Source: a virus. Taken from it: a DNA stretch of 32,080 nt. Each line of letters opens with the position of its first letter. The stretch's first letter is position 1. The notes below the pieces were generated by a model. The model was not told where the DNA came from, did not search any database, and was given only the letters and a program-made list of their open reading frames with translations. Location: positions 1 to 32,080 of the IMG/VR virus record IMGVR_UViG_3300042472_000688. One strand, 5' to 3'. Positions 1 through 32,080 of the stretch are shown in pieces. The position numbers and the translations under genes are program-made.

Positions 1-127
1 TGGTCATATTCGTTCTGTACAACAACTCCTTGATGTAAATGCTATCTCCAAGCAAATATGAAGCTACCATTGAGGTTGCATCATTCGTGAAACCAAAATC
101 CAATCCATACGAAATTAGTTTGGCTTG
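1..127. repeat. Terminal overlap, copy 1 (identical to 31954-32080)
   Basis: These 127 bases are identical to the last 127 bases of the window, and the terminase reading frame runs unbroken through the join. A perfect repeat of this length is what a circular contig shows when it is cut open at an assembly k-mer of 127, so I read it as an assembly overlap rather than a biological terminal repeat. The unique circle is then 31,953 bp. Confidence 0.9.
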
Positions 128-805
128 TTCCGGTATTGCTTCTGTCGTTTGGAATTGGAATACTAAACTTCTGTTCTGCCCTCTCTGTCCTAATCCATAA
201 ACATTCCAAGCGTTGATGTCTGTGTCCCTTAATCTTTCAATCTCTTCTACAATCTCCTTGCCTAAAAATGGATTGTCTTTGTACGTTGATATGCAGAGTG
301 TCGCATCATCTCTTGTCATTACTTTGTCATACAACCAATGGAATTCGTCTGACGGATTAAAGTCAAGTATGATTCTATCCTTCGTTCTGAACAATAGTTG
401 TTTCCAATCTTCCCATATCAATTCATTACCTTCATTGACAAATAACAAATCCCTCTTCCTTCCTCTAATCTTTGTTGGTGCATCTAACGATATGAATTCT
501 ATTCTATTCGTGTTGAAAAAATACTCTGACGTTGTAAGTTGATGTACTTCTTCATTATACATTTCGTGTGTTTTCAGTATGTCAAAGAAATCACGCATAA
601 CTGTGGCTCGAAGTGCCGGGAATGTTTTACGACATATCGTTACTGTTTTACCCTTGTTTTGCTGACAGTATGAGAATATAATCCACAACAGTATGTTATA
701 GGTTTTACCACTACGCGTTCCACCTTGATGAATCTGTATTCTGTTTGTGTTCTTTTCGAGTTCTCTGAATACCTTATTCGTTAATATTTCCTTCTCCTTT
801 ATCAT
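1..805 (-). CDS. terL: Terminase large subunit, N-terminal part (split by the window ends)
   Basis: ATPase part of the packaging motor that drives DNA into the prohead. Reading from the ATG at 805 gives a Walker A motif GGTRSGKT at residues 28-35, a Walker B-like RDLLFVNEGNE at 118-128, and DFNP near 148-151, which sits where the coupling motif is expected. The nuclease domain begins with GLDFGF at 234-239. The frame runs off position 1 and continues at 31953 down to 31595, giving 387 residues after circularisation, a usual length for this family. The start overlaps the end of the small subunit gene by 32 bases and no other ATG lies before the Walker motif. The split is an artefact of linearisation. 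Confidence 0.95.
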   Translation of the reverse strand, partial: MIKEKEILTNKVFRELEKNTNRIQIHQGGTRSGKTYNILLWIIFSYCQQNKGKTVTICRKTFPALRATVMRDFFDILKTHEMYNEEVHQLTTSEYFFNTNRIEFISLDAPTKIRGRKRDLLFVNEGNELIWEDWKQLLFRTKDRIILDFNPSDEFHWLYDKVMTRDDATLCISTYKDNPFLGKEIVEEIERLRDTDINAWNVYGLGQRGQNRSLVFQFQTTEAIPEQAKLISYGLDFGFTNDATSMVASYLLGDSIYIKELLYRTNMT

Positions 806-1157
806 TTTCTGTTATTGAATCTACAATACGTACTACAAATAGGTTATCTCCTTCTGCACCTGTGATTTCTTGTCTTTCAACATATCCTCGTTTCTTGCCT
901 TTGGTCTTTAAAAAGAAAATGACTTCTGCAGTCCTTCCATCCTTAATACCTTTGAACAACATTGTCTCGGCATAGTCTAACAATGCTTCTTCTTCATCTT
1001 TGATTCGTGTTGCAAACTCTTCGTCTTGCTTACACCATTCGTAGAAGGTGTTTCTACTTATTCCAATACGCTTACAAGTAACTGATACGTTACAAGCAGA
1101 GGACTCGTAAAACTTTACGAAGTCCTCTTTCTTTTCATCCTTTTTTATAGGTGTCAT
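774..1157 (-). CDS. terS: Terminase small subunit
   Basis: DNA-recognition subunit of the packaging terminase, 127 residues. A helix-turn-helix lies at about residues 24-43 (VSVTCKRIGISRNTFYEWC). The region 81-97 (FFLKTKGKKRGYVERQE) is the characteristic segment of the phBC6A51-type small terminase family. It lies directly upstream of the large subunit and overlaps it by 32 bases, the usual order. The assignment rests on the motif and the neighbour. The packaging site it recognises cannot be read from the sequence. Confidence 0.85.
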   Translation of the reverse strand: MTPIKKDEKKEDFVKFYESSACNVSVTCKRIGISRNTFYEWCKQDEEFATRIKDEEEALLDYAETMLFKGIKDGRTAEVIFFLKTKGKKRGYVERQEITGAEGDNLFVVRIVDSITENDKGEGNINE

Positions 1158-1169
1158 TTTTGTCCTGTT

Positions 1170-1814
1170 TTAAAACATTTTCTGTTGTGAGTTTTCTTGC
1201 TTCCAAGTAGCCATATCCTTGATTGATTTATGAGTAATATTATCGGCATCATATCCACATATCGTTACTTTCTTTTCAGCGTAGTCTGTCAGATACTCAA
1301 AATAGAAGTCATCAATAAAATCGGGAGTTTTGATTTCATCTGATTCGGGAAGGACAACTTGACCTTCTGTTAGAAAATGCTTATGATTTCTGCCCATCAT
1401 CTTGCCTTTTCTTGTATGAACATCCAAAGCATAATCGGGAACATCAGGTCGGTAATCCGATTTCAATGCCCAAATCTTATACTTATCTACTATTCTTGAT
1501 TTCTTTGCAGAACATAAATGAAGTACTGCGTGGATAAATGGAATACTTGCTTCTTCCAAATCTTTCTCTGCAATGAATTTGAAACTTTGGAATAGACTTT
1601 GAACCAATATGGCTGATTCGGTATCTCCTGTACCAATATCTTCACTTGCAATAACCATTAATCTTTTCCATACATAATTGGAGTAACCGGAACAATACAA
1701 TTCCATTCCGAAGAATATTGCATCTTTGGGTTCATTCCTTCTAATTGATTTTTGAAATGCTGAACTGCACTCGTAGAAATCGTAATCTTTTCTTGTTAGA
1801 ATCTGATAAGACAT
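1170..1814 (-). CDS. Stand-alone RarA/MgsA C-terminal domain protein
   Basis: A 214-residue protein that resembles only the C-terminal part of the clamp-loader-like AAA+ ATPase RarA/MgsA. The family signatures seen are QKSIRRNEPKDA at residues 21-32 and RLMVIASEDIG at 51-61, followed by LCSAKKSR. There is no Walker A or B motif, so the ATPase half is missing. In cellular RarA this region is linked to oligomerisation and binding at stalled forks. Here it could act at replication forks or modify host RarA, which is inference. It is the first gene after the promoter at 1843-1894 and carries the CACTAAAAAC leader 6 bases before its ATG. The terminase genes follow in the same unit. Confidence 0.7.
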   Translation of the reverse strand: MSYQILTRKDYDFYECSSAFQKSIRRNEPKDAIFFGMELYCSGYSNYVWKRLMVIASEDIGTGDTESAILVQSLFQSFKFIAEKDLEEASIPFIHAVLHLCSAKKSRIVDKYKIWALKSDYRPDVPDYALDVHTRKGKMMGRNHKHFLTEGQVVLPESDEIKTPDFIDDFYFEYLTDYAEKKVTICGYDADNITHKSIKDMATWKQENSQQKMF

Positions 1815-1842
1815 TTGTGTGTTTTTAGTGTTATTAATAGTG

Positions 1843-1894
1843 TAAAGATATTAAAAAGTTTTGAATAATGAACTATGTATTGAAATTTTAACAT
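1843..1894 (-). promoter_or_regulatory. Host-type promoter P1, upstream of the RarA-C/terminase unit
   Basis: On the minus strand the core TTTTTAATATCTTTA is shared, apart from its last base, with P2, P3 and P4. TATCTTTA (1850-1843) is close to the Bacteroidetes -7 consensus TAnnTTTG. An ATGTTAAA box (1894-1887) lies upstream, as in the other three promoters. It sits in the 89-base gap between the glycosyltransferase and the RarA-C gene. Confidence 0.65.
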
Positions 1895-1903
1895 AATGAA
1901 TTG

Positions 1904-2647
1904 TCATTTTATATTAAGACTTTTGAGGTCGATGTCAACCATATCTTCATTGCCTTTGTATGTGCCTTGCTTAACTTCCGGGAAGTATTTTTGCAAAACT
2001 TTGATTGTTTCTACACCAATTTTGTTTCTGTTTATGGATTGAAGTCCACCACCATTTTTGTAACAAACTGCATCTTCGTATGATCCTGTGTACGTTAGTG
2101 TTTTTTTACCAATTCTTAAGATTTCAAGTGCAAAGTAAACATCATCGTACAATTCTATTCCTTCCGGCATTGCCATTACTTTTGCTCTCAATAAGTAATT
2201 TCCATACAATGCTTTGTTCTCCCTTGTGAATACTAAATCTTTGCTTCTTATGTGTGCCATTGGTTTACTAACTGACAATCCATAAAGGTTTTCATCTTCT
2301 ATGAATCTTTGAACAATTTTTGTGTGTGTTTCTTGATAAACTTTGGCACAATCTGCTCTCTTTGACATTCCTAATTTTTTGAAGGACATATCATCATCAA
2401 TCTTATGGACCAAATCATATCCATTTTCTATTGCGTACTGACCAATTGCATTAATTGTTTCTCTGAAAGTGTTAACATTGATACGAACAAGGTGTTCTGC
2501 AGGAATTACTTGCGAGTAGAATATAAACTGCTCTTCTCGAACAAATACTTTCCAATCTATGTCAATCAGTTCTTTTAACCAATAACCACATTTCTTTTCT
2601 ATTTCATACGGTCTGTTGTATGAAGGTATTGCTACAAGTACTTTCAT
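1904..2647 (-). CDS. GT-A-type glycosyltransferase (second of a pair)
   Basis: A 247-residue protein with the layout of a GT-A nucleotide-sugar transferase. It has a short strand plus IPSYNRP at residues 7-13, a central acidic metal-binding motif HKIDDDMSF at 81-89, and a later acidic motif LYDDVYFALE at 166-175. The same three-part layout is seen in the upstream gene, although overall identity is low, so the two look like diverged partners. ATG 2647 follows the upstream stop as TGATG. Placement after a ParB-like protein recalls phage gene clusters with TET-associated-type glycosyltransferases that modify DNA bases. The acceptor (DNA base, protein or surface sugar) cannot be told from sequence. 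It is the last gene of the unit that starts at P2. Confidence 0.6.
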   Translation of the reverse strand: MKVLVAIPSYNRPYEIEKKCGYWLKELIDIDWKVFVREEQFIFYSQVIPAEHLVRINVNTFRETINAIGQYAIENGYDLVHKIDDDMSFKKLGMSKRADCAKVYQETHTKIVQRFIEDENLYGLSVSKPMAHIRSKDLVFTRENKALYGNYLLRAKVMAMPEGIELYDDVYFALEILRIGKKTLTYTGSYEDAVCYKNGGGLQSINRNKIGVETIKVLQKYFPEVKQGTYKGNEDMVDIDLKSLNIK

Positions 2648-3387
2648 CAAAATGGAAATGACAAGGAACGCTCTCCTTCGTTAATATTCTTTCTTTGAAT
2701 GTTGGCAGTCTTAATACTTACTGCTTCTCCAAACATTTCTCTCAACATCAATGTGTTCTTTTTCATTGAATCTGTGTTTCTGTCTAATGAACAACCACCA
2801 TCACTTTTGAAGTTGGCAGTAGTAAAAAATCCATATCTATCATTAATTAACATATATCTATTCTTGAATACGTTGTATAACGAAGCAAAGTGGTCTTCTC
2901 CTTCATTCATTCTTTCATCATACTTGATTTGATGTCCTTTCAAAAATCCACAATGTGATGCGTTTAAAAATCCTGTCATTCTAAATGGTTTCTGCGAGTG
3001 ATAACAAACAGGTTGTCGAAGGTGTGTGAAGCCAAACATTTTTGCATCCATCTGTCTTGCCAAACTTGCAGTCTGCATTATGATGTCTTTTACGTGTTCT
3101 TTACTATTTACTTTGAATTCTTCTCCACTACTTGCAAAAAATCTTCCAACGTGAGTAACATCATCGTCTAACATAAACACTTCTTCAAATGTATTGAGGA
3201 CAAACTGCCTTGCCTTTACTATGTTGTTTACTCCATCCGGTTGTGCAATGATTTCAATCTTTGGGTTGTACTTCTTGTAGTCATCAACTTCATTCTTTGG
3301 ACAAACTATTGCATCAATCTTTACTACGTTCTTTGTAGTAACCCTTGCCGGTCTTCCTTTACTTAATACTACTATTTTGAGTTCCAT
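2647..3387 (-). CDS. GT-A-type glycosyltransferase (first of a pair)
   Basis: A 246-residue protein with N-terminal VLSKGRPAR (residues 7-15), a DxD-type motif FMLDDDV at 71-77 and an acidic MNEGEDHFAS at 160-169, the expected order for a GT-A fold. It resembles the TET-associated glycosyltransferase family best known from phage DNA-modification clusters, but no TET/JBP dioxygenase or base-modifying enzyme is present here. The start overlaps the end of the ParB-like gene by 16 bases and its stop touches the start of the second glycosyltransferase, so all three are translationally linked. The substrate is unknown. Confidence 0.6.
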   Translation of the reverse strand: MELKIVVLSKGRPARVTTKNVVKIDAIVCPKNEVDDYKKYNPKIEIIAQPDGVNNIVKARQFVLNTFEEVFMLDDDVTHVGRFFASSGEEFKVNSKEHVKDIIMQTASLARQMDAKMFGFTHLRQPVCYHSQKPFRMTGFLNASHCGFLKGHQIKYDERMNEGEDHFASLYNVFKNRYMLINDRYGFFTTANFKSDGGCSLDRNTDSMKKNTLMLREMFGEAVSIKTANIQRKNINEGERSLSFPF

Positions 3388-4031
3388 TTTGTGTATAGTT
3401 CTTGAAATTTCTTAATTGTGATAACTCTACCTTCTCCAATGTAATTACTATTGTAATCTTTCTCTCTTTCAACTTCCAATACATTTTTTAACCAAGTGAA
3501 GTCCATTTCTGATGTTGCAAATATCATTACAAAATCATACTTTTCATTAAACTTTGGTGTTATTGGGTAAACAGGATTGTTTTCGTCAATATCGTTGAAT
3601 TCTTGTTCAAAGTCTGTGTACAAAGTTGGCAAGTCTTTGTTAGCAAATCCGATTGTTAATAACAAATCTCTATCTACCAATTCATTAACCAATTCCATAT
3701 CAAACTCTCCACCATTTTTGTTCCAACGAAGGTTCATTTCTTTTTCATCCTGCAGATTAACATATTCGTATGTAACAGGTACTTTTTCAAATCCAAGAGA
3801 CTTTGCAACATTGAATCGTTGGTGTCCACTAATCAAAACATTCTCTCTTCCGGGAAACGAGTTGACTTTTAATGGTTCTCTCAATCCAAACTTTGTGATA
3901 CTGTCAATTAACTCCTTCTTTTGTTTTGGATTAATCTTTCGTGGGTTGTACTCACTTTCAATTAGGTCATCTACGTTTACGTAGTGGATTTTCAATTCTT
4001 TTTCCTGTACTGATTCTACTTCTTTTTTCAT
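3372..4031 (-). CDS. ParB-like N-terminal-domain protein
   Basis: A 219-residue protein with a ParB/Srx-type domain at residues 15-90. The signature motifs are ESEYNPRKI (26-33) and LISGHQRF (66-73); the family binds CTP, and some members are nucleases or kinases. The remaining 120 residues form a second domain typical of phage ParB-like proteins, not a ParB helix-turn-helix. No ParA is present, so plasmid partition is unlikely. The ATG at 4031 was chosen because it makes a 4-base ATGA overlap with the upstream gene; an earlier in-frame start would overlap more. It lies directly before two glycosyltransferases, an arrangement that suggests a joint job, perhaps DNA modification (inference). 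Confidence 0.8.
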   Translation of the reverse strand: MKKEVESVQEKELKIHYVNVDDLIESEYNPRKINPKQKKELIDSITKFGLREPLKVNSFPGRENVLISGHQRFNVAKSLGFEKVPVTYEYVNLQDEKEMNLRWNKNGGEFDMELVNELVDRDLLLTIGFANKDLPTLYTDFEQEFNDIDENNPVYPITPKFNEKYDFVMIFATSEMDFTWLKNVLEVEREKDYNSNYIGEGRVITIKKFQELYTKWNSK

Positions 4032-4423
4032 ACTGCTATTAGGTTTTTTAATGATAACGTGATACAATTTAATACTTCTTCTGCTTTATCTTCTGTGTCT
4101 ATGGTCTCAACCAATTTAATCAACAGGTACTTTGGACTTACTCCTTGCAATATGCAATCTCTAAAGTCTTCCAAGTCTTTTCTTCTGTGTCTAACTTCTT
4201 CAAATAGTTTGACATTGTAGTGTACTGTTGAATGGTCGTATTTCTTTCCATTTGCGTTGAAAATATCTCTAATAGTATATAGGGTATATTTCAAGTCGTT
4301 TCGCAGTATAAAACAATATAATGCACGTGCATCTACGTTTTGAGTTGTTCTCACATTGTCAAATATATTCACATTCAAGTGCTTATTTATTTGCTCTGCT
4401 ATTCCTTCGTGTTTTTCATTCAT
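4028..4423 (-). CDS. DnaA domain-IV-like DNA-binding protein
   Basis: A 131-residue protein whose middle (about residues 33-80) resembles the origin-binding domain IV of DnaA: an initial R-x-L-Y-C helix, then a turn and KKYDHSTVHYNVKLF, which matches the DHSTV signature that contacts the DnaA box. There is no AAA+ domain. It could mark the phage origin or bind host DnaA sites (inference). The start is coupled to the exonuclease stop as TAATG, and the stop is coupled to ParB as ATGA, so the three are translated together. Confidence 0.6.
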   Translation of the reverse strand: MNEKHEGIAEQINKHLNVNIFDNVRTTQNVDARALYCFILRNDLKYTLYTIRDIFNANGKKYDHSTVHYNVKLFEEVRHRRKDLEDFRDCILQGVSPKYLLIKLVETIDTEDKAEEVLNCITLSLKNLIAV

Positions 4424-5133
4424 TATTCAGTTCTTAATTTTAGTAATTGATAACATTCTACAAATTTCTGTTTTGCTTCTTCGGGATATATTTTCAAGTA
4501 CAATTCGTAAACCTTCTTGACATATCCATATTTTGTTTTGCAGTTGGACAAATGCTTTTCTGCAAACTTTGGTCCATAACCTTTGCAGTAATTTACGTTG
4601 TCTGCACTATCTCCAACAATCATTTGTGTGTAGAAGTTTAACAATGCTTCCTCTTCTGAAATATCATACAAACATTGGTGTTTGAATCCGTAATTGTATA
4701 ACAAACAAGGTAACTGTTTATAGTCCTTGTCAATACTAACAATCATTACTTCGTACTTTCCTAATATGTCTGTTGTGCTTTTCCAATACTTTGCGACTAC
4801 ATCGTCTGTTTCTTCATCTACTGCTGATATTGAATCGTACTGCTCTCTAACGTATTGGTGCAACTCTTCCAATATTGGTGGGAACTCTCTCTTTGTCCTG
4901 TTTGCTTTGTAATCTGATGAAATTTCTTTTCTAAAATTACCTCTTGCACCATTGAAAATAATTACTTTGTCCAAATCATAATCAACTTCCAAGTCATTTA
5001 TGATTTTCATAAGGAATTCATCAAACTTGCCTTTGGCTTCTTCAATGTCATTCCAACCATCATCTTCGGGAGATTCCTTTACTTTGTAAGTACTACTCCA
5101 TACTAAACTGTCTGCATCTACTAAAACTATCAT
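4423..5133 (-). CDS. 5'-3' exonuclease, FEN/PIN family
   Basis: A 236-residue flap-endonuclease-type nuclease, of the kind that removes RNA primers or resects DNA during phage replication and recombination. Metal-binding acids appear in order: VDADSL (5-10), YKANR (75-79), EETDD (107-111), SIDKDYKQL (133-141) and GDSADNV (174-180). The last is followed by the helix-three-turn-helix KGYGPK (184-189). All expected catalytic acids are present and the length suits the T5/T4-like phage enzymes. It starts with an ATGA overlap with the upstream gene. Together with ERF, helicase and the SSB-tailed protein it forms the phage DNA metabolism set. Confidence 0.85.
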   Translation of the reverse strand: MIVLVDADSLVWSSTYKVKESPEDDGWNDIEEAKGKFDEFLMKIINDLEVDYDLDKVIIFNGARGNFRKEISSDYKANRTKREFPPILEELHQYVREQYDSISAVDEETDDVVAKYWKSTTDILGKYEVMIVSIDKDYKQLPCLLYNYGFKHQCLYDISEEEALLNFYTQMIVGDSADNVNYCKGYGPKFAEKHLSNCKTKYGYVKKVYELYLKIYPEEAKQKFVECYQLLKLRTE

Positions 5134-5459
5134 TGCGTTACTAACCTTGTGATTTCTTCAATCTGTTCTTTTACTCTTTTGTCTGTTTCTGTTCTTGCTT
5201 CGTACACCATTCTTACGATGTGAGGAAGGTCGGTAAACAATGTTTCACAATTCCATACGAGTGATCCAAATTCTCCATCGATATACAGTTCTCCATTTGA
5301 CTGACTTAAACAATGCGTTTCCGGTATGTACATTTGCTTTACTTTTTCTTGCCACTCTACTTCTTTACCTTTGAAGTACTTTTTAATTGCCTTTGATACT
5401 TTAACATCCATAAAGTAACCCAATTCATTGTTTACGAAATCAATTAATTCATTTTTCAT
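5130..5459 (-). CDS. Hypothetical protein, 109 aa
   Basis: Not recognised. A soluble charged protein with no membrane segment or signal peptide. Its start overlaps the upstream stop by 4 bases (ATGA). The leader motif CACTAAAAAC (5477-5468) precedes the ATG by 8 bases although it lies inside the upstream coding sequence, so it may be read as a translation signal for this gene. It is coupled to the downstream exonuclease by another ATGA. Confidence 0.65.
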   Translation of the reverse strand: MKNELIDFVNNELGYFMDVKVSKAIKKYFKGKEVEWQEKVKQMYIPETHCLSQSNGELYIDGEFGSLVWNCETLFTDLPHIVRMVYEARTETDKRVKEQIEEITRLVTQ

Positions 5460-5710
5460 TTTTTCTTGTTTTTAGTGTTATACATTTTTTGAGACATAAA
5501 TTTTTCTGTAATTTTATGAATGAAATCTACTTCTATTGCTATTGGCAATCCAAGTTCTTCTGCAGTTCTAATTTCATCGAATGATTCAATCATTGATTCA
5601 CTACCATCATCGTGCAAGATAAACATATCAAAATATTCTAATGAATAAAGTGTTTCGGCTTTGTAGGCAGGTATTACCAACCAAACAAAATTGTGTCTAA
5701 TCTCTACCAT
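5456..5710 (-). CDS. Hypothetical protein, 84 aa
   Basis: Not recognised. It begins with MVEIRHNFVWLVIPA and has an acidic middle and a lysine-rich tail. Its last codons (N-T-K-N-K-K-K) also spell the CACTAAAAAC leader used by the next gene. The ATG at 5710 is coupled to the upstream stop as TAATG. Confidence 0.6.
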   Translation of the reverse strand: MVEIRHNFVWLVIPAYKAETLYSLEYFDMFILHDDGSESMIESFDEIRTAEELGLPIAIEVDFIHKITEKFMSQKMYNTKNKKK

Positions 5711-5883
5711 TACTGTTCATTTACTATTTCTGAATATTCATAGTATTCGTCATAGAATAAACAATACTCTAAATCGGGAAAGAAGTTACGATGCCTTATC
5801 GCCATTTCTTCTGCTTCTTCTTTTGTTAATAATACTGTGTGTGGATAGCCTTCTTCCAACAACACCCATCGCCTGTCAATCAT
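5710..5883 (-). CDS. Small hypothetical protein, 57 aa
   Basis: Translation from ATG 5883 gives a 57-residue acidic protein starting MIDRRWVLLEEGYPHTVLL, with a Tyr/Glu-rich C-terminus. A full leader CCACTAAAAAC (5901-5891) lies 7 bases before the ATG and the stop is coupled to the next start as TAATG, both signs of a real gene. No family recognised. Confidence 0.6.
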   Translation of the reverse strand: MIDRRWVLLEEGYPHTVLLTKEEAEEMAIRHRNFFPDLEYCLFYDEYYEYSEIVNEQ

Positions 5884-5901
5884 AATTTTTGTTTTTAGTG
5901 G

Positions 5902-6057
5902 TTACTCTTTAAATGTTTTTACATCAATTTTGGCTGTTTTGCGTTCAGATTTTACTTTTTGAATATGGAAGGTTATTTCAATGTGAGTTAATTCTTTATC
6001 TCGTCTGAAAACACTTTGCATTTCATCGTAAATCATTTTGAACTCTTCAAATCTCAT
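5902..6057 (-). CDS. Small hypothetical protein, 51 aa
   Basis: A 51-residue protein from ATG 6057, beginning MRFEEFKMIYDEMQ and ending in a basic stretch with alternating hydrophobic residues. It starts in a 4-base ATGA overlap with the upstream gene, which is the main reason to accept so short a frame. Function unknown. Confidence 0.55.
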   Translation of the reverse strand: MRFEEFKMIYDEMQSVFRRDKELTHIEITFHIQKVKSERKTAKIDVKTFKE

Positions 6058-6305
6058 CCTTCGTGTGTTTCAATTATCAAATCAATCAACGAATCAATTA
6101 CACTTTCGTATATTACATCGTAAACTTCGAATTCGCCAATCTTAATTGAATGGATTTCTACTTCTGCACCACAACCCGGATAACCCGAGCCATCGCCATA
6201 GTGCATTACCATTGGTTCACTTGGGTAATAATCGTATTCAATATCAAAAGTGATATTATCGTACCCAATACTTGTCTGATTGTAACTGTTACTACTCTTC
6301 TTCAT
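6054..6305 (-). CDS. Hypothetical acidic protein, 83 aa
   Basis: An 83-residue acidic protein with an aromatic, glycine-rich middle (EYDYYPSEPMVMHYGDGSGY, residues 23-42) and a hydrophobic C-terminal helix. Small proteins of this look occur in Bacteroidetes phages, without known function. It overlaps its upstream neighbour by 14 bases and its downstream neighbour by 4. Confidence 0.6.
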   Translation of the reverse strand: MKKSSNSYNQTSIGYDNITFDIEYDYYPSEPMVMHYGDGSGYPGCGAEVEIHSIKIGEFEVYDVIYESVIDSLIDLIIETHEG

Positions 6306-6525
6306 TTTCAGTAGGTGTTATAAAAAAATTGATTATTTCTGTTATCGTCATTTCCTTTTTTGCATAGAGTGATAAATTGTATGCAGTGTTTACAGTCAGA
6401 TATAATGGACTGACATTTTCTTTAAGTTCGTTTTTTAGGTTTGCTACCAAACTTGGATATTTTTCAATATCGAGATTTATAGATTCTAAAATTTCGGGTC
6501 TTAACCTTTTTAATAAATTCGTCAT
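6292..6525 (-). CDS. Hypothetical protein, 77 aa
   Basis: Not recognised; a mostly helical, soluble 77-residue protein. The ATG at 6525 is preceded by the full leader CCACTAAAAAC (6542-6532) at a distance of 6 bases, which supports this start. It overlaps the next gene by 14 bases. Confidence 0.6.
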   Translation of the reverse strand: MTNLLKRLRPEILESINLDIEKYPSLVANLKNELKENVSPLYLTVNTAYNLSLYAKKEMTITEIINFFITPTENEEE

Positions 6526-6549
6526 AATTGTGTTTTTAGTGGTTATTGA

Positions 6550-6720
6550 TTAAAAGTATGCTTCTTCTACTGAACCTCTTACTCGAATATCGTGTACGGC
6601 TTCTTCAAAGTTTGTATAAGTTACATCCTCATCTTCTTGTTGGTCATTAACATAAGTAATTGTTACTTTGCCTTGTTCTTTGAAAATCATCCAAAGGTCC
6701 TGTTTTCTGTGTGAATCCAT
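6550..6720 (-). CDS. Small hypothetical protein, 56 aa
   Basis: A 56-residue acidic protein from ATG 6720, beginning MDSHRKQDLWMIFKEQ with a glutamate/aspartate-rich middle. It belongs to the class where the leader CACTAAAA directly abuts the start codon. It fills the space between two other leader-bearing genes. Function unknown. Confidence 0.55.
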   Translation of the reverse strand: MDSHRKQDLWMIFKEQGKVTITYVNDQQEDEDVTYTNFEEAVHDIRVRGSVEEAYF

Positions 6721-6737
6721 TTTTAGTGTTTTTGTGA

Positions 6738-6968
6738 TTAATTTTTTCTGCCTAATTTAGTATTGAATCCAAAAAATGAAAACAAATGTGGTTGGAAGGT
6801 GTGCATAAAATAACCGGCAGTACTTCTGCTTTCAAATAATTCACAAACCTTGAATTTAATTCCATCTACATTTAGAATAAAACCAACTTCTCTTTCAAAT
6901 TTAGATTCCATTACTTGAATTGATAAATCGTTTTCTTGAATTGCGATAAAATGTTTTGATGATTCCAT
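6738..6968 (-). CDS. Hypothetical protein, 76 aa
   Basis: First gene of the unit driven by P2 (7000-7041). It is preceded by the leader CACTAAAAAT (6987-6978), with 9 bases to the ATG. The 76-residue protein is soluble with alternating strands; no family recognised. Confidence 0.6.
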   Translation of the reverse strand: MESSKHFIAIQENDLSIQVMESKFEREVGFILNVDGIKFKVCELFESRSTAGYFMHTFQPHLFSFFGFNTKLGRKN

Positions 6969-6999
6969 AACTTTATAATTTTTAGTGATTAATAAAGTC

Positions 7000-7041
7000 C
7001 AAAGATATTAAAAAGTTTTTAATAAAAAAAATATTTAACAT
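7000..7041 (-). promoter_or_regulatory. Host-type promoter P2
   Basis: Minus-strand -7 box TATCTTTG (7007-7000) matches TAnnTTTG exactly and sits in the shared core TTTTTAATATCTTTG. ATGTTAAA (7041-7034) lies 26 bases upstream of the -7 box, about one helical turn closer than in P1 and P4. It drives the middle unit that runs from 6968 to the glycosyltransferases. Confidence 0.7.
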
Positions 7042-7047
7042 TTAATT

Positions 7048-7461
7048 TCAATTTTGCTCTGAATATCGAGTAACAATACTTGCTTGGCTTTCTGAAAACA
7101 AGTATATAAATTCATTAATCAACTTTGCTTCGTTTGTTTGGCAGTCTAAAAACGTAAATTGTTCAGTCATCGACAAAGTGTCGAAATGATACAGGTAATT
7201 ACCTTTGCAATCAAATACATAATAGAACTTCATACATTTTTCCTGCATTAAAGCATCATATTTCCACTTTTGTATCGATTTGTTAATGAAGTATGTGTTT
7301 AACAGTTTAAATGCAATAACACAATCAAATCCCTTCGGTGTTTTGCCTTTGGCACTATAATGGAGTTTATCATCATCAATCCATTCTAATTCCCAACCAT
7401 CAAGATTCATCAACAATATGATTCCTCTTTCCCATTGTTGATGTTTCTCTACATTTAGCAT
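7048..7461 (-). CDS. Hypothetical protein, possible degenerate PD-(D/E)XK fold
   Basis: A 137-residue protein. The stretch at residues 31-52 (...HYSAKGKTPKGFDCVIAFK) has the spacing of a PD-(D/E)XK nuclease core, but the expected glutamate before x-K is alanine (A50-F-K52). If the fold is right it may be inactive. This is a weak, shape-based reading. It is the last gene before P2 and overlaps its upstream neighbour by 7 bases. Confidence 0.5.
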   Translation of the reverse strand: MLNVEKHQQWERGIILLMNLDGWELEWIDDDKLHYSAKGKTPKGFDCVIAFKLLNTYFINKSIQKWKYDALMQEKCMKFYYVFDCKGNYLYHFDTLSMTEQFTFLDCQTNEAKLINEFIYLFSESQASIVTRYSEQN

Positions 7462-7655
7462 AAATCTGTAAACTTTTCATTCAGTTCTAATATGTACAAT
7501 TTTATCACTTCCGGATTACATTTACAAGGATAGTTCAAATCGTGATTAAAAACTCTTGCGTGTATTTCACTAATCATCCTATATTCTGCATCTGTCAGAT
7601 ACCAATTCTGAATTTCTCGAAACTCTGACCACCATTTAAAATCTTCTTTATTCAT
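7455..7655 (-). CDS. Hypothetical protein, 66 aa
   Basis: Not recognised. The middle (about residues 32-53: HARVFNHDLNYPCKCNPEV and on) has a Cys-x-Cys pair and a histidine that recur in small Bacteroidetes phage proteins, but no function is known. It lies between two nuclease-like proteins in a tight run of genes. Confidence 0.55.
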   Translation of the reverse strand: MNKEDFKWWSEFREIQNWYLTDAEYRMISEIHARVFNHDLNYPCKCNPEVIKLYILELNEKFTDLC

Positions 7656-7656
7656 A

Positions 7657-8070
7657 TTAAAATTTCATTTCAATTAAACCTTCTTGCTTGTTGTAAAATG
7701 CCATCAACTCCATATCGTTTGTAGATCCTTCACGTGGTACTCTTCCACCCCATTTTATTTGACCTTTCAAGTTTTTTAACTTGGCAAATATGATTCCATC
7801 TTCACAAGTCCATATCATAATTGGATTGCTTGTACTGTCTGATAACTTAACTAACTTTCTTACTGCAACCGGAAGTGGATATGCTTGTTCTATTGTTCTA
7901 ATTCTTCCTTTTACTTCTGCATTTGCAATATGGCGACCTTCTTTATTTAAAATAAGATAATCGATGTCAAATTCATTTAATTTCCTGTAAGTAAAATCAA
8001 ATTGTCGGCAGAAGAAATTTATTGCCTTCTCTTCTCTATACAAGTCTTTGTGTGTTTCAAACTTTACCAT
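7657..8070 (-). CDS. PD-(D/E)XK nuclease-like protein
   Basis: A 137-residue protein whose core fits the PD-(D/E)XK pattern: acidic EFDIDYLIL (residues 33-41), then AEVKGR (51-56) with the paired E52 and K54, and an upstream glutamate cluster at 13-14. Such proteins are often exonucleases or Holliday-junction nucleases. The ATG at 8070 was preferred because it overlaps the upstream stop by only 14 bases; an in-frame start further upstream would overlap more. It could supply ends for the ERF protein (inference). Confidence 0.55.
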   Translation of the reverse strand: MVKFETHKDLYREEKAINFFCRQFDFTYRKLNEFDIDYLILNKEGRHIANAEVKGRIRTIEQAYPLPVAVRKLVKLSDSTSNPIMIWTCEDGIIFAKLKNLKGQIKWGGRVPREGSTNDMELMAFYNKQEGLIEMKF

Positions 8071-8239
8071 TCTGCTCTTCTTTATACAAATCAATTACAA
8101 ATTGGAGTTGTTCGGCAGTCTTCTTGATGTAAAACAATCTATTGTGATAAAATTCAACAACTTTCAAAGCATATTCTTCCTTTTCTTTTTGTATTTGCTT
8201 TTGTCTGCAATTATTGTCTTCATATTGGAGTGTCGTCAT
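8057..8239 (-). CDS. Small hypothetical protein, 60 aa, coiled-coil-like
   Basis: A 60-residue, Lys/Glu/Gln-rich protein likely to form one long helix. The start is coupled to the upstream stop by ATGA, and the end overlaps the nuclease start. Not recognised. Confidence 0.55.
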   Translation of the reverse strand: MTTLQYEDNNCRQKQIQKEKEEYALKVVEFYHNRLFYIKKTAEQLQFVIDLYKEEQNGKV

Positions 8240-8412
8240 TTTCTTTTGATTTTGATTTGATTCAAACTTTCCTGTCTTTTATCACAATTGCAATTTGGAT
8301 TAATCCATTTTACTATTGCTTTGATTCCGGTCTTTCTGAATAACCATTCCAATTTATCTCCGAGTTTTAACTCTGCGTGATATTCTCTAATCTCTTCATT
8401 TTTTGTTTTCAT
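8236..8412 (-). CDS. Small conserved phage protein, 58 aa
   Basis: Translation from ATG 8412 gives 58 residues with the run LGDKLEWLFRKTGIKAIVKW followed by NPNCNCDKR. This matches a small family seen often in Bacteroidetes phages and prophages, in which an amphipathic G-D-x-L-x-x-h-x-x-x-T-G-I-K segment precedes a C-x-C-D-x-R motif. Function unknown; the C-x-C could bind metal. The stop is coupled to the next start by ATGA. Confidence 0.6.
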   Translation of the reverse strand: MKTKNEEIREYHAELKLGDKLEWLFRKTGIKAIVKWINPNCNCDKRQESLNQIKIKRK

Positions 8413-8551
8413 CTTTTGTGATGTTAAATTTTTTCATCAAATAAATTTCGTATAACTGTTCTATTGTAAAAAATCCATTTCTACGACAGTAAATCATTGC
8501 CCAAGCAAGGAACTGACTGTATAGGTATTCATCAAATTCTTTTCTTTTCAT
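8396..8551 (-). CDS. Small hypothetical protein, 51 aa
   Basis: A 51-residue protein from ATG 8551, beginning MKRKEFDEYLYSQFLAWAM. The start overlaps the upstream stop by 4 bases (ATGA) and the end overlaps the next start by 17. It looks like a short helical protein; no family recognised. Confidence 0.55.
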   Translation of the reverse strand: MKRKEFDEYLYSQFLAWAMIYCRRNGFFTIEQLYEIYLMKKFNITKDENKK

Positions 8552-8739
8552 AATTTTTCTATTTCTTGTTTAACTTCTTGCCAATAATTTACACTATAAT
8601 TTGTTCCAACTGAATCTAATATCTCATCAACTGCTATTAATGCACATTTTTTATAATATTCAAATTCAAACTCTTTGCCTTTATAAGATAGTAAACAATA
8701 TTGTTTAATTAAATCTTTTGCTTTATCTTTTGGTTTCAT
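8548..8739 (-). CDS. Small phage protein, 63 aa (paralogue of the upstream gene)
   Basis: A 63-residue helical protein ending in NYWQEVKQEIEKL. The same ending pattern Y-W-x-E-V-x-x-E-h is found in the gene just upstream, so the two look like a tandem duplication. The C-terminal pattern with KKCALIAVDEIL is common among small Bacteroidetes phage proteins of unknown role. Confidence 0.6.
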   Translation of the reverse strand: MKPKDKAKDLIKQYCLLSYKGKEFEFEYYKKCALIAVDEILDSVGTNYSVNYWQEVKQEIEKL

Positions 8740-8930
8740 TTTTGTAAAATTGATTTCATTTCTACTGCAACCTCATTCCAATAATTACAAATATCGGTTT
8801 CGTGTCTTTTTCTACTTTGTGTTATGATTCCATTTACAACTTCCTTTAAATAGTCTAATGGATATTTGTTCAATAGCAACAATGCTCGTTCTCGTGGTTC
8901 GAACTGCTCATACAATCTATGTTTCTTCAT
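8736..8930 (-). CDS. Small phage protein, 64 aa (paralogue of the downstream gene)
   Basis: A 64-residue protein ending in NYWNEVAVEMKSILQK, sharing the Y-W-x-E-V-x-x-E motif with its downstream neighbour, though the N-termini differ. It starts inside the last 14 bases of the sigma factor gene and may be co-translated with it. Function unknown. Confidence 0.6.
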   Translation of the reverse strand: MKKHRLYEQFEPRERALLLLNKYPLDYLKEVVNGIITQSRKRHETDICNYWNEVAVEMKSILQK

Positions 8931-9462
8931 TTATTTGCCTTTTTATGTTATTCAATGTGTTTCTTAAACTCCAATATGTTATTCCAATTTCTCTACTTAA
9001 ATCACTAACGCTTGTTTGTTGAACAAATACTTTTTCAAATATGTACTTGTAGTAATTTAAACTGACTGATTTTTTTGAATATTCTTCTTTATCCAATTCT
9101 GCAATTTTATCATTCAATCTTACTATCCAAATGTCAATTGCTTTTTTTTGAAGGTTGAAGGCTTCTTCTGAATACTCTTCTTCCAATATTTCTATGTTAT
9201 CGTCAAAATCAACATACGTTTGCTTCTTTGATTGCCTGTGTGTGTCATAATAAAGATTCTTTAGGGTAACGTATATGAAAAAATAATTTACTTCGTTTAA
9301 ATTGTACATTAAGTCGTTATTTTTTTTTTGACTGTAATCATATATTTTGATGTACATTTCTTGAACAAAATCTTCTGCAATGTCATTAGGACAACCGAAG
9401 GATTTTACATACTTAATCCAAGTAGTGTGTTTCAAAAAAAGTACATCTAATATATTTGCCAT
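8917..9462 (-). CDS. Sigma-70-family (ECF-like) RNA polymerase sigma factor
   Basis: A 181-residue protein built like an ECF sigma factor. Region 2 is seen at residues 26-43 (NDIAEDFVQEMYIKIYDY), the part that binds core polymerase and the -10 element. A C-terminal helix-turn-helix is seen near residues 149-176 (SVSDLSREIGITYWSLRNTL), the region 4 that binds the -35 element. The length is normal for the family. It is coupled to the helicase stop by TAATG and is expressed in the early unit from P3. The four identical late elements (see L1-L4) are natural candidates for its target promoters; that link is inference. Confidence 0.8.
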   Translation of the reverse strand: MANILDVLFLKHTTWIKYVKSFGCPNDIAEDFVQEMYIKIYDYSQKKNNDLMYNLNEVNYFFIYVTLKNLYYDTHRQSKKQTYVDFDDNIEILEEEYSEEAFNLQKKAIDIWIVRLNDKIAELDKEEYSKKSVSLNYYKYIFEKVFVQQTSVSDLSREIGITYWSLRNTLNNIKRQINEET

Positions 9463-10454
9463 TATAAGAAGTTTAATTGACTTTCCTTAATCGTTCTTAA
9501 AATGGATTTACCATTCATTGAAAATCCAACATTGTTTTGCAATGCAACTAACCTAATTGGATTGTCAATACTTGTCGTTCTGCCACCGGTTTCAATTTCT
9601 TTTACTTTCCTAACGTGAATCATCGTAGTGGTGTAAAGTGTTTCGTGTCCTAAATACCTGTGGATTACGATAAAGTCATCTGCTCGGTTTACAAACTTAC
9701 CACCACCTTCTACATCACTTGCGTTTGGAGGTACTGCGTGTCTATGGAATTCGTGGTCAACAGAGTGTGTCATTCTCAATGCAGAAGTGTTTGCGTGTGT
9801 GTTCAACCACAAGGTTATTTTAGATTCTTTGCAAAACATTCTCATTTCTGTACAAGCCAAATAATCGTATTCGTGTCCACCTAATGATTTCATCAAATCT
9901 TGATTCTTTGTCAACGCATTATAGGGATCCAACAGTACTCCATTATAATTGAAGTCCTTTTTTACATTTTTGAATAATTCAATTGCACTTTGGTAGTCAT
10001 ACATTACTGAATTGTCAACAAACTTGAAATTTCTATTTATAAATTCACTATGCGTTTTGAAGTTTGCTTCTGACACTAAATTTATTGGTGTTTCGTCAAG
10101 AAATTCAATCAACTTGCGTATCAATGAATAACTGTCGTTTTCTGTTGAACAAATCAACCATTTCATATCGTGCTTTAGCGAATAACATAGCATCAAATAC
10201 AAAACAACTGTTGTCTTACCAACATTTGCGTGTCCAAGTACTATATTGAAGTTTGAAGTCTTAAATCTAAAATACTCGTCTAATTCGGGTATATCTAATT
10301 TGAGTGCTTCTTTAATTTTACCATTTCGTATATTTGAAATGATTTCGAGTTGCTTTTTATAATCTATTAGCATTTCATCGTCTTTAGTGGTTATGGAAGA
10401 TTGTCCGAGAACGGAGTTAGGCTCTCCAAACGCATATTTATTTATCTCGGACAT
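9462..10454 (-). CDS. DnaB-like replicative helicase, RecA-fold ATPase
   Basis: A 330-residue protein corresponding to the helicase core of DnaB/gp4-type enzymes. Walker A is GHANVGKTT at residues 74-82 and Walker B is VLLDPYN at 173-179, followed by a histidine-rich segment (WLNTHAN) where the sensor motif is expected. It lacks both the usual DnaB N-terminal domain and a primase domain, so it probably recruits host primase. The ATG at 10454 lies 13 bases after the upstream stop; a longer frame would need a TTG start at 10502 inside the SSB-tailed gene and was rejected. Confidence 0.8.
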   Translation of the reverse strand: MSEINKYAFGEPNSVLGQSSITTKDDEMLIDYKKQLEIISNIRNGKIKEALKLDIPELDEYFRFKTSNFNIVLGHANVGKTTVVLYLMLCYSLKHDMKWLICSTENDSYSLIRKLIEFLDETPINLVSEANFKTHSEFINRNFKFVDNSVMYDYQSAIELFKNVKKDFNYNGVLLDPYNALTKNQDLMKSLGGHEYDYLACTEMRMFCKESKITLWLNTHANTSALRMTHSVDHEFHRHAVPPNASDVEGGGKFVNRADDFIVIHRYLGHETLYTTTMIHVRKVKEIETGGRTTSIDNPIRLVALQNNVGFSMNGKSILRTIKESQLNFL

Positions 10455-10467
10455 ATCAACTGCTTTA

Positions 10468-10791
10468 TTAAAATGGTAGGTCGTCGTCTTCTTCTCCTGC
10501 AACTTGTGGAATCACTCTATCTCTATCGGGCATATGTGAACTTGCAGTTACTTCTGCAGTTTTTTCGTATGCACCATTAGCGTATTTTGTCATCTTGCAG
10601 TAATACTTATCTGAATCGCCTTTTGTTTTTAGGATGTCAATAGACAACCAACCTTTGTTTTCATTTATTGCCCATTCTCTATGTTCCTGTAAGAACTGTT
10701 CAAAGTCTTCGAGTTTAACACCTATTGTGGTAACAATGAAGTCGAATTTAGGCTTCTTTGGGAATAATGAATTGATGAATATGTTTTCCAT
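10468..10791 (-). CDS. SSB-tailed single-stranded DNA-binding-like protein
   Basis: A 107-residue protein ending in EEDDDLPF, the acidic tail with terminal Pro-Phe by which bacterial SSB proteins recruit their partners (DDDIPF in E. coli). The body does not show the usual SSB OB-fold signature, so it may be a diverged SSB or a protein that mimics its tail. Its place between ERF (3 bases upstream) and the helicase supports a role on single-stranded DNA. Function is inferred from the tail and context. Confidence 0.55.
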   Translation of the reverse strand: MENIFINSLFPKKPKFDFIVTTIGVKLEDFEQFLQEHREWAINENKGWLSIDILKTKGDSDKYYCKMTKYANGAYEKTAEVTASSHMPDRDRVIPQVAGEEDDDLPF

Positions 10792-10794
10792 TTT

Positions 10795-11418
10795 TTATTT
10801 CTTTAAAAGTGCTTGTTTTACGTTTTCTGTTAATGTGTATTTTTTCTCAATCGATTCTATGGTACCAACACCATTTTCAATGTACATTTTTGCACCATTA
10901 AAAGCATCTGAATCAATTTCTAATACAGGTTTTTCAGTTACAACAGTTTTTTTCAATTCAACTTTTGGAGTTACAACCGGTTTTTCGTGTTTATTGGTTG
11001 CATCTGCATCGGCAGTATCGTCAATTAAAAGTAGATTGCCAAGTGCGTATTTTTTACCATAACTTGATGCACTTCCAAATGCCTGTGGAGTTTGTTGTCC
11101 TTTACCTACAAGGTTTAAATCAATACCAACTACTGATTGGCAGTCAATACTATCCGGACTTTCACAATCCCAAATAGTTGCAACCGAAGCCATAATTGGT
11201 GGATTTGAATTAATCAACTGTTCATTGATAGTAAAGTAAACCTTATACTTTTCATTGATAGGTTTCAATGCTTCTAAAATGTCTTCTGCACTACGATACT
11301 TGTAATTACCAAATTTGTTGTGTTGATTTTTCTTTGCTTTGAATTCAAATTGAATTACTGATAGTTTTTGCCCTAATGACATCGGTGTGTCATTGAAAGC
11401 GACGATTGTTTTCTCCAT
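10795..11418 (-). CDS. ERF-family single-strand annealing protein
   Basis: A 207-residue recombinase of the ERF superfamily. Conserved marks are FGNYKYRSAEDILEALKP (residues 36-53) and the segment 112-140 with FGSASSYGKKYAL and LIDDTADADA. ERF proteins form rings that anneal complementary single strands and help make concatemers. The C-terminal 65 residues are variable, as usual. The leader CACTAAAAAAAC (11434-11423) lies inside the end of the upstream gene 4 bases before this ATG. The SSB-tailed protein follows directly. Confidence 0.85.
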   Translation of the reverse strand: MEKTIVAFNDTPMSLGQKLSVIQFEFKAKKNQHNKFGNYKYRSAEDILEALKPINEKYKVYFTINEQLINSNPPIMASVATIWDCESPDSIDCQSVVGIDLNLVGKGQQTPQAFGSASSYGKKYALGNLLLIDDTADADATNKHEKPVVTPKVELKKTVVTEKPVLEIDSDAFNGAKMYIENGVGTIESIEKKYTLTENVKQALLKK

Positions 11419-11630
11419 TACTGTTTTTTTAGTGTGTAATTAAAGTGATTAATAAATTCGTAATATCCACTTATTTGATTTGATACAATGTGGGCATCGT
11501 GGACTTCTATACCCATTGTTAGCCTTTCTACTTCATCAAGCAGTCGGGAGTTCTCAATTCGCAACGCTTCGTTGCTCTGACTTAAATAATTGACCAATTC
11601 TTTGGTACTCCAATTTTCATTGTCTTTCAT
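11418..11630 (-). CDS. Hypothetical coiled-coil protein, 70 aa
   Basis: A 70-residue protein with a heptad-like helix at about residues 14-42 (LSQSNEALRIENSRLLDEVE and on). It carries the leader CACTAAAAAAC (11648-11638), 7 bases before ATG 11630. Function unknown; it is co-transcribed with ERF. Confidence 0.6.
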   Translation of the reverse strand: MKDNENWSTKELVNYLSQSNEALRIENSRLLDEVERLTMGIEVHDAHIVSNQISGYYEFINHFNYTLKKQ

Positions 11631-11649
11631 AATTTTTGTTTTTTAGTGT

Positions 11650-12138
11650 TTATATATCGAAATCAAAAATATCATTTTTTTTGTTTATAAAATCCCAATC
11701 ATCTTTTATATTGAAACCAACTGACCTATCATATTTTGTAGGTTCAACAATTTCGTAATAAAATGGCTTACCGGATTTTTCAACTAATTTTTTTTCGTTT
11801 TCTGTCCCTTTACTAACTCCATCGTGTAATATTATAAAATAATCTGCATCTGAAATTATTTCTTTACTTCTTTGTTCAAATGCACCTCTTAAGTATTGTA
11901 AATTTAAAAAATGTACTTGTAAAGGATATCCATAATCTTTGCATATTCTTTGTGCAACTTCTGAAACTCCTTGTGGTTCTTGACAAGTTAATATTTTTGT
12001 GACTTTTAACTCATTTATTTTTTCAAGTAGTATTAATTTTATTCTTTCGTCTTTTAAACTTCTTGAACCAAATATTCCTACTTTAAAATGATTTATATTT
12101 CCTTTTAAGAATTCTCTACTATCAAAATTTAACACCAT
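11650..12138 (-). CDS. SLOG-superfamily (YspA/cpYpsA-like) nucleotide-binding protein
   Basis: A 162-residue Rossmann-like protein. The glycine-rich KVGIFGSRS (residues 19-27), CQEPQGVSEVA (52-62), the acidic DADYFIILHDG (97-107) and SKGT (109-112) follow the order of SLOG/DprA-like domains (YspA, cpYpsA-related). These bind nucleotides or nucleotide-derived ligands, and some members act in stress or phage defence. The phage role is unknown; it could sense or degrade a signal nucleotide (inference). The start at 12138 follows an A-run; earlier in-frame starts lie inside the upstream gene and were rejected. Confidence 0.65.
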   Translation of the reverse strand: MVLNFDSREFLKGNINHFKVGIFGSRSLKDERIKLILLEKINELKVTKILTCQEPQGVSEVAQRICKDYGYPLQVHFLNLQYLRGAFEQRSKEIISDADYFIILHDGVSKGTENEKKLVEKSGKPFYYEIVEPTKYDRSVGFNIKDDWDFINKKNDIFDFDI

Positions 12139-12148
12139 TTTTTTTAAT

Positions 12149-12502
12149 TTAATTAGTTCTGAAAATATAGTATGCGTAATCGTCAAATGTAATGTATTCT
12201 TCACTTCCATCGTAACTGCTGAAATGATTTCCGTAGCCATCTGAATTTTTTACATTTTCTATTGTGGTGTCCCAATCGATTTCAATCCAACTTGGAAAGT
12301 CTCTTGGCATAAAACACTCCTCGATTAAGTCTTTTTGGGAATCGTAATAAATGTCGTCAATTGAACCTTCTAAAATGAATCGGTATTCGTTACCATCCAT
12401 TTCAATATGGAAGTCATCTTCTCCATACTTTTCTTTGAATTCAGACCATTCGTCTTTTGTGATTTTGATGTCCAATTCGTGTGCTAAATCTGCTTTTTTC
12501 AT
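12149..12502 (-). CDS. Hypothetical acidic protein, 117 aa
   Basis: A 117-residue, strongly acidic and aromatic protein with an alternating strand pattern. The net negative charge and size would suit a DNA mimic or small inhibitor, but no family is recognised. It begins 3 bases after the small membrane protein stop. Confidence 0.6.
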   Translation of the reverse strand: MKKADLAHELDIKITKDEWSEFKEKYGEDDFHIEMDGNEYRFILEGSIDDIYYDSQKDLIEECFMPRDFPSWIEIDWDTTIENVKNSDGYGNHFSSYDGSEEYITFDDYAYYIFRTN

Positions 12503-12505
12503 TTT

Positions 12506-12595
12506 CTATACATTAAAAATTAGTGAAACTGTTATTCTGCCTATAAAATACATTCCAATAAGTAATGCTATTTTGTACTGTGTTGCCTTTTTCAT
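12506..12595 (-). CDS. Tiny predicted membrane protein, 29 aa
   Basis: A 29-residue frame from ATG 12595 with one hydrophobic helix (IALLIGMYFIGRITVSLIF). It begins 2 bases after the upstream stop and ends 3 bases before the next start, so it fits exactly into the operon, which is the main support. Its job is unknown; small membrane peptides of this kind can be superinfection or lysis modulators. Confidence 0.45.
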   Translation of the reverse strand: MKKATQYKIALLIGMYFIGRITVSLIFNV

Positions 12596-12597
12596 AA

Positions 12598-12849
12598 TTA
12601 CATATTGAATTTTAAACAAAATTCTGCGTAGCAATCCTTTGCTGATTTGCCTTTCAAACCATAATATACTTTTATGTCTTTTAGTTTGATGCCTCTGCAA
12701 GTCATTCCGGCTTTCATAATTCCGAGATTGTATTTGTGTACTGCTAATTGGTATCTCGTGAATTCAATTTCGCCATTTTCGTACATTACTTTTGGTGCAT
12801 TAATTGTGCCATCTGCAATACCTTGTTTTACTTCTTCGTAAGTTTTCAT
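12598..12849 (-). CDS. Hypothetical protein, 83 aa
   Basis: An 83-residue protein with four cysteines and a basic C-terminal half. I chose ATG 12849 because the leader CACTAAAA abuts it exactly, as in two other genes here; a longer frame reaching 12987 would overlap the upstream gene almost fully. No family recognised. Confidence 0.6.
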   Translation of the reverse strand: MKTYEEVKQGIADGTINAPKVMYENGEIEFTRYQLAVHKYNLGIMKAGMTCRGIKLKDIKVYYGLKGKSAKDCYAEFCLKFNM

Positions 12850-12865
12850 TTTTAGTGGGTTTTGA

Positions 12866-13060
12866 TTAAAAATTTCCGTGAACTTGTTTTCCTGTTGTGA
12901 TGTCAATCCATCTGTCTTCGGGAATATTGAATTTTGCTTCAATATCTTTAAAAGCCAATTTTGTTGCTTCGGTTTCAGTTTTACCAATTTGAAGGTAGAA
13001 TCGTTTTGAAGTGTTAAACAGTACTTGTTGTACTTTACTTAAATTTGATGTGTTTTCCAT
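12866..13060 (-). CDS. Hypothetical protein, 64 aa (first gene of the P3 unit)
   Basis: First gene after promoter P3, with leader CACTAAAAAC (13077-13068) 7 bases before the ATG. The 64-residue protein begins with a predicted helix (SKVQQVLFNTSKRFYLQIGK). Position suggests very early expression; function unknown. Confidence 0.6.
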   Translation of the reverse strand: MENTSNLSKVQQVLFNTSKRFYLQIGKTETEATKLAFKDIEAKFNIPEDRWIDITTGKQVHGNF

Positions 13061-13089
13061 TTTTTGTGTTTTTAGTGATTATTGAATAG

Positions 13090-13140
13090 CAAAGATATTA
13101 AAAAGATTTGAATAAAAAAAAAGTTTAACATATTTAACAT
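13090..13140 (-). promoter_or_regulatory. Host-type promoter P3, start of the early replication unit
   Basis: Exact -7 box TATCTTTG (13097-13090) in the shared core TTTTTAATATCTTTG. Two copies of TGTTAAA (13139-13133 and 13130-13124) lie upstream at 35 and 26 bases from the -7 box, matching both spacings seen at the other promoters. It is directed at the replication/recombination block that contains the sigma factor. Confidence 0.75.
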
Positions 13141-13146
13141 TTGAAC

Positions 13147-13177
13147 AAAAAAAACCCGAAACGCTTGGCGAATCGGG
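13147..13177 (-). terminator. Intrinsic terminator of the small RNA / late region
   Basis: On the minus strand CCCGA pairs with TCGGG and an inner CGC with GCG around a CAA loop, followed by eight T (13154-13147). It separates the late region and the small RNA from promoter P3. Confidence 0.8.
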
Positions 13178-13238
13178 ATTTTTCAAGTTCCACTAAAAAC
13201 TTTGTTATGAAGGTTGCAAAAAAAAGGCGATTAAATTG
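13147..13238 (-). ncRNA. Candidate small regulatory RNA, about 90 nt, antisense to the early-gene leader
   Basis: Between a near-perfect Bacteroidetes promoter (13274-13244) and an intrinsic terminator (13177-13147) lies a short transcript with no ATG on the minus strand. Bases 13202-13185 can fold as AAGUU-UUUAGUGG-AACUU. The 8-base loop is the exact complement of CCACUAAA, the leader found just before thirteen early and middle genes; the match extends to 11 bases (13200-13190) for three of them. A CAUAA just 5' of this stretch could also pair with UUAUG at a start codon. Seen: promoter, hairpin, complementarity, terminator. Inferred: that it is transcribed and represses early translation. 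The alternative is a plus-strand leader and a 25-codon frame in the same place. Confidence 0.55.
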
Positions 13239-13243
13239 CAGGA

Positions 13244-13274
13244 CAAATATACGACTTATTTGTTATCTGCCAAA
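13244..13274 (-). promoter_or_regulatory. Promoter of the candidate small RNA
   Basis: TTTG (13274-13271), a 19-base spacer, then TATATTTG (13251-13244) on the minus strand. This matches the Bacteroidetes consensus TTTG-N19-TAnnTTTG exactly. It lies across the last codons of the NinG-like gene, and there is no coding start between it and the terminator, so its product should be a short RNA. Confidence 0.65.
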
Positions 13275-13687
13275 TTTTTATTAACTGATTTGTAATATTC
13301 TATTTTTTCTTCCAATTCAAAGTCTTTAAATTTTGATGCTGATTTGGATTTGATTAACAAACCTTCTGCAGTTCCTTCTCCGTGTATCTGATTCAAATAT
13401 ACTCCAAACTTATACTGTTCTCCGTACTTCATTACATTACAAGCGTAACATTGTACTTGACAATTTGTTTCATCCCAACGTGTTGAGTAATGCTTTCTTG
13501 ACATAAAATGACCACATTGCAATTGCTTCCAATCGTCAACTTTATCACAAGTGAAGCAACTTGCTTGATTTCCTATTGCGTATCTACTTCTAACATAAAT
13601 GCTAAATTCAGTATCAAGTTTTTTGACTAACGATGTTCTGCTAACTTTTCTTTTTGCAGGTGTTTTTGGGTGTGATTTCAATGCCAT
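13256..13687 (-). CDS. ninG: NinG/Rap-like recombination endonuclease
   Basis: A 143-residue zinc-binding nuclease of the NinG (Rap) family. C44-x-x-C47 and C80-x-x-C83 bracket the signature CGHFMSR (58-64) and the TRWDETN segment (69-75). It has a basic N-terminus, as in the lambda protein. NinG/Rap stimulates strand exchange and cuts branched DNA. It follows the AT-rich gap and precedes the small RNA, away from the other recombination genes, which is slightly unusual. No promoter could be called with confidence upstream. Confidence 0.8.
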   Translation of the reverse strand: MALKSHPKTPAKRKVSRTSLVKKLDTEFSIYVRSRYAIGNQASCFTCDKVDDWKQLQCGHFMSRKHYSTRWDETNCQVQCYACNVMKYGEQYKFGVYLNQIHGEGTAEGLLIKSKSASKFKDFELEEKIEYYKSVNKNLADNK

Positions 13688-13892
13688 TTTTGAACTGTAT
13701 ATAGTATAATATAATATAATAACTTATAATATAATATAAGTATATAATAAAGCAAGTATTATTTTTAAAAGTTATTAAAAATCAAAATAATGCGATTTAA
13801 GGCATCGTTTTTTTACTTCGTATATAAGTATATTGTTTTTGTAAGTTATTCTATTAGGATTAAAATCCTTGTGGTTATTCGTGTATAGAATC
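13688..13892. other. AT-rich intergenic region with repeats; possible replication origin or regulatory region
   Basis: The longest gap without a gene (205 bases). Bases 13697-13751 are almost only A and T and hold two direct copies of TATAATATAATATA (about 13705-13718 and 13725-13738). At 13848-13895 short arms ATTCTAT/ATAGAAT and TAGGATT/AATCCTA can pair in two mutually exclusive ways. Nothing coding was seen. Low stability would suit an origin, but iterons or DnaA boxes were not identified. Confidence 0.4.
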
Positions 13893-14066
13893 CTACTTTG
13901 AAATCTTATGTGCAAACATTTTTATGATTGTACTTGGCTTTATAAACTTGCAAATAAATCTTAAAATGAATCCTGCATTTGTAGTCGAATGACTTTCGGC
14001 ATATTTTTGAGCCGCTTCATCTAAAACTAATTTTATCGGTTCCGGAATTTTATCTAATTGTGCCAT
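13893..14066 (-). CDS. Hypothetical protein, 57 aa, downstream of the endolysin
   Basis: A 57-residue basic, amphipathic protein. The ATG at 14066 is preceded by a run of A and T typical of starts here; an earlier in-frame ATG at 14093 would overlap the endolysin end by 17 bases and is the alternative. Its place after holin and endolysin hints at a lysis role, but no spanin or signal features are seen. Confidence 0.5.
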   Translation of the reverse strand: MAQLDKIPEPIKLVLDEAAQKYAESHSTTNAGFILRFICKFIKPSTIIKMFAHKISK

Positions 14067-14076
14067 ATTTATTTTT

Positions 14077-14544
14077 TTATTGAAAATTTTCATAATATAT
14101 TTTACCTTGTTTATTCTTTCTTGCTTTCAAAACTTGTCCTCTGTTTTTGGTTGCTGAATAAGAAACGTGTACCCAACTTGGATTTTTATCATTTCCTAAC
14201 TCCCAAATTAGTTGGTCAAATTTAAGATTTTTTTTGATGTATTGGAACAATTCAAAGTTACTTGGCTTTGCATTGTCTCCCATATCGATGTCCATTGCTT
14301 GTCCGGAACAATGCTGACTTGTCAAACTTCCGTGAATAGCATTATTCAAAGGCAATCCTCTGAACATACTTGAAATCGGAATAGGAACATTAAAGTGTTT
14401 ACGCATAGGTTCAAACACCTTTTCTGCTAACAATTTCATATTTTCAATCGTTGCTAAATTTGGATTGTTATTTACAATACCTAACTTATTGGCAGTTTCT
14501 GACCTTGTACATTCCTCGAATGTTAAGTGTTTACTTATTTGCAT
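14077..14544 (-). CDS. Peptidase M15 endolysin (D-Ala-D-Ala carboxypeptidase-like)
   Basis: A 155-residue peptidoglycan peptidase of the M15 family. Zinc ligands and catalytic residues are visible as SQHCSGQAMDIDM (H78, D85) and WVHVSY (H126), with E115 in IWEL as the likely general base. The N-terminal LTFEECTRSETA is the usual opening of phage M15 proteins. There is no signal peptide, so release needs a holin, and the gene directly upstream encodes a membrane protein; they overlap by 14 bases. It cleaves peptide cross-bridges for host lysis. Confidence 0.9.
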   Translation of the reverse strand: MQISKHLTFEECTRSETANKLGIVNNNPNLATIENMKLLAEKVFEPMRKHFNVPIPISSMFRGLPLNNAIHGSLTSQHCSGQAMDIDMGDNAKPSNFELFQYIKKNLKFDQLIWELGNDKNPSWVHVSYSATKNRGQVLKARKNKQGKIYYENFQ

Positions 14545-14695
14545 CTTTTTTAGTTATTAATTTATAAATCATTATTGTTGTATATATAATTGAGAGTACT
14601 AATAAAAACAATCTCATTGTATTTTCTATGTTTGTGAAGGACAAACCAAATATTATACCATTTCCACCTATTACTTTAACATTTTCGTATTTCAT
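14531..14695 (-). CDS. Holin candidate, single membrane segment, 54 aa
   Basis: A 54-residue protein with one hydrophobic helix (LFLLVLSIIYTTIMIYKLI) and a lysine-rich C-terminus, directly before the M15 endolysin. The ATG at 14695 was chosen because it falls just after the fibre gene stop; a start at 14719 would lie inside the fibre gene. Holin function is inferred from size, topology and neighbour; a single-span class is plausible. Confidence 0.6.
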   Translation of the reverse strand: MKYENVKVIGGNGIIFGLSFTNIENTMRLFLLVLSIIYTTIMIYKLITKKDANK

Positions 14696-14700
14696 TATTT

Positions 14701-15774
14701 CTAATTTGTTATTTGACAACTTCTAAAAATCCATTCTTGTCCGGCACCTAACATTTGAATAGTTACAACAATCCAATATCCTTGCTGATAATTAAAAGGT
14801 GTTATTGAAATTGGTGCAGAAGAGTATTGTACTCCACTTTCATCAGCATCATTTGAGTTCCAATGATATAATGCACCATTAAACTGTGAAAAATTTCTTG
14901 AAAAATTAACAAATTCTGTAGTTGCTCTTCCTCTAAAACTCATTAATCTCGAACCACCTATTCCATCATACGGAGACAACCAAACATTAAATTTATCAAC
15001 TGATGTGTTGAAAGTTATAGTTTTTTGAAACATCATAGATTGTATGTTTAGTTTGTCTGTTGATGACAAAGTATTACCGGGTATAAAAAAACTACCTATT
15101 TTTGTTTCATTCAAAGTATCTGTAACTGTAATATTTGGAGTTGCATTAACTATTGATTTTATAACAACTTGATTTTTCCATAATCCCGATGCAACATCAT
15201 AAGTTATTCCATTATTCTGTATCGGGTTGATAATCTGTACATTATGCAATTCTTCTAATTCAAATCCATTTTGAACTTTTACATAAATTTCTCCATTATT
15301 ATTGTTAGCTCTTGTTACAATTCCAATAAAAACTAAATGTGCCGGTGCATAAGGTTTATTAGCAATTCCATAAATCAAAGAACCATTAACACCTAACCAA
15401 ACTGCATCTCCGGCTACTGCACTTCCGGTATCTAATCCACCTAACAATCCTTCTGTTACAACATTTCCACTATTATTAAATGCTAAATTCTGTGCAATCA
15501 ACCCAAGTGTTTTACTTGATGTCATTTCTGTTGTATTGGATGCCAAACTAACAATAACATTTGTTCCATTTGCACCTGAAACGTAAACCGGTTGTCCAAT
15601 ACTCATTCCTACTCCGGCTCTTACAGCTTGTGTAATTACATTTGCAGTTATTGGTATTGGTGCAAAATTCAAAGCATTAAAATTCTGATTACATTTATCA
15701 AACGCAACTCGAACATAATCTCCTAATCCATCATTTGGTACATTTCCTATTCCTATTGGTAAAATCGTTGCCAT
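14701..15774 (-). CDS. Fibre-like virion protein, 357 aa
   Basis: A 357-residue protein whose N-terminus (IGNVPNDGLGDYVRVAFDKC, residues 8-27) matches the NDGxGDxxRxAFxKxNxNF opening common to phage tail fibre and other virion appendage proteins. The rest is Thr/Asn/Val-rich beta structure. It sits between the connector and the lysis genes, the classical place for an adhesin. Host-receptor binding is inferred; no known enzymatic domain was seen. Confidence 0.6.
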   Translation of the reverse strand: MATILPIGIGNVPNDGLGDYVRVAFDKCNQNFNALNFAPIPITANVITQAVRAGVGMSIGQPVYVSGANGTNVIVSLASNTTEMTSSKTLGLIAQNLAFNNSGNVVTEGLLGGLDTGSAVAGDAVWLGVNGSLIYGIANKPYAPAHLVFIGIVTRANNNNGEIYVKVQNGFELEELHNVQIINPIQNNGITYDVASGLWKNQVVIKSIVNATPNITVTDTLNETKIGSFFIPGNTLSSTDKLNIQSMMFQKTITFNTSVDKFNVWLSPYDGIGGSRLMSFRGRATTEFVNFSRNFSQFNGALYHWNSNDADESGVQYSSAPISITPFNYQQGYWIVVTIQMLGAGQEWIFRSCQITN

Positions 15775-15887
15775 TATTTCTTATTTTGTTTTTTCAAATA
15801 CTCTTGAAACTTCTCTATGTCCTTTTGTTTGACATTATACGTTGTTTTCGGCTCTTTTTTGACCGGTTTGTTTTCATTTTTTTGCAT
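15774..15887 (-). CDS. Tiny basic protein, 37 aa
   Basis: A 37-residue lysine-rich frame from ATG 15887 (begins MQKNENKPVKKEPKTTYN). Its stop is coupled to the fibre start as TAATG, which supports it as a real gene. Function unknown. Confidence 0.45.
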   Translation of the reverse strand: MQKNENKPVKKEPKTTYNVKQKDIEKFQEYLKKQNKK

Positions 15888-15955
15888 TTTAAATGTATTT
15901 GTATGTTTACTTTAAAAATAGTTCTTTAAATCTTCTTATTTTCATTTTGTCAAAC

Positions 15956-16465
15956 TTAAAGTACCCAACCAATCGGATTTGGCTTTTGGTCCGGAAACAT
16001 ATCATCGTTTGAATTTCTCCAATATGAAGGAAATAATGACGAAGCGTTAATAGCCATATAATCTACAAATCTTTTAGCATAAAAATCTCCAAATGTTCTG
16101 TGCTTTTGAACTAAAATATCTAATTCATCTTTTGATACATTTTCAGAGTTTTCACTTCTGTGTTTAAATACACCACCGTTTCTGATTTGATAGTTTGCAA
16201 ATGGCAAATAGTCAATCATTGCAAAGTGAATTAACATTGGCTGAATATAATCTACAACTAAATTCAAATAATCTCCTGTTAAGGTATTTGTAGTGATTTT
16301 AGTAGTGATTTCATTATACAACTGTGTTCCTAAATAATTTTGAACGTGCATTTGTTGTGCAATCTTAATAAAATTGATAAACAAATCAGTATCTACATTT
16401 CCATTCAGAATTGTATTTTGCTTTAAATCATTTGGAGTTATAAAAAGTGTCGTACTTGTTGCCAT
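15956..16465 (-). CDS. Head-tail connector, DUF6712-like
   Basis: A 169-residue all-helical protein beginning with LFITPNDLKQNTILNGNVDT (residues 7-26). It resembles the DUF6712 family found next to portal genes in Bacteroidetes phages and thought to be head-tail adaptors of the gp6 type. It starts 2 bases after the portal stop, in line with that role. The assignment is from family resemblance and position. Confidence 0.65.
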   Translation of the reverse strand: MATSTTLFITPNDLKQNTILNGNVDTDLFINFIKIAQQMHVQNYLGTQLYNEITTKITTNTLTGDYLNLVVDYIQPMLIHFAMIDYLPFANYQIRNGGVFKHRSENSENVSKDELDILVQKHRTFGDFYAKRFVDYMAINASSLFPSYWRNSNDDMFPDQKPNPIGWVL

Positions 16466-16467
16466 AT

Positions 16468-18300
16468 CTATTTATTGTAATTTGGGTGATGTCCTCTGTC
16501 TTTCATATCAAATGGTGCTTTTTCTGCATCACTTATACCTTCGGGATTTGGATAGTAACCATCAATGCTATCAACTTGTTCACTTGATGACAATGCTTTG
16601 TCTTCGTAATATGATCCATCCGTGTTTTGTTTTAATCGGTATAAATTTTCTGTCCAATAGTGTCCACAATTTACTCCACCTTTGAATCTAAAAAGTGAGT
16701 AATTTTCTCCTTCGTGTCCGAATTCATTGTTTATTCCATCAAATGATGCCGAATCAATGTCTTCTATTCTGTAAACAACTCCATTTGAAGTTCTATTCAT
16801 CATATTAACACAGAATTCACGAGAATTTACACTTGAATACTTTTCTGAATACTCGTATCGTACTTTGTAAATGTCTTCATCTAAATAACTTTCCTTGCTT
16901 GGATATGATTTGATGTAGCCACTTAAGTTTTCTTTTCTTGTAACGTGTTTATTTGCCCAATCTTTAATGGAAGTGTTACAATCAAGTACTTCTCTTTTGT
17001 CTGCTAAAATCCATTCATCTGATATTTTTTCTCCATCAAAGGAGTTTATATCAAAACAAATGTCTTCTAACGAACTTAATTTTGGTGCAACTGCCGGTAC
17101 ATTTTGCTTTTGTCCTGTTTCTTCTTCTACTGTTTCGCTATTTGTAGCGTTTGATAGGTCGTTAAACTCCAAAGGTTGTAATGTTTTGAAGTAAAGATTC
17201 AAAGCAATCTTATTGTAACTTAAAATTCTGTTAAATTCTTTGATTAATAGGTTTTGGAATGGTCGAATAACTGTGTTATCCATTAAAACAGAAGCAGTTT
17301 GCAATTCATCTGCATTATTCCCAAATCCTGTGGTGTCTTTAATACCTAAAAGCATTGGCGAAATAACTCGATGTGCAACCATAATCTTTCTCATACTTTC
17401 ATCTGAAAGGAATTGATACTGATTGTGTGCATCTGATAACTGAACCGGAGTAATAGTAGCATTATATTCTGTACTATCGTTGAACGAAAGTATGAATCTA
17501 CCGGCATTTGATGTTCCACCAAATTTTTGCTGAATATTTCTTTCAATATCCCTTTGTTCTGTTTCAGTAGGTGTTCCATTATTGAAGTTAATAAGCATAC
17601 TTGGTGCCAATCCATTCATAATGTTATTCAAATGGTAGTTTGAAATCTCCTCTTCTAACTCACAATACTGCAATCCACCTTGATAATCAACAGGACTGTA
17701 ATAGTAGAAACCTGTTTTATAAGGTTTGATGTAAAGTATTTCTTCCGAATTTACAATTTCACTTGATACTTGACCAAATCCAAATGCCGGAATTGGTTTT
17801 GGCTTTTTATTTCTGTTTACTTCTAACCAATTATCTGAATAGTAATAACATTCAACCTCTCCATCTTCATTGCATTTACCACTTCTTAATGTTTCAACAG
17901 GAAAGTGATTACATTCTAATATTTGACTTCTATCAATAGAATATACAACTTGAATTGCACATTGCCCCATTGCTTTCAAATCATTACATAGTCTTTCAAC
18001 TGTGTCATCATCCAATAACATTTTGGCTTTTGCGTAATCTAATGGTTTTGTCAAACTATCGGTTGCATCTAATCCTTTTCCAAATATCATTTGACTGATA
18101 CCATTTACGATTGCGTTGTTTGTTGGAGAACCATTAATTCTATCCTGTAAGTAACCAAAGTAATTATTGTCGTCTCCGTAATTAATCCAATCTTGATTTC
18201 TAACTTCGACAACTTTTGGCGAAGTGTATGTAGCCAACTGAACTATTCCAATTCCACCGGTTTTTTTACTTATTGGTTCTTTTTCTATTTTCTTTCTCAT
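16468..18300 (-). CDS. Portal protein with fused C-terminal C-x-H-x-W domain
   Basis: A 610-residue protein. Residues 1-400 resemble Bacteroidetes phage portals, which form the dodecameric DNA gate at the capsid vertex (opening with a proline/glycine segment, then NYGDDNNYFGYL and SPTNNAIVNG). From about residue 420 a second domain follows. It contains NSREFCVNMMNR (492-503), GGVNCGHYW (541-549) and the tail APFDMKDRGHHPNY (595-608). I know this layout from the C-terminus of XkdF-like protease/head proteins, where it is usually separate from the portal. The start is coupled to the upstream gene by ATGA. No premature stop or frameshift is seen. Confidence 0.8.
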   Translation of the reverse strand: MRKKIEKEPISKKTGGIGIVQLATYTSPKVVEVRNQDWINYGDDNNYFGYLQDRINGSPTNNAIVNGISQMIFGKGLDATDSLTKPLDYAKAKMLLDDDTVERLCNDLKAMGQCAIQVVYSIDRSQILECNHFPVETLRSGKCNEDGEVECYYYSDNWLEVNRNKKPKPIPAFGFGQVSSEIVNSEEILYIKPYKTGFYYYSPVDYQGGLQYCELEEEISNYHLNNIMNGLAPSMLINFNNGTPTETEQRDIERNIQQKFGGTSNAGRFILSFNDSTEYNATITPVQLSDAHNQYQFLSDESMRKIMVAHRVISPMLLGIKDTTGFGNNADELQTASVLMDNTVIRPFQNLLIKEFNRILSYNKIALNLYFKTLQPLEFNDLSNATNSETVEEETGQKQNVPAVAPKLSSLEDICFDINSFDGEKISDEWILADKREVLDCNTSIKDWANKHVTRKENLSGYIKSYPSKESYLDEDIYKVRYEYSEKYSSVNSREFCVNMMNRTSNGVVYRIEDIDSASFDGINNEFGHEGENYSLFRFKGGVNCGHYWTENLYRLKQNTDGSYYEDKALSSSEQVDSIDGYYPNPEGISDAEKAPFDMKDRGHHPNYNK

Positions 18301-18653
18301 ACTGTAATGTAACCGTTATTATTAATTGAAGGCAAAATATATTCTCCATTGTTAATTGAAAACAAATCTATGTTTTGATTCGTACAAAAAATAAGGTCTT
18401 TGTAGATTATTTCATTTGTAACATCAAAAAATACTACCAATGAATAAAAAGTATTTTCTACTAAAAAATCCAAATCTGTAAATCCAATGTAATATAAATC
18501 ATTAACAGAGCTTCTATTAGCAACTGTTTTTTGATATACTGTTTTTGTAGTTTCGTCTGTCATTGTTACCAATAACGAATGACCAAGTTCATCTACTTGC
18601 CTAATCGGAATGATTGGGAAACTTTGAGTACTGTTTGTAGTTAATATTGTCAT
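18297..18653 (-). CDS. Virion-associated hypothetical protein, 118 aa
   Basis: A beta-rich 118-residue protein placed between the candidate tail tube and the portal. Late element L4 ends only 4 bases before ATG 18653, the same spacing as at the protease gene, so I chose this ATG over one 6 bases upstream that lies inside the element. It is the first gene of the portal block. A structural or head-completion role is likely from position only. Confidence 0.55.
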   Translation of the reverse strand: MTILTTNSTQSFPIIPIRQVDELGHSLLVTMTDETTKTVYQKTVANRSSVNDLYYIGFTDLDFLVENTFYSLVVFFDVTNEIIYKDLIFCTNQNIDLFSINNGEYILPSINNNGYITV

Positions 18654-18657
18654 AACC

Positions 18658-18683
18658 ATATAACGTAAAAAGTTTGATTTTTG
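18658..18683 (-). promoter_or_regulatory. Late promoter element L4 (CAAA-N13-ACGTTATAT)
   Basis: On the minus strand CAAA (18683-18680) and ACGTTATAT (18666-18658) are separated by 13 bases, exactly as in L1, L2 and L3. It follows an intrinsic terminator and precedes the portal block. ACGTTATAT ends 4 bases before the start codon. Confidence 0.65.
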
Positions 18684-18685
18684 TC

Positions 18686-18714
18686 AAAAAAAAAGCACAG
18701 AGTTTATCTGTGCT
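18686..18714 (-). terminator. Intrinsic terminator after the candidate tail tube gene
   Basis: Minus strand AGCACAGA / TCTGTGCT, an 8-base-pair perfect stem with a 5-base loop, followed by nine T (18694-18686). It isolates the strongly expressed upstream genes from the portal block. Confidence 0.9.
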
Positions 18715-18753
18715 AATTTCCGACCAAGTAATTCCTCAATCCTATTTCACTAA

Positions 18754-19287
18754 TTATGGTGCTAATTGTGTTGGAGTTGCACCACCGGCAATCTTCGCAG
18801 TAACTATTAATGGAGTTACAAATTGAGCCATTAAAGGTTCTTGTGCAGTAATTGTAAGGGTGTATCCATTTAAATCTCCCAATGCTACTCCGGTACTGAT
18901 TGTTCCGTTAGTATCACAACCTCTTGTCATACCTACTGCAAGATAATTACCATTGTTGTCTTGAATGAAAACGTGTGGTCTTGCAACTATAACTTTTTGA
19001 AGTTCTTGTTGAGATAAAGCATCTAATTTTGTCAAAACTAAAGTCAATGATTGCTCATAAAAAGTAGTTCCATTATCATTTGATGAAGTGATAGTCTGTT
19101 CCAATCCGGAAGCAGATTTCACATCATATTGGTAGGCAGTCCAAGTAGTACCCGAGAATGCACTTACAACACCATTAGTGATTGTTGCATTTCCCAAAGT
19201 TCCATAATCTACGAAGAAAACTTGTTTGATACCACCTACTGCATCTTTACAAGGTAACTTTCTTCCGGTTGTCAATACACAAGGCAT
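18754..19287 (-). CDS. Candidate major tail (tube) protein, 177 aa
   Basis: A 177-residue beta-rich protein (MPCVLTTGRKLPCKDAVGG at the start; LNGYTLTITAQEP near residues 139-151). It is flanked by two intrinsic terminators, the upstream one after the major capsid gene. Such individually terminated genes are usually the major virion components. No other tube protein is apparent in the tail block, so this is the best candidate; the alternative is a capsid decoration or head-completion protein. Identification is from context, not from a specific motif. Confidence 0.5.
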   Translation of the reverse strand: MPCVLTTGRKLPCKDAVGGIKQVFFVDYGTLGNATITNGVVSAFSGTTWTAYQYDVKSASGLEQTITSSNDNGTTFYEQSLTLVLTKLDALSQQELQKVIVARPHVFIQDNNGNYLAVGMTRGCDTNGTISTGVALGDLNGYTLTITAQEPLMAQFVTPLIVTAKIAGGATPTQLAP

Positions 19288-19314
19288 AAGCTATATTTTT
19301 TAAAAGTTAATAGA

Positions 19315-19336
19315 CAAAAAGGGTATTTCTACCCTT
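19315..19336 (-). terminator. Intrinsic terminator/attenuator after the major capsid gene
   Basis: Minus strand AAGGGTA / TACCCTT, a 7-base-pair stem with a GAAA tetraloop, followed by a T-rich tail (19320-19316). It lies 16 bases after the capsid stop and may let part of the transcripts read on into the next gene. Confidence 0.85.
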
Positions 19337-19351
19337 CTGCCGAATTTTTTA

Positions 19352-20266
19352 TTATGCTATTCCGTAAGTAACAGAATCAGCACCAATACCTACTTGAAGA
19401 CCTCTTGTGAAACGTGCAATAAATCTCACGTTTTTAGATCCATCAATGTCTGCCATATCAATAGTTTTGATAAGGTTGGCATCATCCATTAATCCTGTTC
19501 CAAAGAACAAGTTTGAGATAGTTGTAGCAACCATTGTGTTGTTTGGCAATCCATTTGCAACAAAAAGTTGAACTCCATCAAAATTCAATGGACTTCCATT
19601 TTGATACCATTGGTTTCCTTGTGCATTTACACCATTTCCACCTAATCCCGAAGCACCAAATCCACCTAACATACGAACATAGGCTTTTGCCACGTTTTGA
19701 GATACAAAGATTCTTAAATCTTCAACACCATAGATTGATGCCGGGATTCCATCTACTACTCTACCCATTTCTGCTTGTACATTTGCATTTGTGATTGCTA
19801 CCGGAGTTGCTATTGCATTTGAACCATCAGTCTTAAGCAATTTACCTAATCCGGTAGTTGCGTTCCAAATGAAATTTTCTGTGTCTAATGCAATGTCTTT
19901 CAACATTTTTGCAATAAAGAAATCAGAGAAGTTTGTTGGCAAAGTGTCAAATGCAGAGTAACCCATTGATACTGCTTCCCAATCTTGTTGGAATGGAGTT
20001 TTACAAAGTTGCAAGTTTACTTGTTTCTCTTCTACTACTAATACCTTGTCAGATAAAGTAACTACACCTACATCAGTAAAATCACAAGTAGCATTTTGTA
20101 CAATACCACTATTTACTAATTTTTTGATGTTTGCTTTGTACTTAACATTTGGTAAAATTGTAACACCATTGTTTGCCAATGTGTTTGCACTCAATACTGC
20201 CGCTGCAATATATTTACCGGCGAATTCTCCGGCATAGTTTGTTGTAATTGTTGGTTGATTAGCCAT
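19352..20266 (-). CDS. Major capsid protein
   Basis: A 304-residue capsid protein of the kind found in Bacteroidetes siphoviruses, expected to have the HK97 fold. It begins with ANQPTITTNYAGEFAGKYI and has a long Gly/Asn-rich middle (GGFGASGLGGNGVNAQGN) and a C-terminal RFTRGLQVGIG segment. The upstream gene is a scaffold-like protein and the protease gene is two further upstream, as expected for a self-assembling head. It is followed by a terminator hairpin, in line with high expression. No separate delta domain is seen; the scaffold is a separate gene. Confidence 0.85.
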   Translation of the reverse strand: MANQPTITTNYAGEFAGKYIAAAVLSANTLANNGVTILPNVKYKANIKKLVNSGIVQNATCDFTDVGVVTLSDKVLVVEEKQVNLQLCKTPFQQDWEAVSMGYSAFDTLPTNFSDFFIAKMLKDIALDTENFIWNATTGLGKLLKTDGSNAIATPVAITNANVQAEMGRVVDGIPASIYGVEDLRIFVSQNVAKAYVRMLGGFGASGLGGNGVNAQGNQWYQNGSPLNFDGVQLFVANGLPNNTMVATTISNLFFGTGLMDDANLIKTIDMADIDGSKNVRFIARFTRGLQVGIGADSVTYGIA

Positions 20267-20301
20267 TTCTTTTTTATTTTTTAATTTAAGTTTCTAATTT
20301 A

Positions 20302-20889
20302 CTACGATAATAGAGCCATTATACGTGCTTCTGTTGAAGAGGTATTAAGTGCTACTTTTACTTCTGACAAATCAATTTTGCCATTGCTTGGTTTGTGTTT
20401 TGTTCCTTTGCTTAATACTGAACTTGAAAGTGTTGCTTTCATTTCAGTTTGTGTTCCACTCAAAGCGTCAATCTTTGCTTGTAGGTCATCTAACTTTGGT
20501 TGGATTGCATCAACAACTGCAGTTAAAATTTCTTCCAATGTAGCAGGTACTTCTGCCATTTCTTTTTCTTCTTTTTCAACAAGTGGCGAATCAGCAGGTG
20601 CATCAACAGGTTTGTCTTCTGCTTCTACTTCAACTTCAACTTCTGTTTCAGCAGAAATAACTTCTCCAATTTTTCCAACTTCTGTTACTGTGATTACAGT
20701 ACCATTAGCCAAAGTATAATCTCCTAACGCTAACGGAGTTTTATTTTCTCCATCAACAAGATACACATCAGCACCAATTTCAAATGAATCTGCTTCAATA
20801 ACAGTTCCATCAGCCAATGTTTCTTGTGCTAATTTTACTTTGCGTTGAAGCAAAGCATTAATTCTGTTTAAAATGTCTGTGTTTTTCAT
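20302..20889 (-). CDS. Scaffold protein
   Basis: A 195-residue protein directly before the capsid gene. The N-terminal half holds beta repeats of the form LADGTVIEADSFEIG and LANGTVITVTEVG. The middle is a long acidic, proline-rich linker (about residues 80-115), and the C-terminus is helical, with a possible coiled coil (IQPKLDDLQAKIDALSGTQ). This charged layout is typical of Bacteroidetes phage scaffolds, which are cleaved by the head protease. Late element L3 lies 21 bases upstream. Confidence 0.7.
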   Translation of the reverse strand: MKNTDILNRINALLQRKVKLAQETLADGTVIEADSFEIGADVYLVDGENKTPLALGDYTLANGTVITVTEVGKIGEVISAETEVEVEVEAEDKPVDAPADSPLVEKEEKEMAEVPATLEEILTAVVDAIQPKLDDLQAKIDALSGTQTEMKATLSSSVLSKGTKHKPSNGKIDLSEVKVALNTSSTEARIMALLS

Positions 20890-20910
20890 ATAATTTATTC
20901 GTTTACTAAT

Positions 20911-20936
20911 ATATAACGTAACTATATTTTTTTTTG
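20911..20936 (-). promoter_or_regulatory. Late promoter element L3 (CAAA-N13-ACGTTATAT)
   Basis: CAAA (20936-20933), 13 bases, ACGTTATAT (20919-20911) on the minus strand. The upstream half reads AAAATGCAAA, identical over 10 bases with L2. It precedes the scaffold-capsid block. Confidence 0.7.
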
Positions 20937-20944
20937 CATTTTCA

Positions 20945-21571
20945 TTATACTTTTTTTAATTCTACCAAATGTTTTGTAAATGTCGAATAATCTGTAGTTG
21001 CTGTACTGTCAAACTGTATTGTAAAGTGTACATACCAATTACCACTTGGATTTAGAACATTAATTGAAGTAATATCGTAAGGTGTAGAAATTGTTGAATC
21101 ATCATTTATTAAACTTATAATGTTACTCATAACATTTAAATTAAATCCGGGATTAGCATTTACCCAAATATTTCTTTTAAAAGTAGCAAAATTTGCATTT
21201 GTATTAACTATTCCTAATGGAACTGATTGTCCACCTAAATTTTTATTTGGACTATAATAAGCTCTTATTACATAATTTTGAGTAGGATTACCTAATACCC
21301 TTTTTGTGGTAAAAATTGCTGTTAGATTAAGCAAATCATCCAATTCAACAACTGCTTGTTCAATTTTAATAGAACCGAACATAGTTTCAGTTACTCCAAT
21401 TCCTAATGGTTCTAATCGATTATTAAATTCAATTATCTCCATATCTCTATCAATTAAACCCATAAGGTTTTTTTGTGTAATTTTTCTTGTACTTCCTTCT
21501 GTTACACAAACTCCATAATCACTTGAAGCAATTTTGTTTGCAAGTGGTAACTGTGATATTTTTATATCCAT
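20945..21571 (-). CDS. Virion surface/fibre-like protein, 208 aa
   Basis: A 208-residue protein that opens with DIKISQLPLANKIASSDYGV (residues 2-21) and then TRKITQKNL, the ISQLP...T-x-K-x-T pattern found at the N-terminus of many phage fibre and appendage proteins. The rest is Asn/Thr-rich beta structure. It lies between the protease and the scaffold, an unusual place for a fibre, so a head decoration is equally possible. Confidence 0.55.
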   Translation of the reverse strand: MDIKISQLPLANKIASSDYGVCVTEGSTRKITQKNLMGLIDRDMEIIEFNNRLEPLGIGVTETMFGSIKIEQAVVELDDLLNLTAIFTTKRVLGNPTQNYVIRAYYSPNKNLGGQSVPLGIVNTNANFATFKRNIWVNANPGFNLNVMSNIISLINDDSTISTPYDITSINVLNPSGNWYVHFTIQFDSTATTDYSTFTKHLVELKKV

Positions 21572-21573
21572 TT

Positions 21574-21804
21574 TTATACTCTTAAATAATTAATTGGTAT
21601 TAAATCTCCTTGTGTTATTAATCTTTGTTCATCTTCTGTTATCAAAAGAGATATTGAACCGGTTATGTTTCCTATTCCTTGTGCTTGTAATGAACCATCA
21701 CAACATTTAGATGAGTACGTATTGTCTTGACATAAACAACCTCTATGTGAAGTTTTAGGACTTGTCCTACTTGATGTCTTAAATGGTTTGTTATTACTTC
21801 TCAT
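21574..21804 (-). CDS. Small cysteine-rich protein, 76 aa
   Basis: A 76-residue protein with a cysteine cluster (RGCLCQDNTYSSKCCDGSLQ) followed by a beta segment. The cluster recurs in small proteins of Bacteroidetes phages next to head genes; a metal site or disulfide knot is possible. I chose ATG 21804 over a TTG at 21813. It overlaps the protease end by 11 bases. Confidence 0.6.
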   Translation of the reverse strand: MRSNNKPFKTSSRTSPKTSHRGCLCQDNTYSSKCCDGSLQAQGIGNITGSISLLITEDEQRLITQGDLIPINYLRV

Positions 21805-22426
21805 AATTTTCAAGTAAGTGTTGTATTTCTAACAAATCTAATCCTGCTTTAATTTCTTCTAAAACATCATTGTCTTCAACTTTTGACAATTTTGATAGTG
21901 GTAATTTTGCTTTATCAGCAAAGTAACCTTCAATACTAAAACCTTTTACCTTTCCTGTCTTTACAAAGTCATTCCAAATCACATCGTTGTTTACTTTAAT
22001 GCTTCCCATCCAACTTCCAATAGGTACATTCAAGTTATACAGGTTTGATTTGTCTTTTTCGGTATCTTCTACAATCCAAGATTCAACCATAGTCAATCCT
22101 GTTACAGATTCCATATGTTCAAAAGTTGCATTACTTTGATTGCCATTTTGGAAGAACAACTCCATACATTTACGAATAGTGTCTTGACTAAAGTAGATAT
22201 AATACTCCCCATTCTCTTCATCTCTTCTGTAAATTGGCTTGTCCGGTACTAATAAAGCACCCATAATTACCCTTTTTTCTCTGTCAATTTCAGCAAATTT
22301 GTACTCTTTTTGTTCTGTTTTTAGAGCAATAAAGTCTTCTTCAATTGCAGGATTTTCTACTATGGATATGGCATCAATACCACTTAATTCCATATTTTCG
22401 TCAATGATTAGTTCTATTAATTTCAT
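21794..22426 (-). CDS. XkdF-like head maturation protease
   Basis: A 210-residue protein of the XkdF-like serine protease family. The N-terminal GIDAISIVENPAIEEDFIAL (residues 16-35) is the typical opening. The protease core shows TFEHMES (H104), VESWIV (114-119, candidate catalytic serine S116), VPIGSWMG (134-141) and GFSIEGYF (162-169). It should trim the scaffold and capsid during maturation. The C-terminal C-x-H-x-W domain often present in this family is missing here and is instead attached to the portal protein. Late element L2 ends 4 bases before the ATG. Confidence 0.75.
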   Translation of the reverse strand: MKLIELIIDENMELSGIDAISIVENPAIEEDFIALKTEQKEYKFAEIDREKRVIMGALLVPDKPIYRRDEENGEYYIYFSQDTIRKCMELFFQNGNQSNATFEHMESVTGLTMVESWIVEDTEKDKSNLYNLNVPIGSWMGSIKVNNDVIWNDFVKTGKVKGFSIEGYFADKAKLPLSKLSKVEDNDVLEEIKAGLDLLEIQHLLENYEK

Positions 22427-22430
22427 ATTG

Positions 22431-22456
22431 ATATAACGTGTTTAATTTATAATTTG
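22431..22456 (-). promoter_or_regulatory. Late promoter element L2 (CAAA-N13-ACGTTATAT)
   Basis: CAAA (22456-22453), 13 bases, ACGTTATAT (22439-22431) on the minus strand, with AAAATGCAAA as extended upstream half. The start codon of the protease follows after only 4 bases, so the mRNA leader would be very short or absent. Confidence 0.7.
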
Positions 22457-22464
22457 CATTTTTA

Positions 22465-24456
22465 TTACAAAGATGCAGTACTTACTATGTTTCTATTCAA
22501 TCCTTGTTGAGTTGTAACATCGTTTGCAACAACAAATGCTTTGACAGGTGGTTGGTCAACCATTGTCGATGCTAATTGATTAACTCCACTACTTGCAACA
22601 ACATTCGAACTTGGCATTGATTGTTGAGGTGCAGATATACTTGGAGTTGCACCACCACCACTTGCACCCGGAACTTTGGTAGCCAAAATGTCTTTTACTG
22701 CCTTGAACCCTGTGACCGCCGCCATTGCTACTGCCGGTATAGCCATTGGATAACCTAACTTCAATCCTGCAGTAATACCGGTATAAGTGTTAATCAAAGC
22801 ACTTGCTACTGCCATTGCTTTTCCTGCAACAGTATTCTTTCCAATTAGATCCTGTGCAATATCCATACTTTGTGAAACTGCCTTCAAAACATTTTCTGTT
22901 GCTTGTGCCTTCTTTTCATCAATCTGTTGTTGAGCATCAGCAGTTGCTTTATGAATAGCAATTCTTTGTTGGTCTGTTAGTGTTTTATCTTCTAACAATA
23001 ATGCTTCTCTTTGATTAATCAGTTCTCTTTGCATTTCAAAACTAACTTCATCTTCTGCAAGTTTGTTTTCTATTTCAAGTAACTTTTCGTCTTTCTCCTT
23101 CTGTGCTTTTTCTGCATCTAACTGTGCAATTAATTGTTCAGCATTTTGTTTTATCTGAATTTTCTGTTGCTCGGTTAAAGTTTTGTCTTCTAATGAAATT
23201 GCTTCCTGCTCTGCAATTATTTCACGCTTTCTTTGGAACGAAGTGTCCAAATCAGCCATTTCGTTTGTTAGTCCTAACTGTCTTTCTGCTTTATCCTTTT
23301 CGTATTTTTCTTTGGCAAGTTTTTCATTTAATTCAGTTTGGAGTTTTGCGTATATCTCTCCGTGTTCTTGCATCAATTTAGTTACATCAGCACCTCTTTT
23401 TTTGAGTGCTTCAATCTCTTCTAAATCACGTTGCTTTTGAAGGTCTAACTTTTGTTGTTCTGACTTTGCTTCTATATCACGTAACTTTTCAAACTTACCT
23501 TTTTCTAAATCGGCAATCTCCTTATTAAATGCTTCTCTCTCTTCAAGTTCTTTCTTTCTTTTGGCTTCTGCTTCTTCGTTTGCTTTGTCTCTTGCTTCCT
23601 TTTGTTTTGCCAACAATTCTTTTTGCTTTTCTAATGCTTCTTGCTCGGATTCTGTTAATTGTTTTGTTCCTTCTCCAAATTTTTTCATTGAATCTTTGAA
23701 GGTATCTCCTGCTTTGCCAAATGAACCCGATACTTTATCTATTCCACCGGTAACTTTATCTGCATCAAGTGTAAAAATTCCTTCCAATATTTGCATAGCA
23801 CCACCACCGGCTTCTTTTAGGAATGTAAAGTAAGCCATCATTCCTGCATACACTCCACCAATAGCCTTCTGAACATAAGGTAGTGCTTCCATTGCCAAAT
23901 CCATAAAGACATCAACCAATGGTTCTATCACTTTGAAAATACCATAAGTGATTTTCTTTAATCCATCAAACAAAGGTTGTATCTTTTTCATCGCAACTTC
24001 ATTGCCCGAAAATGCAGAAACCAATCCACCAAGTAATGCTACAATCAATCCAATTCCTGTTGCTTTCAATGCACCACCAAATGATGAGGTTGCAGTTTCG
24101 GCACCACGTATTCCTTTACCTAACATACCAAGTATGCCGGGTGCATTTTCCATTTGTCCTAAAAAGTCATCATTGGTTTTTTTAGCATCGCCAATCGCAT
24201 CTTCCATATCTCGTATGGACATAGACAATTTGTCAAACTCTTTTGTACCAACTGCGGTGTTCATCATCTCCCTTTTTAACTTTTTCAAGTTCATTATGGA
24301 AGGTTCGAGGTCCATCGTTGAACCAACAGTCTTTAAGTCTTCGTTTGTTTCTTTTACACCATTTCCTAAATTGTCAAGTGCATTGTCGAGTTTTTTGATA
24401 CTTGAAACTGCACTATCGGTTTCAACCTTAATCTTTACTTCTATATCTTGTGCCAT
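22465..24456 (-). CDS. Tail tape measure protein
   Basis: A 663-residue, mostly helical protein with coiled coils. Hydrophobic segments lie at about residues 133-149 and 544-590, and a long charged coiled coil spans 270-520, the layout of tape measure proteins that set tail length and help DNA delivery. Two diverged repeats of about 43 residues (408-452 and 474-518) share LEDKTLTxQQ. By the usual 1.5 angstrom per residue the tail would be near 100 nm (family rule, not measured). The start is coupled to the upstream small gene by TAATG. No lysozyme or peptidase domain was noticed. Confidence 0.85.
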   Translation of the reverse strand: MAQDIEVKIKVETDSAVSSIKKLDNALDNLGNGVKETNEDLKTVGSTMDLEPSIMNLKKLKREMMNTAVGTKEFDKLSMSIRDMEDAIGDAKKTNDDFLGQMENAPGILGMLGKGIRGAETATSSFGGALKATGIGLIVALLGGLVSAFSGNEVAMKKIQPLFDGLKKITYGIFKVIEPLVDVFMDLAMEALPYVQKAIGGVYAGMMAYFTFLKEAGGGAMQILEGIFTLDADKVTGGIDKVSGSFGKAGDTFKDSMKKFGEGTKQLTESEQEALEKQKELLAKQKEARDKANEEAEAKRKKELEEREAFNKEIADLEKGKFEKLRDIEAKSEQQKLDLQKQRDLEEIEALKKRGADVTKLMQEHGEIYAKLQTELNEKLAKEKYEKDKAERQLGLTNEMADLDTSFQRKREIIAEQEAISLEDKTLTEQQKIQIKQNAEQLIAQLDAEKAQKEKDEKLLEIENKLAEDEVSFEMQRELINQREALLLEDKTLTDQQRIAIHKATADAQQQIDEKKAQATENVLKAVSQSMDIAQDLIGKNTVAGKAMAVASALINTYTGITAGLKLGYPMAIPAVAMAAVTGFKAVKDILATKVPGASGGGATPSISAPQQSMPSSNVVASSGVNQLASTMVDQPPVKAFVVANDVTTQQGLNRNIVSTASL
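22903..23235 (-). repeat. Internal protein repeats in the tape measure
   Basis: Residues 408-452 and 474-518 align: both contain R-E-h-I/h-x-x-x-E-A, then LEDKTLT-x-QQ, and end in E/D-K-A-Q. The repeat probably arose by duplication and changes tail length in steps. Confidence 0.6.
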
Positions 24457-24602
24457 TACTTGCTATTTTTAAGATTCATTTTTGCCTGTTTTAAGGCTTC
24501 TTTTATTGTCGTAGGTAGTTTGTGTTTCCCTTTAGCAATTTGAATGTATTTACTATCTGTTTTTAAGTCTAATTTGAGTATTTCTAATATTTGTTGTATC
24601 AT
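24456..24602 (-). CDS. Small hypothetical protein, 48 aa, before the tape measure
   Basis: A 48-residue basic helical protein from ATG 24602 (begins MIQQILEILKLDLKTDSKYI). It is tightly packed between the tail-tip gene and the tape measure, with a TAATG coupling to the latter. A longer frame from 24650 would overlap the upstream gene and was not chosen. Function unknown. Confidence 0.55.
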   Translation of the reverse strand: MIQQILEILKLDLKTDSKYIQIAKGKHKLPTTIKEALKQAKMNLKNSK

Positions 24603-24606
24603 AATT

Positions 24607-27441
24607 CTATAATTTAAAGTCCCAACCATCTGTAATTCTAATTCCATCAATTATATGTCTTTGAGGTACCAATGCAGTTTTCTGTTTAAATGAAATTCTA
24701 TTCGGTACAATAATACTACCTAAAGTAACTTCTAACTCCGGTGTGAAAAAATCTGAAAATGGATTATTCGGTGGAATAGTTTGGTCTTCTCTTCTTATAA
24801 ATACTCCAACTTTATTAGTTGTTCTATCGTGTCTTACAATTATCAAATATGTTTTATTTGTATTAAGAGGATAAGGCATACTTACATCGGGTGCATTATT
24901 TGATTGTTCTGATAAACCTAATGTAAACAATCCGGGTATTGTAGAAGTTGCAAATATCTTTCCTTTTCCACCACCACTATTTTCAGATATGTCGAAAAAA
25001 TGTGAAGCAGTAGAAACAAATGAATTATCAAATGAAGGTCTAAACATAAATGCTATAAAAGTTTGATTTGATGCAATCGGAGTAAAAAGATGGTCAACAT
25101 CCATAGGGTTTGTACCATATTGAATTGTCATTGATTTGCCAACACCTGTACTTTTATAATCTCTAAAATACAATGGACTTGTTCCAACCAAAACCGGTAC
25201 ATTAGTATTACTACCAATCCAACCACCTTGACCTACTAATTGAGTTCCACTTACATAATCAAAGTCTTCAACAAAAATTGTATTTACAAAATAAGAAGCA
25301 GTTCTTAAATCTGTAATTAGATCCATACTTACATCAAGTGTAGTCAAATCAGCAGTAAAGTTATTTATGATGTACTTTTTGTCTTTTATTCTAACTCTAT
25401 TGTATAATTTTAACTTTGACAATATTTTTAATGGAAGTCTTGCCTTTAGTTTAACAATTCTTGCTTTCTTGTTGTATATGTTTGACAAGTAATTTAGATA
25501 AAAATTCTGATACAATGAATTCGCAGACAATCCATCTGTAAACAATGATGTTTCAGCACCAAAATTTAATGAAAACGGTTCGTTACCAAAAACATATTCA
25601 CTACCCATAGCATTATATCTGTCGTAATTTACTGTTGAAGTGCCATCATTAAACCAAAAATTATTGGTATCAGTTACATTACTTGCGAGTAAATTATTCG
25701 TGTTGTAATCATACAGTATTACAGGTTTTGGCTTAACAGGTTGAAGGTTGTTATTCAAACAATAACCTATAACTAAAGATGCTTTTAATTTTGTCCATAA
25801 TGGATTTTCAAATGGTAACTGAACTGTGTATTCTGCTTCATCATTATCATACGCTTGAACCAAATCTCCATACGAAATACCATTTCTTCCCAAATATAAT
25901 TGTGAAAAATATGTTTCGCTTTTCGTGTACTTATAGGCAACTTTCTTGTACCATTTAACCCTATCAACTGTTATTGAATCGTCAACTATGTAATCTCCAA
26001 TGTCAATTACTTCTCCTAACGAATAATAAGTGTCAAGAGGTTCTATCAAATAAGTTCCGGCAGTTTCAACATACAAAGTGAGGTTAAATTGTTTTAGTAA
26101 TCCACTAAAAAAATCTTCTAATTTTATTTCGGGCATTATTGATGTAATATCAACTTTTGAAATAAAAGTATAGTTTGAAATTGATACTATTGTATCTTCC
26201 CATACTTGTGTCGGGAAACTACTGTAAGTAGATTGATAACGAAACTGTACATTTGTCAAAGCAACATCAATTTCACAACTAAATTTATAAGTATAAGCAC
26301 CTTCGGGTATTACACTTGCATTTTCAGTAAAAACTGAAAAGTTTGGCAATGCTACTGCATAAATATATCCATAAGTAGGATTGCTTATTACTGTTGATTG
26401 AACAAGACTTACACTTTTACCATTATAAAAAATTTCAAACCAAAACTTTTTACCTACTGCAGAAAGTGGAGTTCTTGCACTAAAAGTTGCATTACAAAGC
26501 ATTGGACCAAGACCAACATAGGGAGTTGGATTTACATAAAAAAAAGTGTTTGTTGCAACATCCCAAGTTGAAATTGCTCTTCCAAGATAATAGGTAACTG
26601 CAGTCGAAATAAATGTAGAACCAATATACAATGGTGCAAAAACATCACTGTTCTTTAACCATAAAAAAGCATTAACAAATCGAGGGTTGTTCATAAAACT
26701 ACCTTTGAATTTTATTCCAAATTGAGTCTCCATCATTTTGAATAAAGCCACTAATCTAATTGCCGGAAACAACTCTGTCCATATCATTGGGGTTGAACTG
26801 CTATTAACTATATCATCAACTCCACCGGTTTTTGACCATTTTCTTAATGAACTAATCAAAGGGAATTTTATATCATCATTGTTTCCAACAAATACCTTGT
26901 TCTTTACTACTGTTCCGGTGTAACCAAAATTGTAATCTTTGTTTACATTCAAATCTTTTAACAATAAACCATTAAACAAGTCTTTTAACGAAACTAATTG
27001 TCCAAAGAAGGTTAAGGTATAACTTTGTGGTTTTCTTTCTTTAATTGCACTTGATTCTAACTGTATCAATCCATTTCTGTAAACTTGACCATCTAAAGTG
27101 ATGTATGCAGAATATCTTATTCTTGAATCAAATCCATTATCAATTTTGTTTTCATACCAATGACTGAAAATTTTGTTGTTATTATCACTTGCCGGAACTG
27201 TAAAAGATTGACTAAAATCTGTCAAAGTTTTGGATATGTCTGATATGTCGGCAACTGCAGAAGTTACTGAAATCTTTTCATCATCAAACAAATCTAATCT
27301 TTGATAATCTATTGTACTTGTAACTAAATTAGTTGCATCAGCAGTCTTTAAGGTTGTATCAGCAGTCTTCAATGTAGTATCAGCAGTAAAAGCAACTTCT
27401 TCTGTTATTGGTACTTTGATGTATATTGCTACTATTATCAT
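24607..27441 (-). CDS. Large tail-tip protein with C-terminal lectin-like domain
   Basis: A 944-residue tail protein. Around residues 47-90, LDLFDDEKISVTSAVADISD is followed by a Ser/Thr-rich strand series. This is the signature of Bacteroidetes phage tail hub/baseplate proteins. The middle has many aromatic beta segments. Residues 723-944 (from FVEDFDYVSG) look like a LamG/concanavalin-type beta sandwich, the type used to bind sugars on the host surface. Near the N-terminus a TADTTLK heptapeptide is repeated. It is placed between another tail protein and the tape measure, so receptor binding at the tail tip is the most likely role. Confidence 0.65.
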   Translation of the reverse strand: MIIVAIYIKVPITEEVAFTADTTLKTADTTLKTADATNLVTSTIDYQRLDLFDDEKISVTSAVADISDISKTLTDFSQSFTVPASDNNNKIFSHWYENKIDNGFDSRIRYSAYITLDGQVYRNGLIQLESSAIKERKPQSYTLTFFGQLVSLKDLFNGLLLKDLNVNKDYNFGYTGTVVKNKVFVGNNDDIKFPLISSLRKWSKTGGVDDIVNSSSTPMIWTELFPAIRLVALFKMMETQFGIKFKGSFMNNPRFVNAFLWLKNSDVFAPLYIGSTFISTAVTYYLGRAISTWDVATNTFFYVNPTPYVGLGPMLCNATFSARTPLSAVGKKFWFEIFYNGKSVSLVQSTVISNPTYGYIYAVALPNFSVFTENASVIPEGAYTYKFSCEIDVALTNVQFRYQSTYSSFPTQVWEDTIVSISNYTFISKVDITSIMPEIKLEDFFSGLLKQFNLTLYVETAGTYLIEPLDTYYSLGEVIDIGDYIVDDSITVDRVKWYKKVAYKYTKSETYFSQLYLGRNGISYGDLVQAYDNDEAEYTVQLPFENPLWTKLKASLVIGYCLNNNLQPVKPKPVILYDYNTNNLLASNVTDTNNFWFNDGTSTVNYDRYNAMGSEYVFGNEPFSLNFGAETSLFTDGLSANSLYQNFYLNYLSNIYNKKARIVKLKARLPLKILSKLKLYNRVRIKDKKYIINNFTADLTTLDVSMDLITDLRTASYFVNTIFVEDFDYVSGTQLVGQGGWIGSNTNVPVLVGTSPLYFRDYKSTGVGKSMTIQYGTNPMDVDHLFTPIASNQTFIAFMFRPSFDNSFVSTASHFFDISENSGGGKGKIFATSTIPGLFTLGLSEQSNNAPDVSMPYPLNTNKTYLIIVRHDRTTNKVGVFIRREDQTIPPNNPFSDFFTPELEVTLGSIIVPNRISFKQKTALVPQRHIIDGIRITDGWDFKL
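27337..27387 (-). repeat. 21-base tandem repeat in the tail-tip gene
   Basis: Two full and one partial copy of a 21-base unit (27337-27357, 27358-27378, then 27379-27387) encode TADTTLK-TADTTLK-TADATNL at residues 19-39. The frame is kept, so copy number can change without breaking the gene. Confidence 0.8.
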
Positions 27442-28580
27442 TAAATTATAGTATTTACAAGTTGGAATTTATACTCGAATTCTATTTCGTAATTGATATT
27501 CTTTTCTTTCAAGTGTGTCTTCATTACTGAAGTTTTTGTCTTTACAATTACCGGAAGTTTGTCAAGTACTATTACCTCACTTAATAACAATTCTGTTATC
27601 AAATTTTGGAATAGACTTTCACTTACAAATCCGGTATTACATTTTATTGATTTGTTACCATTTGTATTGAATGTCTGTTTTTGTCCTTTCAATGGATTAT
27701 AATAGAAACTTTTAGCCGACAAATTGTAATCAGTTGATTTGGTAGTAATACTTTCCTCGTTTGCTCTTAAAAACCAAATATTCTCCCAACCACCCATTCT
27801 ATTAATAAATGAACAAAGTAGTGGTTTATACTTACTATTACAATCCGGTTCTATTGTTCTTCGCCATAACAAGTCAAAAACTCCCGGAACTGAACTTGAA
27901 AATAAACCAACTTGATATGGACCACCATAAGTGTACAAAGCATTATACAATGGAATTTTAATAAATTCAACTGCATTTGTAAAACTATAACTAATAGTAG
28001 ATTGAAATTCTGTTGGCGAATAGTAATTTATATAATAACCTGTTCCTTCTACTCTTTGTATTATTACATTTACATAAGGTTGCAATGTAGCACTTTTATC
28101 CAATGGCATTGTTTGATTTTCTTCTACATAAGTCCAAGTAGTTGGAGATGTAATTGTAATATCACTTGTCAAAGGAACAACCGAATTTTCTATGGAAGCA
28201 TTTACTCCTTGCAAATATTCTGTGTAACCATTTACAATTATGAATGTTTCTTCTACTCCAACTTCAACCCAATTTCCAAATATTGCAGAAAAGATTGTCT
28301 TCTTATATTTTTTAACTTTTGCATAAGCCCACATATTTGAACTTTCTGTTGCGTTCAAGTAATCCGGAATGATGTTTTCTACAAACTCAACTGACTGATT
28401 TGCAATATCATATATTGTTTCTCTTTGATTTGTCGAAGCAATTAATTGAGTAAAAGTATAAGTTGGAAATACCGGTACAGTTTGACCATTTGTCCAAAGG
28501 TACAATTCAAGTTTGGTTTCTATTTGGTCTGCTTCATTTATGATTATTGAATACGGACTTCTTCCAAATATTATTTTCAT
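27441..28580 (-). CDS. Tail protein, 379 aa
   Basis: A 379-residue beta-rich protein beginning MKIIFGRSPYSIIINEADQI, the start pattern of a Bacteroidetes phage tail protein family found before the large hub protein (S-P-Y/F-x-I-x-x-x-E-x-x-Q and later ...NISxYV-like). It is likely the distal tail or baseplate component. It starts with an ATGA overlap and ends in a TAATG overlap with the hub gene. Confidence 0.6.
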   Translation of the reverse strand: MKIIFGRSPYSIIINEADQIETKLELYLWTNGQTVPVFPTYTFTQLIASTNQRETIYDIANQSVEFVENIIPDYLNATESSNMWAYAKVKKYKKTIFSAIFGNWVEVGVEETFIIVNGYTEYLQGVNASIENSVVPLTSDITITSPTTWTYVEENQTMPLDKSATLQPYVNVIIQRVEGTGYYINYYSPTEFQSTISYSFTNAVEFIKIPLYNALYTYGGPYQVGLFSSSVPGVFDLLWRRTIEPDCNSKYKPLLCSFINRMGGWENIWFLRANEESITTKSTDYNLSAKSFYYNPLKGQKQTFNTNGNKSIKCNTGFVSESLFQNLITELLLSEVIVLDKLPVIVKTKTSVMKTHLKEKNINYEIEFEYKFQLVNTII

Positions 28581-29098
28581 CTGTTAAAATTTGACTTAAT
28601 TAAAAAATCTATTGTGTTTTGTATGTCTAATCCAAATTTGCTTTGTATAAGCGTTGGTAAACTTCTGTAATTCTTATCTACTGCATCTGTTAAAAAGTGG
28701 CTTGGCTTAATACCATTATTGAAAATACTTCTTGCAATGGCAAACTGCAATCCCTTTCGTGTTTGAAAGTGTCCTTTGTCATTACGTGGTGCAATACCTC
28801 TTTTTACTATCCAACCATCCAATGCAGAAGGTGGTGGCATCTTATTCGTGTAACTATACGGAGTGTTATACTTTACTTTTACTCCACTTACACCCTTGTC
28901 AACAAATGCACCATAAGGCATCATCTGAATGTTCAATTCTAATGACTTGTTAGTAACTTTGATGTTATTAACCTTCATACTGTTCAGTAACTTACCACTT
29001 GCAACTTTATTCCTTGAAGTCAAATTAGTTTTTGCATCTGCAACTACCTTTTCTGCAAAGTCTTCTAATGCTTTTTGTAAATTACTTGTGTCTAACAT
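28577..29098 (-). CDS. HK97 gp10-like tail completion protein
   Basis: A 173-residue protein resembling the HK97-gp10 family. The N-terminal helix LQKALEDFAEKVVADAKTN is followed by TSRNKVASGKLLNSM, a beta segment with YGAFVDKGVSG (82-92) and a basic, glycine-containing C-terminal half ending in helical PSHFLTDAV. These proteins join the tail to the head. It overlaps both neighbours by a few bases. Confidence 0.65.
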   Translation of the reverse strand: MLDTSNLQKALEDFAEKVVADAKTNLTSRNKVASGKLLNSMKVNNIKVTNKSLELNIQMMPYGAFVDKGVSGVKVKYNTPYSYTNKMPPPSALDGWIVKRGIAPRNDKGHFQTRKGLQFAIARSIFNNGIKPSHFLTDAVDKNYRSLPTLIQSKFGLDIQNTIDFLIKSNFNR

Positions 29099-29592
29099 TT
29101 GTTTATATCATTTGGTACTGTCAATGTGAAGGTAGTTTGATAACCGGCAATCATATTTTCCATCTCTTTATTCACAACGTCTGAAATTGGATTACCTTCC
29201 AACTCCCAACCATTCAAATAGATTGTACTTGACTTCATTCTTGCAACTGCTCTGTTTATCACATACAACTGATTTGTCAAAACATAGATTAGATTATCAT
29301 TGCCATATCCGGAACTTTTAGGTTGCTGAATATTGTTACTTGGCAATTCTTTTGAAACATTAACAATATCAAGATTGAAAACTGTCATCTGAAAAGCTAA
29401 ACTATTTTCATTATGAGTAACACTTTCAACAGTAATATGAGCCATAGGAAATATGGTCATCTTTGCTAAATCTATCTCTGTCAATGTTCCAATAGTAACT
29501 GTGTTACAAAAAGCATTTGACAAGAATTCATCTCTTATCACATTGATTACTCGATACAATGCTTCTACTCCTTTTAATTTATCTACTGCCAT
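29092..29592 (-). CDS. Tail terminator-like protein, 166 aa
   Basis: A 166-residue protein whose pattern (helical N-terminus, then AHITVESVTHNENSLAFQMT followed by VFNLDIV) resembles tail terminator or neck proteins: two helices and a sheet ending in a hydrophobic D. It sits just before the gp10-like gene, a usual pairing. The motif evidence is modest, so the exact role is inferred. Confidence 0.5.
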   Translation of the reverse strand: MAVDKLKGVEALYRVINVIRDEFLSNAFCNTVTIGTLTEIDLAKMTIFPMAHITVESVTHNENSLAFQMTVFNLDIVNVSKELPSNNIQQPKSSGYGNDNLIYVLTNQLYVINRAVARMKSSTIYLNGWELEGNPISDVVNKEMENMIAGYQTTFTLTVPNDINKC

Positions 29593-29852
29593 TTCTTCTT
29601 TTTATTTTTTCTAATTCTTGTTGGTCTTTCTTTGCTTTATCTATATTGTAACATAACTTCTTCAAACATAGGTGCATAGGTAAATTGATTACTTCTTCAA
29701 TTTTTGTAACATCTCCGAGAGAGAGTTCATCGACTGTTGCAAACCAACCCCATTCTCGACTAAATTCAGTTGATTCTTGAACTTCATCTCCGTGTCTTCC
29801 AAAGACTTGGTGATAGCTATCACACAATCCATTCCTAAATTCCAAAAAAAAA
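29579..29852 (-). CDS. Tail assembly chaperone, second frame (reached by -1 frameshift)
   Basis: An 88-codon frame that overlaps the upstream chaperone gene for over 150 bases in the -1 phase and has no ATG in the overlap; its first ATG lies far inside at MHLCL. The sequence EFSREWGWFATVDELSLGDV with the C-terminal helix KAKKDQQELEKIKRR is what gpT-type extensions of such chaperones look like in Bacteroidetes phages. The run of nine T (29852-29844) contains the slippery heptamer T-TTT-TTT (29851-29845) in the right phase. A frameshifted product would be 253 residues. It overlaps the next gene by 14 bases. The frameshift is inferred; a homopolymer sequencing error is the alternative. Confidence 0.65.
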
Positions 29853-30339
29853 CCATTGAGCCAACTACTGCTTCTAATGTCATTTCTTTTAAGTATGCGT
29901 GATACTTATCTCCTTCATACTCCCCTACATTGTATCTTCCTTGCTTGTCTTCTTGAAGGATTGGTCTATACAATACTCCCATAGCAATGTGCATCGTTTC
30001 CCAATTAGAAATATTGTCATTCAAATCTAAAAATTCTCCCCATTTCATTGTGTCCAAATTAGGAAGCCAACCAAATTTTAGATCCTTTACTGTGAACTTT
30101 TCAGTTAAGTCCGGTTCTAATCTTAACACATCATCAATCAATCTTGAAATCTTCCATATATCTACCATTTCAATATTCAATACTTCTTGAACTGATATTC
30201 CACAAATAGTTGAAATCTTACTATTCATTAAATCTGTTTCAGTTGCATTACTTGAATCTAATCTTTTTAACTCTTTCTGATATTCTTGGTATGCTTTTAA
30301 CTTGATGTCTTTTAGTGATGTTGGAACTGATACTTTCAT
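29689..30339 (-). CDS. Tail assembly chaperone, first frame
   Basis: A 216-residue protein starting MKVSVPTSLKDIKLKAYQEY, an opening typical of Bacteroidetes phage tail assembly chaperones. Its C-terminus NLVENGVGLQQSMNSLSEML also matches the common ending of the unshifted form, so this frame is genuine and not an error. The ATG at 30339 was chosen over upstream in-frame codons because late element L1 ends 18 bases before it. A -1 frameshift at nine T (29852-29844) would yield the longer form. Confidence 0.7.
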   Translation of the reverse strand: MKVSVPTSLKDIKLKAYQEYQKELKRLDSSNATETDLMNSKISTICGISVQEVLNIEMVDIWKISRLIDDVLRLEPDLTEKFTVKDLKFGWLPNLDTMKWGEFLDLNDNISNWETMHIAMGVLYRPILQEDKQGRYNVGEYEGDKYHAYLKEMTLEAVVGSMVFFWNLGMDCVIAITKSLEDTEMKFKNQLNLVENGVGLQQSMNSLSEMLQKLKK

Positions 30340-30357
30340 ATTGCTTCTAAATTTGTT

Positions 30358-30383
30358 ATATAACGTAACTTTTGTGTTTTTTG
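30358..30383 (-). promoter_or_regulatory. Late promoter element L1 (CAAA-N13-ACGTTATAT)
   Basis: CAAA (30383-30380), 13 bases, ACGTTATAT (30366-30358) on the minus strand. The lower half extends to the palindrome GTTATATAAC. It lies just after the RadC-unit terminator and 18 bases before the first tail gene, so it should start the whole late block. Confidence 0.7.
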
Positions 30384-30403
30384 ATAGGAATGTTTGCCAT
30401 AAC

Positions 30404-30427
30404 AAAAAAGGCATCGTTAAATGCCTT
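30404..30427 (-). terminator. Intrinsic terminator after the RadC-like gene
   Basis: Minus strand AAGGCAT / ATGCCTT, a 7-base-pair perfect stem with a 6-base loop, followed by six T (30409-30404). It ends the P4 unit before the late block. Confidence 0.9.
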
Positions 30428-30450
30428 GATTTGTAGTTGTGCTATTTGGT

Positions 30451-30861
30451 TTATTCTACCGATGAATAGCCATCTTTGGTAATTATCATACTGTCGAGCA
30501 GTTGAATGTCAAATACCTGCAATCCTTCTCTAATCTTTTTTGTAATTTGTATGTCTGCATTGGAACAATTCAAATTGCCACTCGGATGGTTGTGTGCAAG
30601 TATTACTCCTGTTGCAAGACTTTCAATCGCATACTTTGCTACAATTCTTGTGTCAACTACTGTTCCTGTGATACCACCTTGACTGATTTTTGCGTACCCT
30701 ATTGTGAGGTTTGAATTGTTCAAAAGTAGAATGAAGCAACTTTCGAAGATTTCGATGTCATCTCCATAGAATTTTCGTACTACCTGTTCAGCATCTTTAA
30801 TGTTATTAATCTTGACTGCAGGGAATTCTGTCTGCAGTCGTTTCAATTCAAATTTTACCAT
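30451..30861 (-). CDS. RadC-like JAB-domain protein
   Basis: A 136-residue protein containing the JAB/MPN metalloprotease-type motif ILAHNHPSGNLNCSNAD (H90, H92, D103) with an upstream glutamate E40, the full metal-binding set of the RadC family. It lacks the helix-hairpin-helix domain of full-length RadC. Short RadC-like proteins are common on phages, plasmids and integrative elements, with uncertain function (anti-restriction or repair). The ATG at 30861 gives a TAATG overlap with the upstream stop; an earlier start at 30888 is less likely. Confidence 0.8.
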   Translation of the reverse strand: MVKFELKRLQTEFPAVKINNIKDAEQVVRKFYGDDIEIFESCFILLLNNSNLTIGYAKISQGGITGTVVDTRIVAKYAIESLATGVILAHNHPSGNLNCSNADIQITKKIREGLQVFDIQLLDSMIITKDGYSSVE

Positions 30862-31088
30862 TACTTCTTGCTTAATAAGATTCGACAATTCCCTTTCTTG
30901 TATTCAAACTCTTTTGGGTTGTCAGCGTATATCCAATCGTATTGTTCAAACCCTTTTGAGATAACATAGTTCTCAATTCTTTTGGAGTAACTTGCTCTCA
31001 TATTAATTTTGTACTCAGTGATTTCTAATTGCCAAAACAATCCCAAATCTAATCCTAATTCAAAAAACTCTCCTAACTTCTTGTTCAT
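30861..31088 (-). CDS. Hypothetical protein, 75 aa
   Basis: A 75-residue protein from ATG 31088, helical in its first half with a basic C-terminal segment. Leader CACTAAAA (31105-31098) lies 9 bases upstream and fixes this start; a longer frame to 31151 would overlap the upstream gene. Translationally coupled to the RadC-like gene. Not recognised. Confidence 0.6.
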   Translation of the reverse strand: MNKKLGEFFELGLDLGLFWQLEITEYKINMRASYSKRIENYVISKGFEQYDWIYADNPKEFEYKKGNCRILLSKK

Positions 31089-31111
31089 AATTTCTAATTT
31101 TAGTGTTAATG

Positions 31112-31372
31112 TTAAATGTCGTAAACGTGTGCGTAACCCGGATTTTGCCACTCGAAGTATAATCCGTGCTTTTCTAATATTCTATTCAATCTGTCAGAAC
31201 CTGCACACAGTTGGCTATGGTAGTATTCCAACCACTCTTCTGCTTCGGGTTCTTCTGCATCTATCCAAAAGTGTCCTCGTTCATCCGTGTACCATTCTTT
31301 AACAGGACAACCTGCCTTCTCCAATTCTTTGAAACATTTTCTTGCTTTGCTATTCATTTCAAACTCTTCCAT
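31112..31372 (-). CDS. Hypothetical protein, 86 aa
   Basis: An 86-residue acidic protein with three cysteines and a Trp/Tyr-rich C-terminus ending GYAHVYDI, an ending seen in other small Bacteroidetes phage proteins. The leader CCACTAAAAAC (31390-31380) stands 7 bases before ATG 31372. Function unknown. Confidence 0.6.
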   Translation of the reverse strand: MEEFEMNSKARKCFKELEKAGCPVKEWYTDERGHFWIDAEEPEAEEWLEYYHSQLCAGSDRLNRILEKHGLYFEWQNPGYAHVYDI

Positions 31373-31390
31373 AATTTGTGTTTTTAGTGG

Positions 31391-31507
31391 TTAAATTAAA
31401 CTATCATTTAATAGTGTTACGATTTCGATAAACTTTTCTTGTGTGATTTTGCCTCTTTTTAATGCGTCTAATAAGATTGACATTGTTTCTGTTGAAATTG
31501 TTTTCAT
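31391..31507 (-). CDS. Tiny helical protein, 38 aa
   Basis: A 38-residue frame from ATG 31507 (begins MKTISTETMSILLDALKRGK). It is the first frame after promoter P4 and belongs to the class where CACTAAAA directly abuts the ATG. The predicted helix-turn-helix-like pattern (LLDALKRGKITQEKFIEIV) hints at DNA or protein binding, but it is too short to classify. Confidence 0.5.
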   Translation of the reverse strand: MKTISTETMSILLDALKRGKITQEKFIEIVTLLNDSLI

Positions 31508-31533
31508 TTTTAGTGTTTTTGATTATTGTTCAG

Positions 31534-31584
31534 CAAAGATATTAAAAATTTGTTAGTAATAACAAAGGGTATAAATTTTAACAT
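31534..31584 (-). promoter_or_regulatory. Host-type promoter P4
   Basis: Best-formed of the four early promoters: TTTG (31566-31563), 21 bases, then TATCTTTG (31541-31534) on the minus strand, in the shared core TTTTTAATATCTTTG. ATGTTAAA (31584-31577) lies 35 bases upstream of the -7 box. It directs the three small genes and the RadC-like gene. Confidence 0.75.
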
Positions 31585-31594
31585 TAATTTTAAC

Positions 31595-32080
31595 TTATCG
31601 TACTGCATACTTACCATAGTTCGGTCTGCTTAACTTATTCAATACAGAGTAACGCAAAGCATCCAAACTGTGATTGAATTTGTCTTCCGGCTTGTTTGTG
31701 AGGTTTCCATTCTTGTCTTCTATGAACTTGTAGTTACGCATTTCTTTGATGACATTTAAGGAAGTGTCCAATACTATTAATTTGTATCTACGCAGGATGT
31801 CAATACCTAAATTTATTTCTCCCTTGTACGTACTTTTAGTGTTCCACCCTAACCTGTGCAACTCTTCTACTGATTTGGGTTCTGCACTATCGCAAAAGAT
31901 TTCGTCTCTTCTGTCTAATCCAAGTGATCCAAAGTGGTCGGCAATGTCCGAGTTGGTCATATTCGTTCTGTACAACAACTCCTTGATGTAAATGCTATCT
32001 CCAAGCAAATATGAAGCTACCATTGAGGTTGCATCATTCGTGAAACCAAAATCCAATCCATACGAAATTAGTTTGGCTTG
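31595..32080 (-). CDS. terL: Terminase large subunit, C-terminal part (split by the window ends)
   Basis: RNase H-fold nuclease half of the terminase, which cuts concatemeric DNA during packaging. Visible acidic motifs in order are GLDFGF (first metal-binding Asp), CDSAEP (second) and DKFNHSLDALRY (third, near the C-terminus). The frame is open to the right edge of the window because the bases from 31954 on repeat the left edge. Joined to the part at 1-805 it makes one 387-residue protein. The stop at 31595 is followed closely by the promoter of the next unit (31534-31584), with no clear terminator hairpin between. Confidence 0.95.
   Translation of the reverse strand, partial: QAKLISYGLDFGFTNDATSMVASYLLGDSIYIKELLYRTNMTNSDIADHFGSLGLDRRDEIFCDSAEPKSVEELHRLGWNTKSTYKGEINLGIDILRRYKLIVLDTSLNVIKEMRNYKFIEDKNGNLTNKPEDKFNHSLDALRYSVLNKLSRPNYGKYAVR
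31954..32080. repeat. Terminal overlap, copy 2 (identical to 1-127)
   Basis: Second copy of the 127-base exact direct repeat. It lies inside the large terminase coding sequence in the same frame as copy 1, so removing one copy restores a single intact gene. Confidence 0.9.

Follow-up and report, generated by a model that had tools for sequence, protein, structure and literature searches.

A candidate phage small RNA whose hairpin seed is complementary to, and has co-evolved with, a leader shared by early genes

The DNA analysed here, referred to as the window, is the whole of record IMGVR_UViG_3300042472_000688 (32,080 nt). Because it carries an exact 127-bp terminal direct repeat (1-127 and 31954-32080), we think it very likely that the genome is complete and circularly closed, at ~31.95 kb (~31,953 bp), though the record is classed as linear. 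The minus strand carries nearly all of the genes, in an order that starts with TerL, three small genes, a block of tail, head and portal genes, the endolysin gene, ninG (13687-13256) and the candidate RNA, and continues after the RNA with replication and recombination genes (Erf, replicative helicase, exonuclease and many small genes) and TerS. The phage is apparently lytic; no integrase, repressor or antirepressor was hit in PHROG or Pfam among the proteins scanned. The host is probably a member of the Bacteroidetes, as suggested by the TAnnTTTG promoters and the A-rich leaders without Shine-Dalgarno sites, both of which are established traits of the Bacteroidetes (PMC6847099). Two adjacent proteins (1904-2650 and 2647-3387) both match the beta-glucosyl-HMC-alpha-glucosyltransferase family (phrog_842), a pair (1904-3387) that suggests modified DNA or other sugar transfer, and the early region also encodes a ParB-like nuclease/methyltransferase-type protein (3372-4067). 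A motif, ACGTTATA, is found upstream of structural genes on the minus strand of the window (30366, 22439, 20919 and 18666) and in relatives too; it resembles CGTTAATA, found before late genes of Nonlabens phage P12024S, and is a candidate late promoter of non-host type.

The features of the RNA locus, which directly follows ninG, are as follows.

13256..13687, minus strand: gene for the ninG/Rap junction endonuclease (phrog_5034, E 1.3e-24), the conserved upstream neighbour of the RNA
13244..13274, minus strand: host-type (Bacteroidetes sigma) promoter, TTTG-N19-TATATTTG, overlapping the end of ninG; relatives have one of this type in the corresponding position
13147..13240, minus strand: predicted small RNA transcript of ~92-94 nt, start estimated; conserved after ninG in relatives
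13205..13209, minus strand: CAUAA, the complement of UUAUG at the start codons of several targets; kept in most relatives
13185..13202, minus strand: seed hairpin AAGUUU-UUAGUG-GAACUU; stem covariation 0.656 versus 0.261 shuffled
13147..13177, minus strand: intrinsic terminator, CCCGA...UCGGG, U8; 7/7 stem pairs doubly changed among 16 relatives

Every element of the locus described in the original prediction was found where it had been placed. The promoter, TTG-N19-TATATTTG (13273-13244, minus strand), is one of only two exact matches to TTG-N17-21-TAnnTTTG on the coding strand, and the terminator stem occupies 13177-13155, with a U-tract that runs to 13147. In the hairpin GUUUUUAGUGG, which corresponds to the DNA AAGTTTTTAGTGGAACTT at 13202-13185, the loop and the 5' arm are complementary to CCACUAAAAAC, the leader found before start codons. 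The loop had been described as eight bases long and as the complement of the leader; the complementarity held but the size did not: a U-G pair closes the loop, leaving six conserved bases, UUAGUG, in nearly all relatives. Rfam covariance models gave no matches in the window at gathering score, and comparison of relatives revealed no conserved ORF at the RNA locus.

The sequence CCACTAAA is present seven times in the window, against an expectation of 1.06, and none of 100 shuffles reached seven. Of the shorter CACTAAA, the coding strand has 16 copies, 14 of them shortly before a start ATG (listed below) and two within genes (31841 and 30317), and the other strand has four, one of which is the RNA locus.

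31509..31515, minus strand: CACTAAA, gene starting 31507
31383..31390, minus strand: CCACTAAA(AAC), gene 31372
31099..31105, minus strand: CACTAAA, gene starting 31088
13071..13077, minus strand: CACTAAA(AAC), gene 13060, the first gene after the RNA
12851..12858, minus strand: CCACTAAA, gene starting 12849
11642..11648, minus strand: CACTAAA, gene 11630
11428..11434, minus strand: CACTAAA, Erf-like annealing protein gene 11418
10383..10390, minus strand: CCACTAAA, replicative helicase gene (true start 10378)
6981..6987, minus strand: CACTAAA, gene 6968
6722..6728, minus strand: CACTAAA, gene 6720
6535..6542, minus strand: CCACTAAA(AAC), gene 6525
5894..5901, minus strand: CCACTAAA(AAC), gene 5883
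5471..5477, minus strand: CACTAAA(AAC), gene 5459
1824..1830, minus strand: CACTAAA(AAC), gene 1814 (MgsA_C domain)

Thirteen early genes had been credited with the leader; their leaders are real, but the count is 14, the last being that of the replicative helicase, whose start was placed by ortholog alignment at the ATG at 10378 and not at that of the longer mechanical ORF. The 11-base matches claimed before genes 5883, 6525 and 31372 proved exact and, as judged from the CACTAAA sites of the window, it is also correct that no structural gene has the leader. When the RNA-leader pairing prediction that had been called for was run, early genes scored above late genes (p=0.0018), but the separation was only moderate, with overlap: genes with the leader lay near the top (duplex energies of -20.8, -19.7 and -18.8 kcal/mol for genes 6525, 5883 and 31372, respectively), and a few late genes scored well, one of them at -15.1 kcal/mol. 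Among 15 phages with the TTTAGTG RNA core (type T1, defined below), CACTAAA lies 7-12 nt from the ATG in 79/90 leaders, and a promoter-like TAnnTTTG is present no more than 40 nt upstream in only 21/90 sites. This tight spacing, together with the scarcity of promoter boxes, indicates that CACTAAA belongs to the start codon and not to promoters.

Relatives were collected via NinG and via the helicase. In the nearest NinG relatives (L003-L009) the RNA lies directly after ninG, complete with promoter, TTTAGTG core and terminator, and the helicase set yielded it at 20 loci, among them every one of the six that lack the TTTAGTG core and were long enough for checking. Among 16 aligned RNAs, each of the seven pairs of the terminator stem is changed on both sides. 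The seed hairpin, as the named 6-bp stem around UUAGUG, has 88% standard pairs, and none of 500 shuffles showed covariation as high as its own (0.656, with 0.261 in shuffles and at most 0.226 in slid controls), a pattern which, so far as alignments can tell, is that of a real structured RNA. Conservation of promoter, loop and terminator in related phages, with loop and leader covarying, had been put forward as a test of the RNA, and it was passed in several ways, both here and in the comparisons of seed and leader that follow. Searches with 16-mer cores returned 104 stretches, only six of which had promoter and terminator, all of them already-known members; an exact 18-mer match (L083) sits within an ORF of 1092 aa and was rejected as chance. 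Neither the RNA nor the leader was found in Nonlabens phage P12024S, which among isolates has the most similar portal protein (34%), and in isolates with a distant ninG (Bacteroides BS-TP2, Riemerella RAP44 and Polaribacter P12002L) a coding gene and no RNA directly follows ninG. A NinG-profile pattern scan of 84,980 species genomes gave only three loci, none an evident prophage and all in metagenome-derived or single-cell-type assemblies; no isolate carrying the RNA was found.

The helicase set contains three types of RNA core, namely T1, TTTAGTG; T2, TTTGGTTAAAG (L143 and L150); and T3, TTTTTGTTTGAAAG (L144-L147). Within this helicase-linked clade, leaders with CACTAAA are present in 14/14 phages with the TTTAGTG core and in 0/4 of the others; they number from 2 to 13 per phage in T1 and are absent from those T2 and T3 phages that were counted, and leaders with AACCAAA number 4 and 3 in the T2 phages. 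Close relatives with a changed core thus have changed leaders, TTTGGTT being matched by AACCAAA and TTTTTGTTTG by leaders of the CAAACAAA type, and one leader of L143 has a 20-nt exact match to the phage's own RNA. In most T1 phages the helicase gene's own leader reads TCACTAAAAAC; its T2 counterpart is TTTAAACCAAAAC, and T3 has TTTAAACAAACAAAAC or something close to it, T3 being the type in which the match between RNA and leaders is less clean than in the other two. As L153 (T1, TTTAGTG core) and L146 (T3) are at zero distance in the helicase tree, seed and leader can change without any change in the gene. A finer correspondence concerns run lengths: within T1, RNAs with a T-run of 5 go with 23 A5 and 4 A4 leaders, and those with a T-run of 4 with 10 A5 and 36 A4 leaders (Fisher p 1.3e-7), with the reservation that the phages are related and the sites not independent.

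Co-variation of seed and leader extends to ninG-linked phages outside the clade, where the seed GTTTTAATGTT and the leader AACATTAAAAC match over as many as 16 nt and flanking bases co-change. Other ninG-linked pairs of seed and leader are GTTATCATT with AATGATAAC and GTTCTGTTTT with AAAACAGAAC, among others; the further ninG-linked RNA families number six, with different seeds that each match their own leaders. When seven seed families were compared, with one phage per family, own pairings averaged 63 and mismatched pairings 16, and none of 2000 mismatched sets was as good. Measured against T-matched windows of the same phage, 18/39 phages stood out at p<=0.01 and 26/39 at 0.05. Covariation of the CAUAA arm with UUAUG was not significant (p=0.22). 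No excess was seen in five of the 31 ninG-linked contigs tested (G004, G005, G008, G026 and G032). The contig of G005 ends at the RNA and that of G004 soon after it, and G005 and other short contigs are without most of the early region; G008, G026 and G032 are real exceptions, in which the locus is present with no exact leader match of nine or more, and may represent decayed or changed systems. The leader GTTTCACTTAAAAC of L009 (G007) is, by eye, one mismatch from the 14-nt complement GTTTCACTAAAAAC, and the exact-match score therefore understates this phage. In a large ninG-linked group (L010, L029, L036, L057 and others) the seed is approximately GTTCTGTTTT and the leaders are AAAACAGAAC, with some G-U pairs.

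A separate observation concerns six relatives in which the first gene after the RNA has a long, conserved 5' leader (~250 nt) that ends in a hammerhead-like motif, comprising CUGAUGA, stem II, GAAA and a stem I hairpin after a GUA/GUC cleavage site, with stem III closed by the CAC of the leader CACUAAAA. The type III-like motifs are located as follows.

L003, 6803-6858: hammerhead type III-like motif
L004, ~6770-6830: hammerhead type III-like motif
L005, 6770-6825: hammerhead type III-like motif
L154, 6416-6472: hammerhead type III-like motif
L157, 969-1025: hammerhead type III-like motif
L159, 5229-5285: hammerhead type III-like motif

A strict hammerhead scan of both strands of all loci (6.0 Mb, overlapping records included) found the motif only in these six relatives, and not in the window. 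All six motifs lie directly before the leader CACTAAAA, and their stems I and II are changed on both sides. Rfam Hammerhead_3 matches five of the six (E 1.3e-7 to 0.0017), under the gathering score of 48.5 bits; an Rfam search of L004 alone gave no hammerhead match. Since the target of the small RNA overlaps ribozyme stem III, binding of the RNA and cleavage may be mutually exclusive. Between promoter and ribozyme the sequence is conserved and looks structured (L003:6575-6800, L004:6560-6780 and L005:6565-6770); it is of two sequence types (L003/L154/L159 versus L004/L005/L157), which stand before different genes, and the Rfam searches made gave no match in it besides the ribozyme.

At the level of sequence, a trans-acting base-pairing small RNA should have its own promoter and intrinsic terminator, a conserved RNA structure, and a seed that is complementary to, and has co-evolved with, unlinked initiation regions, and the candidate meets each of these expectations. 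We consider it probable that the locus encodes a trans-acting antisense RNA of the phage that blocks translation initiation of a set of early genes with a shared leader. Transcription of the RNA would start at a host-type promoter of its own and stop at the intrinsic terminator, and the seed in its hairpin loop would pair with the shared leader CACUAAAAAC, which lies a few bases upstream of the AUG in ~14 early genes, among them those for the helicase and Erf and many small genes. The upstream CAUAA arm, predicted also to pair in some relatives, may cover the AUG. Such pairing would cover the translation initiation region, sometimes with the AUG, and block binding of the 30S subunit; synthesis of early proteins would be limited or ended, and the structural genes, without the leader, would stay free. 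Pairing is well supported by the co-evolved complementarity of RNA and leaders, a comparison of sequences only; expression of the RNA, pairing in trans, the 30S block, repression and timing are inferred, there being no expression data. A timed switch from early to late genes is only a guess because the promoter of the RNA looks host-type; this, with the different motif ACGTTATA near several structural genes, implies that the RNA is probably made from an early stage. A brake or feedforward limiter on early proteins, which would gain strength as copies of the phage genome accumulate, is no less likely than a timed late switch.

The covariation described above supports pairing but not its sign, and the RNA might pair with the leaders and act positively or neutrally, for example by shielding the 5' ends of early mRNAs or by setting mRNA stability. 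With a host-type promoter, the RNA is likely to be present while the early genes are needed, as such an action would have it; we nevertheless regard this as unlikely, given that the site lies a few bases before an AUG that the pairing can reach and that leaders so rich in A usually offer no structure to unmask. The joint differences of seed and leader between close relatives also recall the specificity of c4 in P1 versus P7 (PMC12197685), and would suit an RNA that acts mainly against the early genes of co- or superinfecting relatives, in a c4-like immunity with specificity groups set by seed changes. However, the lack of an integrase or repressor among the PHROG and Pfam hits of the scanned proteins and the mere three loci from the NinG-profile scan of 84,980 species genomes make a lysogen in need of immunity unlikely, and we hold out little hope for this explanation.

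It is very improbable that CACTAAA serves a phage transcription factor as a DNA operator, of which the RNA locus would be merely one reverse copy: four of the 14 window sites do follow a promoter-like TAnnTTTG or TAATATCTTTG, but a box lies within 40 nt of only 21/90 sites in the 15 phages, spacing to the AUG is tight, and an operator would leave unexplained the covarying stem, the terminator and the tracking of A-run by T-run. Equally little credence is due to the idea that ninG is simply followed, in a genome rich in AT, by an ordinary terminator with a T-rich spacer that matches A-rich leaders by chance; T-rich stretches match such leaders at a low background rate, but this does not account for own pairings that score 63 against 16 when mismatched, for the result with T-matched windows or for the lineages in which RNA and leader have switched together. 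Lastly, the reverse complement of the RNA resembles a leader and ATG (CCACTAAAAAC...ATG, MKVAKKRRLNCRTNIRLICYLPNFY), but a small plus-strand gene is barely conceivable and its peptide was ruled out by missing conservation, the relatives' peptides being unrelated and mostly of 3-18 codons (MSEY, MTEYRKYRT, MNNYY, MKK).

We class the antisense RNA proposed here among the trans-acting base-pairing RNAs, as a new variety in which one phage RNA and one tag serve a whole early regulon. The Hfq-class sRNAs of enterobacteria have a host-type promoter, a structured body, an intrinsic terminator and a short seed for several initiation regions. The candidate shares all of these with bacterial seed sRNAs, but it is phage-encoded and would be directed at the phage's own genes, each of which has a near-identical site, and no chaperone is known. 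Closest in substance are c4, sar, OOP and aQ, all of them single-target. The c4 (P1/P7) and sar (P22) antisense RNAs, encoded by phages, each keep translation of a phage gene from starting, and in c4 the complementary bases are believed to be in loops (PMC12197685); they have a single target (ant) and act in lysogeny and immunity of temperate phages, whereas here there are ~14 genes in an apparently lytic phage. The temperate phage and ant target of a c4-type RNA are not in evidence, without an integrase, repressor or antirepressor hit among the proteins scanned. Lambda OOP and aQ are likewise short phage antisense RNAs that control phage development (PMC12197685), but they are transcribed opposite a single target; a cis-antisense origin of this kind, as also in sar, does not apply here, the RNA and all of its targets being on the minus strand in separate places and joined by the leader. 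Closest in action, as a functional analogy only, would be T4 RegA, a protein competitor of the ribosome at ~30 initiation regions, which blocks a set of the phage's own mRNAs at and just before the AUG (PMC3014915). RegA is, however, a protein with a loose sequence preference, and the present system would have an RNA, an exact seed and a shared leader. We found no description of a phage RNA of such design in open-licence PMC; a description elsewhere is not excluded.

Taking the lineages together, there is in our judgement slightly more reason than not to see here a widespread class of phage riboregulator, a translational brake on early genes with private, co-evolving seed and leader codes for each lineage that can switch between phages whose core genes are almost the same; the brake may possibly also hit rivals with the same code. 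The seed and leader switches between close relatives are natural compensatory mutants, and the mechanism is therefore directly testable. Proteins such as T4 RegA are known to give a phage global post-transcriptional control over its early genes; if our interpretation is true, the same would be achieved by a compact regulon design with one small RNA, which genes join by gaining a ten-base tag, and it would show how translation initiation can be controlled by phages whose hosts make no use of Shine-Dalgarno sites.
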